Assembly (NCBI RefSeq): GCF_001430825.1
Contig: NZ_CP010535.1
Location: 2,460,501-2,524,500, forward strand
Source of the DNA: Sediminicola sp. YIK13
GTDB taxonomy: Bacteria; Bacteroidota; Bacteroidia; Flavobacteriales; Flavobacteriaceae
Direction: 5' to 3'
DNA length: 64,000 nt
Made by a program: the position numbers and the translations under genes. The notes under the pieces are model-generated. The model did not search any database. It was not told the origin of the DNA and saw only the letters and a program-made list of their open reading frames with translations. Positions 1-64,000 of this stretch are shown here, piece after piece. How positions within the stretch are numbered: the first letter of the stretch is position 1; each line of letters starts with the position of its first letter.

Positions 1-64
1 CAAATACATTCATAAGTGTAAAACCCAAGGTGCTCAGGAGCATAAAAAATATGGCCCTACCCAC
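1..64 (-). CDS. Probable DMT (EamA-type) transporter, N-terminal fragment cut by window edge
   Basis: Only the first ~20 codons are inside the window. Read leftwards from a GTG at 64, the frame gives a Gly-Arg-Ala start followed by the hydrophobic stretch FFMLLSTLGFTLMNVF. This resembles the first membrane helix of EamA/DMT-superfamily exporters, which often begin with a variant of MLLS-hydrophobic-MN(V/I)LVK. An ATG at 43 is the alternative start. The frame is closed by a TGA further upstream, so the gene must begin near here. A poor promoter match (GATATTTG on the minus strand) lies upstream. The family call is inferred from a short segment and is tentative. Confidence 0.4.
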   Translation of the reverse strand, partial: MGRAIFFMLLSTLGFTLMNVF

Positions 65-392
65 ATCAGTCTTTCCCCATACCACAATTGTTTCCCTCCT
101 ACTTGCCAAATATCAATGCTTTGAAAAGGCAAAGTTCGAACAATGGATGCAATTAATGGTGTTATTGGTCAAATTTCTAGACCCTTTTCCCATTGCCCTA
201 ATAAATGACAACCAATTTTTAGGGATATCATTCCAGTATGATACTTTCTTCTCCAAATTTAGAAACAACTACCTTAAAATTGGTGGGAAACTGTAACCCC
301 CTAAAAGAGGTTTTAAAAATTGATCCTTTATCTGAATTAAATTTTAAGTAAATTACGCTAGCTTATCATTGTTTAAAGTCAAATATCGATTT
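65..392. other. Intergenic stretch, no gene recognised
   Basis: This stretch separates the leftward partial transporter from the rightward BNR-repeat gene. An 88-codon rightward frame at 30-296 has no signal, motif or start context and overlaps the transporter N-terminus, so I do not treat it as a gene. The AT-rich end (about 300-392) must hold the promoter of the BNR gene, but no convincing TAnnTTTG element is present. Confidence 0.5.
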
Positions 393-3300
393 ATGAAAAA
401 AATTTTACACCTAAGCACACTTATATTCTTGTGTTGCGGCTTCCTAGTAAATGCCCAAAAGAAACGTAGTACTTCGGAGAAAACAAATACAGAAGAGATT
501 TCTTTGGAAGGAATGAAATTACGGAATGTAGGTCCGGCATTCCTGTCCGGAAGGATAGCGGATATTGCCGTTCATCCCAACGATCAAAATGTCTGGTACG
601 TGGCCGTTGGCTCCGGAGGCGTTTGGAAAACTGAAAATTCCGGAACCACCTGGACCCCTTTATTCGATAAAGAAGCTTCATATTCAACGGGTTGTATTAC
701 GATAGACCCAAATAACCCTTCTACCATATGGGTGGGCACAGGGGAAAATGTCGGCGGTCGTCATGTAGGCTACGGTGACGGTGTTTACAGAAGTAATGAT
801 GGAGGGAACAGTTGGGAAAACATGGGCCTTAAGGCTTCCCAGCATATTTCAGAAATTATCGTGCATCCTTCCGATCCTAATATTGTTTGGGTAGCGGCAC
901 AGGGCCCCCTTTGGAACAAAGGAGGAGAACGAGGTCTTTACAAAACTACAGACGGGGGTAAAACCTGGAATCATGTACTCAAAGGAAACGAATGGACAGG
1001 GGTAACGGATATACAGTTGGACCCTAGAAATCCAGATAGAATTTACGCGGCAACATGGCAAAGACATAGGACCGTTGCTGCCTTAATGGGCGGTGGACCA
1101 GATTCTGGACTTCACCGGTCCGAAGATGGGGGAGAGACCTGGGAAAAACTGAGCAGTGGTCTTCCCAAATCTAATATGGGTAAAATAGGGATTGCCATTT
1201 CGCCCCAACAGCCCGATGTTCTGTATGCGGCCATAGAATTGGACAGAACCAAAGGTGCCGTTTACAAATCTGAAGACCGTGGAGCTTCGTGGAATAAAAT
1301 GTCGAATACCGTTTCTGGGGGAACTGGTCCACACTACTATCAGGAATTATATGCGAGTCCACATGAATTTGACCGTCTGTATTTGATGAACGTTCGTATC
1401 CTGACCTCTGGCGATGGAGGAAAGACCTTTGTTCAGCTACAGGAAGAAGACAAACATTCAGATAACCACTCCCTGGCCTTCAGGGCCGATGACCCTGACT
1501 ATCTATTGGTAGGAACTGATGCTGGTATCTACGAAAGTTTCGACAATGCCAAAACATGGCGGTATATCAAAAATTTACCCTTGACCCAATTCTACAAGGT
1601 AGCGGTCAATGACCAAAAGCCATTTTACCATATTTTTGGCGGGACCCAAGACAACGGGTCTGCCGGAGGACCTTCCAGAACAGATGAGGAGGAAGGAATC
1701 CACAACGGACATTGGTACAAGACCTTGGGAGCAGACGGACACCAGTCTGCCACCGACCCAGAATTCAATAACATCATCTATGCAGAGACGCAACAAGGTG
1801 GCTTGCACCGAATTGACCTAAACTCCGGCGAAGAAGTCTTTATTCAACCACAGGCGAGAGCTGGAGAGGGTTTTGAACGCTTTAATTGGGATGCACCTAT
1901 ATTGGTAAGTCCGCATAAGGCATCAAGACTATATTTTGCCTCACACAGAGTATGGAAATCAGAGAATAGAGGGAATAGCTGGACACCCATCTCTGGTGAC
2001 CTTACCCGAAACGAGGAACGGATCACCCTACCTATCATGGGCAAACAGCAGAGTTGGGACAATCCATGGGATGTTGGTGCCATGTCTAACTACAACACTA
2101 TCACTTCCTTGGCAGAATCCCCTTTAAAAGAAGGGTTGATCTATGCGGGTACGGACGATGGTTTTATACAAGTGAGTTCTGACGGGGGACAAAATTGGAA
2201 GCGTATTCCCGTGACCAATCTCGGTATTCCCAGTCGATCTTTTGTCAATGATATCAAAGCAGATCTATTCGATGAAAATACAGTATATGTTGCTTTGGAC
2301 AATCATAAGGAAGGAGATTTCTCCACGTATTTGTTCAAAAGCACCAATAAGGGTGAAACTTGGCAGTCCATCAAAGGAAATATTCCTGACAACACCTTGG
2401 TATGGCGATTGGTACAAGATCATGTCAACAAAAATTTGCTGTTTGCGGCCACGGAAAATGGAATTTACACCTCTATGAACGCTGGTAATACATGGCAAAA
2501 ACTTCCTGGATCGCCCACAATCCCATTTAGGGATGTCACCATACAAAGAACCCATAACGATTTGGTTGGTGCTTCTTTTGGAAGGGGATTTTTTGTCTTG
2601 GACGATTATAGCGCTCTTAGGGAAATAACACCTGAAAGCATTAAGAAAGAAGGGACCTTGTTCCCTACAAGGGATGCCCTTTGGTACGTCCCAAAAAGTG
2701 TGATTGGAAATACTGGGGCCGACTTCTATTTCGCTAAAAACCCCGATTTTGGTGCTGTTTTCACCTATCACCTTGCCAATGAAATTACAGATCTTGAAAA
2801 AGCCCGAAAGGACACAGAGAAAGACCTGGAAAAGAAAAATCTGAATATCCCTTTTGCCGGTTGGGATAGTTTGGAAGAAGAACGCAGACAGGAAGATGCA
2901 AAAATATGGCTCACCATTAAAGATCAGGCAGGAAATGTGGTGCGGAATGTAGAGGGAACCTCCAAAAAAGGGATCAATAGGGTTGCTTGGGATTTAAGAC
3001 ACCCAAGTACTAGACCCATTAGACCTGGACAAACGGAAGACGCTGGAGGGAGATGGAACACCGGCCCATTGGCGATGCCCGGAACCTATACCGCAACGCT
3101 TTCCAAGCAAGTAGATGGTGTTGTAACCTTATTGGACGGGCCCAAAAGTTTTGAAGTGGTGCCCTTAAGGGAAAGCACGCTTAAAGGAATCTCTTATGAT
3201 GAGTACCAGGCGTATACCAAGACTTATAATGAGGTTCAGACCAAGAGCTCTATGGTTTCAGATATTCTTAACCAAAGCATGGATAAGATAAAGGCTATGC

Positions 3301-3653
3301 AACTGGCATTGACCAAGGCCAATGTTGCACCGGGGGCACTGACCAAAAAATTGCACGATGTAAAGCAACAACTTTATGAATTTGAAGAAAAATTGGAAGG
3401 AAACAAATCCAAGGATGAAATAGGGGAACGGAATCCACCGAGCATCAATTCCTATTTGGGCACGGCCAGAAGAGGGTTGTCCACAACGTACGGCCCTACC
3501 CCAATGCACCAAGAAAATTTGGAAACTGCATCTGTTATGGCCTCCCAATTGATGGAGGAGATTAAACCTATTGCCAATGGCACCATTCCACAACTGGAAA
3601 AGGAGCTCCAAAATCTTGGCGCCCCGTATATCTTGGGCCAGGGTATAGATTAA
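393..3653 (+). CDS. Exported BNR/sortilin-like beta-propeller repeat protein
   Basis: This encodes about 1086 residues. The ATG at 393 gives a clean signal peptide (MKKILHLSTLIFLCCGFLVNAQ); an in-frame TTG at 369 would add eight charged residues and is less likely. Many Asp-box/BNR-type repeats are visible (DGGNSWENM, DGGKTWNHV, DGGETWEKL, DGGQNWKRI, KGETWQSI, AGNTWQKL), the pattern of VPS10/sortilin-like and WD40/YVTN/BNR-like propellers. After the propeller comes a charged helical segment around residue 800 and an Ig-like module (AGNVVRNVEG, then GINRVAWDLRHP) resembling the FlgD-Ig fold. The C-terminus is helical and lacks a recognisable type IX sorting domain. Proteins of this build are abundant exported proteins of unknown substrate in Bacteroidota; some are annotated as glycosyl hydrolases, but nothing here proves catalysis. 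It is monocistronic, ending at a strong hairpin. Confidence 0.85.
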   Translation: MKKILHLSTLIFLCCGFLVNAQKKRSTSEKTNTEEISLEGMKLRNVGPAFLSGRIADIAVHPNDQNVWYVAVGSGGVWKTENSGTTWTPLFDKEASYSTGCITIDPNNPSTIWVGTGENVGGRHVGYGDGVYRSNDGGNSWENMGLKASQHISEIIVHPSDPNIVWVAAQGPLWNKGGERGLYKTTDGGKTWNHVLKGNEWTGVTDIQLDPRNPDRIYAATWQRHRTVAALMGGGPDSGLHRSEDGGETWEKLSSGLPKSNMGKIGIAISPQQPDVLYAAIELDRTKGAVYKSEDRGASWNKMSNTVSGGTGPHYYQELYASPHEFDRLYLMNVRILTSGDGGKTFVQLQEEDKHSDNHSLAFRADDPDYLLVGTDAGIYESFDNAKTWRYIKNLPLTQFYKVAVNDQKPFYHIFGGTQDNGSAGGPSRTDEEEGIHNGHWYKTLGADGHQSATDPEFNNIIYAETQQGGLHRIDLNSGEEVFIQPQARAGEGFERFNWDAPILVSPHKASRLYFASHRVWKSENRGNSWTPISGDLTRNEERITLPIMGKQQSWDNPWDVGAMSNYNTITSLAESPLKEGLIYAGTDDGFIQVSSDGGQNWKRIPVTNLGIPSRSFVNDIKADLFDENTVYVALDNHKEGDFSTYLFKSTNKGETWQSIKGNIPDNTLVWRLVQDHVNKNLLFAATENGIYTSMNAGNTWQKLPGSPTIPFRDVTIQRTHNDLVGASFGRGFFVLDDYSALREITPESIKKEGTLFPTRDALWYVPKSVIGNTGADFYFAKNPDFGAVFTYHLANEITDLEKARKDTEKDLEKKNLNIPFAGWDSLEEERRQEDAKIWLTIKDQAGNVVRNVEGTSKKGINRVAWDLRHPSTRPIRPGQTEDAGGRWNTGPLAMPGTYTATLSKQVDGVVTLLDGPKSFEVVPLRESTLKGISYDEYQAYTKTYNEVQTKSSMVSDILNQSMDKIKAMQLALTKANVAPGALTKKLHDVKQQLYEFEEKLEGNKSKDEIGERNPPSINSYLGTARRGLSTTYGPTPMHQENLETASVMASQLMEEIKPIANGTIPQLEKELQNLGAPYILGQGID

Positions 3654-3673
3654 ATAAAAATCAAACTTGTTTT

Positions 3674-3709
3674 AAAAAGGAGCCATATTCAGTTATGGCT
3701 CCTTTTTTT
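3674..3709. terminator. Bidirectional intrinsic terminator
   Basis: Perfect 14-bp arms AAAAAGGAGCCATA / TATGGCTCCTTTTT flank a six-base loop and are followed by a T run. The hairpin sits between the convergent BNR gene and Nudix gene, and reads as a terminator on both strands. Confidence 0.85.
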
Positions 3710-4184
3710 ATTCTTCCAAATTGGTTTCCTGATTTTCATTTTCCAGGGTTGGGATATAAAAAATGCCCTCCAAATAACAATGAATGCCCATTCTACTGGC
3801 ATCAAAATGGGGAGTGGGCAAATTATGGGGATCAACCCAAAGCCATTCCACACATTTATCGGGCTCCATTAAATGCAGAATACCGGAGTATGAATTGGCC
3901 AACAGAATAACGGATATATAATGTATTCCTTCCAGGGAAAAGGTTTCCAGATTATTGGTCACGGCAATAACCTTGGGCTTTTCAATGGTCAGATCAGTTT
4001 CTTCTTTTACTTCCCTTATGGCAGCCGACTCAAATGACTCCCCAAGCTCCAAATGTCCCCCTGGGATGGAGTAATAAGGAGCATGACCTCCCCTACGCTG
4101 ACCTACAAGGACGCGACCGCTTTCGTTGACGACTATGACCCCAACCCCTACCTTGGGCTCTCTTTTCTGATCTATCCAAACCAT
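3708..4184 (-). CDS. Nudix hydrolase
   Basis: This 158-residue protein has a complete Nudix box at residues 42-65: GGHLELGES, then REVKEETDL, matching GX5EX7REUXEEXGU, which binds the metal and hydrolyses nucleoside diphosphate-X bonds. The N-terminal beta strand VGVGVIVVNESGRVLVGQRRGGH is typical of the ADP-ribose/8-oxo-dGTP-like subgroup. The substrate cannot be told from sequence; the WLWVDPHNLP segment near the C-terminus is common in small MutT-like enzymes. There is no signal peptide, so it is cytosolic. Its stop codon touches the shared terminator with the BNR gene, and it seems to be transcribed alone. Confidence 0.88.
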   Translation of the reverse strand: MVWIDQKREPKVGVGVIVVNESGRVLVGQRRGGHAPYYSIPGGHLELGESFESAAIREVKEETDLTIEKPKVIAVTNNLETFSLEGIHYISVILLANSYSGILHLMEPDKCVEWLWVDPHNLPTPHFDASRMGIHCYLEGIFYIPTLENENQETNLEE

Positions 4185-4344
4185 TGAATTAAGTTACAAA
4201 TAATAATAGATATAAATCCAGGAGTGAAATCTAAAAAGCGCTATTAATAGACGGGCATTGAACCGTGACCATCTTCCGATACCTAGGTGGGCGTTTACTT
4301 TAGTGTATTATGATGGGATAGCAAGATTTTGGGAATAGACCCAA

Positions 4345-4374
4345 ACAAAAAAGAGCCGCACTTGCGTGCAGCTC
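4345..4374 (-). terminator. Terminator of the tRNA-Asn gene
   Basis: On the minus strand an 8-bp stem (GAGCTGCA / TGCGGCTC, one G-U pair) with a six-base loop is followed by TTTTTT. It lies just downstream of the tRNA gene. Confidence 0.8.
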
Positions 4375-4383
4375 TGTATTTTG

Positions 4384-4457
4384 CTCCCCCTCTTGGGCTC
4401 GAACCAAGGACCCTCTGATTAACAGTCAGATGCTCTAACCAACTGAGCTAAGGAGGA
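4384..4457 (-). tRNA. tRNA-Asn (anticodon GTT)
   Basis: The 74-nt minus-strand sequence folds as a cloverleaf. The acceptor arms are TCCTCCT / AGGGGGA, the D arm holds TAGCTCAGTTGGTTAGAGC, the anticodon stem TCTGA / TCAGA encloses the loop CTGTTAA with anticodon GTT, and the T arm carries GGTTCGAGCC. The discriminator base is G, and the 3' CCA is not encoded, as is usual in Bacteroidota. It has its own promoter and terminator, so it is a single-gene unit. Confidence 0.96.
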
Positions 4458-4489
4458 GTTTCACACCTAAACTATTGCTTAGGCGGGTG

Positions 4490-4520
4490 CAAATATATAT
4501 GTTTTTTCAAATGTACCAAA
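4490..4520 (-). promoter_or_regulatory. Promoter of tRNA-Asn
   Basis: On the minus strand TTTG (4517-4520), a 19-nt spacer and TATATTTG (4490-4497) match the Bacteroidota sigma-ABfr consensus TTG-N17-20-TAnnTTTG very well. Transcription would start about 25 nt before the mature tRNA 5' end, leaving a short leader for RNase P. Confidence 0.75.
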
Positions 4521-4538
4521 CAAATAAATAGTGTTTTT

Positions 4539-5894
4539 TTATTTAAAAAGCCATTTGTAGATATCATTACCATTCGCGAACAGCAATAACCCTATCAATA
4601 AGAAGAATCCGACCATTTGGGCGTACTCCAAAAATTTGTCACTTGGCTTTCTACCCGATATCATTTCATATAACAAAAACATGACATGACCCCCATCCAA
4701 TGCTGGGATGGGCAAGATGTTCATAAAGGCCAGAATGATGGATATTAGGGCAGTCGTCCCCCAAAATATCTCCCAATTCCAGGTATCCGGGAACATACTG
4801 CCAATGGCTGCAAAACCACCAACGCCTTTGTAGGCTCCGGTTTCCGGATTGAATATTTTTTTCAATTGCTTCACATAACCGGTAAGCGTATTCACCCCTT
4901 TATCTATCCCTGCAGGAATCGCCTCCAAAAAGGTATACTTTTGGGTTTCGATCTTAAAAGCGCCCATATCAGAATATTCTTGCATGGTCAAGGCTCCTAC
5001 TGCTACACCCAGCTTACCATCCTGAGACACCTTAACATTTACAGTTTTAAGGGCGCCATCACCACTTTCTACTTTAAGGTCAATATTTTGTCCTGCATAT
5101 TTTTCCAACAAAGGTGCAGCTTGGTCAAAATAAGCAATCTCTTCACTACCAATGGCAATCACCCTATCCCTTTCCTTAAGGTCTACCCCTTTGTTATGTG
5201 AATCCTTGGATATTTCCTTTATTATAAAGGGCTGACGGATGCTAATAAATCTTGCCTTATCCTCATCTTCGATTAAAGTAGCAATAAAATCCACAGGGAT
5301 AGCCTGCTCAAAAACCCTACCGTCTCTTTCAATGGTAATACTGTTCCCGTTTACAATTTCCAAAAACAAGGCACCAAAGTTCTCTACCTTATCACCATCC
5401 ACAGCAAGGATCTTATCCCCGGTCTGTACTCCCAATTTATCCCCAATTTCCTTTTCGGTCACCAGAATTCCACCTTCTAAACTGTCCATAGGAATATACT
5501 GGTCTCCATAGGAATAGGCCATCCCTATATAAATGACCACAGCCAATAAGAAGTTCACCGTAACACCACCGAGCATAATGATCAAACGTTGCCAAGCCGG
5601 CTTACTTCTGAACTCCCAAGGTTTCGGCTCCTCTTTCATAGCTTCAGTGTCCATGCTCTCATCAATCATTCCGGCAATCTTCACGTAGCCACCCAAGGGC
5701 AACCAACCGATACCATACTCGGTTCCTCCTATTTTCTTTTTAAAAAGTGAGAATTTGATATCGAAAAAGAGGTAGAATTTCTCCACCTTGGTCTTAAATA
5801 ATTTCGCTGGAATAAAATGCCCCATTTCGTGTAGGACGATCAACAAGGAAAGACTTAAAAAAAACTGTATGGTTTGAACCAATATTGGACTCAT
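4539..5894 (-). CDS. rseP: RseP family site-2 zinc metalloprotease
   Basis: This 451-residue membrane protease cuts substrates within the membrane; in Proteobacteria RseP releases sigma-E by cleaving its anti-sigma factor. The zinc site HEMGH is at residues 22-26 in the first membrane helix, and the third ligand lies in the LDG motif at 399-401 (NILPIPALDGGH). Between them are the conserved GWLPLGGYVKIAGM segment and a PDZ-containing periplasmic region around 190-320. Three or four membrane helices and the overall length fit the family. It stands alone, whereas in many Bacteroidota dxr precedes it. A TATTTTTG -7 candidate lies on the minus strand at 5921-5928. The local substrate is unknown. 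Confidence 0.93.
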   Translation of the reverse strand: MSPILVQTIQFFLSLSLLIVLHEMGHFIPAKLFKTKVEKFYLFFDIKFSLFKKKIGGTEYGIGWLPLGGYVKIAGMIDESMDTEAMKEEPKPWEFRSKPAWQRLIIMLGGVTVNFLLAVVIYIGMAYSYGDQYIPMDSLEGGILVTEKEIGDKLGVQTGDKILAVDGDKVENFGALFLEIVNGNSITIERDGRVFEQAIPVDFIATLIEDEDKARFISIRQPFIIKEISKDSHNKGVDLKERDRVIAIGSEEIAYFDQAAPLLEKYAGQNIDLKVESGDGALKTVNVKVSQDGKLGVAVGALTMQEYSDMGAFKIETQKYTFLEAIPAGIDKGVNTLTGYVKQLKKIFNPETGAYKGVGGFAAIGSMFPDTWNWEIFWGTTALISIILAFMNILPIPALDGGHVMFLLYEMISGRKPSDKFLEYAQMVGFFLLIGLLLFANGNDIYKWLFK

Positions 5895-6011
5895 CTATAT
5901 TTATCTAAAATTAAAACGCACAAAAATACACTTTTAGGGGGTCTTAAAAAAGAAACAATTTTGACCATTTTTTATTTTAAGAAAGATTTAGCACGAAAGG
6001 GGATTCATTTC

Positions 6012-6043
6012 TTTGACTGATTTTGGTAACTACCGTACCTTTG
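6012..6043 (+). promoter_or_regulatory. Promoter of the SCO gene, very short leader
   Basis: TTTG (6012-6015), a 20-nt spacer and TACCTTTG (6036-6043) match the Bacteroidota promoter consensus. The ATG at 6054 is only 10 nt beyond the -7 element, so the predicted transcript has almost no 5' leader. Confidence 0.65.
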
Positions 6044-6053
6044 AAAAAAAAAC

Positions 6054-6728
6054 ATGCGTTCCTTTTTCGCCAAGTACAAGCTTTTTTTTATGGTGATGCT
6101 GGGACTTTCGGCCATCATCATTTATTTGTTTTACAATGCCCTCCAACCCCAGGAGAACCTTCCCGTTTATCAACCGTCCATGGTAAATGGCGAATTGGTG
6201 GACAGCACATTACAACATGTAAAAAAATACCATACCATAGCAGATTTCTCCTTGACCAACCAAAACGGTAATATCATTACCCAAGACAATTACAAGGACA
6301 AAATATATGTTGCCGATTTCTTCTTTACCACCTGCCCTACCATTTGCCCAATAATGACCAAAAATATGGCAGAGATCCAAGAAAAGGTCATGGATGATCC
6401 GGATGTACTTTTACTCTCCCACTCGGTAACCCCTGTGATTGATTCCGTACCCCAACTAAAAAAATACGCCTTGGAAAAAGGGGTGAACGACACAAAATGG
6501 AATTTGGTGACCGGCGACAAAAAGGAAATATATGACCTCGCCAGAAAATCCTACTTGGCAGTAAAAACCGATGGGGATGGCGGCCCTTATGACATGATCC
6601 ATACCGAAAATTTTATCCTAGTGGATAAGCAAAGACGAATAAGAGGTTTTTATGACGGTACCAAAAAGGAGGAAATAGAAAAACTTTTAGAGGATTTGAA
6701 AATTCTCAAAGCGTCCTACGTACAGTAA
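6054..6728 (+). CDS. SCO1/SenC family copper chaperone
   Basis: This 224-residue protein is membrane-anchored by one N-terminal helix (about residues 10-28) with a thioredoxin-like domain outside. The copper ligands are present: CPTIC (Cys94 and Cys98) and His183 in the DMIHTENFILV segment. SCO proteins deliver copper to, or keep reduced, the CuA centre of cytochrome c oxidase. Downstream the feoA gene begins after an 88-nt gap that has its own promoter-like element, so co-transcription with iron genes is not required. No cytochrome oxidase genes are nearby in this window. Confidence 0.93.
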   Translation: MRSFFAKYKLFFMVMLGLSAIIIYLFYNALQPQENLPVYQPSMVNGELVDSTLQHVKKYHTIADFSLTNQNGNIITQDNYKDKIYVADFFFTTCPTICPIMTKNMAEIQEKVMDDPDVLLLSHSVTPVIDSVPQLKKYALEKGVNDTKWNLVTGDKKEIYDLARKSYLAVKTDGDGGPYDMIHTENFILVDKQRRIRGFYDGTKKEEIEKLLEDLKILKASYVQ

Positions 6729-6816
6729 AACCTTTCTACTTTTAATATATTATTAGACTTTAAATCGATATTTTTCCCTTATTTTTGCTCTTAATTAAAA
6801 TCAATCTAAATAAAAA

Positions 6817-7062
6817 TTGATTACGACCGTCGCACATTTAAAGAGAGGACAGAAGGGGATCATCAAGGAATTTGCAGATGACATCCTACCCATAAAACTA
6901 TTGGAACTTGGCTGCCTTCCTGGCAATGAGGTAGAAATGGTACAAGTGGCGCCCCTGAATGATCCTATCTATATCAATGTAAACGGTTCCCATATTGCCA
7001 TAAGAAGGGAAGTTGCCCTTCAAATTGAGTTGGAGATAATTGTTGATAATGCAGTTTTATGA
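6817..7062 (+). CDS. feoA: FeoA ferrous iron transport protein, TTG start
   Basis: This 81-residue SH3-like cytosolic protein stimulates FeoB. The family pattern is clear: LKRGQKGIIKEFADD, then LLELGCLPGNEVEMV and a C-terminal IAIRREVALQIELE. No ATG lies upstream before an in-frame TAA at 6811, and the first internal ATG would remove the first strand. The TTG at 6817 (TTG-ATT-ACG-ACC) is therefore the likely start. A TATTTTTG -7 candidate is at 6780-6787. The gene overlaps feoB by four bases (ATGA), which indicates translational coupling. Confidence 0.92.
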   Translation: MITTVAHLKRGQKGIIKEFADDILPIKLLELGCLPGNEVEMVQVAPLNDPIYINVNGSHIAIRREVALQIELEIIVDNAVL

Positions 7063-9278
7063 GCAAAAGCATCAATGTAGCCCTCATAGGCAATCCCAAT
7101 ACAGGTAAAACTTCAGTATTTAATCAACTTACAGGACTAAAACAAAAAGTTGGTAATTATCCCGGAATCACTGTCGAAAAGAAGGAAGGCATTTGCAAAC
7201 TGCCCCGCGGAGTTAAGGCCCATATTCTAGATTTGCCCGGTACCTATAGCCTCAATACCACATCATTGGATGAGAGTGTGGTAGTGGAACTTTTGCTTAA
7301 TAAAAATGATAAGGATTTTCCCGATGTGGCCGTTGTGATTACGGATGTGGAAAATTTAAAGCGAAACCTGCTATTATTCACCCAAATAAAAGATTTAAGA
7401 ATCCCTTCCATTCTCGTCATTAACATGGCAGACAGGATGTCCCGCAAAGGAATTTCTCTGGATATTCCTTTATTGGAGGAGCAATTAAATACAAAAATAG
7501 CCTTGGTTAGTACCCGTAATGGTACAGGGGTGGAACGCATCAAAGAACTTATTGCCGATTATAAAAACTTGTCCACCACGCCCAATGTGGATACAAAAAT
7601 CATTGCGCCTGAGTATTTTGAGCGCTTAAAAGAGACTTTTCCAAAGGAAGACCTCTACAAACTATGGTTGGTCATTACACAGGATGTGAACTTTACCCCC
7701 ATTGAAAAAATACTGACCAAGAACACCTCTTCCTTTGTCACAAAAACCAAATCAGAATTAAAAAGGTTGCAGCAAAAGGAAACCATCTTGCGCTACCAAT
7801 TCATAAATGGAGTCTTAAAGCAAGCCTACAAGGTTGATGTGAATGCCGCAAAAGGATTTAGGGCCACGTTGGACAAAATCCTTACCCATAAAGTTTTTGG
7901 GTATCTCATTTTCTTTTTGATCCTGTTGACCATCTTTCAGGCGATCTATGACTGGAGCAGCTACCCCATGGATTTTATTGATGAATTTTTTGTCTTCGGA
8001 AGTGAATGGGTAAAAGCTACCCTCCCCCCTGGCCAGTTCACCAATCTAATTGCTGAGGGTATTCTTACCGGTATTGGCGGAATTGTCATTTTTATCCCCC
8101 AAATTGCCTTTTTGTTCTTGTTCATCTCCTTATTGGAAGAAACCGGTTATATGAGCAGGGTGGTCTTTTTGATGGATCGTTTAATGAGACCGTTTGGATT
8201 AAGTGGAAAAAGCATCGTTCCTCTAATTTCAGGAACTGCCTGCGCCATTCCAGCAGTCATGGCCACTAGGACTATAGAAAATTGGAAGGAGCGATTGATT
8301 ACCATTTTGGTAACCCCCTTTACGACCTGTTCGGCCAGATTGCCTGTTTATCTTATTATCATTGCCTTGGTGATTCCAGAAGGCCGTTTTCTAGGGCTAA
8401 GTTACCAAGCCCTGACCTTAATGTTGTTATACCTAATAGGTTTTGGAGCGGCCATTTTTTCTGCCATGATCCTTAATAAGATCCTGAAGATCAAGAACAA
8501 ATCCTTTTTTGTGGTTGAAATGCCCAATTACAAACTCCCACTTCTTAAGAATGTGGCCTATACCGTTTTGGAAAAAACCAAAAGCTTTGTTTTCGGTGCA
8601 GGAAAGATCATTTTGGCGATTTCAATTATTCTTTGGTTTTTAGGTTCCAACGGTTTTTCCAGCGAATTTGAAAATGCAGAAGACCTTGTTAAGGAGCGCA
8701 TTGCAAAGAAAGGTTTTACGGATTACAACACATCCAACATGGATAACACCTTGGCCTCGTACCAGATAGCATTGCAGGAAAACCAACTTTCGCTCAATGC
8801 TGTAAAAGATTCTGTTGTAGTGAAAAGACAGCTTTTAAATGAAAGAGCCTTAAACCAAGAAATTTCGAGCTATAAATTGGAGAATTCTTACATGGGCTAC
8901 ATGGGGAAGGCAATTGAACCCATTGTAAAGCCCTTGGGGTACGATTGGAAGATAGGAATAGCTGTATTGACATCCTTTGCCGCAAGGGAAGTTTTTGTTG
9001 GCACCTTGGCCACAATCTATAGCGTTGGCAGTGACGAAGAAGAGACCATAAAAAATAGAATGTCCGCAGAAGTTAATACATTCACCAAGAAACCATTGTT
9101 CAACATGGCATCTGGAATCTCCCTCTTGTTATTTTATGCCTTTGCCATGCAATGCATGAGTACCCTTGCCGTGGTAAAAAGGGAGACCAACACCTGGAAG
9201 TGGCCGGCCGCACAGCTTGTATTTATGAGCATTTTTGCGTACATTGTAGCATTGATCGCCTATCAAATCTTAAAGTAA
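7059..9278 (+). CDS. feoB: FeoB ferrous iron transporter
   Basis: This 739-residue inner-membrane Fe(II) transporter has an N-terminal G-protein domain. G1 is GNPNTGKTS near residues 10-18, G3 is DLPGTYS, and G4 is NMAD in LVINMADRMS. The membrane domain carries the two gate repeats, with SGTACAIPAVMATRTI and PFTTCSARLPVY, including the conserved cysteines thought to lie on the ion path. A long periplasmic or cytosolic insert (about residues 535-600, rich in Glu and Asn) separates the last helices, a common feature of Bacteroidota FeoB. It sits between feoA (4-base overlap) and a small Cys-rich partner gene. Confidence 0.96.
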   Translation: MSKSINVALIGNPNTGKTSVFNQLTGLKQKVGNYPGITVEKKEGICKLPRGVKAHILDLPGTYSLNTTSLDESVVVELLLNKNDKDFPDVAVVITDVENLKRNLLLFTQIKDLRIPSILVINMADRMSRKGISLDIPLLEEQLNTKIALVSTRNGTGVERIKELIADYKNLSTTPNVDTKIIAPEYFERLKETFPKEDLYKLWLVITQDVNFTPIEKILTKNTSSFVTKTKSELKRLQQKETILRYQFINGVLKQAYKVDVNAAKGFRATLDKILTHKVFGYLIFFLILLTIFQAIYDWSSYPMDFIDEFFVFGSEWVKATLPPGQFTNLIAEGILTGIGGIVIFIPQIAFLFLFISLLEETGYMSRVVFLMDRLMRPFGLSGKSIVPLISGTACAIPAVMATRTIENWKERLITILVTPFTTCSARLPVYLIIIALVIPEGRFLGLSYQALTLMLLYLIGFGAAIFSAMILNKILKIKNKSFFVVEMPNYKLPLLKNVAYTVLEKTKSFVFGAGKIILAISIILWFLGSNGFSSEFENAEDLVKERIAKKGFTDYNTSNMDNTLASYQIALQENQLSLNAVKDSVVVKRQLLNERALNQEISSYKLENSYMGYMGKAIEPIVKPLGYDWKIGIAVLTSFAAREVFVGTLATIYSVGSDEEETIKNRMSAEVNTFTKKPLFNMASGISLLLFYAFAMQCMSTLAVVKRETNTWKWPAAQLVFMSIFAYIVALIAYQILK

Positions 9279-9279
9279 A

Positions 9280-9429
9280 ATGGAACTCTTTCAAAACATA
9301 TTGGTATACATCACTTTGATCTTGGCCGTGGGTTATATCGTCAAAAAATTCTTCTTGCCCAGTACCGTTTTTGCCTCCAAAAAAAAAGGGGCCAAAAATT
9401 GCGGAGATGGCAATTGCGGCTGCCATTGA
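9280..9429 (+). CDS. FeoB-associated Cys-rich membrane protein
   Basis: This 49-residue peptide starts one base after the feoB stop. It has one membrane helix (LVYITLILAVGYIVKKFF), a Lys-rich cytosolic stretch, and a C-terminal Cys cluster NCGDGNCGCH. This is the architecture of the small Cys-rich FeoB-associated family (PF12669 type), which occupies the feoC position in many Firmicutes and Bacteroidota. A role in iron or redox sensing, or FeoB stabilisation, is inferred for the family and not proven. The gene is too short for most gene-length cut-offs and is easily missed. Confidence 0.85.
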   Translation: MELFQNILVYITLILAVGYIVKKFFLPSTVFASKKKGAKNCGDGNCGCH

Positions 9430-9594
9430 GAAAACAGATAGTATTATTATCACCTTCCTCTTTTTAAAAACACATACTTATTTAACTTCCTTTTTATGTT
9501 AAAAAAACATAAATAGGTCATAACAAAATGCCAAATACGGAGGTTAGCTAAATTTCTATTCATTGATTTGTAAAACTTTAACTGAAACTAGTCC

Positions 9595-11136
9595 ATGGCC
9601 TTAAAGAATTTACTTTTCTCAACTCTTTTGTTTCTCTTAGGAATTAAATTTATTCAGGCACAGGTAGTATCTGGGAAGCTATTGGATTCCACCACCCTAC
9701 AAGCAATTCCTTATGCTACGATTCAAATGGGCAATAACAGGGGTGTTATCTCCAATGAGGAAGGCCAGTTTAATCTTTTGCTGGACCAAACCGCGAAGAA
9801 TACCGATTCTTTGTTCATTTCCTGTATGGGATATGAATCCTTGGGAAGGACCATTGGCCAATTCAAAGACACTGTAGTTTATTTGACACCTAAACCTATA
9901 GCCCTTAATTCAGTTATCGTCTCCAACAAAAAATACAGTGCAGATGATATCCTTGATCTGGTAAAATCGAATCTCGATAGAAATTACAACCGCGACCTGA
10001 CCAAAAGAAGATTATTTTTTAGGGAATATTACTACCAGCACCTGTACAGATCTGAGTATTCAGATTTAGAATCTACCATAGACGCCTTCAACAAATCCTT
10101 TTTGGACAGCGTGATACAAACAGTGCCAAAAGTTGATGCGCGATATACCGAGGTGCTCTGTGATCTTTATGGGAATTTTGACAAGGAAAAACAAAAAATT
10201 GATCTTATTAAAGCCTCTGAACTATTTGACAAAAATAGCGCTCTAGACCTTGAGGCCTTGGAAGCTAAGTTCAATAACATTATAAAGCAAAATGTAAAGT
10301 CAGATTCCTATTTTAAAATAAAATCAGGCTTTTTCGGCACAAAAATGGATGCCGATGAACTCTTTGCAACCGATGTGGACTCTAGTGATGTGGCCGCCTT
10401 GAACAAGAAATTGGAAGAAGAAAAAAAGAATGCCACAGAGCGCAAGAAAAATTTTGCTAAATACAGGAAAATCACCATTTCCAAGCTTATGGAACAACTT
10501 TTTTTTATGGAGGATTCCAATCTTAATTTCCTTTGGAAGCAGCGCAGGTACAATTTCAAACTCGAAGATTTCACCTATTTGGGGAGCGACCCCGTTTATG
10601 TCATTACTTTTGAACCAAAAGGTTCCGAGGATTATCGGGGAACCCTTTATATAAATGCCGATGACTTTGCCATAGCCAGGATAGATTATGAAAATGTAAA
10701 GCCGGTCCGCAGCTTCAAATTGTTAGGGATTTCTTTGAATCAGCACCTCTCCAAGGGAAAAATGATCTTTTATAAGGGAGAAGACGATAAATACAACCTA
10801 CGATACTTGGAAAAGGAAAATGGCAATGTTGCGGGTATCAAACGGCCATTAAAAATAATTGAAAAAAATAAAAATGTAAAGGGCAGAAGAAAGCAAAATG
10901 AACTTTCATTGGACATGGATCTGGCAATTTCCAGCACCAATAAATTTGAAATAGTAGTGTTCGACACCCAAGATGCCACTAGTGCACAATTCGAAGCTTT
11001 TAGGGAGAACAATACTGTACTGCCTACCTATATGCCTAAATACGATCCTGAGTTTTGGAAGGGGTATGCCATCATTGAACCCAATAGGGCGATAAAGGAA
11101 TTCACCTCCAAGGATGAAGTATCAGGTATAGACTAA
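9595..11136 (+). CDS. Exported carboxypeptidase-like regulatory domain protein
   Basis: This 513-residue protein begins with a signal peptide ending at about residue 23 (FIQAQ). Residues 24-100 form a CarboxypepD_reg-like beta-sandwich (VSGKLLDSTTLQAIPYATIQ, then GVISNEEGQFNL, LFISCMGYES), the module often placed before TonB plugs. Here no plug or barrel follows; the rest is a mostly alpha/beta region with a Lys/Glu-rich helix around 265-285, ending in a mixed beta segment resembling outer-membrane lipoprotein-sorting folds. The function is not known; such proteins are frequent in Flavobacteriaceae envelopes. The last four bases overlap the convergent DUF423 gene. Confidence 0.8.
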   Translation: MALKNLLFSTLLFLLGIKFIQAQVVSGKLLDSTTLQAIPYATIQMGNNRGVISNEEGQFNLLLDQTAKNTDSLFISCMGYESLGRTIGQFKDTVVYLTPKPIALNSVIVSNKKYSADDILDLVKSNLDRNYNRDLTKRRLFFREYYYQHLYRSEYSDLESTIDAFNKSFLDSVIQTVPKVDARYTEVLCDLYGNFDKEKQKIDLIKASELFDKNSALDLEALEAKFNNIIKQNVKSDSYFKIKSGFFGTKMDADELFATDVDSSDVAALNKKLEEEKKNATERKKNFAKYRKITISKLMEQLFFMEDSNLNFLWKQRRYNFKLEDFTYLGSDPVYVITFEPKGSEDYRGTLYINADDFAIARIDYENVKPVRSFKLLGISLNQHLSKGKMIFYKGEDDKYNLRYLEKENGNVAGIKRPLKIIEKNKNVKGRRKQNELSLDMDLAISSTNKFEIVVFDTQDATSAQFEAFRENNTVLPTYMPKYDPEFWKGYAIIEPNRAIKEFTSKDEVSGID

Positions 11137-11519
11137 ATTACCTCGGCAACAAACGAATATAATAAAAGGCCCCAACCTATTACAAGAATCAAGCCGCCTA
11201 TGGGTGTAATTGGCCCTAAAAACCGTAATTTTTTTCCTTTGGCAGCGCTTAGGCACAAGCCGTAGATACTAAAGGAGAATAAAAAAGTCCCTATAATAAA
11301 ACAATAAACAATATAAGTTTCCAAAGGAGAATTAAAACCAAAGTTAAAGCCTAGCACCACCAATAGTATAGCGTGGTACATCTGATACTTCACCCCTGTT
11401 TCAAAACTCTTACGTTGTTCTTCCGAAAATGTCTTTTTTAGGGCATGGGCACCAAAAGCACCAAAAATCACCGCCAGCATTCCATATAAAGCCCCAATAA
11501 AAGGTACCAGTAATATCAT
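11133..11519 (-). CDS. DUF423 family inner-membrane protein (YgdD-like)
   Basis: This 128-residue protein has four predicted membrane helices. The N-terminal signature GMLAVIFGAFGAHALKKTF, the following YQMYHAILLV, and the C-terminal GPITPIGGLILVIGW are diagnostic of the DUF423/YgdD family. No biochemical role is established for the family. The length is normal. It runs against the preceding exported-protein gene, with a 4-base overlap of stop codons. Confidence 0.88.
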   Translation of the reverse strand: MILLVPFIGALYGMLAVIFGAFGAHALKKTFSEEQRKSFETGVKYQMYHAILLVVLGFNFGFNSPLETYIVYCFIIGTFLFSFSIYGLCLSAAKGKKLRFLGPITPIGGLILVIGWGLLLYSFVAEVI

Positions 11520-11632
11520 TTTTATTTTTTTTAAAGATAGAAATTATATAGCTTGATTTCTAAAATGAAAATTATGCTAAATGCCACATTTTGTTTTCCC
11601 CGATATTGTGGACACCAATAGTTCAGAAGAAT

Positions 11633-12040
11633 TTAATTGAGTTCTAAATGTATTTGTGCATCACCTTTGAGGTTAAAAGCGCAGTCCTCAAAGCTAGGGG
11701 GTCCGAACATTTTCATCTTGGCGTTGGAAAATCCAATTGCCTCTTTGGGTATCCCCAACCAGTTGGTATCCAACTTATTGTTTCCGTTTTTATCGTGAAA
11801 AACGGCCAAGGCATAGGTTCCATTTGGAAGGTTGGTTATAACCAGATTGGTTTTCTTTTTTTTAGCCGACGTACTATCGCTCCTGTAAACCGTTTCGAAC
11901 TTCAAAAATCCAGTTGAGCTATTGTAAACAGCAACACTGATACGTCCTTCTGAAGAAGCCACACCTTCTACGTCTATTGAAAGATTATTTTGGGAAAAGC
12001 CTATGATCGGAAAAAGTATAATTAAAAGAAGGTGTCTCAC
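11633..12040 (-). CDS. DUF2141 exported protein, GTG start
   Basis: This encodes about 135 residues. The GTG at 12040 (GTG-AGA-CAC) gives a short signal peptide, MRHLLLIILFPIIGFSQ; a TTG at 12070 would add ten non-signal residues and is rejected. The mature part is a beta-sandwich with the DUF2141 hallmarks: SIDVEGVASSEGRISVAVYNSS, LPNGTYALAVFHDKNGNNKLDTNWLGIPKEAIGFSN. The NGTYALAVFHDxNxNxKLD segment looks like an Asp/Asn-rich metal-binding loop. The function is unknown; it is predicted periplasmic or secreted. Confidence 0.85.
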   Translation of the reverse strand: MRHLLLIILFPIIGFSQNNLSIDVEGVASSEGRISVAVYNSSTGFLKFETVYRSDSTSAKKKKTNLVITNLPNGTYALAVFHDKNGNNKLDTNWLGIPKEAIGFSNAKMKMFGPPSFEDCAFNLKGDAQIHLELN

Positions 12041-12098
12041 AGTTTTATTTGGATCTAAAAGTTGGCACAAATTTAAACGCTATTTCTTTAATAGTCTA

Positions 12099-12530
12099 TT
12101 ATTCTTGATTGGGTTTTATCTTATCCGTTAAAAATTGGAACATCTGTTGGGTAGCGGTACTATCGATAAGGTTGAGGAACAAGTTTAATGAGTCTTGATA
12201 GACTACCCTTATTTTGGGCTGTGATAGTCTATCAACGTACATGTAAACCTCTGTTTTATGGATACTATCCTTAAAAAGTCCCTTTTCCCTTTCCATAGCA
12301 GAAAATCCATTGATCCTCTCCAAAGAAGGAATCTTTTGAACCATCACCACGCTATCAATGTCAGCATACCTTAATTCCTTGTAATAGATGCCCGATAAGA
12401 TTTCCATGGAATCATTTTCAGCTCTGATCCAGTTTTTATAATGAGCCGTAAACACTAGGAATACTACAATTATGGTCACCACAATCAACATGTTAAGCAT
12501 CCAAGGTCGTTTATTGTTTTTTCTTCCCAT
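12099..12530 (-). CDS. Hypothetical membrane-anchored protein
   Basis: This 143-residue protein has a basic N-terminus (MGRKNNKRPW), one membrane helix at about 13-32, and an external domain of about 110 residues. I do not recognise a family. The domain is mixed alpha/beta with the segments YADIDSVVMVQKIPSLERINGFSAMEREKGLF and YMYVDRLSQPKIRVVYQDSLNLFLN, which have the look of the PH-like fold used in small bacterial membrane proteins; this is a weak structural guess. Its ATG shares one base with the stop of the possible dead gene upstream (TAATG), as in a coupled operon. Confidence 0.65.
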   Translation of the reverse strand: MGRKNNKRPWMLNMLIVVTIIVVFLVFTAHYKNWIRAENDSMEILSGIYYKELRYADIDSVVMVQKIPSLERINGFSAMEREKGLFKDSIHKTEVYMYVDRLSQPKIRVVYQDSLNLFLNLIDSTATQQMFQFLTDKIKPNQE

Positions 12531-12871
12531 TATTCGTCTTTTATTATTTTACTCGTATCCAACCGAGCCAAAGCAAGTGCTATTTTTTATTGCCATTTAC
12601 CTGGCCTATTGGCATCCTATTGCCAGCTTCTGTAATCTCCACTAAAATCTTTTCTTTTTTCTTTCACTTCAACAACGTAATACAATTCCATTACCTCCTT
12701 GGGTTGCTTCCTACAATCGTCCGTTCCAATCATCACCTTTGAGGGTTATTTTGAGATCGAAATATATTCCAAATCAAAGATATCCCCATAGGTCAAAGAA
12801 ACGCTGAGAGGTGTTGAATGAAATAAATAGGGGATCAAAAAGGTAAATAACAGCGGTGACTTTTTTTGCAT
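12530..12871 (-). pseudogene. Possible dead gene with three in-frame stops, upstream of the hypothetical membrane protein
   Basis: This interval fills an otherwise empty 410-base gap (12531-12940). A single minus-strand frame runs 113 codons from an ATG at 12871 with a signal-like start (MQKKSPLLFTFLIPYLF) to a TAA whose last base starts the next ATG (TAATG). It is interrupted at codons 42 (TAA), 85 (TAG) and 95 (TAA). All three could be one C-to-T change from Gln codons. Between the stops the reading looks protein-like (MIGTDDCRKQPKEVMELYYVVEVKEKRKDF; KIALALARLDTSKIIKDE). I do not recognise the family. A non-coding explanation remains possible, since random AT-rich DNA could give a few such runs. 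Confidence 0.35.
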
Positions 12872-12940
12872 GTTCCAAGATTTTTTTGATGTGATTAAAC
12901 TTAATCAATCCTCAACACTAATACAAGGGACATAAACCAC

Positions 12941-14101
12941 CTATCCCCTGAAAAGGAAGAACCTATCTTTCATTTCCTCAATGGCTGCGCTTTTATTGGT
13001 GATAATGTAATTAATGGCTTCAGCAGTAAACACTTCTCCTTTTGGTGTAAGGGAAATGATTTGATCCTCAACAACTATCATATTGTTTTTAACAGCCAAG
13101 TCCAAGACCGACTTTGCCGTGACCTCATGCCAATTGATGTGCTCGTTTAGATGTTTGATATGTCGCTCAGCAACTTCCTCATGATTCTGCAAATGAAGCA
13201 AAAAGGTTAGAAGGTGAACCTCTATCTGCTGGCGTTTTTGACGGTACAGTACAGATATCAATCCAGTATTCGGGGCAAACATATAAACCGCAAGAAACAA
13301 CACGCCCAATACTGTTGTAATGGAGCCTGCGATGGATGCATCCAACCAATGTGCCACCCAATATCCGAGAATTGCGGCTATCATCCCAAATAAAACGGAC
13401 AACCATAACATCTTCTTTAAATCCTTGGTCAATAAATAGGCCATAGCGGCAGGAGCTATCATTAGGGCCACTACCAAAATAGCGCCTACGGCATCAAAAG
13501 CACCAACGGTCGTTACCGATGCCACAGTCATAAGTCCGTAGTGCATAATTACAGGGGAAAAACCCAACGTAGCCGCCAACTGCGTATCAAAGGTGCTCAA
13601 TTTTAGTTCTTTGAAAAAGGCTATCAATAAGCCCAAGGTGATCAGTAAGATGGTGCCAATAACGTAAAGTGATTTAGGACCTATGTCCGTTCCATTGATC
13701 ATCAGACGATCAAAAGGGGCAAACGCCAATTCCCCCAAGAGAACGGCATCAATATCCAAATGGACATCCCCGGCATTTTTGGCAATGAGTATGACTCCAA
13801 TACTGAACAGGGCAGGAAAGACAAGTCCAATTGCGGTATCCTCCTTTACCAATCCTGTTTTTTGAATGTACTCCACTAAAACCACGGTAAGAATACCACT
13901 GAAGGCTGCCAATAAAATCAGCCATGGAGAATTAAGGTCCTCCGTAAGAAAAAAGCCCACGACAATACCGGGAAGGATGGAATGGCTTATAGCATCACTG
14001 ATCATGGCCATTTTCCGTAAGACCAGAAAGGTACCAGGGATGGCACAGGCTATGGCCACAATACATGCTATTAACTGTATTTCCAATTGTGCGCTACTCA
14101 T
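12941..14101 (-). CDS. Metal ABC transporter permease (TroD/MntD type) with C-terminal winged-helix extension
   Basis: This encodes about 386 residues from the ATG at 14101, overlapping the upstream permease gene by eight bases. The family-3 permease core (residues 1-280) has eight or nine helices and the motifs FLVLRKMAMISDAISHSILPGIV and TVGAFDAVGAILVVALMIAPAAMAYLL, which are typical of Mn/Zn/Fe importers. Residues ~290-386 are cytosolic and resemble a DtxR-like winged helix (HLLTFLLHLQNHEEV, then MIVVEDQIISLTPKGEVFTAEA). The first permease carries a similar tail. This is the last gene of a six-gene metal uptake operon. A longer start at 14143 uses a non-ATG codon and is not needed. Confidence 0.9.
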   Translation of the reverse strand: MSSAQLEIQLIACIVAIACAIPGTFLVLRKMAMISDAISHSILPGIVVGFFLTEDLNSPWLILLAAFSGILTVVLVEYIQKTGLVKEDTAIGLVFPALFSIGVILIAKNAGDVHLDIDAVLLGELAFAPFDRLMINGTDIGPKSLYVIGTILLITLGLLIAFFKELKLSTFDTQLAATLGFSPVIMHYGLMTVASVTTVGAFDAVGAILVVALMIAPAAMAYLLTKDLKKMLWLSVLFGMIAAILGYWVAHWLDASIAGSITTVLGVLFLAVYMFAPNTGLISVLYRQKRQQIEVHLLTFLLHLQNHEEVAERHIKHLNEHINWHEVTAKSVLDLAVKNNMIVVEDQIISLTPKGEVFTAEAINYIITNKSAAIEEMKDRFFLFRG

Positions 14102-15221
14102 ACAAATTTTCTTGTCGGTTATATAAATTGATGGCCTTATCAAAACCTTTTGGGGTCAGGGACCACGTGGATCCGTCTATGGTTATGTACTCCCTATCTG
14201 CCAACTTTTTAAGGGAACTTTTGGTGTACCCCTGAAAATTATTCAGGATTTTCACTTCGTGTGGATGTGATACGTTTTCATGGTTTTTGGCGATGTCATA
14301 CATAAAAGCAAGGGTTTTATGCAATTGCAGATCGTTCCTATTTTTCCAATGCCTGATTTCCTTGAACAGTAGTCCACGTCCTGGGGAAAAGATAAAGGAC
14401 ACCACCACAAACCCAGCCGCTATCAAAACAATAACTGGTCCCGTTGAAAGATTGTTGGAGCTAGCGCTTACCGCAGTTCCCAGAATACCAGAAAATGCCC
14501 CGAACATGGCGGCCAAAAATACCATTACTCCCAATTTATTTGTCCATTGCCTGGCAGCTGCTGCCGGCGCCAACAACATGGCACTCATAAGGACAACACC
14601 CACTGTTTGCAATCCAATTACTATAGCAAGTACGATAAGGGAAGTAATGAGCACATCCAAAATCTGGGTATTAAATCCCAAGGATTTAGTATAATCAGCA
14701 TCAAAATGAAGCACCTTAAATTCCTTCCAAAAAACAGCCAGGACCAAAAGGCTAATAATCATAACGATGGTCATTAACCAAACATCACTCTCTACCAAAG
14801 TGGCTGCCTGTCCAAAAAGATATTTATCCAAGCCGGCCTGTTGTGCGTTGGGCATTTTTTGTACAAAAGTGAGCAAGAGCATTCCAAATCCAAAAAATAG
14901 GGATAGGATCAACCCCAATGCCGTATCTGATTTCAAATGGGTCTTCTTTACAATTCCACGGATCCAGAAAGTTCCTATCAAGCCACTGATCAAAGCCCCA
15001 ATTAGGAGGGTATTACTAGTTTTTGCCCCAGTAATGAGAAAGGCAATAACAATTCCAGGCAAGGCGGCATGTGAAATGGCATCTCCCAAAAGGCTTTGCT
15101 TCCTCAAAACAGCAAAACTACCAAGTAGGCCACAGACTAAACCAAGTACCGCGGTCCCCAAGGTAATGGTCCGCAAGGTGTAATCGCTAACTACCAGTGA
15201 AAAATACTCTTGAAGTGACAT
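14094..15221 (-). CDS. Metal ABC transporter permease (TroC/MntC type) with C-terminal winged-helix extension
   Basis: This 375-residue inner-membrane subunit belongs to the TroABCD/ZnuABC class. The core shows GSFAVLRKQSLLGDAISHAALPGIVIAFL and GLQTVGVVLMSAMLLAPAAAARQW, the two conserved permease segments. Residues ~285-375 extend into the cytosol and look like a DtxR-type wHTH (HKTLAFMYDIAKNHENV, then SSLKKLADREYITIDGSTWSLTPKGFDKA). It lies 15 bases after the ATPase gene and overlaps the second permease gene by eight bases, so the two permeases are probably made in equal amounts and pair as a heterodimer. Confidence 0.9.
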   Translation of the reverse strand: MSLQEYFSLVVSDYTLRTITLGTAVLGLVCGLLGSFAVLRKQSLLGDAISHAALPGIVIAFLITGAKTSNTLLIGALISGLIGTFWIRGIVKKTHLKSDTALGLILSLFFGFGMLLLTFVQKMPNAQQAGLDKYLFGQAATLVESDVWLMTIVMIISLLVLAVFWKEFKVLHFDADYTKSLGFNTQILDVLITSLIVLAIVIGLQTVGVVLMSAMLLAPAAAARQWTNKLGVMVFLAAMFGAFSGILGTAVSASSNNLSTGPVIVLIAAGFVVVSFIFSPGRGLLFKEIRHWKNRNDLQLHKTLAFMYDIAKNHENVSHPHEVKILNNFQGYTKSSLKKLADREYITIDGSTWSLTPKGFDKAINLYNRQENLYE

Positions 15222-15236
15222 TTATTTTCTTTAAAA

Positions 15237-15980
15237 TTAATTTAGAACGCTAACCTTATAATTAATACCGTAGGTTTTTGTGAGGTTATCATCGTTAAAA
15301 ATATCCTTAACGGAACCCGTGGCAATTTTTTTAACATTCAAAAAGGTAACCCAATCAAAATATTCCGGTACGGTCTGTAGATCATGGTGCACTACAACCA
15401 CAGTTTTACCCGACTTACGCAATTCTTTGAGGATGTTCACAATGGCGCGTTCGGTAGTGGCGTCGACCCCTTGGAAGGGTTCGTCCATAAGATAAATACT
15501 GGCATTTTGTACCAAGGCCCTGGCCAAGAAAATTCGTTGCTGTTGGCCACCGCTCAATTGACTGATCTGTCTATTTTTAAATTCCAGCATTCCCACTTTC
15601 TCCAAAGCTTCCAAGGCTTCCTTCTTTTGTTTCTGTCCAGGTCTTTTTATCCACCCCAGGCTGCCATAGGTGCCCATTAAAACTACATCCAGAGCTGTGG
15701 TAGGGAAATCCCAGTCCACGCTCCCCTTCTGGGGCACATAAGCCACCAGTTGGTATTGTTTTTTATAGGGTTCTCCGAATACAGTGACGGTTCCGGCGAT
15801 AGGTTTGATGATACCCAAGACCGCCTTTATCAAAGTTGATTTTCCCGCACCATTAGGACCCACAATCGCCATGAGCACCCCTTCGGGAATGGCAAGATCA
15901 ATATCCCACAATACTGGCTTATAATTATAAGCAACAGTAAGGTCATCTATTTGGATGGCAATTTTATTGTTCTTTTCCAT
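15237..15980 (-). CDS. Metal ABC transporter ATP-binding protein (TroB/MntB type)
   Basis: This 247-residue ATPase powers metal import. Walker A is GPNGAGKST (41-49), the Q-loop lies in [14 protein letters not shown], the signature is LSGGQQQR (142-149), Walker B is IYLMDEP (162-168), and the switch His is in VVVHHDLQT. The VPQKxxVDWDFP stretch is characteristic of Mn/Zn/Fe family ATPases. It sits 16 bases after the binding-protein gene and 15 bases before the first permease gene, within the regulator-led metal operon. Confidence 0.94.
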
Positions 15981-15996
15981 GGTTTTCTATTTTACC

Positions 15997-16911
15997 CTAT
16001 TTAAGGGCATTTACGATGGTATTCACATTGAATAAGAACATACCTATATACGTTCCCTCCACAGTGCCTTTGTTCCCAAGAGCATCTGAGTATAAACTAC
16101 CGCCAATAGCCACATCATGCCCCTTGGATTTAACCGAAGACTGCAGGGCTTCAATAGTTCTTCTGGGAACTGAAGATTCTACAAAAATGGCTTTAATCTT
16201 TTTTTCGATAATAAAATTAGAGAGTTCCTGAACATCCTGAACCCCGGCCTCTGTAGCTGTTGAAATTCCTTGTAATCCAACAACCTCAAACCCGTAGGCA
16301 TTCCCAAAATAATTGAACGCGTCATGGGCAGTTACCAAGATTCTCTTTTCTGGAGGCAAGGTTTCAATAATTTGTTTTATTTCCTTTTCCAAGGCTTCCA
16401 ATTTTTGAATATACGCCGCGCTGTTCTGATCAAAAAGAGCTGCATGCTCTGGATCCTGTTCCTTCAATTTTTCCGTAGTGTATTGTGTAATTTTCTTCCA
16501 AAAACCAATATTAAACCAAATATGGGGATCGTAATTAGAAGCAAAATATTCCGAACCAATTAGCTCACTTGTGTCTATTGCATCTGCAACTGCAATGGTC
16601 TTTTTACCTCGGCTTTCCATTTTTTCAAATATCTCCACCAATTTACCTTCAAGGTGTAGACCTCCATAAATGACCAAATCTGCATTAAACAGTTTGCTGA
16701 CATCCCCTTCACTTGCCTTATACAAATGAGGATCCACTCCACTTCCCATGAGTCCTTGGATTTCCACAACGTCTCCACCGATGTTTTTTACCATATCGGT
16801 GATCATGGTTGTCGTTGTTACCACTTTAAGCTTGCCGTTGGCCTCCTTTTCCGATTTATTTTTGCAGGCCACAACAGCCAACAAGGCAACTAATATTAAA
16901 TATCTTTTCAT
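15997..16911 (-). CDS. TroA-like metal-binding lipoprotein
   Basis: This 304-residue cluster A-I binding protein begins with a lipoprotein signal ending LLAVVAC (Cys16), so it is anchored on the outer face of the inner membrane. The four expected metal ligands are visible: His62 (GVDPHLYKASEGD), His130 (NYDPHIW), His196 (VTAHDAFNYFGNAYGFE) and Asp276 (LYSDALG). A His in the third position matches TroA and ZnuA more than the Glu of Mn-specific PsaA. The segment GLQGISTATEAGVQDVQELSNFI is close to TroA. The long His-rich loop of ZnuA is missing. The metal could therefore be Mn, Zn or Fe. Confidence 0.92.
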   Translation of the reverse strand: MKRYLILVALLAVVACKNKSEKEANGKLKVVTTTTMITDMVKNIGGDVVEIQGLMGSGVDPHLYKASEGDVSKLFNADLVIYGGLHLEGKLVEIFEKMESRGKKTIAVADAIDTSELIGSEYFASNYDPHIWFNIGFWKKITQYTTEKLKEQDPEHAALFDQNSAAYIQKLEALEKEIKQIIETLPPEKRILVTAHDAFNYFGNAYGFEVVGLQGISTATEAGVQDVQELSNFIIEKKIKAIFVESSVPRRTIEALQSSVKSKGHDVAIGGSLYSDALGNKGTVEGTYIGMFLFNVNTIVNALK

Positions 16912-16921
16912 TTTCTATTTT

Positions 16922-17734
16922 TTAATTTGGCACCCTAAAACTGACACCTGCGCTTAATAAAATATCCTGATCATCCGTTATTCCTTTCCCTATTGTAGCA
17001 TCCAATTGAATATTCGGCTGCAACAGATACGTGATCCCTGTATCGAAGAAATGGTTGGCTGTTGTATTTTCGGGAAAATCCCCATAAAGTTCAACGTAGA
17101 ATCCAAATTTTTTGGTAATACTATGACCGAAGGCAACGGTGTAGATATAAGCCAGTTCGGGCGAATCATCGCCCCATTGGGCACCTACGTTGTACGAAAG
17201 GTTGGATTTATCTGATAAGGTATGCGAAAATGCGAACCTGAAGTCGGCCCCAGTGGTTTGTGGCTTAAAATCGTCACTTGCGGTAAAGGGCAAAAACAAG
17301 TGCCCTATAAGGCCAATTTCCGGGGCCCCGTTTTTCTCTTCTGCAATACCCACTTTAACCCCCAATAAGAGGGGAGAAAATCCATTGAGTTCTCCTACAG
17401 TACCTAAGCCGCCGATTGTTGTTTGCCTTGTCTCCAAGTTCCAACCAACACGGAGCTCCATATTATCCAGGAGACCGTATCGCAACAGGGTAGTATTGTA
17501 AACCGTCCTTTCCGTCTTAACATTATTATCGTCCAAAGATTCATAAAAACCTCCTGTTTCTACTTGTAAAAAACCTTTGGGCACCAATGTTGGCGCTTCC
17601 GTTGCATCTGGCCTATCCGTTACAATGGTGCCTGGACCGGCATTATCCTGTTGAGCTTGCAAGCTTAAAGTAGACCCCATCATGGCCAATATAAAAACTA
17701 TAGAAATACCTATTTTCCTTTGCCTTGACATCAT
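16922..17734 (-). CDS. Outer-membrane beta-barrel protein (MetA-pathway/PF13557 type) in metal operon
   Basis: This 270-residue protein has a signal peptide ending at SLQAQ (about residue 28). The mature part begins IVTDRPDATEAPTLVPKGFLQVETGGFYE, the opening of the PF13557 transporter-like barrels first linked to phenol-degradation loci. Repeated amphipathic strands follow, ending VSFRVPN with an aromatic strand. It lies between the regulator gene (4-base overlap) and the binding-protein gene (10 bases), so it belongs to the operon and probably acts as an outer-membrane entry or exit pore linked to the metal system. This role is inferred from position only. Confidence 0.8.
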   Translation of the reverse strand: MMSRQRKIGISIVFILAMMGSTLSLQAQQDNAGPGTIVTDRPDATEAPTLVPKGFLQVETGGFYESLDDNNVKTERTVYNTTLLRYGLLDNMELRVGWNLETRQTTIGGLGTVGELNGFSPLLLGVKVGIAEEKNGAPEIGLIGHLFLPFTASDDFKPQTTGADFRFAFSHTLSDKSNLSYNVGAQWGDDSPELAYIYTVAFGHSITKKFGFYVELYGDFPENTTANHFFDTGITYLLQPNIQLDATIGKGITDDQDILLSAGVSFRVPN

Positions 17735-18384
17735 GAAATTTTGATATATAAATTAGAAGCTATTTGATTTGATATATGTTCCCTTCGATCCCCTATTTTA
17801 ATATAAAATGATTTGTCGAACTCTTCTTTTTCTAAAACCGTGATTACATCTCCCAAGGCAATTTTGTTTTTGTCCAAAAATTTTAAAAAAGCCGAAGAAG
17901 AATCTTTTACCCCTACACAAACCCCATTAGAATTAACGGGCACTTCACTGAGCAGTTTTCGATCGGCTGGCTGAAATATTCCGTTTTTGTCTGGAATAGG
18001 ATCACCATGTGGATCAAATTTTGGATGATTAAGGAAGGTATCCAACTTATCGATTAGCTTTTCACTTTTTATATGTTCTAATTGTTCGGCAATCTCATGA
18101 ACCTCATCCCATGAAAAGTCAAGTTTTTCAACCAAGAACACCTCCCATAGCCTATGTTTTCGGATTATTCCCAATGCCAATTTTACACCAAATTCCGATA
18201 AGGTGACTCCTTGATATTTCTTATAATGCACCAAGTCCTTTTCGGCCAATTTCTTTACCATGTCAGTGACCGAAGAAGGCTTGGTTTCCATCAGTTCGGC
18301 TATAGCGTTTGTAGATACGGCAACTGTGCCCTTATTCCCCAAATGAAAAATGGCCTTAATATGGTTCTCTTCCGAATGCGTCAT
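17731..18384 (-). CDS. DtxR/MntR family metal-dependent transcriptional repressor
   Basis: This encodes about 217 residues from the ATG at 18384; the TTG just before it is not needed. The wHTH occupies residues 1-65 (MTHSEENHIKAIFHL, STNAIAELMETKPSSVTDMVKKLAEKDLVHY, VTLSEFGVKLALGIIRKHRLWEVFLVEKL), followed by the dimer and metal region and a C-terminal FeoA/SH3-like domain (about 140-217). This three-domain form matches DtxR/IdeR/TroR more than the shorter MntR. It heads its own target operon, so autoregulation is likely, and the divergent TonB receptor shares the same control region. Confidence 0.92.
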   Translation of the reverse strand: MTHSEENHIKAIFHLGNKGTVAVSTNAIAELMETKPSSVTDMVKKLAEKDLVHYKKYQGVTLSEFGVKLALGIIRKHRLWEVFLVEKLDFSWDEVHEIAEQLEHIKSEKLIDKLDTFLNHPKFDPHGDPIPDKNGIFQPADRKLLSEVPVNSNGVCVGVKDSSSAFLKFLDKNKIALGDVITVLEKEEFDKSFYIKIGDRREHISNQIASNLYIKIS

Positions 18385-18400
18385 CAAATATTAATTTAAA

Positions 18401-18429
18401 CAAAAATACATTTTTATTAATAGAAACAA
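18401..18429 (-). promoter_or_regulatory. Promoter of the metal operon
   Basis: Minus-strand TTG (18427-18429), an 18-nt spacer and TATTTTTG (18401-18408) match the Bacteroidota consensus. The start codon of the regulator gene follows within about 20 bases. The TTTAG-N6-CTAAA repeat lies just upstream of the TTG element. Confidence 0.6.
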
Positions 18430-18432
18430 ATT

Positions 18433-18448
18433 TTTAGATTTGCCTAAA
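18433..18448. promoter_or_regulatory. Candidate DtxR/MntR operator between divergent metal genes
   Basis: This is the inverted repeat TTTAG-ATTTGC-CTAAA. DtxR/IdeR operators commonly have the form TTAGG..CTAA, so the fit is good. It overlaps a TAGATTTG -7 element (18435-18442) for the TonB receptor and lies next to the -33 element of the regulator gene, so a single bound repressor could shut both promoters. Confidence 0.55.
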
Positions 18449-18463
18449 TTTAATTTTTTCTAA

Positions 18464-20767
18464 ATGAAAAATATTTTTTTTACCTGTCTTTTCCTTTCTC
18501 TTTATTCTCTTTTTGCTCAAACTGGAACATTGGAGGGTAAGGTGATGTCGGATGGAGAGGCATTGCCATGGGCAACTATACAGCTCAAAAACTCCCAGAT
18601 TGGTACAACTACAGATGAATTGGGCAGATATAACCTAAAAGTACCATACGGCACATATTCCGTGGTATGCCAAAGTATAGGATACAAGTCCATAACAAAA
18701 GAGGTCACCATTACGAATCCCATGACAGTGACCTTGAACTTTCAACTAAAGGAAGATGTAATGGGTCTGGAACAGGTTGTTGTTACGGGTACTAAAACAG
18801 ACAAAAGGAGAACAGACTCCCCTGTGATCGTTAATTTAATCAATAGTAAAACCCTGGACAACGTAGTGGCAACCAATCTCTCAGAAGGCCTTCGATTTCA
18901 GCCTGGACTTCGGGTAGAAACCGATTGCCAAACCTGCAATTATACACAGCTCCGTATCAATGGACTCCAAGGAGGTTATTCGCAAATACTAATCAATGGG
19001 CGGCCCATCTTTAGCCCTTTAACCGGTTTATACGGCATGGAACAAATCCCTACCAATATGATAGAACGCATTGAAATAGTCCGTGGTGGTGTCTCAGCAC
19101 TTTATGGGTCCAGTGCTATTGGAGGGACCGTTAACGTAATTACAAAGATTCCCAGAGAAAACGATTATAGCATTACATATACCTATCAAAATCCGGGCAA
19201 CAACTCTAACGACCATCTTCTCGTAGGAAATACAACGGTCGTAAACACAGAAAGGAATGCCGGGGCCACCTTTTTCCTCAGCAAAAGGGACCGTGACACC
19301 TATGATCATAATGGTGATAATTTTTCAGAATTACCTCAGCTGAAAAACAATTCTTTTGGCGCCAACTTTTTTTACCTTCCTCAAAAGAACCAGAAACTAG
19401 AAGCTAGTATAAGCAGCATTAACGAATATAGGTACGGAGGGGAAATGGTCGACAAAGCCGCCCATCTGGCGCAACAGTCAGAAGAAAGGACGCATAATGT
19501 AATAATGGGAAGTCTTGATTATCAAATTAATTTTAACGAAGAGAAAAGTGCCCTCATATTATACTATGGGGGGCAACACACAAACAGAGATCATTACACG
19601 GGCATAATCCCAGATGACGAACCTGAGTTGAGCCAATTTATGGCTAATCCGCCTTATGGCATTTCCGACGTAACCACCCACCAGGGTGGTGCCCAATTTA
19701 ACCATAGGTTCAATGAATTTCTTGGAGGAACAACCGTAGTTACCATGGGCAGCGAATTTGTTTATGATGATGTTCTGGATATTATTGAAGCCTATAATTA
19801 CAAAATAGACCAGACAACGAGAAACCTTAGTGGTTTTGTACAGAATGATTGGGAAGTTACACCAGAATTGAATTTTCTCTCCGGATTTAGAATAGACCAA
19901 CACAACCTAGTTGATAGGACCATAATAAGTCCAAGACTCTCTTTATTGTACAAATGGAACAAGGAGACCCAATTTAGATTGGGATGGGGCACCGGCTTTA
20001 GGGCACCCCAAGCCTTTGACACCGATTTGCACATTGCCTTTGCAGGTGGCGGTATTTCGCGAATATCCCTTGCCGAGACCCTAGAGGAGGAACGCTCCAA
20101 TAGCTATACGGCATCCGTCAATTACGATAAGGCCAATGAACATTTTATTATAGGTTTTACCTTAGAAGGGTTCTACACCCATTTAAGAGATGCCTTTTAT
20201 CTTTTTCCCTTGGGGGAAGATCAATTTGGGGAACGATTCGAAAAAAGAAATGGAAGCGGTGCCACGGTGAAGGGCATCACTTTGGAAACAAGGGCTAATT
20301 TTGATTATTTGTTACAGATTGAAACAGGGCTTACCCTTCAATCGAGTCGATTTGACGATGCGGTAGAAAACATTGAAGGTTTGGAAGCAAAAAGAGAGTT
20401 CCTAAGAACCCCAAATAATTATGGTTACGCCACCCTTACCTACACCCCTACAAAAGCATTCAGCGCCAGCGCCAACTTAGTATATACCGGGCCCATGGAG
20501 TTGATCCATTTTGGTGGGGAAGGAACAGGACAGACCATTGATGAATACACCAGGTCTCCTTCTTTTACGGAATTGAGCCTAAGACTGGGGTACGATTTTG
20601 AATTCGAAAAAACCAAGACGGGCATAGAGGTATTTGGTGGGGTGAAAAATTTGACCAATGCCTATCAGGACGATTTCGATATCGGAAAAAACAGGGATAG
20701 TAATTACGTATACGGACCAGGAGCACCTAGGACCTTGTTTCTTGGAGTTAGATTTAAATCCTTATAA
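18464..20767 (+). CDS. TonB-dependent receptor, probably for metal or a metal chelate
   Basis: This 767-residue outer-membrane importer has a signal peptide to residue 19 (LYSLFAQ), then a carboxypeptidase-like domain (TLEGKVMSDGEALPWATIQLK, to about 97). A plug follows (EQVVVTGTKTDKRRTDSPV, then LRINGLQGGYSQILINGRPIFS and IERIEIVRGGVSALYGSSAIGGTVNVITK) and then a 22-strand-type barrel ending RTLFLGVRFKSL. The plug contains a CQTC pair (DCQTCNYTQ) that may form a disulphide or bind metal. The divergent MntR-type operon and shared operator argue for Mn, Zn or Fe or a chelate. The substrate is inferred. The thioredoxin-like gene follows after two bases. Confidence 0.9.
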   Translation: MKNIFFTCLFLSLYSLFAQTGTLEGKVMSDGEALPWATIQLKNSQIGTTTDELGRYNLKVPYGTYSVVCQSIGYKSITKEVTITNPMTVTLNFQLKEDVMGLEQVVVTGTKTDKRRTDSPVIVNLINSKTLDNVVATNLSEGLRFQPGLRVETDCQTCNYTQLRINGLQGGYSQILINGRPIFSPLTGLYGMEQIPTNMIERIEIVRGGVSALYGSSAIGGTVNVITKIPRENDYSITYTYQNPGNNSNDHLLVGNTTVVNTERNAGATFFLSKRDRDTYDHNGDNFSELPQLKNNSFGANFFYLPQKNQKLEASISSINEYRYGGEMVDKAAHLAQQSEERTHNVIMGSLDYQINFNEEKSALILYYGGQHTNRDHYTGIIPDDEPELSQFMANPPYGISDVTTHQGGAQFNHRFNEFLGGTTVVTMGSEFVYDDVLDIIEAYNYKIDQTTRNLSGFVQNDWEVTPELNFLSGFRIDQHNLVDRTIISPRLSLLYKWNKETQFRLGWGTGFRAPQAFDTDLHIAFAGGGISRISLAETLEEERSNSYTASVNYDKANEHFIIGFTLEGFYTHLRDAFYLFPLGEDQFGERFEKRNGSGATVKGITLETRANFDYLLQIETGLTLQSSRFDDAVENIEGLEAKREFLRTPNNYGYATLTYTPTKAFSASANLVYTGPMELIHFGGEGTGQTIDEYTRSPSFTELSLRLGYDFEFEKTKTGIEVFGGVKNLTNAYQDDFDIGKNRDSNYVYGPGAPRTLFLGVRFKSL

Positions 20768-20769
20768 TC

Positions 20770-21252
20770 ATGGGAAAGCAATTTACGTTCTTGGTAGTCA
20801 TTTCTCTTTTTACACTTACATCGGGCACTACCTATAGCCAAAGTAAGGATGAAATTCAATGGATCGGCTTTGAGCAGTTATATGATTCACTCAGCGTACA
20901 CCCAAAAAAAGTGTTCATCGATTTTTATGCAGATTGGTGCACCCCTTGCTTAAAAATGGATGAGGAAACTTTTAAGGACCAAAGGGTCATTCTCAAACTT
21001 AACAAGGACTACTACGCCGTAAAAATGGACGTAGAAACCACGGATACAATTGTTTTTGGCCAACAACGCTTTACCAACAAAAGGGTAAAGAGACGCAATC
21101 CCGTACATGACATCCCGCTTCTTTTGGCCAGCAGGAAAGATGCCCCATTTTCCCTGCCTGCCCTAGTAGTCATGGACTCGTCATTTACTGCACAAGCTCG
21201 CTACTTTCAATATTTGGATGCAGAACAATTGTTGTCTATCCTAGAAAAATAG
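20770..21252 (+). CDS. Exported thioredoxin-like protein
   Basis: This 160-residue protein has an N-terminal signal (MGKQFTFLVVISLFTLTSGTTYSQ) and a thioredoxin fold with active site WCTPC (Cys57, Cys60) in VFIDFYADWCTPCLKMDEETFKD. The DUF255/Thioredoxin_7-like subtype shows in the DEETFKDQRVI segment. It is predicted to reduce periplasmic disulphides. Its gene starts two bases after the TonB-receptor gene, so the two are co-transcribed. It may service the CQTC pair of the receptor plug or keep metal ligands reduced; that link is inference. Confidence 0.86.
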   Translation: MGKQFTFLVVISLFTLTSGTTYSQSKDEIQWIGFEQLYDSLSVHPKKVFIDFYADWCTPCLKMDEETFKDQRVILKLNKDYYAVKMDVETTDTIVFGQQRFTNKRVKRRNPVHDIPLLLASRKDAPFSLPALVVMDSSFTAQARYFQYLDAEQLLSILEK

Positions 21253-21392
21253 CCTTAGAGGGTTCATAATTTTTGTAATCCAAGGAAATGCAACTTCTAA
21301 CATTAGAATTTGTACTTTTGAGGGTGACCTGTAATAAGGATATACGATCAATATAAAACCTAGCTAATACCGTGTCGATAACAACCCCTTCC

Positions 21393-22535
21393 ATGGCAAC
21401 ATATGACTACATTATTATTGGGGCCGGAGCAGGCGGATTAATGCTTGCCGAAGCATTGGGGAAGGATCCATTTTTTAAAGAAAAATCCATCTTATTGTTG
21501 GATAAAGACTCCAAAAACAATAATGACAGGACTTGGTGCTTTTGGGAGAACGGCACAGGAGATTTTGATACCATCCTGCACAAAACATGGAACCACATCT
21601 ATTTTGGTGGCCCAACCTATGACGCAAAATTAAACATTGCTCCATATTCCTATAAAATGATCAGGGGTATTGATTTTTACTCCTCTTATAAGGCCAAAAT
21701 AGCTGCTCATCCCAATATAACCTTCAAAACGGATAGGGTGCTGCACATTGAAGACTTGAATAGGGAAGTTTTGGTTAAGACTGAAAATAGCACTTATTCT
21801 GCGAAAAAGGTATTTAACAGTATCTTGGATTACAAGGTCTTGAAAACACAGACCAAATACCCTTTATTACAGCAGCACTTTATTGGCTGGTTCGTAAAAA
21901 CGGAAAAACCCGTTTTTGATTTGGACCAGGCTACCTTTATGGATTTCTCCATTCCCCAAAAAGGGAATACCCGCTTTATGTACGTTTTACCGTTTTCAGA
22001 AACCGAAGCCTTGGTGGAGTATACCCTATTTTCCGAAAAATTGCTTCCTGAAGCCGAATATGAGGAGGCCATTGCTTCCTATTTAAAGGAAAAATTACAA
22101 TGTGGAACGTATTCAATTATAGAAAAAGAAAAAGGAAACATACCAATGACCTGTTTCGATTTTAATGTCTTTAACAGCAAGAACCTTCTCCATATAGGCA
22201 TGGCCGGTGGATGGGCAAAACCCAGTTCTGGGTACACATTTAGATACGCCTGGAAAAAGACCAAGCTCTTGGTTTCCTTCTTAAAAGAGGACAGACCACT
22301 ATATAAATTCACAAAGAAGGATAGATTTTGGTATTATGACCTGCTTTTACTGGATATCCTAGCTAATGACAATAGCAAAGGAGAATTAATTTTCGGACAG
22401 CTTTTTAAAAATAGATCTCCACAACTAATTTTTAAATTTCTTGATGAAGAAACAACCTTATGGGAGGAACTAAAAATTATTACGGCATGCCCCATTCCCG
22501 ACTTTACCAAAGCCCTATTAAGAAGGTTGTTTTAA
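21393..22535 (+). CDS. crtY: Lycopene cyclase (CrtY/CrtL type)
   Basis: This 380-residue FAD-dependent cyclase forms beta-rings of carotenoids. The dinucleotide-binding motif is IIIGAGAGG (residues 7-15), followed by the conserved NNDRTWCFWE (D-R-T-W-C-F-W) of the lycopene cyclase family. Further on are FMDFSIPQKG, FMYVLPFSETEALVEYTLFS and GMAGGWAKPSSGYTF. The ATG at 21393 is used; an in-frame GTG at 21372 adds only seven residues before the FAD fold. A TACTTTTG -7 candidate at 21313-21320 would give a leader of about 70 nt. Other crt genes are not in this window, so the pathway continues elsewhere; the convergent prenyl synthase supplies precursors. Confidence 0.92.
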   Translation: MATYDYIIIGAGAGGLMLAEALGKDPFFKEKSILLLDKDSKNNNDRTWCFWENGTGDFDTILHKTWNHIYFGGPTYDAKLNIAPYSYKMIRGIDFYSSYKAKIAAHPNITFKTDRVLHIEDLNREVLVKTENSTYSAKKVFNSILDYKVLKTQTKYPLLQQHFIGWFVKTEKPVFDLDQATFMDFSIPQKGNTRFMYVLPFSETEALVEYTLFSEKLLPEAEYEEAIASYLKEKLQCGTYSIIEKEKGNIPMTCFDFNVFNSKNLLHIGMAGGWAKPSSGYTFRYAWKKTKLLVSFLKEDRPLYKFTKKDRFWYYDLLLLDILANDNSKGELIFGQLFKNRSPQLIFKFLDEETTLWEELKIITACPIPDFTKALLRRLF

Positions 22536-22563
22536 GGAGGGCCAATTAAAATCTTATCAACCT

Positions 22564-23136
22564 ATGGTACAAACACGATTGGGGAATTCCTCTGATATTT
22601 CAGGGGTCCTTGAACTTCAAGGACAGAATCTATACAAATATCTGTCCGACGAAGAATTAATAAATGGGTTTGTGACCACCCCTTTTACCAAAGATCAAAT
22701 TGAGAAAATCATTGAGCAAAAAGGACTATTTGTATGTCTTAATGAACAAGGAACGGTGGTAGCCTATGTTTTTGCCGGGAGTTGGGACTATTTTTCACAG
22801 TGGGAAATATTCAATGTTATGACCTCGAGATTTCCCAACCTTCGCTTTGGCAATGTTCCAGTTACCACTGCAAACAGTTTTCAATACGGCCCTATATGCA
22901 TTCATAAGGACTATCGTGGCCAAGGGATTATCAATCGGATTTTTGAAGCCATGCGTCTCGTCTTTGTTGAGAAATATCCGATCAGTATCACTTTTATCAA
23001 TAAAATAAACGCAATTTCTGAAAGGGCACATACCCAAAAATTAGGATGGCAGATAGTAGATGAATTTGAATACAACGACAAGACCTATATTGCCCTTGCT
23101 TTTGATATGACCAAAAGCGTCATGAAAAAGAGTTGA
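22564..23136 (+). CDS. GNAT family N-acetyltransferase
   Basis: This 190-residue protein has the GNAT core: an N-terminal sensing helix, the central strand GTVVAYVFAGSWDYF, and the acetyl-CoA loop GPICIHKDYRGQGIINRIFEAM, which holds the motif A R/Q-x-x-G-x-G/A-like sequence YRGQGI. The C-terminal strand FEYNDKTYIALAFDM closes the fold. The acceptor is unknown. It follows the lycopene cyclase gene by 28 bases on the same strand, but a link to carotenoids is not supported by sequence. The convergent prenyl synthase gene ends 23 bases downstream. Confidence 0.87.
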   Translation: MVQTRLGNSSDISGVLELQGQNLYKYLSDEELINGFVTTPFTKDQIEKIIEQKGLFVCLNEQGTVVAYVFAGSWDYFSQWEIFNVMTSRFPNLRFGNVPVTTANSFQYGPICIHKDYRGQGIINRIFEAMRLVFVEKYPISITFINKINAISERAHTQKLGWQIVDEFEYNDKTYIALAFDMTKSVMKKS

Positions 23137-23159
23137 AGCGATTAAATTAATTTATACCT

Positions 23160-24134
23160 CTATACTTTTCGCTTCATGAGGCTTTCTCCAAAACGGTGGA
23201 GAATTTCTTTCTTTTCTGGAGAAATATCTAATTTATCCAAAATAGAAAATGCATTATTGGTGTATTTTTCAATTTCATCCTTGGTCTGTTGGGCAGCAGT
23301 ACTTTCCAAAAATATATCTTTTACGGTAGTGATCTTTGCTGTTGCATCCTTTGGCTTAATCGAAAACAAATGCGCCAATTCTTGGGCCTGTTGAGGCGTT
23401 ACCATTTCCAAGGACTTGAGGTACAAGAATGTTTTTTTATTTTCTATAATATCACCCCCTACCTGTTTCCCAAATGCCTTGGGATCACCAAAAGCGTCCA
23501 AATAATCATCTTGTAACTGAAATGCGATTCCCAAATACCTTCCGAATTCATATATAGCATACTGGGATTCCAAGGAAGCTCCTGCAATAATGGCGCCCAT
23601 TTTCATGGCAGCAGCAACCAGTACCGCTGTTTTATATTCAATCATTTTAATATATTCAGGGATCGTCACATCTTCCCTATCCTCAAAATCTACATCATAC
23701 TGTTGTCCCTCACAAACCTCCAATGCCGTTTTACTGAACAATTTTAAAAGGTCTTTGTAAACCTGTCCTTCATAACGTTCAAAATATTGGATGGCACTGA
23801 TGAGCATTGCATCTCCAGAAAGGATCCCCGTGTTTATATCCCACTTTTCATGAACTGTAATTTTTCCTCTTCGCAACGGGGCATCGTCCATGATATCGTC
23901 ATGAACCAATGAAAAATTATGAAAAACCTCCACCGCCAAGGCTGCATCCATGGCTTCCTTGTAATCTTTCCCAAAAATATCTGCTGTCATCAATGTCAGG
24001 ATAGGTCGCAAACGCTTACCCCCCAAGCCTAAAATATAGCTGATAGGAGCATATAAATTTTCAGGTTCTCTGGTAGTAGTTTTAGCCTCTAAATGATTGA
24101 TGAATTCTGAACGGTATTGATCTATGGTGAGCAT
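23160..24134 (-). CDS. Short-chain polyprenyl diphosphate synthase (FPP/GGPP type)
   Basis: This encodes about 324 residues from the ATG at 24134; a longer frame to 24182 lacks an ATG and adds a non-conserved piece. Both aspartate-rich motifs are present: DDIMDDAPLRRG (79-90) and QLQDDYLDAFGD (207-216), with substrate-binding GGKRLRP (38-44) and GDIIENKKTFLYLKS. The first motif is DDxxD without the two-residue insert of bacterial FPP synthases, which points to the GGPP-like group. Phe74, five residues before it, is a chain-length determinant position. Function as GGPP or FPP synthase is likely, in line with carotenoid synthesis nearby. A TATTTTTG -7 candidate lies on the minus strand at 24151-24158. 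Confidence 0.9.
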   Translation of the reverse strand: MLTIDQYRSEFINHLEAKTTTREPENLYAPISYILGLGGKRLRPILTLMTADIFGKDYKEAMDAALAVEVFHNFSLVHDDIMDDAPLRRGKITVHEKWDINTGILSGDAMLISAIQYFERYEGQVYKDLLKLFSKTALEVCEGQQYDVDFEDREDVTIPEYIKMIEYKTAVLVAAAMKMGAIIAGASLESQYAIYEFGRYLGIAFQLQDDYLDAFGDPKAFGKQVGGDIIENKKTFLYLKSLEMVTPQQAQELAHLFSIKPKDATAKITTVKDIFLESTAAQQTKDEIEKYTNNAFSILDKLDISPEKKEILHRFGESLMKRKV

Positions 24135-24242
24135 TAATGCAATTTTTCTCCAAAAATACGCCAAAACAATAAATTGACACATACTTAAGGGCGATTAAGA
24201 AGAGTGCCTTTCTATCGTTTTCTATAATTTCACGTGAAACTT

Positions 24243-24284
24243 TGGAAACTTTTTTTGTTTTTAAAGTTTCCACCACTATATTTG
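24243..24284 (+). promoter_or_regulatory. TetR operator overlapping the efflux operon promoter
   Basis: A perfect 10-bp inverted repeat TGGAAACTTT / AAAGTTTCCA flanks a 10-base spacer (24243-24272). Inside it TTTG (24254-24257) pairs, across 19 bases, with TATATTTG (24277-24284), a consensus Bacteroidota promoter. The tetR ATG at 24294 follows closely. This layout is what an autoregulated TetR repressor site would give. Confidence 0.72.
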
Positions 24285-24293
24285 CAGCCAATT

Positions 24294-24899
24294 ATGAGAG
24301 GAACTATCTTAGAAAAATCGTCTGAACTGTTCTTGAAACTAGGATTCAAGAGCGTCACCATGGATGATATTGCCCATGAAATGGGAATTTCCAAAAAGAC
24401 TATATACATCCATTTCAACAACAAGACCAATTTGGTCGAGGAATGTACCATGTACATTTTCCATAAAATAGCAGAAAATATCAACTGCATTAGGGATCTT
24501 AAAAAAAATCCCATTGAAGAACTTTACGAGATCAAAAAAATGGTCATGGTGCATTTGCATGACGAAAGGGGCTCTACAGAATATCAGTTACAGAAGTACT
24601 ACCCAAAAATTTTTATTGCCCTAAGAAAAAAGCAATTCCAGATCATGGAAGATTGCATTGTTGACAACATAAAAAAAGGAGTTGGAGAAGGGATTTACCG
24701 TGAAAACATCAACGTGGACTTTATAGGTAGGGTATACTTTTCTGGTGTTACCAGTCTAAAAGACCAGGAAATATTTCCGTCAGACCAATTTCCTATTAAC
24801 CTTCTAATGGACGATTTTTTGGAATACCACCTTCGGGGGATTGTCACCCCTAAGGGAAGGAAAATACTAAATGCTTTAATCAATTCAAATTACGAATAA
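24294..24899 (+). CDS. TetR family repressor of the adjacent efflux operon
   Basis: This encodes about 201 residues from the ATG at 24294; the region before it, readable to 24234, is the operator itself. The N-terminal TetR HTH is clear: RGTILEKSSELFLKLGFKSVTMDDIAHEMGISKKTIYIHFNNKTNLVEE. The C-terminal all-helical domain (about 60-201) would bind ligand and dimerise, and is not recognisable in detail. The stop codon abuts the ATG of the tolC-like gene, so it is first in an operon regulator-tolC-MFP-RND. Ligands may be bile-salt-like, hydrophobic or cationic drugs, which cannot be decided from sequence. Confidence 0.9.
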   Translation: MRGTILEKSSELFLKLGFKSVTMDDIAHEMGISKKTIYIHFNNKTNLVEECTMYIFHKIAENINCIRDLKKNPIEELYEIKKMVMVHLHDERGSTEYQLQKYYPKIFIALRKKQFQIMEDCIVDNIKKGVGEGIYRENINVDFIGRVYFSGVTSLKDQEIFPSDQFPINLLMDDFLEYHLRGIVTPKGRKILNALINSNYE

Positions 24900-26237
24900 A
24901 TGAAACAGTTTATACTAACGGCCTTTACCATAGGCCTAAGCTTCGCTTCATTTGCACAAGAGCAGGCAACCCCAAGCTTTTCACTTGAGGAAGCAGTGGC
25001 CTATGCCTTGGAAAATAATTACAAGGCGATTAATGCCAACAAAGACATTATAGATGCGCAAAAACAGAAATGGGAGACCATTGCTGGGGGACTTCCTCAA
25101 ATAGAAGGCGCAGTAAGTTACCAAAATCTGTTAAAGCAACCCGTATCCCTTATTCCAGCTGAGTTTTTTGGTGGAGAACCTGGTACATTCACTCCCATTA
25201 CCTTTGGCCAAGCACAAACGGCAAGTGCCACAGCCACGTTAAAACAACAGATTTTTGACGGGTCCTATATCGTCGGGGTACAGGCTTCAAAAGCATTTAT
25301 CAGTTACAGTGCCAACAATAAGGAAAAAACAGATCTTGAAGTTCGCAAGGCCGTGGTAGAGGCTTACGGCAATGTACTACTCGCCAGAGAAAGTGTTCTT
25401 ATCTTCGAAAAAAACAGAGAAACACTTAGCAAAAACCTTTACGAAACGAAAAAAATATATGAAAATGGCCTGGGAGACGAGGAGAGCGTAGACCAATTAC
25501 AGATCACCCTTTCATCCGTAGAGAACCAACTGCGCAATGCCCAACGTTTAGAGAAATTGACCCTTCAAATGTTGAATCTGGTGATGGGTCTGGACATATC
25601 AACACCTACTGTTTTAAAGGAAGATCTTGATAAACTTACCCAAAGAGAAATGGACCTAAGGTTATTGGATGAAGAGTTGACCATGGAAAACAATGTAGAT
25701 TATAAGTTGGCCTATAACCTGAACGAGCAACGCTTTTTTGAGCTGAAGTTGGCAAAAAGTAGAACTTTGCCCACCCTGAATGCTTTCATAAATTATGGCT
25801 CCACAGCATTTAGTGAGAACTTTGATTTTTTTAATGGGGAACAACAATGGTTCGATTCGTCGATTCTAGGGTTTGATCTTAGCATTCCCATTTTCAGTTC
25901 CTTTAAAAGAAATGCTTCTACTGCGAGGGCAAAAATTGCCCTTGATAAGGCCAAAAACCAGTTAGAAGAGTCCAAAGAAAATATCCGCCTTCAACTGGAA
26001 AATGCCAAAAGTGAATATCTTTTTTCCATTGAACAGTATGACACTTCTAAAGCAAATTTGGCCCTGGCAGAACGCATAGAACAAAAAAACCAGATCAAAT
26101 ACTTTGAGGGGTTGGCCTCGAGTTTTGAACTTAGACAGGCCCAAACACAATTGTATACAGCCCAGCAGGAATATCTGCAATCCATGGTAGGGGTTATCAA
26201 TAAGAAAACCGAACTGGAAACCATTATCAACAACTAA
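24900..26237 (+). CDS. TolC family outer-membrane efflux protein
   Basis: This 445-residue protein has a signal peptide to about residue 20 (SFASFAQ). The mature protein has the two-fold TolC repeat: FSLEEAVAYALENNYKAINANKDIIDAQKQKWET in the first half and YNLNEQRFFELKLAKSRTLPTLNAF with LSIPIFSSFKRNAST and LAERIEQKNQIKYFEGLASSFELRQAQ in the second. It would form the trimeric channel through the outer membrane. The gene abuts tetR and precedes the adaptor gene by 40 bases. Confidence 0.94.
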   Translation: MKQFILTAFTIGLSFASFAQEQATPSFSLEEAVAYALENNYKAINANKDIIDAQKQKWETIAGGLPQIEGAVSYQNLLKQPVSLIPAEFFGGEPGTFTPITFGQAQTASATATLKQQIFDGSYIVGVQASKAFISYSANNKEKTDLEVRKAVVEAYGNVLLARESVLIFEKNRETLSKNLYETKKIYENGLGDEESVDQLQITLSSVENQLRNAQRLEKLTLQMLNLVMGLDISTPTVLKEDLDKLTQREMDLRLLDEELTMENNVDYKLAYNLNEQRFFELKLAKSRTLPTLNAFINYGSTAFSENFDFFNGEQQWFDSSILGFDLSIPIFSSFKRNASTARAKIALDKAKNQLEESKENIRLQLENAKSEYLFSIEQYDTSKANLALAERIEQKNQIKYFEGLASSFELRQAQTQLYTAQQEYLQSMVGVINKKTELETIINN

Positions 26238-26277
26238 TAAATCAATCAAAAAATACCTATTTATAATACAATTCAAA

Positions 26278-27447
26278 ATGAAAAATATCTATTACATATT
26301 TGTAGCCACACTTATTCTTACTGCTTGCGGAAATAACGGAGAGCAGTCCGTGGACAGCCTTATAGAAGCTGGCGATGTTGAAGCCATGAGAGCTAAAAAG
26401 AGTGAACTTTCGGAGCAATTAAAAATTACGGATCAAGAAATAAAGCTTCTAGATTCAGTGATCGCGAACTTTAACCTGGACGAAAAATTACCGTTGGTCA
26501 CTACGGTTAAGGCAGAGGAACAAAAATTTGACCACTTTTTAGAATTACAAGGCGACGTAATGACCAAACAAAATGTGTTGATCTATCCGGAAATGGCAGG
26601 AACGTTGCAAAAGGTATATGTTCAAAAAGGTCAGCAGGTAAGCAAAGGACAGCTTTTGGCCACCATCGACGATGGGGGTATGGGAAGTCAATTGGCACAA
26701 CTAAAAACACAGGCAGAATTGGCAAAAACTACTTTCGAACGTCAAAAGCGTCTATGGGACCAAAAAATAGGTTCTGAAATACAATATCTTCAAGCAAAAT
26801 CCAATTATGAAGCACAGCAAAATGCCGTGAAACAATTTCAAAGTCAATTGGGTAAATCTTCCATAAGGGCTCCTTTTTCAGGAATCATCGACAATGTGAT
26901 CAAAGACCAGGGCACCGTGGTTTCACCAGGACCGGGGTCTGAGGTATTCCGTATTGTGAACCTTTCTGATATGTATATTGATGTGGAAGTACCGGAAACA
27001 TATTTGGGTAGCGTCACCATAGGAAAAGAGGCGAAAGTATTTTTTCCTGTATTGGGGGATAGTACAATCACAAAAATCCGTCAGACCGGAAATTTCATCA
27101 ATCCAAGTAACAGATCTTTTAGTGTAGAGATTCCCGTCCCTAACAAAAATGGAACTATAAAACCAAATTTAACGGCCAAAGTGCGTATCAACGATTACAC
27201 CAGTGAAAAAGCTATTTTAATCCCACAGAGTATTATTTCGGAAAATGCCGAAGGGGAGCAATACGCTTACATAGCCATGGAGCCAAATGCGGATAATGAG
27301 GCCATAGCAAAGAAAATAATTATTACAACCGGGAAGACCCAAGGGGCATTCATTGAAGTGCTTTCCGGGATAGAAGATGGAAACCAGGTGATCAAAGAAG
27401 GAGCCAGAAGCGTTAAAGATGGTCAAAAAGTAAAAATCATAAACTAA
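26278..27447 (+). CDS. RND efflux periplasmic adaptor, lipoprotein
   Basis: This 389-residue membrane-fusion protein has a lipobox at LILTAC (Cys17). An N-terminal coiled coil (SLIEAGDVEAMRAKKSELSEQLKITDQEIKLLDSV) is followed by a lipoyl-like half (MAGTLQKVYVQKGQQVSKGQLLATIDDGG), a helical hairpin, the second lipoyl half (SIRAPFSGIIDNVIKDQGTVVSPG) and beta-barrel and membrane-proximal domains. It would link the pump to the TolC-like channel. The extra N-terminal coil before the first lipoyl half is a common Bacteroidota feature. The RND gene begins six bases later. Confidence 0.93.
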   Translation: MKNIYYIFVATLILTACGNNGEQSVDSLIEAGDVEAMRAKKSELSEQLKITDQEIKLLDSVIANFNLDEKLPLVTTVKAEEQKFDHFLELQGDVMTKQNVLIYPEMAGTLQKVYVQKGQQVSKGQLLATIDDGGMGSQLAQLKTQAELAKTTFERQKRLWDQKIGSEIQYLQAKSNYEAQQNAVKQFQSQLGKSSIRAPFSGIIDNVIKDQGTVVSPGPGSEVFRIVNLSDMYIDVEVPETYLGSVTIGKEAKVFFPVLGDSTITKIRQTGNFINPSNRSFSVEIPVPNKNGTIKPNLTAKVRINDYTSEKAILIPQSIISENAEGEQYAYIAMEPNADNEAIAKKIIITTGKTQGAFIEVLSGIEDGNQVIKEGARSVKDGQKVKIIN

Positions 27448-27453
27448 AAGCCC

Positions 27454-30400
27454 ATGAGCAAGCAGAAAAAAAACGCCGATAAGGAATTTGGATTATCGTC
27501 CTGGGCCATAGATAACCCTAGTGTAATCTATGTTATGATTGGACTCTTCCTATGGATAGGGCTGTCTTCCTATTTTGGTATGCCAAGAGAGGATTTCCCG
27601 GAAATTAAGGAAACCAAAATTTACATTAGCACCCTGTACCCCGGCAATACAGCGGAAGACATCGAGCGTTTGATCACAGATCCCTTGGAGGATAAGCTTA
27701 AGAATATCAGCAATTTGGTGGAGATAACCTCTACCTCTCAGGAAGATTATTCCATTATCACCGTTGAATTTGATGAAGAAATCACGGTTGAGGCGGCAAA
27801 ACAAAAGGTAAAGGATGAAGTAGATAGTGAAAAAGCAACGGAAGACTGGCCCATTTTCAATAATGCCAAAGTAGATCCCAATGTTTTTGACTTAAACCTT
27901 TCAGAGCAGTTCCCCATAATGAACATTAACTTTACGGGGGATTACCCCGTAGAAAAGCTAAAGGAATTCGCGGAGCACATGCAGGATGAAATCGAAGACC
28001 TGCCTGAGATAAAGCAAGTGGATATAAGGGGTGCTCAGGACAAGGAGGTTGAAATTGCGGTGGATGTCTATAAAATGATGGCCGCCAAGGTTAGTTTTGA
28101 TGATGTTCTGAATACCATCAGAAATGGTAACATTACCATGTCCGCAGGAAATTTAAAGACCAGCGGTCAAAGACGAACCATTAGAATCTTGGGAGAGATA
28201 GAAGACCCAAAAGACTTGTATGACTTCGTAGTAAAATCGGAAAATGGGAATGCTGTTTATTTAAAGGATATTGCCCAGGTTACCTTTTCAGAAGAGGAAA
28301 AAACCACATTTGCCCGTGAGTTTGGCGAAAGTGTGGTGATGTTGGACATAAAGAAAAGGGCAGGCAAGAATATGATCGAAGCCTCCGATAAGATCAAGGC
28401 AATGGTCAAAGATGCTAAAGCCAACTACTACCCTACTGATTTGGGGATTTCAATAGCAAATGACTCTTCCGGCAGGACTCTAAATCAAGTGGATGACTTG
28501 GTGAACAACATTATTTTCGGAATTATTTTGGTGGTTACTGTGCTCATGTTCTTTCTAGGATTTAGAAATGCACTCTTTGTAGGTTTCGCAATACCTATGT
28601 CCATGTTCATGTCGTTTATGATCCTTTCATGGCTGGGATACACCTTAAATACCATGATACTCTTTGGAATGATCATGGGTTTGGGGATGCTGGTGGATAA
28701 TGGAATTGTGGTGGTAGAAAATGTATACCGACTCATGGATGAAGGGATGCCCCGTATCGAGGCCGCAAAAAAAGGAATTGGCGAAATTGCCTTTCCGATT
28801 ATTATTTCTACGGCCACCACTGTTGCCGCTTTTGTACCCTTGGGATTATGGCCTGGAATCTTCGGACAGTTCATGATTTACTTCCCTATTACACTATCGG
28901 TGGTGCTGGGATCTTCACTGTTTGTGGCCATATTTATGAATTCCATGTTGGTCTCCAATTTTATGGATACTGGAGAGAAGGAACTGACTGTTAAACAACT
29001 GGTGCGACTGAGCATCATTATGGGGGGACTTGGAATCTTCATCCTGATATTTGGTGGTACTGTCAGAGGTTTGGGCAGTGTTTTAATCCTAACAGCGGCC
29101 ATGTTCTGGATCTACAAATACTTCCTGAAAAGATGGGCAATCAATTTTCAAAAGAATACTATGGTACGCTTTGAAAATTGGTACGAAAGACGATTGATGC
29201 ATGCCCTGAGGGGAAATAATGTGTATTGGTATTTCGGGGGAACGGTGGCAATGCTTATTGGTGCCTTTATGCTCTTTGGAGTCTCCATTAGCACCCAGAG
29301 AACTAAAATAGAATTTTTTCCGGATACCATTCCGAATGAGATCTATGTTTATATAGAATACCCCCAGGGAACCTCCATTGAAAAGACCAATGAACTGACC
29401 CAGGATATTGAAAAAAGGGTCTATGGAATCATTAATAGCGATAAATACACCGATGCCAATGGCGCAAACAACTATCTGGTTGAATCGGCGGTATCACAAG
29501 TTGGGGAAGGCGCGGGGAACCCGCAGACCGATGGGGGCTCTGCGGCAGAAATGCCCCATCGTGGAAAGCTTACTGTCTCTATGCGCGAGTTTAAATACAG
29601 GAACGGACTGGATACAGAGGAGCTCAGGAAAAACATTCAAGAATCTCTAAAGGGAATTTATCCCGGGGTAGCAATTTCCATTGAAAAAGATGCAGCGGGT
29701 CCTCCAGCCGGTTACCCCATCAACATAGAGTTGCAAGGGAAAGATTACGATGAGTTGATCAGTACCGCAGAGGACATGCGCAATTTCATCAATACGAAAA
29801 ATATTGCTGGGATTGAGGAATTGAAGATTGACGTTAACAAAGGAAAACCTTCCATGCAGGTGGTCGTGGACCGCGAAAAAGCAGGAGAGTTGGGAGTTGC
29901 TGTAGGACAGGTTGGAAATCAGCTAAGAAGATCCTTGTTTGGTGAAAAGGCCGGTATCTACAAAAAGGATGGAGAGGACTACAACATCAACGTCCGTTTT
30001 AATGAAGAGAACAGATATGATAAAAGTGCCCTTTTTAACCAAAACATCATTTTTAGGGATCCTGCGAACGGACAGATCAAAGAAATTCCTGTTTCAGCTG
30101 TAGCTTCTCAAAGAAACACTTCTTCCTTTAGCGCCATCAAACATAGGGACAATATAAGGGTGGTAACCGTTTATTCTGGTTTAAAGCCCGGTTTCACCGA
30201 TGCCGCCGCCATTGTAAGTGAAATACAAAAGGAGATGGAAAGTTATAAGACCTTGCCTCAAAATGTTCGTATAGACTATACGGGGCAGATAGAGGAACAG
30301 AACAAGCAAATGCAATTTTTGGTCGGGGCATTCTTTACCGGTTTGGGGCTCATAATGCTTATTTTGATCTTTCAGTTTGGCGGAATTTCCAAACCTTCGA

Positions 30401-30927
30401 TTATTATGATCGCCATATTCTTAAGTTTTATAGGGGTTTTTGGAGGGCTTATTATAACCGGAAAACCATTCGTTATCATGATGACCATGATGGGAATTAT
30501 TTCCTTGGCCGGTATTGTGGTAAACAACGGAGTGGTGCTTTTGGACTATACCCAAATTCTTATTGATCGAAAAAAGGTGAAGTTAGATATGGATGATAGA
30601 GACCTTTTAACCAGGGATGATGCTAGAGAATCCATAATAAAAGGTGGAAAGGCGAGATTGCGTCCAGTAATTCTAACTGCTATTACTACCGTTTTGGGAC
30701 TTATTCCATTGGCGATAGGGCTGAATATAGATTTCTTTTCCCTGTTTTCGGAATTCAATCCCAATATATACATAGGCGGTGACAATGTTATATTCTGGGG
30801 GCCCTTGGCTTGGACCGTGATCTATGGTTTAATTGTAGCTACCTTCCTTACTTTGATTATCGTTCCTGTACTATTCTTTATAACCTACAGGCTCAAAATA
30901 AAATTGAGGGGAATACGTAAAAGTTAG
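27454..30927 (+). CDS. RND efflux pump, AcrB/HAE1-like
   Basis: This 1157-residue inner-membrane antiporter has the N-terminal WAIDNPSVIYVMIGLFLWIGLSSYFGMPREDFPEI, periplasmic porter domains, and twelve helices in two halves. The fourth helix reads GMLVDNGIVVVENVYRLMDEG, so the Asp pair of AcrB (VDD) is here Asp-Asn; this variant is frequent in Bacteroidota pumps. The second half has GIISLAGIVVNNGVVLLDY. At about 1157 residues it is longer than AcrB, with an insert of extra helices and charged residues near the middle (about 505-580). It is the last gene of the tetR-led operon. The exported drug is unknown. Confidence 0.93.
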   Translation: MSKQKKNADKEFGLSSWAIDNPSVIYVMIGLFLWIGLSSYFGMPREDFPEIKETKIYISTLYPGNTAEDIERLITDPLEDKLKNISNLVEITSTSQEDYSIITVEFDEEITVEAAKQKVKDEVDSEKATEDWPIFNNAKVDPNVFDLNLSEQFPIMNINFTGDYPVEKLKEFAEHMQDEIEDLPEIKQVDIRGAQDKEVEIAVDVYKMMAAKVSFDDVLNTIRNGNITMSAGNLKTSGQRRTIRILGEIEDPKDLYDFVVKSENGNAVYLKDIAQVTFSEEEKTTFAREFGESVVMLDIKKRAGKNMIEASDKIKAMVKDAKANYYPTDLGISIANDSSGRTLNQVDDLVNNIIFGIILVVTVLMFFLGFRNALFVGFAIPMSMFMSFMILSWLGYTLNTMILFGMIMGLGMLVDNGIVVVENVYRLMDEGMPRIEAAKKGIGEIAFPIIISTATTVAAFVPLGLWPGIFGQFMIYFPITLSVVLGSSLFVAIFMNSMLVSNFMDTGEKELTVKQLVRLSIIMGGLGIFILIFGGTVRGLGSVLILTAAMFWIYKYFLKRWAINFQKNTMVRFENWYERRLMHALRGNNVYWYFGGTVAMLIGAFMLFGVSISTQRTKIEFFPDTIPNEIYVYIEYPQGTSIEKTNELTQDIEKRVYGIINSDKYTDANGANNYLVESAVSQVGEGAGNPQTDGGSAAEMPHRGKLTVSMREFKYRNGLDTEELRKNIQESLKGIYPGVAISIEKDAAGPPAGYPINIELQGKDYDELISTAEDMRNFINTKNIAGIEELKIDVNKGKPSMQVVVDREKAGELGVAVGQVGNQLRRSLFGEKAGIYKKDGEDYNINVRFNEENRYDKSALFNQNIIFRDPANGQIKEIPVSAVASQRNTSSFSAIKHRDNIRVVTVYSGLKPGFTDAAAIVSEIQKEMESYKTLPQNVRIDYTGQIEEQNKQMQFLVGAFFTGLGLIMLILIFQFGGISKPSIIMIAIFLSFIGVFGGLIITGKPFVIMMTMMGIISLAGIVVNNGVVLLDYTQILIDRKKVKLDMDDRDLLTRDDARESIIKGGKARLRPVILTAITTVLGLIPLAIGLNIDFFSLFSEFNPNIYIGGDNVIFWGPLAWTVIYGLIVATFLTLIIVPVLFFITYRLKIKLRGIRKS

Positions 30928-30948
30928 AAGGAAAATAGTAAAAGTATA

Positions 30949-30994
30949 AGATATCGGGCAGTACCATCTTTGAAAGATATACTGCCCGATATCT
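30949..30994. terminator. Long hairpin between the efflux operon and a convergent gene
   Basis: Perfect 15-bp arms AGATATCGGGCAGTA / TACTGCCCGATATCT enclose a 16-base loop that can itself pair (ATCTTT / AAAGAT). There is no long T run, so it may be a weak terminator or an mRNA 3'-end protector for the RND operon. Confidence 0.6.
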
Positions 30995-31022
30995 ATTTTA
31001 CACCACTGTAAAACGGTTTAAT

Positions 31023-31052
31023 AAAAAAGGTCCGATACATACATCGGGCCTT
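31023..31052 (-). terminator. Terminator of the MORN-repeat gene
   Basis: On the minus strand an 8-bp stem GGCCCGAT / ATCGGACC (one G-U) with a six-base loop is followed by TTTTTT, 30 bases after the MORN gene. Confidence 0.8.
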
Positions 31053-31079
31053 CTAGCTTAGGGTTGGGTATTTGTATCG

Positions 31080-31430
31080 TTATTTGTTGACCACCAAAGT
31101 TCCCGCAGAGTTCCATTGGGTAACACTGGCAATCCTACTGTCTTTGAAGTCTACTTCGTTTAGTCCCTCAGATTTCCAGAAAAACCATTTACCTACCTTC
31201 TTTCCGTTAACATAGGAACCTAATGCAGTTTTATCACCTTCTTCATTATACATGATCCACTCCCCATGTAGTTTGCCTTCCAAAAAATGACCCGTTTGGG
31301 CTATGTTTCCATTTTCATGGAAATAGGTGCCTTTTATTAAATCCCCGTCTTTGACAAAGGTTGGGTCAGGTGCCTGTGCATGCGAGGCAAAAGCCAATAA
31401 AAATGCTATTAATATCAGGTTGATTTTCAT
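31080..31430 (-). CDS. Exported MORN-repeat variant protein
   Basis: This 116-residue protein has a signal peptide of about 20 residues (LLAFASHAQ). The rest is built of MORN-variant repeats of the G-x-Y-x-x-N-G form: GTYFHENGNIAQTGHF, GKLHGEWIMYNEEGDKTALGSY, NGKKVGKWFFWKSEG. Such short exported repeat proteins are numerous in Bacteroidota and bear no known enzyme activity. It has its own promoter and terminator; a Pho-like direct repeat lies upstream of the promoter. Confidence 0.85.
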   Translation of the reverse strand: MKINLILIAFLLAFASHAQAPDPTFVKDGDLIKGTYFHENGNIAQTGHFLEGKLHGEWIMYNEEGDKTALGSYVNGKKVGKWFFWKSEGLNEVDFKDSRIASVTQWNSAGTLVVNK

Positions 31431-31474
31431 ATTGTTTCAGGGTTAAAAACGATTTTTAATTTCTAATTATATCC

Positions 31475-31504
31475 TAAATATACAATAAATTCAATTCGAG
31501 GCAA
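31475..31504 (-). promoter_or_regulatory. Promoter of the MORN-repeat gene
   Basis: Minus-strand TTG (31502-31504), a 19-nt spacer and TATATTTA (31475-31482) match the Bacteroidota consensus except for the final base. A Pho-box-like repeat lies about 20 bp upstream (31523-31541). Confidence 0.5.
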
Positions 31505-31522
31505 CAATGAGTTAACTATAAA

Positions 31523-31541
31523 TTTACATTAAATTAACATT
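31523..31541. promoter_or_regulatory. Pho-box-like direct repeat, copy 1
   Basis: TTTACATT-AAA-TTAACATT: two 8-mers spaced so that they repeat every 11 bp. It differs at two bases from the copy before pstS (42313-42331) and at four from the copy before the OprP-like porin gene (41010-41028). Here it could serve the MORN gene or aspS. Confidence 0.4.
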
Positions 31542-31679
31542 GAATCGAATTAATATTAAGCCCTCGAACAGGATGTACTACGATTCAGTTGGGCATACCC
31601 ATCAACAAGAATTCAAAAATCTTTTATAAAAATATGGATTACATACAAGCTTAATGTTTCTCCTTATCCCGATACTTCT

Positions 31680-31687
31680 TACATTTG
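31680..31687 (+). promoter_or_regulatory. -7 element of the aspS promoter
   Basis: TACATTTG matches TAnnTTTG. The aspS ATG is 22 bases further on. No clear TTG element is visible at the expected distance upstream. Confidence 0.45.
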
Positions 31688-31709
31688 CCAATCAATTAAG
31701 CTATTGCAA

Positions 31710-33464
31710 ATGTATAGAAGTCAAACCTGTGGCCAATTAAGGTCGTCAGATATCAATAAAGAAGTAGTCCTCTCTGGATGGGTTCAAAAAGTAAGAGATA
31801 AAGGATTTATGATTTGGGTCGATCTTAGAGATCGTTATGGCCTTACCCAGTTAATATTTGATGAGGAGCGAACCTCTACTGAAATTATGGATCAAGCCAA
31901 ATCCTTGGGTAGGGAATTTGTAATCCAAATTCATGGCAAGGTGATAGAAAGATCTTCCAAAAATCCTAATATACCCACTGGGGATATCGAAATATTGGTT
32001 TCCAACCTAGTTATTTTAAACAAATCGCTGCTTCCACCATTTACCATAGAAGACCAGACAGACGGTGGTGAAGACATACGTATGAAATACCGGTACTTGG
32101 ATATCCGAAGGAATCCAGTTAAAAACAATCTTATTTTTAGGCATAAGGTGACCATGGAGGTTAGGAAATACTTATCTGACCAAGCCTTTATTGAAGTAGA
32201 AACCCCCTATTTAATTAAATCTACCCCGGAAGGTGCCAGGGATTTTGTGGTTCCAAGTAGAATGAACGAAGGTCAGTTTTACGCCCTTCCCCAGTCTCCC
32301 CAAACCTTTAAGCAGTTGCTAATGGTAGGTGGCATGGATAAATATTTCCAGATTGTAAAATGTTTCAGGGACGAAGACCTTAGGGCAGACCGACAGCCTG
32401 AGTTTACCCAGATCGACTGTGAAATGGCCTTTGTGGAACAAGAAGATATATTAAATGTCTTCGAAGGGCTGACGAGACATCTTCTGAAAGAAATCAAAGG
32501 CATAGAGATTGGCAATTTCCCCCGAATGACCTATGATGATGCCATGCAAAAATATGGGAACGATAAGCCAGACATTCGCTTTGGGATGGAGTTTGGCGAA
32601 TTAAACACTGTGGCCCAACACAAAGATTTTGCCATATTCAATGATGCCGAACTCGTGGTAGGGATAGCGGTACCCGGAGGAGCGGCATACACGAGAAAAG
32701 AAATAGATGCCCTTGTTGACTGGGTAAGAAGGCCCCAAGTAGGTGCCAAAGGTATGGTCTACGCCAAATATAACGAGGACGGCAGTTTTAAATCTTCCGT
32801 TGATAAATTCTTCGATGAAAAAGATCTTGCTCAATGGGCCGAAGCAACCAATGCCAAACCAGGTGATCTAATCTGTGTACTATCAGGCGAGCCTCTCAAG
32901 ACAAGGACCCAGCTGAGCGCTTTGCGCATGGAATTGGCACAACGATTAGGATTGCGGAACAAAGAAGAATTTGCACCTTTATGGGTAGTAGATTTTCCAT
33001 TGTTGGAACTGGATGAGGAAACTGGAAACTACCACGCCATGCACCATCCTTTTACTTCCCCAAAACCTGGACAGATGGAATTATTAGATACTGATCCGGG
33101 CGCTGTCAAAGCAAACGCCTACGACTTGGTATTGAATGGAAATGAAATTGGAGGTGGATCTATTCGTATCCACGATAAGGAAACACAAGCAACGATGTTC
33201 AGGCATTTGGGCTTCACCGAAGAAGAGGCAAAAGCACAATTTGGATTCTTGATGGATGCCTTTCAATACGGTGCCCCTCCCCATGGTGGACTAGCATTTG
33301 GGTTGGATAGGTTGGTTGCCATTTTGGGCGGACAGGAAACAATCAGGGATTTTATAGCATTCCCAAAAAATAATAGTGGTCGGGATGTGATGATAGATGC
33401 CCCTGCCTTTATTGATGATGCACAATTAAAAGAATTAAATCTTAAATTAGATATTCAATCATAA
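31710..33464 (+). CDS. aspS: Aspartate--tRNA ligase
   Basis: This encodes about 584 residues from the ATG at 31710; a TTG at 31704 adds two residues. The N-terminal OB-fold anticodon-binding domain covers about 1-110 ([30 protein letters not shown]). The class II core follows, with motif 2 [18 protein letters not shown] and motif 3 [15 protein letters not shown]. The bacterial-type GAD insertion domain occupies the middle (about 285-415). Catalysis charges tRNA-Asp. Whether it also charges tRNA-Asn depends on the presence of asparaginyl-tRNA synthetase or gatCAB elsewhere, which is not visible here. Confidence 0.96.
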
Positions 33465-33470
33465 CTAAAA

Positions 33471-33498
33471 GATCCCGTTTTAAAGCGGGATTTTTTTT
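33471..33498 (+). terminator. Terminator of aspS
   Basis: The stem GATCCCG...CGGGAT (six to seven base pairs) with an eight-base loop precedes TTTTTTTT. It lies seven bases after the aspS stop. Confidence 0.82.
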
Positions 33499-33523
33499 AA
33501 ATAATAATTAGGGAACCAAGGAA

Positions 33524-35308
33524 ATGCCAATCCGAAAGAAAAATATCTTTACCCGCTTTTTAATTTGGAGGTACAAACATATCTCCAACAAAACCTTTGT
33601 ACATATCCTCAGTGTCATTGTTGGTTTTTTAGCTGGTTTGGCCGCAGTTACTCTGAAGAACACCACCTATTTTATTGAAGCATTTTTGGAACAGGGAATC
33701 ATTTTTTCCAATAACCAATTGTACTTCATTCTACCGGTAATAGGGCTCTTTTTAGTGTTTCTATATGTGAAATTTGTTTTGAAAAAACCGTTGGAGCACG
33801 CTGTTTCGTCCATTTTGTTTACGCTTTCCAAAAAAAAAGGGCTAATTAAACCCATTCAAATTTATACTCCCTTGATAACCGCCCCATTAACTGTAGGGTT
33901 TGGGGGTTCGGTAGGATTGTTGGGTCCTGCTGTGGCTTCGGGAGCTGCAATAAGTTCCAATCTGGGAAAATTATTTCACATCAATGCCAAAACACGGTCC
34001 TTATTGATTGCGTGTGCCTCAGCAGGAGCCATAGCCTCCATTTTTCAATCGCCAATTGCTGCCATCATTTTTGCCGTGGAAGTATTTAGCCTTGACCTAA
34101 CCATGCTCTCCTTACTGCCCTTATTATTGGCCTCTATTTCAGGAGTGCTAACATCTTATTTCTTTTTGGGCAATGAGGTGCTTTTTAATTTTACCATAAC
34201 GGATAAGTTTGAAATAAAAGACACCTTTTTCTTTGTTTTACTTGGAGTTGGAACCGCATTCGCCTCTATCTACTTCACCAAAATGTATTTTTCTATCCTG
34301 ACCTTTTTTAAGCGATTCAAGAGTCCCAAATACAAATTATTGGTTGGTGGTATTACCATAGGAATCATGCTCTATTTCATCCCGCCCTTATACGGGGAAG
34401 GGTTTGGCCTGATCAACAATCTATTGGATGGAGACCATTTAAAAGCTTTGGGGAAAACACCCTTCGATGAATACACGAGTAACATTTGGGTTGTTATAGG
34501 TCTTTTATTTGGAATCACCATTTTTAAGGCGATTGCAATGACAACAACCATCGCAGCAGGTGGGTCGGGTGGAATCTTTATTCCCACAATGGTCATGGGA
34601 AGTGCCTTGGGAAATGTCGTTGCCAAGGTCATCAATAATTCAGGATTGGGTCTGGTGGTTTCCGAAAGTAATTTCACCCTTATAGGAATGGCTGGACTCA
34701 TTGCAGGGGTTTTGCATGCCCCCCTAACAGCTATATTTTTAATTGCCGAGATTACTGGAGGATATGAACTTTTTGTTCCCCTAATGATTACTTCATCCAT
34801 TTCGTATCTAATCACCAAAAATGCCATAGACCATTCTATTTATACAAAAGAATTGGCGCAACAAGGTGCTTTATTAACCCATAATAAGGACCAAACGGTC
34901 CTTACCCTCATGCATTTGGATGATGTGATAGAACAAAATTTCAAAACGGTGACCTCAACAATGACCCTTGGGGAAATGCTCCACAAATCGGTATCAAAAT
35001 CAACAAGGAATATCTTCCCTGTTTTGGATGAAGAAGACCGTTTGGTAGGGATTATCCTTTTGGATGATATTCGGGAAATTATGTTCGATAGCTCACTATA
35101 TGATACCACGGAGGTAGGTTCTATTATGCACAGTGCTCCGGAATACATCTTTTATGAAAAAGATACCATGCAGAAAGTAATGAAAAAATTTCAGGATAGC
35201 GGAGCTTGGAACCTACCGGTCATAAAGGATGGAAAATATCACGGCTTCATATCCAAGTCAAAATTATTGACTGCTTACCGAAGAAAATTGATCAATTTTA
35301 CAAAATAA
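33524..35308 (+). CDS. ClC family chloride channel or antiporter with CBS domains, gating Glu replaced
   Basis: This 594-residue protein has a ClC membrane domain (about 25-430) with ALIACASAGAIASIFQSPIAAIIFAVEV-type helix, GGSGGIFIPTMVMGSALG (GxFxP motif) and a C-terminal CBS pair (about 460-590). The segment GGSVGLLGPAVASG (128-140) aligns with the G-R-E-G-P of CLC-ec1; Leu133 takes the place of the gating glutamate. Loss of that Glu typically turns a Cl-/H+ antiporter into a passive chloride pathway. It begins 26 bases after the aspS terminator, with AAGGAA just before the ATG. A two-helix protein gene follows after eight bases. Confidence 0.9.
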   Translation: MPIRKKNIFTRFLIWRYKHISNKTFVHILSVIVGFLAGLAAVTLKNTTYFIEAFLEQGIIFSNNQLYFILPVIGLFLVFLYVKFVLKKPLEHAVSSILFTLSKKKGLIKPIQIYTPLITAPLTVGFGGSVGLLGPAVASGAAISSNLGKLFHINAKTRSLLIACASAGAIASIFQSPIAAIIFAVEVFSLDLTMLSLLPLLLASISGVLTSYFFLGNEVLFNFTITDKFEIKDTFFFVLLGVGTAFASIYFTKMYFSILTFFKRFKSPKYKLLVGGITIGIMLYFIPPLYGEGFGLINNLLDGDHLKALGKTPFDEYTSNIWVVIGLLFGITIFKAIAMTTTIAAGGSGGIFIPTMVMGSALGNVVAKVINNSGLGLVVSESNFTLIGMAGLIAGVLHAPLTAIFLIAEITGGYELFVPLMITSSISYLITKNAIDHSIYTKELAQQGALLTHNKDQTVLTLMHLDDVIEQNFKTVTSTMTLGEMLHKSVSKSTRNIFPVLDEEDRLVGIILLDDIREIMFDSSLYDTTEVGSIMHSAPEYIFYEKDTMQKVMKKFQDSGAWNLPVIKDGKYHGFISKSKLLTAYRRKLINFTK

Positions 35309-35316
35309 CAAACGTC

Positions 35317-35574
35317 ATGAAAATTAAATACATCATCATCGTTATACTTCTGGCCTCCTTGGGCAGTATAATTTATGGCTTTAGTATTATGGAGACTAAT
35401 CCCGTGATTGCCAACAAATATATTGGTTTTGGAACCGTGGGTATATTCCTGATCGCAATGCCTCTTTTTCTGATAAAAGAGAGCAAAGGCAAAAAAGTAA
35501 AAGATTACATGTTGACTGAAGAAAATATTAAGAAGATGCAAGCTAAAAAAGAGGAAAAGCCTGATAATCAATAA
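35317..35574 (+). CDS. Small two-helix membrane protein, hypothetical
   Basis: This encodes about 85 residues from the ATG at 35317. Two membrane helices (residues 4-20 and 35-53) and a Lys-rich cytosolic tail (KESKGKKVKDYMLTEENIKKMQAKKEEKP) are visible. I do not recognise a family beyond similar small membrane proteins found in flavobacteria. It follows the ClC gene by eight bases and is likely co-transcribed, so it might be an accessory to that channel; this is only positional. A longer frame back to 35206 runs over the ClC gene and is rejected. Confidence 0.7.
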   Translation: MKIKYIIIVILLASLGSIIYGFSIMETNPVIANKYIGFGTVGIFLIAMPLFLIKESKGKKVKDYMLTEENIKKMQAKKEEKPDNQ

Positions 35575-35659
35575 TTTTGCATTCCAATTTTCTCACTTTC
35601 TCCAAAAAAAATATAACTTAGTAGTTGAAACTATTTGTTTATTTTAAATCTTTTATTGA

Positions 35660-35854
35660 ATGACTGGAACTATTAAATTTTTCAATGTTTCCAAAGGTTA
35701 CGGATTCATTACCAATGACGACACCGGACAAGACATTTTTGTACATGCTACAGGATTGAACGGAGTTGAGTTAAACGAAGGCGACAAAGTAGAATACCAA
35801 GAAGAAGAAGGCAGAAAGGGAGTGGTTGCAGGACAAGTGCAAGTAATTGGATAG
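35660..35854 (+). CDS. Cold-shock/CspA family RNA chaperone
   Basis: This 64-residue single-domain protein contains the OB-fold CSD motifs: RNP1 KGYGFI (12-17) in NVSKGYGFITNDDTG and RNP2 DIFVHAT (24-30). The rest (EGDKVEYQEEEGRKGVVAGQVQ) is standard. It would bind single-stranded nucleic acid and melt RNA structure. The 5' region is short (85 bases) and the ATG follows TTTTATTGA, so the long cold-responsive leader of E. coli cspA is not present. It ends at a strong bidirectional hairpin. Confidence 0.93.
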   Translation: MTGTIKFFNVSKGYGFITNDDTGQDIFVHATGLNGVELNEGDKVEYQEEEGRKGVVAGQVQVIG

Positions 35855-35877
35855 CATATTTTATTTTGATTAGAAAC

Positions 35878-35907
35878 AAAGACGCCCTCCAAATGGAGGG
35901 CGTCTTT
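35878..35907. terminator. Bidirectional hairpin terminator
   Basis: Perfect 13-bp arms AAAGACGCCCTCC / GGAGGGCGTCTTT around a four-base loop separate the cold-shock gene from the convergent tadA-like gene. T runs are short on both sides. Confidence 0.78.
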
Positions 35908-35935
35908 AATTTTCAGGCTTAAGACGTTTTTACTG

Positions 35936-36385
35936 TTAATTGAGGTTTCTTCTCTGAATAAAAAATTTTTTCAATAGGTCGGAAGCTTCGTTTTCCAAAA
36001 GTCCTCCCCTAATTTTAGTTTTGGGGTGGAGGGTAGATCCCATTACACCACATCCTCTTTCAATATCAGTTGCCCCATAGACTATATTGCTAATTTGACT
36101 CCAATATAAAGCTCCAGCGCACATTTGACAAGGCTCTAGAGTCACATAAAGAGTACAATTATGCAAATATTTACCTCCTAAGTAGTTGGCAGCGGAAGTT
36201 ATAGCCTGCATTTCTGCATGTGCCGTAACATCATTTAACTGTTCTGTTAAATTATGGGCACGAGCAATAATCCTGTTTTGTATTACAATAATAGCCCCTA
36301 CAGGGACCTCGCCCTTTTCAAAGGCAGATTCAGCCTCTTGAAGGGCTCTTTTCATAAAATAGGCATCGTCCATTTCTAAATCCAT
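35936..36385 (-). CDS. tadA: Nucleoside deaminase / tRNA adenosine deaminase TadA
   Basis: This 149-residue protein contains the zinc deaminase signature HAEMQAI (His56, catalytic Glu58) and PCQMC (Cys86, Cys89) in TLEPCQMCAGAL. TadA makes inosine at the wobble position of tRNA-Arg(ACG). The segment YWSQISNIVYGATDIERGCG is typical of the TadA/GuaD group. Because guanine deaminases share most of these features, TadA is the likely but not certain call. It is the only such gene in view. The 5' end is 74 bases from the dxs start, which is divergent. Confidence 0.88.
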   Translation of the reverse strand: MDLEMDDAYFMKRALQEAESAFEKGEVPVGAIIVIQNRIIARAHNLTEQLNDVTAHAEMQAITSAANYLGGKYLHNCTLYVTLEPCQMCAGALYWSQISNIVYGATDIERGCGVMGSTLHPKTKIRGGLLENEASDLLKKFFIQRRNLN

Positions 36386-36442
36386 ACCTCAAAATTACAA
36401 TTTTAACCTATGATCTAGCTCTATCAAAAAATGAATTTAATG

Positions 36443-36450
36443 TACATTTG
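36443..36450 (+). promoter_or_regulatory. -7 element of dxs promoter
   Basis: TACATTTG (36443-36450) matches TAnnTTTG. The ATG at 36460 is only ten bases later, so the transcript would have a very short leader. No clear upstream TTG element is seen, so the call depends on one element. Confidence 0.4.
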
Positions 36451-36459
36451 CCTGAAGCC

Positions 36460-38223
36460 ATGAAACATCTAGAAAAAATAAACTTTCCCGCAGATCTTAG
36501 ACAGCTAAAAACCTTGGATCTCCCCCAGCTTGCCAAAGAAATAAGGGCCTTTATAATAGATATTGTTGCCACCAAGGAAGGGCATTTGGGCGCCAGCCTA
36601 GGCGTAGTGGAACTTACCATCGCCCTTCATTACGTATACAACACTCCATTAGATAAATTAATTTGGGATGTAGGCCATCAGGCTTATGTTCACAAAATAC
36701 TTACGGGAAGAAAAAATCTATTTGAGACCAACCGCCAAATGGGGGGTATCAGTGGCTTTCCCAATCGCAGTGAGAGCGAATATGATGATTTTGGAACTGG
36801 ACATAGCTCAACCTCTATCTCCGCTATTTTGGGAATGGCCCTAGCATCAAAAATTAAAGGGGATACAAAACGGCACCATATTGCGGTGATCGGTGATGCC
36901 TCTATCGCGAGTGGTATGGCCTTTGAAGGACTGAACCATGCAGGGGTTACAGACACAAACGTCCTGATAATCCTAAATGATAATGCCATTGGTATAGATC
37001 CCAGTGTTGGTGCACTTAAAAAATACTTGACCAACGTAAAAAAGGGTACCGCCAAAGAAGAAAATATTTTTGAATGCCTGAATTTTGATTATTCAGGACC
37101 TGTAGATGGTCATGATCTACCTGTTTTAATAGCAGAGCTGCAGCGCTTAAAAGCCGTTAAGGGTCCCAAATTACTACATATTATTACGACCAAGGGCAAG
37201 GGACTCCTGCAGGCAGAAACCGATCAAGTAACGTATCATGCCCCAGGAAAATTTGATAAATTGACAGGGGACCTAATTCCAAAACCGACACAGGAAGGCC
37301 CTCCCAAATATCAAGATGTTTTTGGGCACAGCATCGTTGAGCTGGCACTGAACAATAAGCATATTATAGGCATTACCCCTGCAATGCCCACCGGAAGTTC
37401 CCTTAAATATATGATGGAACAAATCCCTGAAAGGGCGTTTGATGTAGGTATTGCAGAGCAACACGCAGTTACCATGGCCGCCGGGATGGCCACAGAGGGA
37501 TTGGTTCCTTTTTGTAATATTTATTCCACCTTTTTACAGCGTGCCTACGATCAGGTCATTCACGATGTGGCCCTACAGAAATTGCCTGTGATCTTCTGTT
37601 TGGACAGGGCAGGATTGGTTGGGCAAGATGGCGCCACCCACCACGGAGTCTTCGATATCGCCTATCTAAGATGTATCCCCAATATGATCATCTTTGCGCC
37701 GATGAACGAGGTGGAACTTAGAAATATTATGTTCACCGCCCAATTGGGATTAGAAGGGCCCATAGCCATCCGTTACCCTAGGGGTAGAGGGGTGTTGAAA
37801 AACTGGAGGCTACCTTTTGAAAAAATAACTATAGGAACTGCTGTAGAATTACAAAAAGGCACAACAATTGCAGTGCTTTCGCTTGGACACATAGGAAACA
37901 ATGTTAGCGAACTATTAAAAGAAATTGATAGTTCCAAAAAGATAGGACATTACAATATTGGTTTTGTAAAACCCTTGGATGACGTTATGCTAAAAATGAT
38001 CCTTGAAAAGTACGAACACATCATTACCATAGAGGATGGTTCCAAAATTGGGGGAATGGGAAGTGCAGTTTTGGAATTTGCAAACAGAATAGGGTCCCAT
38101 AAAAAGATAAAAATATTTGGTATAGACGATAGCTTTATAGAACACGGTACTTTGGAAGAATTACAGGCCTTGTGCAACGTAGACGTATTATCGCTTAAAA
38201 AGTATATAAATGAGATTTATTGA
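36460..38223 (+). CDS. dxs: 1-deoxy-D-xylulose-5-phosphate synthase
   Basis: This encodes about 587 residues from the ATG at 36460; an in-frame TTG at 36448 lies inside the promoter. It is the first step of the MEP isoprenoid route. The thiamine diphosphate site is GDASIASGMAFEGLNHAG with ILNDN (145-175), His42 in ATKEGHLGASL and His73 in DVGHQ fit catalytic roles, and FDVGIAEQHAVTMAAGMA and DRAGLVGQDGATHHG are the conserved pyrimidine-domain motifs. It is about 30 residues shorter than E. coli Dxs, mostly in the linker. It overlaps the DUF3078 gene by 14 bases. Confidence 0.94.
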   Translation: MKHLEKINFPADLRQLKTLDLPQLAKEIRAFIIDIVATKEGHLGASLGVVELTIALHYVYNTPLDKLIWDVGHQAYVHKILTGRKNLFETNRQMGGISGFPNRSESEYDDFGTGHSSTSISAILGMALASKIKGDTKRHHIAVIGDASIASGMAFEGLNHAGVTDTNVLIILNDNAIGIDPSVGALKKYLTNVKKGTAKEENIFECLNFDYSGPVDGHDLPVLIAELQRLKAVKGPKLLHIITTKGKGLLQAETDQVTYHAPGKFDKLTGDLIPKPTQEGPPKYQDVFGHSIVELALNNKHIIGITPAMPTGSSLKYMMEQIPERAFDVGIAEQHAVTMAAGMATEGLVPFCNIYSTFLQRAYDQVIHDVALQKLPVIFCLDRAGLVGQDGATHHGVFDIAYLRCIPNMIIFAPMNEVELRNIMFTAQLGLEGPIAIRYPRGRGVLKNWRLPFEKITIGTAVELQKGTTIAVLSLGHIGNNVSELLKEIDSSKKIGHYNIGFVKPLDDVMLKMILEKYEHIITIEDGSKIGGMGSAVLEFANRIGSHKKIKIFGIDDSFIEHGTLEELQALCNVDVLSLKKYINEIY

Positions 38224-39349
38224 GTACCTATTTAGGCAAGTCAGAAGGTTGGCCATCATACTTTTGCTCTTCTTAAATTTTTTCGCTGTTACCGCACAGG
38301 ATACTATTCCCACAAGACAACCGATAGATACCACGGCCGTAGACACAATAACAGTTGACACCATTGTGATCCGCGCAGTGCAGACCAAAATCAGAAATAT
38401 TCCCCGCAGTGTAAACCTGACCAACCCCATTGTTTCCTTCAAAAAAACAAAAGCTAGAACCAAGGCATTCAACAAGTTTAAAGTACCCTCCTTCTGGCAG
38501 AATGAAAATATCCTTAAAATTAATCTTAACGAGGCGGCCTTTGTCAACTGGAAGGCCGGAGGTGACAATTCCATTGCCGCAGCCGGGAACCTGAAATTTA
38601 TTAAAAATTATAAATTTAGGTACATACAGTGGGATAATGACCTGGAATTTAGATATGGTCTCAATGCCCAAGAGGGGCGCAAAATAAGAAAAACAGAGGA
38701 TCTAATTAGACTAAGCTCCACCTTCGGCTATAGAAGGGACACCCTTAGCAATTGGTATTATTCCGTAAAGGCCAATTTTAACACCCAATTTTCAAATGGG
38801 TACAAATACCCGGACAGATCTACCCCCGTTTCTAGATTTATGGCTCCTGGATATCTATTTTTAGGAGCTGGTACCTCCTATATCCCAGATGGAAAAAGCT
38901 TCAATCTTTATATTTCTCCCATCACCCAAAAAATGACCTATGTCCAAGATCAAACCTTGGCCAATCAAGGCGCTTTTGGGGTTAAAAAGGCGGTTTTTGA
39001 TGCAGACGGGAATCTCATCACACCGGGCAAAAAGGTTTTCATGGAATTTGGTTTTCTCATTACCAATACGTGGCAAAAACAAATTTTCGAAAATGTTTAT
39101 TTAGATCATAGGATAAATCTCTATACCGATTATCTGAGGAGGTTTGGGAATATTGATGTGGATTGGGAGCTCAATATAAAGCTCGTAGTCAATAAATACA
39201 TCCAAACCAATATTGGTACCCAAATCATATATGATGATGATATTAAGTTTGAAGAACTCCGGAACGAGGATGGCACTATTGTGGATTCCGGGGGACCCAG
39301 AATCCAATTCAAACAAATATTAGGGGTAGGTGTGGCCTATTCCTTTTAA
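38210..39349 (+). CDS. DUF3078 outer-membrane protein
   Basis: This 379-residue protein has a signal peptide (LLLFLNFFAVTAQ) of about 29 residues followed by a Thr/Asp-rich linker. The DUF3078 pattern is seen in FWQNENILKINLNEAAFVNWKAGGDNSIAAAGN. The rest is beta-barrel-like with alternating strands ending IQFKQILGVGVAYSF, a C-terminal Phe as in outer-membrane proteins. No function is known for the family. It starts inside the dxs gene (14-base overlap), which suggests translational coupling, and its last four bases overlap the convergent dgt gene. Confidence 0.88.
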   Translation: MRFIEYLFRQVRRLAIILLLFLNFFAVTAQDTIPTRQPIDTTAVDTITVDTIVIRAVQTKIRNIPRSVNLTNPIVSFKKTKARTKAFNKFKVPSFWQNENILKINLNEAAFVNWKAGGDNSIAAAGNLKFIKNYKFRYIQWDNDLEFRYGLNAQEGRKIRKTEDLIRLSSTFGYRRDTLSNWYYSVKANFNTQFSNGYKYPDRSTPVSRFMAPGYLFLGAGTSYIPDGKSFNLYISPITQKMTYVQDQTLANQGAFGVKKAVFDADGNLITPGKKVFMEFGFLITNTWQKQIFENVYLDHRINLYTDYLRRFGNIDVDWELNIKLVVNKYIQTNIGTQIIYDDDIKFEELRNEDGTIVDSGGPRIQFKQILGVGVAYSF

Positions 39350-40692
39350 AGGTGCCTTCCCATTATTTTATTATGGATGTGTACCGCTGCACCATCCGAC
39401 AGACTGGCCACATAACAACAGGTGTTCAATAGAATTTGATAAATACTAAGATCCTCTGTACGCTGGTAAAAAGCCGGTAAAGTCTTTACCACTAACCTAT
39501 CGTAATTTGAAGCCTGTCCTTTGGTTTTCTGTACCAGGGCGCTTGTATAAACGTCCAAGATGTCCGAAATAATCCTGTACCCGGCTATTTCCTTTTCTAT
39601 TACTTCTTGGGATTGATAAACCTTTTCGACACTAAGTTGGATGATATCGGATATCTGTGCCTTGTATTTGCTTTTATCCAATAATGATACCCCAAAAGTG
39701 CCATCTAAAATAGCCTCTTCATTTTCTACAAAAACTTGTATCACATCAGTAATCAAGGTGCTGATCGCCAAAGCACGTAAATAGCTAAGTCGATCCTCCA
39801 TGTAGACCATTTCGTTGTATTTCTTTGTGTTGATCGAATCCTTTACCAATTTGATAAGATATTCCAGCGCAAAATCTTCTGGGATCAGTCCCAAATTAAT
39901 CCCATCTTCAAAATCGATAATTGTATAACAAATATCATCTGCGGCCTCTACCAAATAGGTCAAGGGATGCCTGGAAAAGGAACTATCCTTGCCTTGCCTT
40001 GTCTGGTTTAATCCAAGTTCTTTTGCCACTTCTTCAAAGAAATGTCGTTCTGTTTGAAAAAACCCAAACTTCTTGTCAGCAATATGTGCAGTTGGTTTTT
40101 TGGGTAAAGATTCCTTTGGGTATTTCATAAAAGCACCTAGGGTAGCATAACTCAGTCGCAGTCCACCTTGAACTCCCTCCCTAGTTTCCGTCAAAAGTTT
40201 TAAACCATTGGAGTTTCCCTCAAAATCAATAATATCCTGATATTCTTTTTCGGACAATTCTGAACGGTAATGTTGTCCGTTCCCAGTTTTAAAATATTCT
40301 CCTATGGCCTTTTCACCGCTATGACCAAATGGTGGGTTTCCAATATCATGGGCCAATGCAGCTGCGGCAACTATAGCACCAAAATCATTAAAATGATAAC
40401 CATGTACCTCTTTTAAATAGGGATGTTTCTCCAATATTTTTTTTCCAGCGATCCTTCCCAAACTCCTTCCAACCACAGAAACCTCCAAACTATGCGTAAG
40501 TCTGGTATGTACAAAGTCGGTTTTTGATAAGGGAATCACCTGTGTTTTATCTTGAAGGCTCCTAAAAGCAGCAGAAAAAATTATTCTATCATAATCTACC
40601 TCAAACCCCAAACGGGTCTCATCTTGTTCTTTTCGTAATCTTTTGTGGGTATCTCCCTGCCTTCTGAGGGATAGTAGCTGTTCCCAATTCAT
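39346..40692 (-). CDS. dgt: Deoxyguanosinetriphosphate triphosphohydrolase
   Basis: This 448-residue HD-domain enzyme hydrolyses dGTP (or other dNTPs) to deoxynucleoside and triphosphate. The N-terminus RLGFEVDYDRIIFSAAFRSLQDKTQV is the Dgt substrate-binding signature. HD residues are His67 (RLTHSLEVS) and His115-Asp116 (AAALAHDIGNPPFGHSGE), with ADDICYTIIDFED downstream. The length fits the Dgt type 1/3 subset. There is no signal peptide. It is convergent with the DUF3078 gene, with a 4-base overlap of ends. Confidence 0.93.
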   Translation of the reverse strand: MNWEQLLSLRRQGDTHKRLRKEQDETRLGFEVDYDRIIFSAAFRSLQDKTQVIPLSKTDFVHTRLTHSLEVSVVGRSLGRIAGKKILEKHPYLKEVHGYHFNDFGAIVAAAALAHDIGNPPFGHSGEKAIGEYFKTGNGQHYRSELSEKEYQDIIDFEGNSNGLKLLTETREGVQGGLRLSYATLGAFMKYPKESLPKKPTAHIADKKFGFFQTERHFFEEVAKELGLNQTRQGKDSSFSRHPLTYLVEAADDICYTIIDFEDGINLGLIPEDFALEYLIKLVKDSINTKKYNEMVYMEDRLSYLRALAISTLITDVIQVFVENEEAILDGTFGVSLLDKSKYKAQISDIIQLSVEKVYQSQEVIEKEIAGYRIISDILDVYTSALVQKTKGQASNYDRLVVKTLPAFYQRTEDLSIYQILLNTCCYVASLSDGAAVHIHNKIMGRHL

Positions 40693-40933
40693 AGTACTTT
40701 GTTTGAAGACGCAAGATACATTTTAATGCATTCGACATCCAAATAGCCAAGAGTTAAAACTGATGTTACCCTATTTATTACCTCCTCAATCAAAAGGTCA
40801 CGATTATAATCTTAATAATTACTTAATCTAAAATTTACCTAAAAATGTAAATAAAGTCCGAATTTGGCTCTGTCTTAAGACAGGTTTTAGATTTCATCAT
40901 ATATTAGTTTTTGTCAACTTTCTGTAGAAATCG

Positions 40934-40966
40934 AAAGGCTGCCTCTGATCAGGGCGGCTTTTTTTC
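40934..40966 (+). terminator. Orphan intrinsic terminator upstream of the OprP-like gene
   Basis: AAAGGCTGCC pairs with GGCGGCTT (about nine base pairs with two G-U) around a short loop and is followed by TTTTTTT. No coding gene precedes it on this strand, so it ends either a small RNA or an upstream leader. Confidence 0.55.
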
Positions 40967-41009
40967 TATAGAAAGAGGACGGCAGAAATATTTTATTGTT
41001 AATCCACAG

Positions 41010-41028
41010 TTAATGTTAACTTAACATT
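41010..41028 (+). promoter_or_regulatory. Pho-box-like direct repeat, copy 2 (porin gene)
   Basis: TTAATGTTAACTTAACATT shares 15 of 19 bases with the copy at 31523-31541. It also forms a perfect inverted repeat AATGTTAA-C-TTAACATT (41012-41028). It lies about 37 bases before the porin ATG. The position suggests control by a PhoB-type regulator. Confidence 0.5.
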
Positions 41029-41064
41029 GGTATTGGTTCTTTGCGGCGACAAAAACTAATAACA

Positions 41065-42270
41065 ATGAAATTAAGAATTCTTACAACAAGCTTATTCTTG
41101 TTGGCACTTACATCAAGTTTCTCACAGGTAACAGAAGCACCTGCTTTTGGAAAAGGTCTATTCAACTTAGTAGGGAAAGACAGCACCTTTACCATGAAAA
41201 TTGCAACTAGAATGCAATTATTAGGAGTTGCCTCATGGCAAAAGGAAGAAGGCGGTGGATTGATCAATCCTGAATCCAATTATTTGGTGCGTAGGGCCCG
41301 TTTAAAATTTGATGGTTTTGTATACTCTCCCAAGTTAGAGTACAAATTAGAGTTGGGATTATCCAATAGGGATATTTCTGGGGCATCTGAATTCACAAGC
41401 AACTCACCGAGATATATATTGGATGCAGTAGTGATGTGGAACTTTTACGAGAATTTTGAACTTTGGGTAGGGCAGACCAAACTTCCCGGTAACGTTGAGC
41501 GGGTTGTATCATCTGGAAACCTCCAAATGGTAGATCGTTCCCTTGTGAACAGCCGCTTTAACATAGACCGTGATATGGGGATCCAATTAAGACACAAAAC
41601 AAACCTATTTGGTAATGTTGTGATGCGTGAAAAATTTGCTATCTCTCAAGGTGAAGGAAGAAATGTAACGGGAGACAATTTAGGAGGCTATCAGTATACC
41701 TCACGTTTGGAATTATTGCCTTTCGGAGAATTTAAAGGGGATTATACTGGAGCTGATTTAGAAAGGGAAACTAGTCCAAAATTGATGCTAGCTGCTACCT
41801 ATGATATCAACCATGATGCTGTTAGAAACAGAAGTAATCTAGGTTCCTACATGGAAATTGACAATGGCACCGGTTTCTACGAGACCACTATTAATACTTT
41901 GTTTGTTGATGCCATGTTCAAATACAACGGATTTTCATTTATGGGGGAATATGCATATAGGGATGCAAACGATCCATTGGCAAAAAATTCGGACGGTACT
42001 CTAACCGGCGACATAGTGCAGGTAGGTGACGGTCTTAACTTGCAAATGGGATATCTACTTAAAAATGACTGGGAAGTATCTGGGCGTTACACAAATATTA
42101 CACTAGATGAAAATATAACTGGAAGATCTCCTGAAGACCAGTACACCTTAGGATTGTCCAGATATATCCTCGGTCATAAATTAAAAGTGCAAACTGATAT
42201 TAGTTATTTGAATGTGGACGGTGGAACAGATGAAGTAATGTACCGCTTACAAATGGATGTTCACTTTTAG
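41065..42270 (+). CDS. OprP/OprO-like phosphate-selective porin
   Basis: This encodes about 401 residues from the ATG at 41065, with a signal peptide MKLRILTTSLFLLALTSSFSQ; a TTG at 41041 is upstream in frame but not plausible. The mature sequence has the OprP/OprO features: FTMKIATRMQLLGVASWQ, RRARLKFDGFVYSPKLEYKLELGLSN, then FELWVGQTKLPGN and many barrel strands ending YRLQMDVHF. It would form a trimeric outer-membrane channel for phosphate or polyphosphate. It lies 112 bases before pstS, both being preceded by the same 19-bp element, so both are likely phosphate-starvation genes. Confidence 0.88.
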   Translation: MKLRILTTSLFLLALTSSFSQVTEAPAFGKGLFNLVGKDSTFTMKIATRMQLLGVASWQKEEGGGLINPESNYLVRRARLKFDGFVYSPKLEYKLELGLSNRDISGASEFTSNSPRYILDAVVMWNFYENFELWVGQTKLPGNVERVVSSGNLQMVDRSLVNSRFNIDRDMGIQLRHKTNLFGNVVMREKFAISQGEGRNVTGDNLGGYQYTSRLELLPFGEFKGDYTGADLERETSPKLMLAATYDINHDAVRNRSNLGSYMEIDNGTGFYETTINTLFVDAMFKYNGFSFMGEYAYRDANDPLAKNSDGTLTGDIVQVGDGLNLQMGYLLKNDWEVSGRYTNITLDENITGRSPEDQYTLGLSRYILGHKLKVQTDISYLNVDGGTDEVMYRLQMDVHF

Positions 42271-42312
42271 AACCCAGAATATTGACTTTCAGGGATTTGA
42301 CCAAATTAATTC

Positions 42313-42331
42313 TTTACATTGAATTAACCTT
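42313..42331 (+). promoter_or_regulatory. Pho-box-like direct repeat, copy 3 (pstS)
   Basis: TTTACATT-GAA-TTAACCTT, an 11-bp-period direct repeat. A TAAATTTA -7-like string (42350-42357) follows after 18 bases, so the repeat occupies the -33 position, as PhoB sites do in Proteobacteria. The pstS ATG is at 42382. Confidence 0.55.
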
Positions 42332-42381
42332 TCATATTTTATTAATTAATAAATTTAGCAACTTTTAAAAGTATATTTCAA

Positions 42382-43326
42382 ATGAAAAAACTTGTATGCT
42401 TAGTATCCTTGGCCTTAGTATTGGCTGCCTGCGGTGAAAAAAAGGAAAAAAATGATGGAACCGCATCCTTATCTGGAACAATTAAAGTAGATGGTTCCAG
42501 CACCGTGTTTCCTATCACAGAAGCTGTTGCTGAAGAATTCAGAAGTGAACAACCAGATGTAAAGGTTACCATTGGTGTTTCAGGAACGGGTGGTGGTTTC
42601 AATAAATTTTCAAGGGGAGAAACCAATATTTCCAATGCTTCACGTCCAATCAAAGACCAAGAAAAAGCAATTTGTGAAGAAAACAACATTAACTACATTG
42701 AGTTGGAAGTGGCCTATGACGGCCTGGCTGTTTTAGTTCATCCAGAGAACACTTGGGTAGATAGCTTTACTGTTGAAGAATTAAAGAAAATATGGGAGCC
42801 CGCAGCACAGGGAACCATAATGAAATGGAGTCAGATTCGTCCAGAATGGCCTAATGAAGAGATACATTTATACGGACCTGGTGTTGCCTCTGGTACCTAT
42901 GATTATTTCACAGAAGCAGTTGTTGGGAAGAGTGGTTCCAGTAGAGGTGACTTTACGGCCAGTGAAGATGACCATGTTTTGGTTCAGGGAATCGCAGGAG
43001 ATAAATTCTCTTTAGGATTTTTTGGATTGGCCTATTATGCTGAAAATAAGGATAAGCTAACACTGATTGGGGTTAATAATGGTACAGAGGTGGTAAAACC
43101 TTCTTTAGAAACCGTAAAGAATGGTACCTATAGCCCATTATCAAGACCGTTATTTATTTATGTAAACAGTACTTCGGTTAAATCTCCAGAAGTGGTTGAA
43201 TTCGTGAACTTCTATTTAGAAAATGCCGGTGAACTGGCTACAGATGTGGGATATATTCCATTGCCTGCAGATCTCTATGCAAAGCAAAAAGAAAGCTTTA
43301 AAGCTTTTGTGGAAAGCAATCAATAA
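42382..43326 (+). CDS. pstS: Phosphate ABC transporter substrate-binding lipoprotein
   Basis: This 314-residue lipoprotein (ALVLAAC, Cys17) captures phosphate in the periplasm. The motif [17 protein letters not shown] is the conserved PstS opening, and [24 protein letters not shown] contributes to the phosphate site. Later segments [13 protein letters not shown] and [17 protein letters not shown] fit the family. The gene is separated from pstC by a strong hairpin, which should make PstS more abundant than the membrane subunits. It heads pstSCAB-phoU. Confidence 0.94.
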
Positions 43327-43344
43327 ATCAATACTTTGGTTTCA

Positions 43345-43376
43345 AAAAATCAGGCGCTTTTAGGTGCCTGATTTTT
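43345..43376 (+). terminator. Intra-operon hairpin between pstS and pstC
   Basis: Perfect 11-bp arms AAAAATCAGGC / GCCTGATTTTT flank a ten-base loop, and the T-rich arm serves as the tail. It lies 18 bases after pstS and 20 bases before the pstC ATG, so it is a partial terminator or mRNA stabiliser within the operon. Confidence 0.78.
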
Positions 43377-43396
43377 ACTATGTAAAATCATCATAC

Positions 43397-44275
43397 ATGC
43401 GTAAGATTAAAGAACTTATAATTGAGAAATCGCTTTTAACAAGCGCCTTGATTACGATTGCCGTTACCATAGGTATCATTTTGGTTCTTTCCATTGAAGC
43501 AGTGCAATTCTTTAGCGAGGTGTCTCTCTTTGATTTTTTCACGGATACACAATGGACCCCTTTGTTTACGGAAAAACACTTTGGAATTCTTCCTCTTCTC
43601 TCGGGAACCTTGTTAACATCTTTTATTGCCATTGCGGTGGCTTTGCCCATTGGGCTTACTATAAGTATCTACCTAAGCGAATACGCCCCAAGGAATTTCA
43701 GGAAAACTGTAAAGCCCTTATTAGAACTTTTGGCTTCGATACCAACTGTGGTTTACGGTTTTTTTGCCTTAATTGTGGTGACTCCTTTTTTACAGGAATT
43801 TATCCCCAATCTTGCAGGCTTCAATTCCCTTTCTGCGGGAATTGTAATGGGAATAATGATTATACCCTATATCTCCTCCATTAGTGAGGATGCGTTACAC
43901 GCAGTACCGGCTTCCTTGAGGGAGGCATCATACGGCATGGGGGCCACCAAACTACAAACGGCATTTAAGGTAATTGTGCCCGCGGCATCCTCGGGTATAA
44001 TCGTTTCTATAATCTTGGCCATTTCCAGGGCGATTGGGGAAACAATGATTGTTGCCATTGCCGCAGGTCAGCAACCTCGATTGACCTTAGACCCGACAGT
44101 TCCTGTGGAAACTATTACCGCCTATATTGTTCAGGTCAGTTTGGGAGATGTGCAACATGGTTCCTTGGAATACAGAACCATCTTTGCCGCAGGAATCACT
44201 CTGTTTGTATTTACATTTTTGTTAAATACATTGAGTTATAGAATTAGAAAAAAATACCAGGAGAAATATGAATAA
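43397..44275 (+). CDS. pstC: Phosphate ABC transporter permease PstC
   Basis: This encodes about 292 residues from the ATG at 43397. An upstream frame to 43364 runs over the hairpin and is rejected. Six membrane helices are visible, with the PstC signature LLELLASIPTVVYGFFALIVVTPFLQ and the coupling loop SISEDALHAVPASLREASYGMGATKLQTAFKVIVPAASSGI. It pairs with PstA to form the phosphate channel. It overlaps pstA by eight bases. Confidence 0.94.
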   Translation: MRKIKELIIEKSLLTSALITIAVTIGIILVLSIEAVQFFSEVSLFDFFTDTQWTPLFTEKHFGILPLLSGTLLTSFIAIAVALPIGLTISIYLSEYAPRNFRKTVKPLLELLASIPTVVYGFFALIVVTPFLQEFIPNLAGFNSLSAGIVMGIMIIPYISSISEDALHAVPASLREASYGMGATKLQTAFKVIVPAASSGIIVSIILAISRAIGETMIVAIAAGQQPRLTLDPTVPVETITAYIVQVSLGDVQHGSLEYRTIFAAGITLFVFTFLLNTLSYRIRKKYQEKYE

Positions 44276-45122
44276 TATTCAGAAAAACAGGTGGAAAGAC
44301 CAAGCTTTCAAATATTGGGGTATTTTTTGCACCATTATTGGTCTGGTCTTGTTGGCCGTTTTCATCGGGGATATTCTTATCGATGGAATCCGTAGGATCG
44401 ATTGGGGCTTCATCACAGACCTTCCTTCCAGAAAGGCAGAGAATTCTGGTATCTACACAGCCCTTATGGGAAGTATTTGGATTTTAGTTTTAACTACCAT
44501 AATAGCCTTTCCAATTGGGGTGGCTGCTGGTATATATTTGGAAGAATATGCCAAAAACAATAAGTTGGCAGGTCTTTTGGAGATCAATATATCCAACCTG
44601 GCGGGTGTACCTTCCATAATATACGGTCTTCTGGGCCTAGAGGTCTTTGTGCGCATCATGAACCTTGGCGCCAGTGTACTAGCAGGAAGTTTAACACTGT
44701 CCCTACTGATCCTTCCCATTGTAATTGTGGCCACCAGAGAAGCAATTAAAGCGGTCCCAAAATCCATTAAAGATGCTTCTTATGCTTTGGGAGCGTCTAA
44801 ATGGCAAACTATTTGGCACCAAATTTTACCAGCTTCAGGCGGGGGCATCCTCACGGGGGTTATCTTAGCACTATCCAGAGCAGTTGGGGAAACAGCGCCA
44901 CTCATCGTGGTTGGGGCCCTGGCATATGTACCCTTCGCACCCAGTAGTCCGATGGATGAGTTTTCTGTGATGCCGATTCAAATATTCAATTGGATATCTC
45001 GACCTCAATCCGGGTTTATAGAAAACGCCGCTGCGGCTATCATTATATTATTGGGCATCACTTTTATCATGAATGGTATTGCGGTGTACTTTAGAAACAA
45101 ATGGCAGAAGAAATGGAAATAA
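44268..45122 (+). CDS. pstA: Phosphate ABC transporter permease PstA
   Basis: This 284-residue protein has six membrane helices and the segments [23 protein letters not shown] and [70 protein letters not shown], the PstA coupling region. It starts eight bases inside pstC and runs up to or over the start of pstB, in the order usual for pstSCAB. Confidence 0.94.
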
Positions 45123-45940
45123 GTATGGAAAATCCTATAAAAGAGAATATGGTATTAGATAGCGTTATAGACCCATCTTTAAAAAAGATACCTAAGATTG
45201 AAGCCAAGAAAATAAAAGTTTGGTATGATGATTTCAATGCTATAAAAGGCATTGATATGACCATCAAGCCAAATACTGTAACTGCATTCATAGGTCCATC
45301 TGGCTGCGGTAAATCTACCTTTTTGCGTTTGTTCAACAGAATGAACGATTATGTGGATGGCTTCAGTATGGAAGGAAAAATAAAGATCAACGGCAACAAC
45401 ATCTACAAGAAAAATGTAAATGTTGAGGAACTGCGTAAGGAAGTAGGAATGGTTTTCCAAAAACCAAACCCCTTTCCAAAATCTATTTTCGACAATGTAG
45501 CCTATGGTTTAAGGATACAGGGCATCACAGATAAGAAATTTATACAAGAGCGCGTTGTTTCCTCCTTGCAGCAAGTTGGACTTTGGGAAGAGGTAAAGGA
45601 TGATTTAAAAAAATCCGGTCTCGCTCTTTCCGGTGGACAGCAACAAAGGCTATGCATTGCGCGAACTTTGGCAGTAGAGCCATCCATCATTTTAATGGAT
45701 GAGCCCACTTCTGCCCTTGATCCAATTTCCACGGCAAAAATCGAGGAACTTATTTTTCAGTTAAAGGAAAAATACACGATTATCATCGTAACCCATAACA
45801 TGCAACAAGCCGGTAGGATCAGTGATTATACTGCTTTTTTCTATCTTGGTGAACTTATTGAGTACAATAAGACTAAAAACATCTTTACTAACCCAGAAAA
45901 ACAACAAACCGAAAACTACATTACCGGTAGGTTCGGATAA
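45101..45940 (+). CDS. pstB: Phosphate ABC transporter ATP-binding protein
   Basis: This encodes about 279 residues. Walker A is GPSGCGKST (65-73 from this start), with the signature [16 protein letters not shown] and Walker [15 protein letters not shown], the standard PstB motifs. The start is uncertain: the ATG at 45101 overlaps pstA by 22 bases, and ATGs at 45113 and 45125 (two bases after the pstA stop) are equally usable because the first ~30 residues are not conserved. It is followed after 11 bases by phoU. Confidence 0.93.
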
Positions 45941-45951
45941 AACATAGTAAT

Positions 45952-46614
45952 ATGGCAAATGCTATTTACCAAAGGGAAATCATAAACCAGTCGGGCTCCA
46001 AAATGCTAACGCTGTGCAAAAGTCAACTTGAAAAAGCCAAGGTGGCTTTTAGGGAGCACGATAGTGATTTGGCGGAAGAGGTCATTAATACGGAGAACAG
46101 GGTGAATGCCCTGGATCTAAAAATTGAAGAGGATTGTGAAAAATTCTTAGCTCTCTACAATCCGGTGGCCATTGACTTGCGGTTTATTATGGCCGTGAGA
46201 AAAATCAATTTTGATTTGGAAAGAATTGCTGATCACGCCTATAGTATCTCCAAGTACGTGGTGGATCTGGACGAACCCATTGAGCCCCATCTTTTTGAAA
46301 AATTAGAATTTGAAAAAATGTACGCCACCATCTCCACTATGTTTGAGCATATTACCACGGCATACGAGGAGAAAGATGTAAAAGCGGCCAGAAAAGTCTT
46401 TAAAAAAGATAAGATCTTGGATCAGATCAATAGGGAGTCCTTTTCTATTATTGAGGAAGAGATCAGGAAGGACAGCAAGGTGATCAGACAGTCCCTGATC
46501 TTATTCTCAGTAGTCAAAAAACTGGAACGCGTGGGTGATTTGATGAAAAATATTGCCGAAGAAGTAATTTTTTACATCGATGCCGAGGTCCTAAAACACA
46601 AAAGAAAAAAATAA
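45952..46614 (+). CDS. phoU: Phosphate transport system regulator PhoU
   Basis: This 220-residue all-helical protein has the duplicated PhoU fold: EVINTENRVNALDLKIEEDCEKFLALYNPVAIDLRFIMAVRKINFDLERIADHAYSI in the first half and FSVVKKLERVGDLMKNIAEEVIFYIDAEVLK in the second. The E/DxxxD metal clusters are visible. PhoU restrains Pst transport and phosphate signalling. It is last in the pst operon and is followed by a terminator. Confidence 0.93.
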   Translation: MANAIYQREIINQSGSKMLTLCKSQLEKAKVAFREHDSDLAEEVINTENRVNALDLKIEEDCEKFLALYNPVAIDLRFIMAVRKINFDLERIADHAYSISKYVVDLDEPIEPHLFEKLEFEKMYATISTMFEHITTAYEEKDVKAARKVFKKDKILDQINRESFSIIEEEIRKDSKVIRQSLILFSVVKKLERVGDLMKNIAEEVIFYIDAEVLKHKRKK

Positions 46615-46626
46615 ATATTTAACTCT

Positions 46627-46661
46627 ATCCCTACTCCAACCTCCATTGGACTAGGGATTTT
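46627..46661 (+). terminator. Terminator of the pst-phoU operon
   Basis: The stem ATCCCTACTCCAA / TTGGACTAGGGAT (one mismatch) with a short loop is followed by TTTT, 12 bases after phoU. Confidence 0.7.
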
Positions 46662-46741
46662 GGGTAAAAAATTAATATTTTAATATTATACATTGTTAAG
46701 TTTTAAGTAGGTTTGCAAGGTTCGCTTATAACACATTAATT

Positions 46742-49012
46742 ATGGATAATATTTACTTGCTAATGATTATTGCCCTTGCCTTTCTGGCCGTGGCCGATTT
46801 GGTAGTTGGTGTCAGTAATGATGCGGTGAATTTCTTAAATTCTGCCATAGGATCAAAAGCCATTTCCTTTAGGACCATCATGATCGTTGCCAGTTTGGGA
46901 ATAGCTATTGGAGCCATTTTCTCTAGCGGGATGATGGAAGTTGCGAGAAAGGGAATTTTTAATCCAAGTGAATTTATGTTCAGTGAGATCATGATCATCT
47001 TCATGGCCGTGATGATCACCGATATTCTCTTGCTGGATTTCTTTAACACCGTGGGGATGCCCACCTCCACGACCGTTTCCATTGTATTTGAGCTTTTAGG
47101 TGCTGCGGTTGCCATGGCCTTTATTAAAGTAGCCGCCGATACAGGTAATTATGTAGATGTATATACCCATATCAACACCTCTAAAGCTACTGAAATTATC
47201 GTAGGGATACTCTTATCGGTAGTCATAGCCTTTTCTATAGGTGCCATAGTGCAGTATTTCTCCAGATTATTACTCTCTTTCGATTTTAGAAAGAAAGCGA
47301 AGTGGACCGTTGCCCTTTTTGGGGGTATCGCTTTAACTGCCATTACCTATTTTATACTGATAAAAGGCCTAAAAGGAGCCACTTTTGTGAGCGAGGATCT
47401 GCTCGCATTTATTAAGAACAATACCATACTTATCATATTGGGAAGCCTTGTTCTTTGGACCGTGGTCTCTTATTTGATCACTATCATTCTAAAGTTTGAT
47501 GTTTATAAACTAATCATAATCGTAGGTACGTTTGCCCTCGCCCTCGCATTTGCAGGGAATGACCTAGTGAATTTCATTGGGGTCCCTATTGCCGCATGGC
47601 AGTCTTTTGAAGCTTGGCAAGCCTCGGGTATTCCCGCTACCGAGTTTAGTATGGATGTTCTTGCGGAAAAGGTTCCTACGCCTACCTTCTTGCTCTTTGG
47701 GGCAGGTATGGTCATGGTCTTGACACTTTGGTTTTCCAAAAAAGCTCGTTATGTGACCCAAACCGAAATCAACCTCTCACGGGAAGGGGAGTCCAAGGAA
47801 CGTTTTCAGCCCAACTTTCTTTCAAGGGGAATTGTTAGGGCCGCTATGTTGGCTTCTCAATTTTCAAATTCCCTCTTGCCCAAAACTGTGCAAAAAAGGA
47901 TAGACGCAAATTTTGAAAAACCGGTCATTGCCCTTTCCAAGGACAAAACTTACGAAATGCCCGCATTTGATATGGTCCGTGCCGCTGTGAACCTAATGGT
48001 TGCCGGGGTATTGATCTCCATCGCCACATCCTACAAATTACCATTATCAACCACCTATGTTACCTTTATGGTAGCCATGGGTTCTTCCTTGGCCGATAGG
48101 GCCTGGGGGGCAGAAAGCGCGGTATATAGAGTAGCTGGGGTTTTGAATGTTATAGGAGGATGGTTCTTTACCGCCTTTATCGCATTTATATCTGCAGCCG
48201 TAATTGTTTACCTTATCAATATCCACGTACCTTCCATGGTAGCTATCCTTCTGTTGATCGCCATCTTCCTATTGGTACGGAACTATATTTCCCATAGCCA
48301 AAAATCTAAGGAGATAAAGGCGGAGGATAGTCTCAGAAAAGCAGAAAGTAGTTCTATACAAGGCGTTATTGAGGAAAGTGCCAATAATATTGCCAACGTC
48401 GTTAAAAGAGGGAACAAAATTTACACCAATACGATCAACGGACTTGCAAAACAAGACCTTGAGCTCCTCAAAAAGAACAAAAAAGGGGTGAATAAGCTGT
48501 CTGCCGAAGTTGATGAATTAAGGGATCATATCTTTTACTTCATTAAAAACCTTGACGAGGCCAGTGTCGGAGCAAGTAATTTCTATATCAACATTTTGGG
48601 TTATTTGCAGGATTTAGCCCAATCCTTGGAATACTTGACCAAAATTAGCCACAAGCATATCCATAATAACCATAAGAAATTAAAGTATAATCAGATAAAG
48701 GAGCTTAAAGAAATAGACATTAAAATCGATGAACTTTTTAGTGCAACCAAGGAAGTTTTTGATTCTCGTTCTTTTGAGCAAATAGGAGAGATCCTATCAA
48801 GCAAACAAGAATTACTGGATATGGTGTCCCAAAAGATTGAAAAGCAAGTGGAGAGGACGCGTACTGAGGAATCCAGTCCTAAAAACACCACTTTATACTT
48901 TACGTTGCTATTGGAAACAAAAGATATTATTGCAGCTACCACCAACTTATTGGAGTTGTATTATAAGGAGCACGACAGTTCTGTGATACCCGCCAAGTTG
49001 GATACCAAGTAA
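46742..49012 (+). CDS. Pit family inorganic phosphate transporter with PhoU-like C-terminal domain
   Basis: This 756-residue protein has a Pit/PiT membrane domain (about residues 1-515). The family repeats are GVSNDAVNFLNSAIGSKAIS near the N-terminus and FAGNDLVNFIGVPIAAW in the second half, with SLGIAIGAIFSSGMMEVARKGI and YKLPLSTTYVTFMVAMGSSLADRAW. Residues ~530-756 form a long helical cytosolic domain (EESANNIANVVKRGNKIYTNTINGLAKQDLELLKKNKKGVNKLSAEVDEL) that looks like PhoU. This is about 250 residues longer than a bare PitA. A TAGGTTTG string lies upstream at 46708-46715. It ends at a perfect 16-bp hairpin. Confidence 0.92.
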   Translation: MDNIYLLMIIALAFLAVADLVVGVSNDAVNFLNSAIGSKAISFRTIMIVASLGIAIGAIFSSGMMEVARKGIFNPSEFMFSEIMIIFMAVMITDILLLDFFNTVGMPTSTTVSIVFELLGAAVAMAFIKVAADTGNYVDVYTHINTSKATEIIVGILLSVVIAFSIGAIVQYFSRLLLSFDFRKKAKWTVALFGGIALTAITYFILIKGLKGATFVSEDLLAFIKNNTILIILGSLVLWTVVSYLITIILKFDVYKLIIIVGTFALALAFAGNDLVNFIGVPIAAWQSFEAWQASGIPATEFSMDVLAEKVPTPTFLLFGAGMVMVLTLWFSKKARYVTQTEINLSREGESKERFQPNFLSRGIVRAAMLASQFSNSLLPKTVQKRIDANFEKPVIALSKDKTYEMPAFDMVRAAVNLMVAGVLISIATSYKLPLSTTYVTFMVAMGSSLADRAWGAESAVYRVAGVLNVIGGWFFTAFIAFISAAVIVYLINIHVPSMVAILLLIAIFLLVRNYISHSQKSKEIKAEDSLRKAESSSIQGVIEESANNIANVVKRGNKIYTNTINGLAKQDLELLKKNKKGVNKLSAEVDELRDHIFYFIKNLDEASVGASNFYINILGYLQDLAQSLEYLTKISHKHIHNNHKKLKYNQIKELKEIDIKIDELFSATKEVFDSRSFEQIGEILSSKQELLDMVSQKIEKQVERTRTEESSPKNTTLYFTLLLETKDIIAATTNLLELYYKEHDSSVIPAKLDTK

Positions 49013-49034
49013 TAGAATTAATTTAGTTTTTATT

Positions 49035-49073
49035 AAAGGTCTAGTGAAACCCCGTTTCACTAGACCTTTTTTA
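49035..49073 (+). terminator. Strong terminator after the Pit gene
   Basis: Perfect 16-bp arms AAAGGTCTAGTGAAAC / GTTTCACTAGACCTTT enclose a three-base loop and are followed by TTT. It lies about 22 bases after the Pit stop. Confidence 0.85.
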
Positions 49074-49107
49074 TTCTTGGAGCACATCACTTTAATTTGG
49101 TCTAAAA

Positions 49108-49127
49108 CAGTTACGTTTTTGTAACTG
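49108..49127. repeat. Perfect inverted repeat upstream of a PepSY-like gene
   Basis: CAGTTAC-GTTTTT-GTAACTG lies about 84 bases before the PepSY-like gene's ATG. No TAnnTTTG element overlaps it. It may be an operator for an unknown regulator or a weak hairpin. Confidence 0.35.
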
Positions 49128-49210
49128 ACTCAGGTCATAGTAAAACATATCCCTTTAAGATATTTTTGAGATGGAATTAAGTTTAACTATAATCTATTAA
49201 AACACTTATT

Positions 49211-49717
49211 ATGAAAAATATATTATTGGGTTTATTTGTTTTTGGTCTCACCAGCCAAGGGTTTTCTCAAATTGTAAAGACTGAAGAATTATCAGAGGTG
49301 GTGGTTACAGCAGTGAATTATAAATACCTAAATGCCACTACCAATGAGGAGGAAGCCCTTCCGGTAAAAATGCTGGAACGTCAGGCCGCGGCCTATAACA
49401 TCAAGGAATCTGAATTGTATAGTGATGAATATGATTATTATACCGTTTCCTTTTTTATTCCAGACGGGAAAATAGTTGCAGTTTACAATGCAGACGGCCA
49501 GATCACTAGGACCATTGAGAAGTTCAAAAATGTGAAACTTCCCGAAACAGTAAATAAAGCCGTTATGGAAAGGTTTCCTAATTGGATAGTTGAATCCGAT
49601 GTATATTTAGTGAGCTATAGTGATGATAAAGGAGCCAAAAAAACCTACAAATTGAAATTAAAGAATGGTGACGAACGAATGAGGGTGAAAATTGATGAAA
49701 CAGGAACTTTTCTTTAA
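49211..49717 (+). CDS. Small exported PepSY-like protein with TonB-box-like motif (paralogue A)
   Basis: This 168-residue protein has a signal peptide of about 19 residues (GLTSQGFSQ). Directly after it comes KTEELSEVVVTAVNYKYL, where SEVVVTA matches the EVVVTA stretch that precedes the plug of TonB receptors in Bacteroidota. The rest is an alpha/beta domain with FFIPDGKIVAVYNADGQITRTIEKFKNVKLPE and FPNWIVESDVYLVSY, the PepSY-like BLIP-type pattern (two repeats of a helix and a sheet). A paralogue lies at 53259-53771. The function is not known. Confidence 0.8.
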   Translation: MKNILLGLFVFGLTSQGFSQIVKTEELSEVVVTAVNYKYLNATTNEEEALPVKMLERQAAAYNIKESELYSDEYDYYTVSFFIPDGKIVAVYNADGQITRTIEKFKNVKLPETVNKAVMERFPNWIVESDVYLVSYSDDKGAKKTYKLKLKNGDERMRVKIDETGTFL

Positions 49718-49743
49718 AAAGCACAAGATTTAAATAGGATATG

Positions 49744-49769
49744 GCCCGGCATTGTAAGCCGGGCTTTAG
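49744..49769 (+). terminator. Terminator of PepSY-like gene A
   Basis: Perfect 7-bp GC-rich arms GCCCGGC / GCCGGGC with a seven-base loop are followed by TTTAGTTATTTT. It may also stop the convergent metalloprotease transcript. Confidence 0.68.
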
Positions 49770-49789
49770 TTATTTTCTACTTCTTGCCA

Positions 49790-52288
49790 TTATTTACCAG
49801 GCTCCAATAGCTGATCTATTCTTGCGATAGCATCCTCGTAATGATACCTAGTAATCGTATTTACCGATCCGTTTTTTGCCGACTGCAACCTACTTCTCAA
49901 CGTTTTGAGCTCCCCCCTAACCAAAGAATGAACATCTGAAGTGCTCACGTCAAAAACAAAGGCACTTTCAAAGTCGGAGCGATTGTTTCTTTTCTCCGGT
50001 CCTTTATCTGTCATCAAATAGGCCATCCTATCCAAATACGTGCGTTGCAGGTTTCTGCGGAAAATATCCACATTGGAGCCTCTCCCCATTTCACTCCACA
50101 GCCCGGTCCTGAGATCCTTTAACATATCTAAAGCACTGTACATACTTACCTCAGTGGTTTCTGCGTCCATCATTCTCCCAATCCTATCAAAACTTAGCAG
50201 ATTGTTAATATGTCTTTCCTGCACTTTTCTTAGTCCCTCGAAATATCCCGCATGGTCTATATTCAATAGTATATTCTTATCTATGAGCCAAGATGGAGTT
50301 GAAAATATATTCAACTGTAACCAGACCATGGATGACTTCTGTACTTCTGGTGAAACATGCATAAAAACATACCCTTCCTGATCTGGAGTTTTAAGATTTT
50401 CATAAACACCTCCAATATTGGTGACCACATGCCCTACGTACCTACTATAAACGCTCAACAATTCGCCGTATAGTTCTTCCAAGTCACTGTAATCATTGGT
50501 CTGGTCCGAGGTCCAACTTTTAAGGTTCTGTGCAACGTACTGTAAATTCTTCAGCCCGTAATCCCCAGCTTTGATTGGATCATTTCCAATGCTTTCTGTC
50601 TGTGATTGTGGATCAAATCTACTGGATTGTCTACCAAACTTGAATTTGGGATCCATTTCGTGTTTACGAATCCACTCATTCAAAGTGTCTTTTTCCATTT
50701 CTTTGGATGTAGCACTTGGAATTACCCTATAACCCCAATTGGTGGCATAGTGATCGTAAGGGCCAATTTGACGAATGAACCTGATATTCTCATCCTCTGG
50801 TTGTGCCACATAATTATATCGCGCATAATCCATAATACTCGCCGCTATTCCGTTTTCTTGGGTAAATGCTCCATTTCGCAAAGAATCAACAGGGTAGGCA
50901 TAGCTTGCAGCCATATTATGGGGAAAACCTAGTGCATGTCCTACTTCATGTGCAATTACCATACGCATCATCTCCCCTATTTCGCCTTCCGGGGTATTCA
51001 GTGTCCTTGCAGAGGGATTTGCCGCACCTGTTTCCAACAAATACCTATTTCTGTAACTCCTCAAATGATTATGGTACCAAATGATATCGCTTTCAATAAT
51101 CTCTCCACTTCTAGGATCAGAAACACTGGGACCGGTTGCATTTCTTGTGGTACTGGCCACATATCTTACCACAGAATAGCGTACATCCTCTGGACTAAAT
51201 TCTGGATCTTCCTCCGCAGTAGGGGCGTCCTTCGCCAAAATTGCGTTTTTAAAACCTGCTGTTTCAAAGGGTTTTTGCCACTCCTCTATTCCTTGTTTGA
51301 TATACTCCCGCAAGTTTTCGGGCGTTCCCGGATCCAAATAATAAACTATAGGCTTAACGGGCTCTACCAATTCTCCCCTGGCATATGCCTCTGGATCTTT
51401 CGGCTCCAAGCGCCACCTTCTGATGTAGGTTTTTTCGTCCGCCTTCAATTCCTTGCTCCCATAATCATATTGACTAACGGAAAAGAACCCCACTCTTGGA
51501 TCAAAGGTTCTTGGTCTCATAGGTTCTTTGGGCAGTAATATCATAGACTGGTTCATCTGAAGACTAATGGATTCCAAATCAGAAAAGGATGGTGGTTCCG
51601 AGGCACTGTAAGTGAGATCCTGCTTTACCTCTATGTTCTCGGGAAAACTTTTGATCCCATTTATAAAACTTAGGGAAGATTCCAATTTCTTTACTTTGTA
51701 CTCCTTTCGCATTCTTGCCGAAAGACCGCTAATAGCCATCACATCTGTATTAAACAAAGAAGTCACATTTATAACAACGGCAGTAGAGTCCGTATTAAAT
51801 GCTTTTATATCAAAAGCGAAAAGGGTGGGCTCGTAGTTATTGACCACCACTGAATTATGGATAGCTTTGGTGCTATCGGCTACATTTGTATAGGACTTGA
51901 CTTTGAGTAGTATTTTATCCTGGAAGCGCGTCCATTGTACTACTTGTTCGTTGGTCTTAGAACCGGCATTGAAGTAACCTCCTCCCAATCCTTGGGGAAG
52001 TTGGGATATCCTACTCACCCATAACATTTCCTTCTTTAATTTATCGAAGGGTATTTCATAAAAATACTCCTCCTTAATTTTATGCACGGCAAAAAGGCCG
52101 GCATCCGTAATTGCATCTTTAGTTATGACATCACTATAGTTTTTGATGCCATTTTTATCTTTTGATTTTGTCGCATCATTGAAATTTTTGGGAACTGCAG
52201 CATCTTCATTTTTTGATGGTCTTTGGCCTTTTACTGTCAATGATAGAAGAAACAAAGGCAATAGTAGAAACGGTATTAATCTTTTCAT
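49790..52288 (-). CDS. Exported zinc-dependent metalloprotease (DUF5117/DUF5118/DUF4953 type)
   Basis: This 832-residue protein has a signal peptide (LLLPLFLLSLTVKGQ). It carries the extended zinc motif HEVGHALGFPHN (His447, Glu448, His451, His457), a metzincin-type HExxHxxGxxH arrangement, with an IMDYARYNYVAQPED Met-turn-like segment about 35 residues later. The N-terminal region (residues 25-300) matches DUF5117/DUF5118-type domains. Proteins of this class are periplasmic or surface metalloproteases; the substrate is unknown. It lies alone on the minus strand between two plus-strand genes with PepSY-like folds. Confidence 0.88.
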   Translation of the reverse strand: MKRLIPFLLLPLFLLSLTVKGQRPSKNEDAAVPKNFNDATKSKDKNGIKNYSDVITKDAITDAGLFAVHKIKEEYFYEIPFDKLKKEMLWVSRISQLPQGLGGGYFNAGSKTNEQVVQWTRFQDKILLKVKSYTNVADSTKAIHNSVVVNNYEPTLFAFDIKAFNTDSTAVVINVTSLFNTDVMAISGLSARMRKEYKVKKLESSLSFINGIKSFPENIEVKQDLTYSASEPPSFSDLESISLQMNQSMILLPKEPMRPRTFDPRVGFFSVSQYDYGSKELKADEKTYIRRWRLEPKDPEAYARGELVEPVKPIVYYLDPGTPENLREYIKQGIEEWQKPFETAGFKNAILAKDAPTAEEDPEFSPEDVRYSVVRYVASTTRNATGPSVSDPRSGEIIESDIIWYHNHLRSYRNRYLLETGAANPSARTLNTPEGEIGEMMRMVIAHEVGHALGFPHNMAASYAYPVDSLRNGAFTQENGIAASIMDYARYNYVAQPEDENIRFIRQIGPYDHYATNWGYRVIPSATSKEMEKDTLNEWIRKHEMDPKFKFGRQSSRFDPQSQTESIGNDPIKAGDYGLKNLQYVAQNLKSWTSDQTNDYSDLEELYGELLSVYSRYVGHVVTNIGGVYENLKTPDQEGYVFMHVSPEVQKSSMVWLQLNIFSTPSWLIDKNILLNIDHAGYFEGLRKVQERHINNLLSFDRIGRMMDAETTEVSMYSALDMLKDLRTGLWSEMGRGSNVDIFRRNLQRTYLDRMAYLMTDKGPEKRNNRSDFESAFVFDVSTSDVHSLVRGELKTLRSRLQSAKNGSVNTITRYHYEDAIARIDQLLEPGK

Positions 52289-52471
52289 GCGGGGGTAATT
52301 ATATTATCTTTCTCCTAAAATATAACTATTCAGAAGCTAATCCCGACTTTTTAAGGAACATTAACAAAATAAAGTCAAATATTTAGGCTTTTATTGTGTG
52401 CCACATCATCCAAAAAAATAGTTCAAATGTAAAAAATAGGTATCTTTTACATCTCTAAAACACCATATACT

Positions 52472-53182
52472 ATGTTGAGAATAATTTTTATTGTATTTAT
52501 TTCTTCGATTCATTTCTTGGGCCAATCCCAAGGTTTAACTGGTGATCAGCTGTTACAAAATGCAATTGCGTATCATGATCCAAATAATAATTGGCCAACA
52601 TTTAACTGGGTGTTTATGGTGACCATGGAAACACCTAAGAAAAGCGAAAGAAAGAGCAAGGTAAAGATCAACCTCCCAGAACAAGTATTTAGCTTAACTG
52701 TGAACCAAGAAGAAGTTTCACTTGAATACATCTTGAAAGGCAAAGACTGTAAATTACGATTAAATGGTGCTGAAGAAATTTCTGAGACACAAAAAAAAAC
52801 ATTTAATCTCAATTGTGATAGAGCCCTGATGATGAAAAATTATTACACCTACCTCTATGGGCTACCCATGAAATTAAAAGATCCTGGAACAATCATAGAC
52901 CCCAAGGTAAATCGCAGAAAATTTAAAAACAAAGAGTACTTGGTTCTGAAAGTTAACTATTCAGAAGATGTGGGAGGGGATTCCTGGTATTTCTATTTTG
53001 ACCCATTAACCTATGCCATGGAGATCTACCAATTTTTTCATGATGAATCTAAAAATGATGGCGAATACATCCTTTTATCAGGGGAAGAAACAATAAATAA
53101 CATTAAGATGCCAAAAACAAGGGCCTGGTACTATAACAAGGACAATGGCTACCTTGGAACAGATATACTATCTAAAGAATAA
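52472..53182 (+). CDS. DUF6503 exported protein
   Basis: This 236-residue protein has a signal peptide to about residue 20 (IHFLGQSQG). The body is a LolA-like half-barrel beta sheet: LLQNAIAYHDPNNNWPTFNWVFMVTMETPK and later NKEYLVLKVNYSEDVGGDSWYFYFDPLTYAMEIYQFFHDES. This matches the DUF6503 family, common in flavobacteria and without a known role. It follows a 183-base gap after the divergent metalloprotease and precedes PepSY-like paralogue B by 76 bases. Confidence 0.78.
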   Translation: MLRIIFIVFISSIHFLGQSQGLTGDQLLQNAIAYHDPNNNWPTFNWVFMVTMETPKKSERKSKVKINLPEQVFSLTVNQEEVSLEYILKGKDCKLRLNGAEEISETQKKTFNLNCDRALMMKNYYTYLYGLPMKLKDPGTIIDPKVNRRKFKNKEYLVLKVNYSEDVGGDSWYFYFDPLTYAMEIYQFFHDESKNDGEYILLSGEETINNIKMPKTRAWYYNKDNGYLGTDILSKE

Positions 53183-53258
53183 GGGAACTAACCTGTCTTA
53201 AAAATGACATTGCTCATAGCTTTTGTTACGGTATAAAGCTACTTTTAAACACTAAAAA

Positions 53259-53771
53259 ATGCACATGAAAATAGCAGTCGCCCTTCTTTTTGTTCTTATC
53301 CTGAATACCAATTTATGGGCCCAAGATCCTAAAACCGAAGAATTATCGGAGGTCGTTGTAACCGCTGTCAACTATAAATATCTAAGCAGTATTGATTCTA
53401 AAATGACACCTACCCCTGTTAAATTACTAGAGCGCAAAGTTGCAAGTTATAAGATAAAAAAAGATGATATTTTTGAAGATGAATATCCGTTTTACACCGT
53501 TTCCTTTTACATTCCCGAGGGTAAGATTGTAGCTGTATATGACGAAGAAGGCAAAATTCTAAGGACTATTGAAAGGTTTAAAAATCTGGATCTTCCAGAA
53601 GTGGTATTGCAATCCCTTGAAAAAAAATATCCCGGTTGGAAAATTGTTGACGACGTTTACCTAATAGACTATAACCATCAGAAAGGGGTAAATAGAACTT
53701 TTAAAATTAAATTACAGAAAAGAAAAAAGACCCTAAAGGTTAAATTGGACGAAAAAGGCAACTATCTATAA
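53259..53771 (+). CDS. Small exported PepSY-like protein with TonB-box-like motif (paralogue B)
   Basis: This 170-residue protein (alternative ATG at 53265) has a signal peptide ending LNTNLWAQ. As in paralogue A, KTEELSEVVVTAVNYKYL follows the cleavage site, and the fold continues with FYIPEGKIVAVYDEEGKILRTIERFKNLDLPE and YPGWKIVDDVYLIDY. The two paralogues share order, length and motif and differ mainly in the acidic loop after YKYL, so they arose by duplication. The last ten bases overlap the convergent nadD gene. Confidence 0.8.
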   Translation: MHMKIAVALLFVLILNTNLWAQDPKTEELSEVVVTAVNYKYLSSIDSKMTPTPVKLLERKVASYKIKKDDIFEDEYPFYTVSFYIPEGKIVAVYDEEGKILRTIERFKNLDLPEVVLQSLEKKYPGWKIVDDVYLIDYNHQKGVNRTFKIKLQKRKKTLKVKLDEKGNYL

Positions 53772-54346
53772 AAGTTCATCTCGTCCAAATACTTCCAAAC
53801 ATTTTCAGGCAATAGGGGTCTGATATTTTTACCTGCTTTATGCTGTTTTCGAATGAAAGTGGATGAAATTTCCATAATGGGTGCGTCGATATGTATAATT
53901 TTGGGGTGACCCTTAAAACTATGGTCTGTTTCCCCTTCGGAAATTCTAGGATATACATAAATTTGATGATGTTCCAAGATGGCCTCGAAGTTTTTCCATT
54001 TATGCAATCCCTTAAGATTGTCTTCACCCATCATTAATGAAAACTCATAATCTGTTCCGTGCTTTTCGACCAAATGAATCAACGTATTTACCGTGTAGTT
54101 TGGCTGGGGAAGTTCAAATTCTATCTTACTTGGGCGTAATTTTGGATAATCTTTGGTGGCCTCATAGACCATTTCGTACCTATGATTGTTATCCAATAAG
54201 GTCTTCTTTTTCTTGAAAGGGCTATGGGGGGTAATCACCAACCAGACTTCATCTAGATCAGAAAATTCTGCCATGTGGTTGGCAATCACCAAGTGGCCAA
54301 TATGAATTGGATTAAACGTACCAAAATAAAGACCTACCTTTTTCAT
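53762..54346 (-). CDS. nadD: Nicotinate-nucleotide adenylyltransferase
   Basis: This 194-residue nucleotidyltransferase carries the HxGH signature in GTFNPIHIGHLVIAN (9-23; His15, Gly17, His18), plus HSPFKKKKTLLDNNHRYEMV. The C-terminal ISSTFIRKQHKAGKNIRPLLPENVWKYL has the ISSTxIR motif. It makes nicotinate adenine dinucleotide for NAD synthesis. It is last in the yicC-gmk-nadD cluster, a common arrangement in Bacteroidota, and overlaps the convergent paralogue B gene by ten bases. Confidence 0.95.
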   Translation of the reverse strand: MKKVGLYFGTFNPIHIGHLVIANHMAEFSDLDEVWLVITPHSPFKKKKTLLDNNHRYEMVYEATKDYPKLRPSKIEFELPQPNYTVNTLIHLVEKHGTDYEFSLMMGEDNLKGLHKWKNFEAILEHHQIYVYPRISEGETDHSFKGHPKIIHIDAPIMEISSTFIRKQHKAGKNIRPLLPENVWKYLDEMNFYR

Positions 54347-54368
54347 TTGTAATAATTAGTCTATGCCC

Positions 54369-54953
54369 TTACTTTTCTTGTTTTACCCCAACAAAATCAG
54401 CAACAAGCTGATAGGCTTCTTTTAGCGCAATTTCCAATTCGTAATTCTTGATGATCTTGTCAAATTGTGGGGCGGTAGCGAGTTCAACTGAAGCTTTGGC
54501 TATACGCATGTTGATCTTATCATCACTTTCTGTACTGCGCTTTTTAAGTCTTATTTTTAGTTCGTCAACACTCGGTGGCTTTACAAATACCGCCAATGTA
54601 TTTTCTGGATATTTTTTCTTTATTCTAAGTCCGCCTACAACATCAATATCGAAGATGACGTTTTTCCCCAAGGCCCATAATCTTTCTACTTCACTTTTAA
54701 GGGTGCCGTAAAAATTATCTCGGTAAACTTCTTCCCATTCTAAAAAATCATCATTTTTAATATGGTTTTTAAACTCAGATTTGGACATGAAATAATAATG
54801 TTCCCCATGCTTTTCCTTTCCTCTACGTGGTCTTGAGGTAGCTGAAACAGAAAAGGCCAAATTTAATTCTGGTTGCTCTAAAAGATATTTGGTAATTGTA
54901 GTTTTTCCACTTCCCGACGGTGCCGAAAAAATGATGAGTTTTCCTCCCTCCAT
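54369..54953 (-). CDS. gmk: Guanylate kinase
   Basis: This 194-residue P-loop kinase phosphorylates GMP to GDP. The loop is SAPSGSGKTT (10-19), the GMP-binding part is SVSATSRPRRGKEKHGEHYYFMS, and the lid is RLKKRSTESDDKINMRIAKA. It shares one base with yicC upstream (TAATG) and is followed after 22 bases by nadD. Confidence 0.96.
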   Translation of the reverse strand: MEGGKLIIFSAPSGSGKTTITKYLLEQPELNLAFSVSATSRPRRGKEKHGEHYYFMSKSEFKNHIKNDDFLEWEEVYRDNFYGTLKSEVERLWALGKNVIFDIDVVGGLRIKKKYPENTLAVFVKPPSVDELKIRLKKRSTESDDKINMRIAKASVELATAPQFDKIIKNYELEIALKEAYQLVADFVGVKQEK

Positions 54954-55810
54954 TACAGTACGTTTAACATTTGCTCTTTAATTTTTTCCAACTCATCCTT
55001 CATTTGTACCACGAGTTGTTGCATTGGGGCATAATTGGCCTTAGAGCCTATTGTGTTTATTTCCCTGCCAATTTCCTGACTAATAAAGCCTAGTTTTTTA
55101 CCATTGGAATCATCAGATTTAAGTGCTGTTGCGAAATAATCCAGGTGATTGGCCAAGCGTACCTTCTCTTCGGTAATATCGTATTTCTCCAGATAATAGA
55201 TCAATTCCTGTTCAAATCTGTTTGAATCCAAATCAGTTTTAAGATCAGCCACAGCCTTTTCCAAGCGTTCTCTCACCATAGAAAGCCGGTCTGTGTCCAT
55301 AGCCTTAACCTCATCCAATAAACGGTTCAGGGTGGCAATTCTTTCCAAGAAATCCTTTTCTAAAACATGGCCTTCCTCTGATCTAAAGATATTGATCTCT
55401 TTCAACGCATTTTTAAGGGCTTCCAAAATGGCTTCGTACTCCATTTCGTCTATATTATCCCTCTCGGTCTTCAAAGCATCGGGTAGGCGTACCGCCATTT
55501 CCAATAATTTAACATCGTCACCTTCTGCAATTGCCCTAAGCTGTTTCATATAGCTTTTTACAACCACTTCATTGATAACAGAAGATGTTTCATCCCCTGT
55601 AGACTCCATATACAGCCCAAAATCTACCTTCCCTCTTTCCAAAGAACTGGCAATTATTTTTCTCAAATCCAATTCCTTCTCCCTGTAGGCTGATGGGATA
55701 CGGGCATTTAAATCGAGACTTTTACTGTTCAATGATTTTATTTCAATGGTAATTTTCTTTGAAGGAAGTTGAACTACGTACTTCCCAAACCCTGTCATGG
55801 ATTGGATCAT
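54953..55810 (-). CDS. yicC: YicC family endoribonuclease-like stress protein
   Basis: This 285-residue protein begins with the YicC signature MIQSMTGFGKYVVQLPSKKITIEIKSLNSKSLDLNARIPS. The C-terminus (DUF1732) reads GFISQEIGREINTIGSKANYAPMQQLVVQMKDELEKIKEQMLNVL, as in YicC. E. coli YicC has been linked to RNA turnover and stationary-phase survival. It is first of the yicC-gmk-nadD operon, with a 1-base overlap to gmk. Confidence 0.93.
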   Translation of the reverse strand: MIQSMTGFGKYVVQLPSKKITIEIKSLNSKSLDLNARIPSAYREKELDLRKIIASSLERGKVDFGLYMESTGDETSSVINEVVVKSYMKQLRAIAEGDDVKLLEMAVRLPDALKTERDNIDEMEYEAILEALKNALKEINIFRSEEGHVLEKDFLERIATLNRLLDEVKAMDTDRLSMVRERLEKAVADLKTDLDSNRFEQELIYYLEKYDITEEKVRLANHLDYFATALKSDDSNGKKLGFISQEIGREINTIGSKANYAPMQQLVVQMKDELEKIKEQMLNVL

Positions 55811-55855
55811 AAAATGATTTTAAATTTTGGCAAAGGTAATTAAAATTCAGTTTTT

Positions 55856-56209
55856 CTATTTTGGGTTACCATTTTTATCAAAATACCTATTGATTTTGGT
55901 TTCACACCAATACATCCCTACTCCAATTCCGATTATGAAAATAAAGAAAGAGATGACAATTCCTGCAGATTCCGGTAACAGGAAATAACATAAGATGCTT
56001 ATTGCCAGTGTAACGATTCCAACCCTTATGAGCATTTCTGCACCTACCTTATTGGCAAAATCCCAAATCTGTTGGTTGGCCATGCTCCGCCTGGTACGAT
56101 ACCCGTAAAACCAATTTATTTTCTTGGGAGGTCGCAACTGCCAATAATACCCAAAGGCCACCAGCAACATTGGAGTGATGCAAATAGCTATTAAATACTC
56201 CCAGAGCAT
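55856..56209 (-). CDS. SdpI family membrane protein
   Basis: This 117-residue protein has three or four membrane helices and the conserved loop KKINWFYGYRTRRSMANQQIWDFAN, the hallmark of the SdpI/YhfL family. In Bacillus, SdpI gives immunity to the SdpC toxin. No toxin gene is near, so in Bacteroidota the role is unknown. It shares one base with the DUF1080 gene upstream, so it is probably translated from the sugar operon as its last gene. Confidence 0.85.
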   Translation of the reverse strand: MLWEYLIAICITPMLLVAFGYYWQLRPPKKINWFYGYRTRRSMANQQIWDFANKVGAEMLIRVGIVTLAISILCYFLLPESAGIVISFFIFIIGIGVGMYWCETKINRYFDKNGNPK

Positions 56210-57024
56210 TAGTTTAATTCTCTAACCCAAATATTTCTATAACTAACCCTGCTGTTATCTCCGTGATCTTGTAGCTTTATAGGTCCCTTTCCGTGAGCCT
56301 CGTTCTTAGGCCAACCTATGTAAGGGGTTGTTCCTTTTATTTCTACGTGATCTTGTATTAAAATACCATTGTGCAGGACCGTAATGGTGCCCGATCGTAT
56401 TTTCTTTCCCTCTTCATTAAAAACCGGTTCGTGATATATAATATCATACGAGTTCCACTCCCCTGAAGGAACCGAAGCTTTCGCCAAAGGTACGTGTTGT
56501 TTGTAGATAGAACCTACCTGGCCATTGACGTAGGTGTCATTATCGTTGTTGTCCAATATTTGAACTTCGTATATCCCTTGAAGGAAAACGCCACTGTTGG
56601 CCCTATTTTGACCTTCCCTTTGCACTTCTGAGGGTGATTTCCATTCAACATGTAATTGCACACTCCCAAAGTTCTGCTTCGTCTGTATATCGCCTGCTTT
56701 ATCCTTTACGGTCATGCTGCCGTCTTTGTTCAAAATCCATGGAGCGGCAGTACTGTCCTTCGCACTAATCCATTGGTCCAAATTACTTCCATCAAATAGG
56801 ATTAGGGCATCACTGGGAGCTCCGTTCTGCGCAAAAGGCTGAACCGTAGGGGGCACAGGTTCATAAATTTCAGTCTCCTCTGGTTTTGTGGGTTCTACAC
56901 CAGTATACTCCTCATATATTATTTCCTGGGGCGAATTGTCCGTTTCTTCCAATGGGGCCACTTCTACTTTTTCCTTGCAAGAAAATAGGGCTAGTGCCAA
57001 AACTGCTGTGAGTATATATTTCAT
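56209..57024 (-). CDS. DUF1080 (3-keto-disaccharide hydrolase-type) lipoprotein B
   Basis: This 271-residue lipoprotein (LALALFSC, Cys16) has an acidic/Pro-rich linker to about residue 70 and then a beta-jelly-roll DUF1080 domain: ALILFDGSNLDQWIS, GSMTVKDKAGDIQTKQNFGSVQLHVEWKSP, NSGVFLQGIYEVQILDN, GTTPYIGW and GPIKLQDHGDNSRVSYRNIWVREL. The family is now linked to hydrolysis of 3-keto-glycosides. It follows the sister gene by one base. The role is inferred from family and cluster. Confidence 0.88.
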   Translation of the reverse strand: MKYILTAVLALALFSCKEKVEVAPLEETDNSPQEIIYEEYTGVEPTKPEETEIYEPVPPTVQPFAQNGAPSDALILFDGSNLDQWISAKDSTAAPWILNKDGSMTVKDKAGDIQTKQNFGSVQLHVEWKSPSEVQREGQNRANSGVFLQGIYEVQILDNNDNDTYVNGQVGSIYKQHVPLAKASVPSGEWNSYDIIYHEPVFNEEGKKIRSGTITVLHNGILIQDHVEIKGTTPYIGWPKNEAHGKGPIKLQDHGDNSRVSYRNIWVRELN

Positions 57025-57025
57025 T

Positions 57026-57784
57026 TTAAAGTTGTTTGATTTTTATATTCTTATAGGAAACCATGTCCCCATGATCCTGTAATCCAATTTTTCCAGTTTT
57101 GTATTTTCCAAAATGTTCCCAATCCGCAAATTTGGATTTAGCGACCATGGCGCTCCATTCAGGATCATTCACCGGAAAAGTGACTACTGTCATCCCATTG
57201 AGGTCCACACGTCCTTCATTGGTTTTATGGTTTACGGTCAACACACAGGTATTCCACTCCCCAGCAGGTTTCGCCATTTCGTGATTGGGCGCCACCATAT
57301 CATATAGGGCTCCTGCTTGATGTGTAGTTCCTGCTTTAGCATCAGGGTGTCTCTCATTGTCCAATACCTGTATCTCTGGTCCGGATTGATAAGCTTCAGG
57401 CAAGCTGGGATCTTCTTTAACCCCCCAGAAAATGCCACTATTCCCGCCTTCTGATATTTTCCAATCTACTGAGAGCACAAAATCGGTGAATTCCTTATCG
57501 GTAACCAGATTGTAACTCGCTCCTTTAGGTCGGTCTTTTGGTGGATAAAATACCATGGCACCTTCCTCCAATTTCCATTCCTGGGGCATATCCTCTTTCA
57601 GATAGCCATGCCAACCTTCAAAAGAAGAGCCGTCAAAAAGTACCATCCATTCATCTTGGTCATTGGCTTCCATTTGTGTATCTGCCATAGTAGCTGTGTT
57701 CATTTCTTCATTTGATTCTTTGGCTTTCTCTTTGCAGCCAAATATCATTAAGGCCGTTAGGCCAATAAAAAGTAGTTGCTTCAT
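57026..57784 (-). CDS. DUF1080 (3-keto-disaccharide hydrolase-type) lipoprotein A
   Basis: This 252-residue lipoprotein (ALMIFGC, Cys17) carries one DUF1080 domain from about residue 42: EWMVLFDGSSFEGWHGY, FVLSVDWKISEGGNSGIFWG, GPEIQVLDNERHPDA, GTTHQAGALYDMV and GKIGLQDHGDMVSYKNIKIKQL. It differs from the neighbour at the NSG-centred pocket, so the two may use different glycosides. It follows the sugar-isomerase-like gene by 14 bases and precedes lipoprotein B by one base. Confidence 0.88.
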   Translation of the reverse strand: MKQLLFIGLTALMIFGCKEKAKESNEEMNTATMADTQMEANDQDEWMVLFDGSSFEGWHGYLKEDMPQEWKLEEGAMVFYPPKDRPKGASYNLVTDKEFTDFVLSVDWKISEGGNSGIFWGVKEDPSLPEAYQSGPEIQVLDNERHPDAKAGTTHQAGALYDMVAPNHEMAKPAGEWNTCVLTVNHKTNEGRVDLNGMTVVTFPVNDPEWSAMVAKSKFADWEHFGKYKTGKIGLQDHGDMVSYKNIKIKQL

Positions 57785-57798
57785 GGTATAAGTTTTAG

Positions 57799-58851
57799 TT
57801 AGATTCCAAGTATTTTTTTGAGCGTCCCCTTATCTATTTCTGCCCCGGCAAAATCATCAAAAGTTTTCTCAGTAGCCTCAATAATGTGGTCCTGTATAAA
57901 TTTCGCGCCTTCTCTAGCCCCTTGTTCCGGGCTTTTGATACAACATTCCCATTCCATTACCGCCCAAACATCACATCCATATTGGGTTAATTTGGAGAAT
58001 ATTGTTTTGAAATCAATTTGACCATCGCCCAAGGAGCGGTATCTACCGGCCCTATCGCCCCAATCGTTGTAGCCTCCAAAGGCACCTTTCTTGCCTGTTG
58101 GATTAAATTCGGAATCCTTAACATGAAAAGATTTTATGAATTCATGGTAATGATCTATATAAGCGATATAATCTAATTGTTGTAAGACAAAATGACTTGG
58201 ATCATATAGGATGTTCACTCTTTTATGATTTCCTGTGGCTGCGAGAAAACGCTCAAAGGTATCTCCATCGTGCAAGTCTTCCCCAGGATGTATTTCATAA
58301 CATACATCTACCCCTTCCTTATCAAAATGATTTAAGATGGGCAACCATCTTTTTGCAAGCTCCTCAAAACCCATTTCCACTAGTCCGGCCGGTCTTTGTG
58401 GCCAAGGGTGCATGGTATGCCACAATAGGGCACCTGAAAATGTAGCGTGGGCATTAAGGCCCAATCTTCGGCTGGCAGTCGCCGCTTTTTTAACGGTATC
58501 GACGGCCCATTCAGTTCTTGCTTTAGGATTATTCTTTACCTTTTCGGGTGCAAAATTATCAAACATGAGGTCGTACGCAGGATTAACAGCTACTAGCTGC
58601 CCCTGTAAATGGGTGGACAACTCAGTTATTTCCAACCCATAGGAATTTATTTTTCCCTTTAATTCATCACAATAGGTCTGGCTTTCGGCCGCCTTGTCCA
58701 AATCTATCAAAAAGTGCTCCCAAGTAGGGATTTGAATTCCTTTATAGCCCAAATCCGCTGCCCACTTACACATTCCATCCAATGTATTGAATGGGGCTTT
58801 GCTATCTACAAACTGGGCAAGAAAAACTGCCGGTCCTTTAATTGTCTTCAT
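57799..58851 (-). CDS. Sugar phosphate isomerase/epimerase-like TIM barrel, cytosolic
   Basis: This 350-residue protein lacks a signal peptide. It is an AP-endonuclease-2-type TIM barrel (PF01261). Candidate metal ligands are Glu in CYEIHPGED, Asp/His in YDPSHFVL, His in SFHVKDSEF and Glu in AVMEWEC. Family members act as isomerases, epimerases, dehydratases or 3-keto-glycoside lyases. It heads the operon with two DUF1080 lipoproteins and SdpI, and the region upstream contains an AACGTT palindrome similar to that before the other sugar operon. The reaction is therefore likely on a keto-sugar, but not proven. Confidence 0.86.
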   Translation of the reverse strand: MKTIKGPAVFLAQFVDSKAPFNTLDGMCKWAADLGYKGIQIPTWEHFLIDLDKAAESQTYCDELKGKINSYGLEITELSTHLQGQLVAVNPAYDLMFDNFAPEKVKNNPKARTEWAVDTVKKAATASRRLGLNAHATFSGALLWHTMHPWPQRPAGLVEMGFEELAKRWLPILNHFDKEGVDVCYEIHPGEDLHDGDTFERFLAATGNHKRVNILYDPSHFVLQQLDYIAYIDHYHEFIKSFHVKDSEFNPTGKKGAFGGYNDWGDRAGRYRSLGDGQIDFKTIFSKLTQYGCDVWAVMEWECCIKSPEQGAREGAKFIQDHIIEATEKTFDDFAGAEIDKGTLKKILGI

Positions 58852-59216
58852 TTTTATGATCTAATGTGTGTTACCATCCCTATTTTACCCCACCTCGGAA
58901 ATTTTGAGAATTAAAGCCTATATTTAGAGTTGAAATCATCCTCCTTTATAATTCCAGGGCAGATTATAAATATAGGGATTACAATAGAATTAAAAGAAAA
59001 TTTAATAGTGAATCATACTGTGGTGAGGGTCGCGAACGTTATAGACACAGAATTTAATCTTAGTGTCACTTAATTGCCAAAACATTGGGGTATTGACATG
59101 CTCCTATACCATTTGAAAAGAAAAACTATACGTAATGCCATCAGAAATAATTGACCGGTGTTTTTAGTGGTCAACAATAAGCTCTCAAGCCTGAGGTTAA
59201 ATAATGAAAATCAACA
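58852..59216. other. Divergent control region between the sugar operon and the ASCH gene
   Basis: This region has no coding gene. It holds an imperfect 18-bp palindrome with an AACGTT centre (59029-59046) and a spaced inverted repeat TTGACC-N12-GGTCAA (59151-59174). No exact TAnnTTTG element was found for either flanking gene. Confidence 0.5.
59029..59046. promoter_or_regulatory. Candidate LacI-type operator (imperfect copy)
   Basis: GTCGCGAACGTTATAGAC has matching outer GTC/GAC and a central AACGTT, the same 18-bp length and centre as the perfect palindrome at 63636-63653. The right half AACGTTATAG is identical between the two. Confidence 0.42.
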
Positions 59217-59675
59217 ATGAAGAACCATTCTGCTGAAAATATGTGGGGCGATTTTTTAAGCGCCCATCTAGAATTTGCTTTTGAGCACACGCCTAAGGTT
59301 TATCATTTTTCCGACAACGAAAAAGATGCAAACCATAATGTAGATCTTGTTCTTGCCGGAGTAAAAAAGGCAGCATCGCATTCCCTATTGGGACTTCAAC
59401 TACAGAAAAAGGAATTGCCAAAAAGAGGCGATTTTACTGTTTTGACAGATTGGAACGGCAAAGGCAAATGTATTGTGAGAACTACTTCCGTAAGAATGAT
59501 GCCCTACTTTAGTATCACGGCCGAACACGCTAAATTGGAAGGCCTTGGTGATGGAAGTTTGGAGGCATGGAAAAAGGAATACTGGGAATTGTTCCAAAGG
59601 GAATTGGCAGTATTTGAACGCAAACCAAATGATAGCATGATTGTAGTCTGTGAATATTTTGAAAAAGTATTTTAA
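59217..59675 (+). CDS. ASCH domain protein
   Basis: This 152-residue protein has an ASCH/PUA-like RNA-binding fold. Signature segments are KKAASHSLLGLQLQKKELPKRGDFTVLTDWNGKGKCIVRTTSVRMMPYFSITAEHAKLEGLGDGSLEAWKKEYW. ASCH proteins are putative coactivators or RNA-binding factors, and some hydrolyse N4-acetylcytidine; no specific role can be assigned. It is divergent from the sugar operon and ends at a strong bidirectional terminator. Confidence 0.86.
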   Translation: MKNHSAENMWGDFLSAHLEFAFEHTPKVYHFSDNEKDANHNVDLVLAGVKKAASHSLLGLQLQKKELPKRGDFTVLTDWNGKGKCIVRTTSVRMMPYFSITAEHAKLEGLGDGSLEAWKKEYWELFQRELAVFERKPNDSMIVVCEYFEKVF

Positions 59676-59677
59676 TA

Positions 59678-59706
59678 AAAAAGAGCCGATAGTAGCGGCT
59701 CTTTTT
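59678..59706. terminator. Bidirectional terminator
   Basis: Perfect 11-bp arms AAAAAGAGCCG / CGGCTCTTTTT flank a seven-base loop and lie between the ASCH gene and the convergent Gfo/Idh/MocA gene. Confidence 0.85.
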
Positions 59707-59731
59707 CGACATATTTAAAATAAAAAGAACT

Positions 59732-60868
59732 CTATTTCAAAGTTATCCAAGTATTCCCCTGTTGATGTGAAGCTACAGTGCTCTCAATAAAATTAAGTCC
59801 TCTAACCCCATCCATCATGGTTGGGAATTCCCCTGAATTATATGCTTCCCCGCGAATGGCCTTTGCAACCCCAAGGTATATATTGGCCATGGCATCAAAT
59901 ATCCCTTCTGGATGCCCTGGAGGTAACTTGGTGCCGTCCAATGATAATTTAGAATTGTAGGCATGGCCTGGTTTAAAGACCTGCAACGGCTTATCATCAG
60001 AAAGAACATACAAGAGATTAGGGTTTTCCTGTTCCCATCTAAGTCCGCCTTTATCGCCATAAATAGCGACTGTTAACCTATTTTCTTCTCCCGTTGCGAT
60101 TTGGCTGGAACGAATTACACCCTTAACACCGCCTTTTAAACGTATCAGCACGGTACCATCAATATCCATCTTATTGTCTTCATACAGGTAATTCAGATCG
60201 GCCAAAATGGTATCTACTTGAAGTCCGGTGGTATATTCCACCATATTGAAAGCGTGCACTCCAATATCACCCATACAACAACTGATCCCTGCCTTTTCCG
60301 GGTTCAAACGCCAGGTCGTGGATCGTTTTTCCTTATCGTGAATAATAGGGTTTATCCAACCCTGATAATATTGAACATCTACCTTTTGTACTTTCCCCAG
60401 GTCACCTGCCTTTACCATTTCCCGCATTTGACGTACCATTGGATACCCCGTATAGGTGTGTGTTACCGCAAACACGGTTTTTGCCTTTTCCAAGGCTGCC
60501 TGTAAAATCTTGGCCTCTTCATAGGTTGTGGTCATCGGTTTTTCACAAATGACATTGAAACCATTTTCCAACAGTTTCTTGGCCATTGGGAAATGTAAAA
60601 AATTAGGGGTCAATATGGAACATACTTGAATGCGTTCCCCTTCAGGAAGTTTTAATTCCTCTTCCACCAAGGTGTCAAAGTCCTTATAAACCCTATTCGT
60701 AGGAATCCCTATCTCCTTAGCAAAGGCTAAGCTATCATTGTGGTCCGGATTAAAGACCGCACCAACAATTTCATAATTATCATTCATAAAGGAGGCAATC
60801 CTATGCAACACTCCTATTAGTGAATCTCCACCACCACCTAAAATACCAAGTTTTATTTTCGTACTCAT
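59732..60868 (-). CDS. Gfo/Idh/MocA family oxidoreductase
   Basis: This encodes about 378 residues from the ATG at 60868; the preceding TTG-ATT is not used. The Rossmann part has KIKLGILGGGGDSLIGVLHR (GGGGDS 11-16), VICEKPMTTTYEEA (EKP motif) and AVTHTYTGYP. The C-terminal domain includes CCMGDIGVHAFNMVEY with the catalytic His of the family. It would reduce or oxidise a sugar, probably a 3-keto sugar, with NAD(P)(H). No signal peptide is present, unlike some Bacteroidota relatives. It is last in the operon that begins with the exported isomerase. Confidence 0.9.
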   Translation of the reverse strand: MSTKIKLGILGGGGDSLIGVLHRIASFMNDNYEIVGAVFNPDHNDSLAFAKEIGIPTNRVYKDFDTLVEEELKLPEGERIQVCSILTPNFLHFPMAKKLLENGFNVICEKPMTTTYEEAKILQAALEKAKTVFAVTHTYTGYPMVRQMREMVKAGDLGKVQKVDVQYYQGWINPIIHDKEKRSTTWRLNPEKAGISCCMGDIGVHAFNMVEYTTGLQVDTILADLNYLYEDNKMDIDGTVLIRLKGGVKGVIRSSQIATGEENRLTVAIYGDKGGLRWEQENPNLLYVLSDDKPLQVFKPGHAYNSKLSLDGTKLPPGHPEGIFDAMANIYLGVAKAIRGEAYNSGEFPTMMDGVRGLNFIESTVASHQQGNTWITLK

Positions 60869-60892
60869 AATCAATCTTCTACTTATTTATAT

Positions 60893-62122
60893 CTATTCCT
60901 TGTATTCTACTTCTTCGTTTTTAAAAAATATCACGAACAATATCATTACCCCAAAAGCAAATATTGCGGGGAATGTCCAAATGTTGTCCCAAGCATGTAA
61001 CCCATCGGCAGTCATATAGGTATCCGTTATTATTCCTGCTATTTTAAATCCTATTAGCATCCCTACCCCGTAGGTGGCCAAGGTGATCAAACCTTGCGCG
61101 GCACTTTTATATTTTATCCCTGCCTTACTATCGGTATATATCTGTCCGGACACAAAAAAGAAATCGTAACAAATTCCATGAAGTGCTATTCCAATGATAA
61201 GCATAAAGGCAAGATCCCCGGCGTTGCCGTAGGCGAACAAGAGATATCTTACGGTCCAGGCCAACATCCCTGCAATAAGTGTTTTCTTAAACCCAAACTT
61301 CTTAAAGAAATAAGGGAGCAACAACATGAACAATACTTCCGATGCCTGCCCAATAGTCATTTTTCCAGTGGGGTTATCCATTCCTATTTCAGATAAAAAT
61401 GGATTTGCGTTTTGGTAGTAAAATGCCAAAGGAATACAGATTAATATAGACGAAATAAAGAAGATCAAGAAATTTCTGTCCTTCAATAATTTTAAAGCAT
61501 CCAAGCCCAAAATTGCGGAGATACTTATTTTTTCATCTTTCCCAACCTTAGGAGGTGTTTTGGGCAGCATAAAACTAAAAACACCCAAACACGCTGAAGC
61601 TATGGATACCATTAAAAAGGTATTCTTCAACAACCCTGCCTGTCTTCCTTCCACGGAATCCCAAAGGAACACATAGCTAATGATTAGGCCTGCGGCAATC
61701 CACCCAATGGTCCCAAAAACACGTACAAATGAAAATTCCTTGGCCGGATTTTTCATCTGATTAAAGGAAATGGAGTTTACCAAAGCCAAGGTAGGCATGT
61801 AAAGGACCATATATCCAAGAACATAGGGATAAAATCCGTCAAAGTCCGTTGACATGTACATCTGGTACATGAGCACGGCCCCGGCCAGATGCAAAATCCC
61901 TAATATTTTTTCAGCATTGAAATACCTATCTGCAATAAGCCCGATGATAAAAGGTGCAATTATTGCGCCCCATGACTGGGTAGAAAAGGCCATTGCCGAC
62001 TCTGCACCCGTTGCATTTAAATTATTTCCTAAATAGGTGCCAAGGGTTACAAACCATCCACCCCAGATAAAAAATTCCAGGAACATCATTATGGATAGTT
62101 GTATTTTAATTTTTGTGTTCAT
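60893..62122 (-). CDS. MFS permease, NHS (nucleoside:H+ symporter)-like
   Basis: This encodes about 409 residues from the ATG at 62122; the longer frame to 62179 adds 19 residues unlike the family. Twelve helices and the opening FLEFFIWGGWFVTLGTYLGNNL are typical of the NupG/XapB-like NHS family, as are GFMLPKTPPK-type loops after helix six. In Bacteroidota keto-sugar clusters such permeases import sugars or keto-sugars; here the substrate is inferred. Neighbours are DinB (16 bases upstream) and the Gfo/Idh gene (24 bases downstream). Confidence 0.88.
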   Translation of the reverse strand: MNTKIKIQLSIMMFLEFFIWGGWFVTLGTYLGNNLNATGAESAMAFSTQSWGAIIAPFIIGLIADRYFNAEKILGILHLAGAVLMYQMYMSTDFDGFYPYVLGYMVLYMPTLALVNSISFNQMKNPAKEFSFVRVFGTIGWIAAGLIISYVFLWDSVEGRQAGLLKNTFLMVSIASACLGVFSFMLPKTPPKVGKDEKISISAILGLDALKLLKDRNFLIFFISSILICIPLAFYYQNANPFLSEIGMDNPTGKMTIGQASEVLFMLLLPYFFKKFGFKKTLIAGMLAWTVRYLLFAYGNAGDLAFMLIIGIALHGICYDFFFVSGQIYTDSKAGIKYKSAAQGLITLATYGVGMLIGFKIAGIITDTYMTADGLHAWDNIWTFPAIFAFGVMILFVIFFKNEEVEYKE

Positions 62123-62138
62123 AAGTGGTTTGGTGTGT

Positions 62139-62582
62139 TTATCGTTTATAAAATATATAATCCAATTTGATAGGATCAATCTCGTTGTTTCTAAAATCTA
62201 CAGAAATCTGTGCCCGGTGATGCGTAGAATGGTTAATGATATGGAACAGCATATCCTTTATGTTATTGGTGAAAAGTCGGCCTTCCGAATTTTCATAATC
62301 CAATCGCAATTCAAAATCATCAGTATTGGTAATAATTTCAAAAGAACTCCTTTGATTCTCATAATGGATATCTGTCCAATCCTTTAAGGGATGTATTTGC
62401 ATCACTCCGTATTCCGGTGATTTTTTCAATATCCTATGGTTCCATATATGATGGGCATCCAGAATATGGCTAAACAGCTCCAAACTCCTTTGCGGAATTT
62501 TTTCCATCTTATTGCACTCCTCGATTATTTTCTTGTTGCAATAAAAATTATAATCAAAAAATTGATTAAATAGACTTTGCAT
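62139..62582 (-). CDS. DinB family protein
   Basis: This 147-residue four-helix-bundle protein begins MQSLFNQFFDYNFYCNKKII, the typical DinB opening. Candidate metal-binding His residues lie in HILDAHHIWNHRI and HIINHSTHHRAQISV. DinB-like folds include thiol-S-transferases and damage-induced proteins. Its presence between an exported isomerase and an MFS gene is unusual for DNA-damage genes and suggests a metal-dependent enzyme acting in the sugar pathway, or a passenger. The spacing is tight on both sides (14 and 16 bases). Confidence 0.82.
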   Translation of the reverse strand: MQSLFNQFFDYNFYCNKKIIEECNKMEKIPQRSLELFSHILDAHHIWNHRILKKSPEYGVMQIHPLKDWTDIHYENQRSSFEIITNTDDFELRLDYENSEGRLFTNNIKDMLFHIINHSTHHRAQISVDFRNNEIDPIKLDYIFYKR

Positions 62583-62596
62583 GTTTTAGTATTGGA

Positions 62597-63598
62597 TTAT
62601 TCCAGATTATTCGATGCATTCAACAATAATTCCTTGGTAGCCATGATACCAGCTTCCTCGCTTAATTCGTTCCCTTCATATTCTACCCCTATAAAACCTG
62701 TATAGCCGGAATTTTTTACAATCTTCAGCATTTTGGAGTAGTCTATTTTTGTTTCGTTTCCTTCTTCGTCAAAGTTATAGGATTTTGCACTTACCCCTTT
62801 GGCATATGGCATTAGCTCCATTACTCCCTGGTACATATCGTACTGCTCTTCACATTCACCATTATAATAGGAACCGTCTTTTCTTTTTACACAAAAGTTT
62901 CCAAAATCGGGAAGTGTCCCACAGTTTTCCATGTTTACAGCTTTCATGACCTCCGCTAATTTAGCGGCATTTGAAGAAAGTCCTCCGTGGTTCTCTACTA
63001 TTATGTTCACATTTTTTTCCTTGGCATAAGTTGCCAATTGCTTTAAACCGTCAACAGCATTGGAAAGCCACTCTTCAGGATTTTGGCTTCCGGCCAAATT
63101 GACTCTTATAGAATGACATCCCATCCCAGCAGCGGCATCTACCCATTTATAATGGTTTTCAACTGCCTTTTTACGTTCCGCTGCATCAGTAGTTGCCAAA
63201 TCTCCTTGGCCATCTATCATGATAAGGACATTTTTCATTCCATGCTTTGTGCTTTCTGCGTTGTTTTTTTCCACAAAAGCAGCCATTGCTTCTTCGGAAA
63301 AATTAGACTTTTCCAACTCTTTATAATACAGCCCACTTACATACTCCAAACCAGTAAAACCCCATCCCTTTGCTTTTTCGGCAAAAGAGTAAGGATCCAC
63401 TCCTTCATCAAAAACCATTTTATGCATGGACCATTGTGCTAAAGAGAGCTGAAAAAAAGGTTCCACCTCTTTTTCCATCTCCGAAGACATTTCTGTAGCT
63501 TCTGTTTCGACTTTTTTGGTGTCTTTACAAGAGTATATTCCGGTAAGGAAGAATGCCAATCCTGTAAGGATTGCAACTTTTAAGGTGCTTCTTTTCAT
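62597..63598 (-). CDS. Exported sugar isomerase/epimerase-like TIM barrel lipoprotein
   Basis: This 333-residue lipoprotein has a lipobox LTGIYSC (about Cys24) followed by an acidic linker. The barrel shows LAQWSMHKMVFDEGVDPYSFAEKAKGWGFTGLEYVSG, VNIIVENHGGLSSN (Glu, His), GTLPDFGNFC (Asp), GVSAKSYNF and GFIGVEYEGNE (Glu), the metal-ligand pattern of PF01261 enzymes. It is outside the cytosol, where sugar phosphates are not available, so it probably acts on a free or keto-glycoside. It heads the operon with DinB, MFS and Gfo/Idh, and is divergent from the GMC oxidoreductase. Confidence 0.87.
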   Translation of the reverse strand: MKRSTLKVAILTGLAFFLTGIYSCKDTKKVETEATEMSSEMEKEVEPFFQLSLAQWSMHKMVFDEGVDPYSFAEKAKGWGFTGLEYVSGLYYKELEKSNFSEEAMAAFVEKNNAESTKHGMKNVLIMIDGQGDLATTDAAERKKAVENHYKWVDAAAGMGCHSIRVNLAGSQNPEEWLSNAVDGLKQLATYAKEKNVNIIVENHGGLSSNAAKLAEVMKAVNMENCGTLPDFGNFCVKRKDGSYYNGECEEQYDMYQGVMELMPYAKGVSAKSYNFDEEGNETKIDYSKMLKIVKNSGYTGFIGVEYEGNELSEEAGIMATKELLLNASNNLE

Positions 63599-63635
63599 CA
63601 GTTTAGTTGATTTTCTTGTTATCAGGATTAGCGCC

Positions 63636-63653
63636 CACTATAACGTTATAGTG
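63636..63653. promoter_or_regulatory. Perfect LacI-type palindrome between divergent sugar genes
   Basis: CACTATAACGTTATAGTG is an 18-bp perfect palindrome with a central CG, the form used by LacI/GalR repressors. It lies 37 bases before the isomerase ATG, downstream of a TACATTTA -7-like string on the minus strand (63679-63686), so binding would block transcription. Confidence 0.6.
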
Positions 63654-63660
63654 CGAGTAT

Positions 63661-63675
63661 GCCAATAAAATTGGC
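63661..63675. repeat. Second inverted repeat in the divergent region
   Basis: GCCAAT-AAA-ATTGGC, perfect six-base arms. It lies seven bases from the 18-bp palindrome and near the predicted minus-strand start of transcription, so it may bind a second regulator. Confidence 0.4.
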
Positions 63676-63735
63676 GTTTAAATGTAGAAAATTAATTTTA
63701 TATTTAATAAATTTAGGAAATAAACAATTCAATAG

Positions 63736-64000
63736 ATGGGTAAATTTTATTACAACGAAGAACAGGAAGCCTACGATGCCATAGTTGTGGGAACTGGGAT
63801 TAGTGGTGGATGGGCTGCTAAGGAGTTATGTGAGAACGGACTCAAAACATTGATTCTCGAACGCGGGAGGATGGTCACGCATATCACGGACTACAAAACC
63901 GCGAATATGGACGATTGGGATTTCCCAAACAACGGAAATCTTACAAGAGAGGAGCAAGCCAAACAATTGAAACAAGCAAGAACCGGCTACACGACCAAAG
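63736..64000 (+). CDS. GMC oxidoreductase, N-terminal part (cut by window edge)
   Basis: The first 88 residues are visible. The FAD-binding Rossmann motif is AIVVGTGISGGWAAKELCENGLKTLILERGR (residues ~15-45), typical of the GMC-type sugar dehydrogenases such as gluconate 2-dehydrogenase and the 3-dehydrogenating glycoside oxidoreductases. No signal peptide is present at the N-terminus (MGKFYYNEEQEAYDA), as is usual where a small subunit with a Tat signal carries the large subunit out. It is divergent from the exported isomerase operon and shares its control region. Confidence 0.88.
   Translation, partial: MGKFYYNEEQEAYDAIVVGTGISGGWAAKELCENGLKTLILERGRMVTHITDYKTANMDDWDFPNNGNLTREEQAKQLKQARTGYTTK

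Follow-up and report, generated by a model that had tools for sequence, protein, structure and literature searches.

In Bacteroidota, feeding relies on numerous TonB-dependent receptors served by a small number of TonB proteins, and we know of no account of how access to TonB is apportioned, or shut off, in these bacteria. For the control of such access, a soluble natural protein that carries a box of the receptor type would be a ready candidate. In the available part of the respective reports, normal growth on levan depends on the box (VDEVVV) of the Bacteroides SusC protein Bt1763, a segment that is flexible in solution (PMC7782687), while the box of BtuB extends the sheet of the TonB C-terminal domain by one strand, a BtuB box peptide has a KD of 9.4 uM with E. 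coli TonB and box–TonB pairs carry force (PMC5413942); the latter source, citing Tuckman and Osburne 1992, also states that the pentapeptide ETVIV, when added to E. coli, stops TonB action. For PepSY-like proteins, the accessible text of PMC2954215 gives PepSY and DUF2874 domains as proposed inhibitors and the related BLIP as a protein-binding domain.

Herein we analysed a stretch of 64,000 nucleotides from Sediminicola sp. YIK13 (the window), which encodes two small paralogues, PepA and PepB, with a box-like segment close behind a predicted signal peptide. Our best explanation, held at somewhat short of even confidence, is that they may be periplasmic BLIP/PepSY-like proteins that dock on TonB via this receptor-type box, perhaps as stress-linked attenuators.

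The PepA/PepB pair and its receptor-like segment

A sequence-only reading of the window had described a paralogue pair around a metalloprotease gene and a DUF6503 gene, with an EVVVTA motif after the signal peptide, and the ORFs and Pfam matches agree with this arrangement (Table 1). Both ORFs (168 and 170 aa) lie exactly where that reading had placed them, and their products are 50% identical from end to end. By eye the N-termini resemble signal peptides, and they satisfy a crude export rule. LSEVVVTAVNYKYL is present in both proteins just past the predicted signal peptide, and KTEELSEVVVTAVNYKYL begins in both 2 residues past the cleavage point chosen by eye. The genome encodes two further family members in tandem (C1:1144567 and 1145423), in which LTGVTVKNMNSNYL and LIGVTVTPLNTTYL replace the motif.

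Table 1 Features of the PepA/PepB locus and one yardstick receptor, in window coordinates.
Feature	Coordinates	Strand	Basis
PepA, small exported PepSY/BLIP-like protein, 168 aa	49211..49717	+	ORF; AlphaFold2; structure matches Z 6-7
PepA predicted signal peptide, 20 aa	49211..49270	+	By eye from sequence
PepA TonB-box-like LSEVVVTA, residues 27-34	49289..49312	+	20.7 on receptor-box matrix
PepA subfamily signature NYKYL, residues 36-40	49316..49330	+	Family alignment
PepA predicted BLIP/PepSY-like domain, residues 50-168	49358..49714	+	AlphaFold2 model and structure matches
PepB, second copy, 170 aa	53259..53771	+	ORF; sub-cut-off PF11396 match, E 0.007; AlphaFold2; Foldseek
PepB predicted signal peptide, 22 aa	53259..53324	+	By eye from sequence
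PepB TonB-box-like LSEVVVTA, residues 29-36	53343..53366	+	20.7 on receptor-box matrix
PepB subfamily signature NYKYL, residues 38-42	53370..53384	+	Alignments
PepB predicted BLIP/PepSY-like domain, residues 52-170	53412..53768	+	AlphaFold2, Foldseek; first helix (52-63) at low confidence
Met-zincin metalloprotease, DUF5118-DUF5117-DUF4953	49790..52288	-	Pfam; between PepA and PepB
DUF6503 protein	52472..53182	+	Pfam; between PepA and PepB
TonB-dependent receptor, box LEQVVVTG, among the 26 yardsticks	18464..20767	+	Pfam Plug and barrel

Neither the Plug domain (PF07715; Pfam, E up to 1) nor the barrel (PF00593) has a match in the 168 and 170 residues of PepA and PepB, which are therefore not receptors. 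With three TonB C-terminal domains and 26 Plugs (E up to 1e-4) encoded in the genome, a candidate partner exists. A scan of the 3.57-Mb genome with a DNA pattern for EVVVTA gave three occurrences, in PepA, PepB and one SusC-type receptor, and the reversed pattern, run as a control, gave none.

The 26 Plug matches served as a yardstick. With a box-like 8-mer picked ahead of each by eye, a choice that favours a tidy consensus, L-x-E-V-x-[VIL] fits 21 of the 26 receptor boxes and literal EVVVTA fits one; by column, L at position 1 is found in 25, E at position 3 in 23, V at position 4 in 25 and V/I/L at position 6 in 25, with position 5 mostly V or I. On the resulting matrix PepA and PepB both score 20.7, the receptors themselves range from 4.5 to 22.5 (leave-one-out), and the top score of a non-receptor, non-family protein within residues 16-60 of 354 sampled genes is 12.0 (nadD). 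L-x-E-V-x-[VIL] falls within residues 21-55 in 79 of 149 family proteins, and none of 86 other sampled proteins of the genome with crudely predicted export has it there; within residues 16-66 it occurs in 6 of the 354 sampled genes, exported or not, with PepA and PepB counted.

The segment is followed by an NYKYL signature. Among 88 NYKY-type family proteins, a selection that is itself motif-defined, N, Y, K and Y are near-invariant and L is present in 79. When these are aligned on NYKY without gaps, box positions 1, 3 and 4 hold L in 70, E in 70 and V in 67, position 5 holds V in 57 or T in 15, and position 6 holds V/I/L in 80. They thus share the receptor preference at most box positions; the exceptions are position 2 (S/P vs E/D in receptors) and, in part, position 5 (T beside V, vs V/I) and position 8 (A, vs G/A). 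Placement is comparable as well: in three receptors of the genome that have no N-terminal domain (L099, L103 and L108), the box by eye likewise lies few residues into the mature protein, and PepA and PepB, at the level of sequence, carry theirs near the mature N-terminus. The likeness of this putative box to receptor boxes is greater than chance, since it is similar to the boxes of 26 receptors and absent at that place from the 86 other exported proteins. The resemblance to the receptor EVVVTA/TonB box that had been pointed out from the letters therefore stands, for most residue preferences and for place.

LxEVVV-type stretches also exist in non-receptor exported proteins of this genome, mostly behind a CarboxypepD_reg domain. 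They were found in three small CarboxypepD_reg proteins of ~250 aa (110059 and 110801 by eye, one in L142 by Pfam), in a 528-aa CarboxypepD_reg protein and a DUF5686 protein (both Pfam), in a DUF5686-looking protein in L235, and in L221 and L238 together with a plug-like stretch that by eye has no barrel; lipoprotein L237 carries one apparently by chance. Because such stretches exist in non-receptors, the motif alone is no proof of TonB coupling, and either TonB serves beyond receptors or the motif has other uses.

Fold of the proteins and placement of the segment

At the Pfam level PF11396 matches PepB with 17.1 bits (E 0.007), below the gathering score of 28.3 bits, and a relative, L030, with 18.3 bits; it has no match in PepA at E up to 1. 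Structure comparison reached further. The top eight Foldseek rows for PepB are all BLIP-like, DUF2874 or related periplasmic chains (E 2e-4 to 5e-3, next row E 0.11), including the Bacteroidales structures 4fr9, 3u1w, 4k61, 4ipb and 4hbr, with probability 1.00 and a query TM-score of just 0.40-0.43. VIA gave Z 6-7 for both models, which is middling by the tool's own note (rows under about Z 5 were disregarded). The arrangement of a BLIP-like fold, a helix and antiparallel strands, repeated, is found at that TM-score on a PepB AlphaFold2 model with a mean pLDDT of 64. A sequence-profile search of solved structures returned nothing significant (best E 0.49, 3u1w). On these models the family is a distant relative of DUF2874/BLIP-like proteins that lies outside PF11396, and we use this term rather than PF11396 member because sequence profiles fail to reach the solved structures. 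The label 'PepSY-like' of the sequence-only reading therefore holds for the fold and fails for Pfam.

The first domain helix begins at residue 50 in PepA and 52 in PepB. For BVU2987, the available part of PMC2954215 gives a signal peptide at 1-19 and a first repeat from residue 28. The distance from signal peptide to domain is therefore about 30 residues in PepA and PepB vs about 8 in BVU2987, so the putative box lies within a longer leader than that protein has. In both AlphaFold2 models the pLDDT of the box region is below 50 (with a 31-row alignment behind the modelling), and the segment is coil in PepB and a strand at residues 30-35 in PepA; on burial in the PepSY-like sheet, which had been named as grounds for refutation, the two models differ, the strand being of low confidence. 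Several structure alignments, left untrimmed, have their first aligned residue at 28-34 of the model and possibly reach the box.

This placement bears on a structural reading, in which LxEVxVxAxNYKYL would be an N-terminal arm, a beta-strand that completes the sheet or swaps into a partner subunit, and its likeness to a box would be that of an ordinary edge strand. It would account for the highly conserved NYKYL right behind the stretch, for the strand in the PepA model, for untrimmed alignments to 4fr9, 3due, 3db7 and 4ipb that begin at residues 28-31 of the PepA or the PepB model, and for a hydrophobic alternation that persists in numerous members after E and V are lost. It fits less well with the L-x-E-V detail, which matches receptor boxes beyond mere alternation, with the low pLDDT of the segment in both models and with the shorter gap of BVU2987 (19 to 28, in the available text of PMC2954215), and we regard it as rather unlikely. 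Should the box be structural after all, it would still be a warning against calling TonB boxes from short motifs.

Family spread, conservation and gene neighbourhoods

With a single sequence as query, family members turned up in 4 of 198 genomes of the class; a 25-member profile detected them in 109 of 299 genomes from the same taxonomic family and in 19 of 395 from the phylum. Among the named matches are Maribacter, Eudoraea, Spongiivirga, Cyclobacterium, Flavitalea and Segetibacter. We assembled 149 family proteins from the best rows among the profile matches listed and from 60 further, hand-chosen stretches, leaving out six partial or distant rows (a truncated copy plus four distant PepSY-like proteins, one of which filled two rows). 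Counts over the 149 are biased, because 29 came from a seed-peptide search whose seeds include VTAVNYKY and because the search profile also spans the N-terminus. Literal EVVVTA is present in 24 of the 149, window pair included; 20 of these carriers are among the 29 seed-search proteins, and two are among the 116 that the genome search retrieved from other genomes. These counts rule out literal EVVVTA as the conserved unit, and the motif is not invariant in homologues, the first thing that the sequence-only reading would have had checked.

What is kept is a looser core. The 116 proteins divide into 50 with the EV core, 11 with a T core (L-x-[EDNQ]-T-[VIL]-[IVL]), 39 with a looser form and 16 with none. 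Where an NYKY-like motif is present (57 proteins) the respective counts are 42, 7, 7 and 1, vs 8, 4, 32 (looser form alone) and 15 in the 59 without it. A clade of 94 NYKYL proteins (SH-aLRT 97), drawn from a domain-only tree that was built by a quick method on few columns and has numerous open forks, contains 71 with the EV core, 11 with the T core, 10 with the looser form and two with none; after clustering at 60% identity the EV core is found in 27 of 67 clusters. Since core counts are high with NYKY and low without it, the putative box core is mainly a trait of the NYKYL subfamily that drifts in other branches of the family. T-core examples such as LPETVITV and LEETVISI resemble the pentapeptide ETVIV. 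NYKYL is at least as conserved as the box, and a bare linker would have no need of it, an observation that counts against docking.

The retention of the core also bears on descent. In principle the N-terminus could be a passive relic, copied by gene fusion from a receptor or a CarboxypepD_reg protein and since deprived of any TonB-related role, as the box-like stretches, and even plug-like modules that by eye have no barrel, elsewhere in the genome would allow. Against this, the core is kept in 71 of the 94 clade members, the named members come from six genera, and Pfam recognised no receptor-like sequence past the box. We therefore hold a relic to be quite improbable; nothing except the box itself supports the derivation from a receptor that had been suggested.

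In Maribacter- and Eudoraea-type genomes the family gene lies near PHO4 and DUF6503 and adjoins nadD-gmk where the contig extends far enough. A tandem pair of family genes is present in 8 of 21 seed-search loci. DUF6503 is matched by tblastn in 15 of the 42 family loci and recurs chiefly in the Maribacter/Eudoraea-type ones. PHO4 and Na/Pi-type neighbours are almost confined to these loci beside nadD, so a phosphate link was set aside and not built upon. By comparison, tblastn (E up to 1e-5) did not find the window metalloprotease in any of the 42 family loci, which span 3-18.5 kb each and do not include the window locus, and this protease is a local neighbour that is not conserved in the family context. 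A role for PepA and PepB as dedicated inhibitors of this protease, prompted by the inhibitor proposal for PepSY and DUF2874 domains in the accessible part of PMC2954215 and by the position of the protease gene between the two, was accordingly dropped as the main reading and is highly improbable: the link to the protease that had been suggested finds no counterpart in any of the 42 loci, where PepSY genes stand near nadD, DUF6503 or stress genes instead, and it would leave the box without explanation. Proteins of the three TonB loci likewise have no match in the 42 family loci (588 kb), and receptors are matched in three of them.

Away from nadD, at least one of six stress/regulator classes (Hsp20, UspA, response regulators with Crp-type domains, Crp/Fnr regulators, DnaK and phosphoribosyltransferase), defined after the neighbourhoods had been viewed, lies near 18 of 24 hand-chosen family loci (14-18.5 kb each, including the second locus of the window genome itself) vs 1 of 19 background stretches of 20 kb, all from the window genome alone. 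Pfam confirmed one representative each of Hsp20, Usp, Crp-type response regulator and phosphoribosyltransferase, while DnaK and the Crp/Fnr cluster were assigned by eye. Several of these loci share synteny (within L016/L114, L126/L129, L116-L119 and L122/L123/L131/L141), so the independent cases are fewer, by our reading about six.

The neighbourhoods also weigh on the possibility of a TonB-actuated effector, in which TonB would bind the box and draw the PepSY-like domain away from, or onto, some other target in the envelope (a peptidase, lipoprotein or outer-membrane protein) with no competition with receptors. The box evidence applies to it as it does to docking, and the available parts of PMC2954215 and PMC5413942 describe protein binding by BLIP and force-bearing box–TonB pairs, respectively. 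No neighbour is common to all loci, however, the commonest non-family gene cluster being present in 7 of the 31 family loci compared, and an effector of this kind is improbable.

Proposed docking on TonB and comparison with known systems

The reading that we prefer, docking of PepA and PepB on TonB, starts at the level of sequence from a small, predicted exported protein with a box-like segment ahead of a predicted domain and a core that is largely kept in the NYKYL subfamily. Cleavage of the signal peptide would leave the extended box free near the mature N-terminus, from where it could join the TonB C-terminal domain as an extra beta-strand, like the boxes of receptors. Once docked, PepA and PepB would compete with receptors for TonB, or TonB would pull on the PepSY-like domain. 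If they are made under stress or low energy, TonB-dependent uptake would be damped; this last step is a weaker inference, drawn from the Hsp20, UspA, DnaK and Crp-type regulator genes in family neighbourhoods. For docking of any kind we see the balance as about level, and an attenuator role is doubtful.

Several observations pull the other way from docking: the box fades outside the NYKYL subfamily, the PepA model has a low-confidence strand at residues 30-35, look-alikes exist in non-receptors, and TonB genes are found in 0 of 42 loci.

In a broader form, which we consider unlikely, the TonB box would be a portable docking tag in Bacteroidota for soluble periplasmic proteins and receptors alike, the NYKYL family a dedicated, stress-linked user of it that occupies TonB and throttles outer-membrane import, and other non-receptor box proteins of this genome (the small CarboxypepD_reg proteins, DUF5686 and those with a plug but no barrel) part of the same layer of control.

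In the literature searched, which lay mostly outside subscription journals and was covered at the level of titles, the papers listed included no description of PepSY-like proteins with a TonB box, or of the motif letters. The closest relatives by structure are the PF11396/BLIP-like proteins of Bacteroidales (3due BVU2987, 4fr9 BF1215, 4k61, 4ipb, 4hbr and 3u1w), which are exported and are the best structure matches; unlike these, PepA and PepB carry a TonB-box-like stretch and NYKYL ahead of the domain, and their Pfam matches are below cut-off or absent. With TonB-dependent receptors (Plug PF07715 plus barrel, such as the SusC protein Bt1763) they have the box core in common, whereas they are about 150 residues long, predicted to be soluble and devoid of plug and barrel. 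The ETVIV inhibitor peptide is a free box that serves to stop TonB action, but it is a synthetic peptide rather than a natural protein and acts against E. coli TonB rather than a Bacteroidota TonB. The CarboxypepD_reg/DUF5686 proteins of the same genome are, like PepA and PepB, exported non-receptors with an LDEVVV-type core, but in CarboxypepD_reg proteins the stretch stands behind that domain, whereas the PepSY-like family has it by itself, behind the signal peptide. The PepSY-like fold and the TonB box are each known, and it is their combination that appears to be new.

Box-bearing proteins elsewhere in the window genome

Read by eye, two proteins combine the TonB-box-like stretch with a receptor plug-like stretch: the L221 protein carries an inserted CarboxypepD_reg domain, the box LEEVVVVG and the plug-like stretch, with no barrel; in the L238 protein, LDEVIVSE and, after it, a plug-like stretch lie close to the C-terminal end, with no barrel in the visible part of the protein, whose sequence is incomplete at the end of the fetched stretch. 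Box-like stretches also occur in three small CarboxypepD_reg-type proteins (LDEVVVSP and LDEVVVRP at L218, LEEVIVKP at L142), which are candidates for a further class of soluble box proteins.

Coordinates of box proteins, phosphate genes and tandem family members (C1, contig of the window genome)
Feature	Location	Strand	Remarks
L221 protein	C1:839799-842799	minus	exported, DUF4139-like (by eye)
L238 protein	C1:3529405-3532405	minus	large, macroglobulin-like (by eye); fetched stretch ends inside it
Two small CarboxypepD_reg-type proteins	L218:1248-1997, 2026-2766	+	~250 aa each
Third such protein	L142:11179-11958	+	~250 aa
pstC-pstA-pstB-phoU	43364-46614	+	by eye
PHO4 transporter	46742-49012	+	long C-terminal extension
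Two further family members, tandem	L141:6568-7951	+

Gene surroundings of the family

In the window, the pstC-pstA-pstB-phoU-like genes directly precede the PHO4 transporter gene, and in relatives' loci adjoining nadD a Na/Pi-type gene often lies beside PHO4. The tandem pair of BLIP/PepSY-like family members at L141, in which the box is weaker, adjoins a Crp/Fnr-type regulator, with DnaK a few genes off (both named by eye). At seven loci of relatives (L116-L120, L127, L132), the family gene lies inside islands of varying gene sets, with PfkB, UspA, phosphoribosyltransferase, pyruvate phosphate dikinase and a pyridoxamine-oxidase-like protein in differing combinations; these islands may resemble dormancy regulons.
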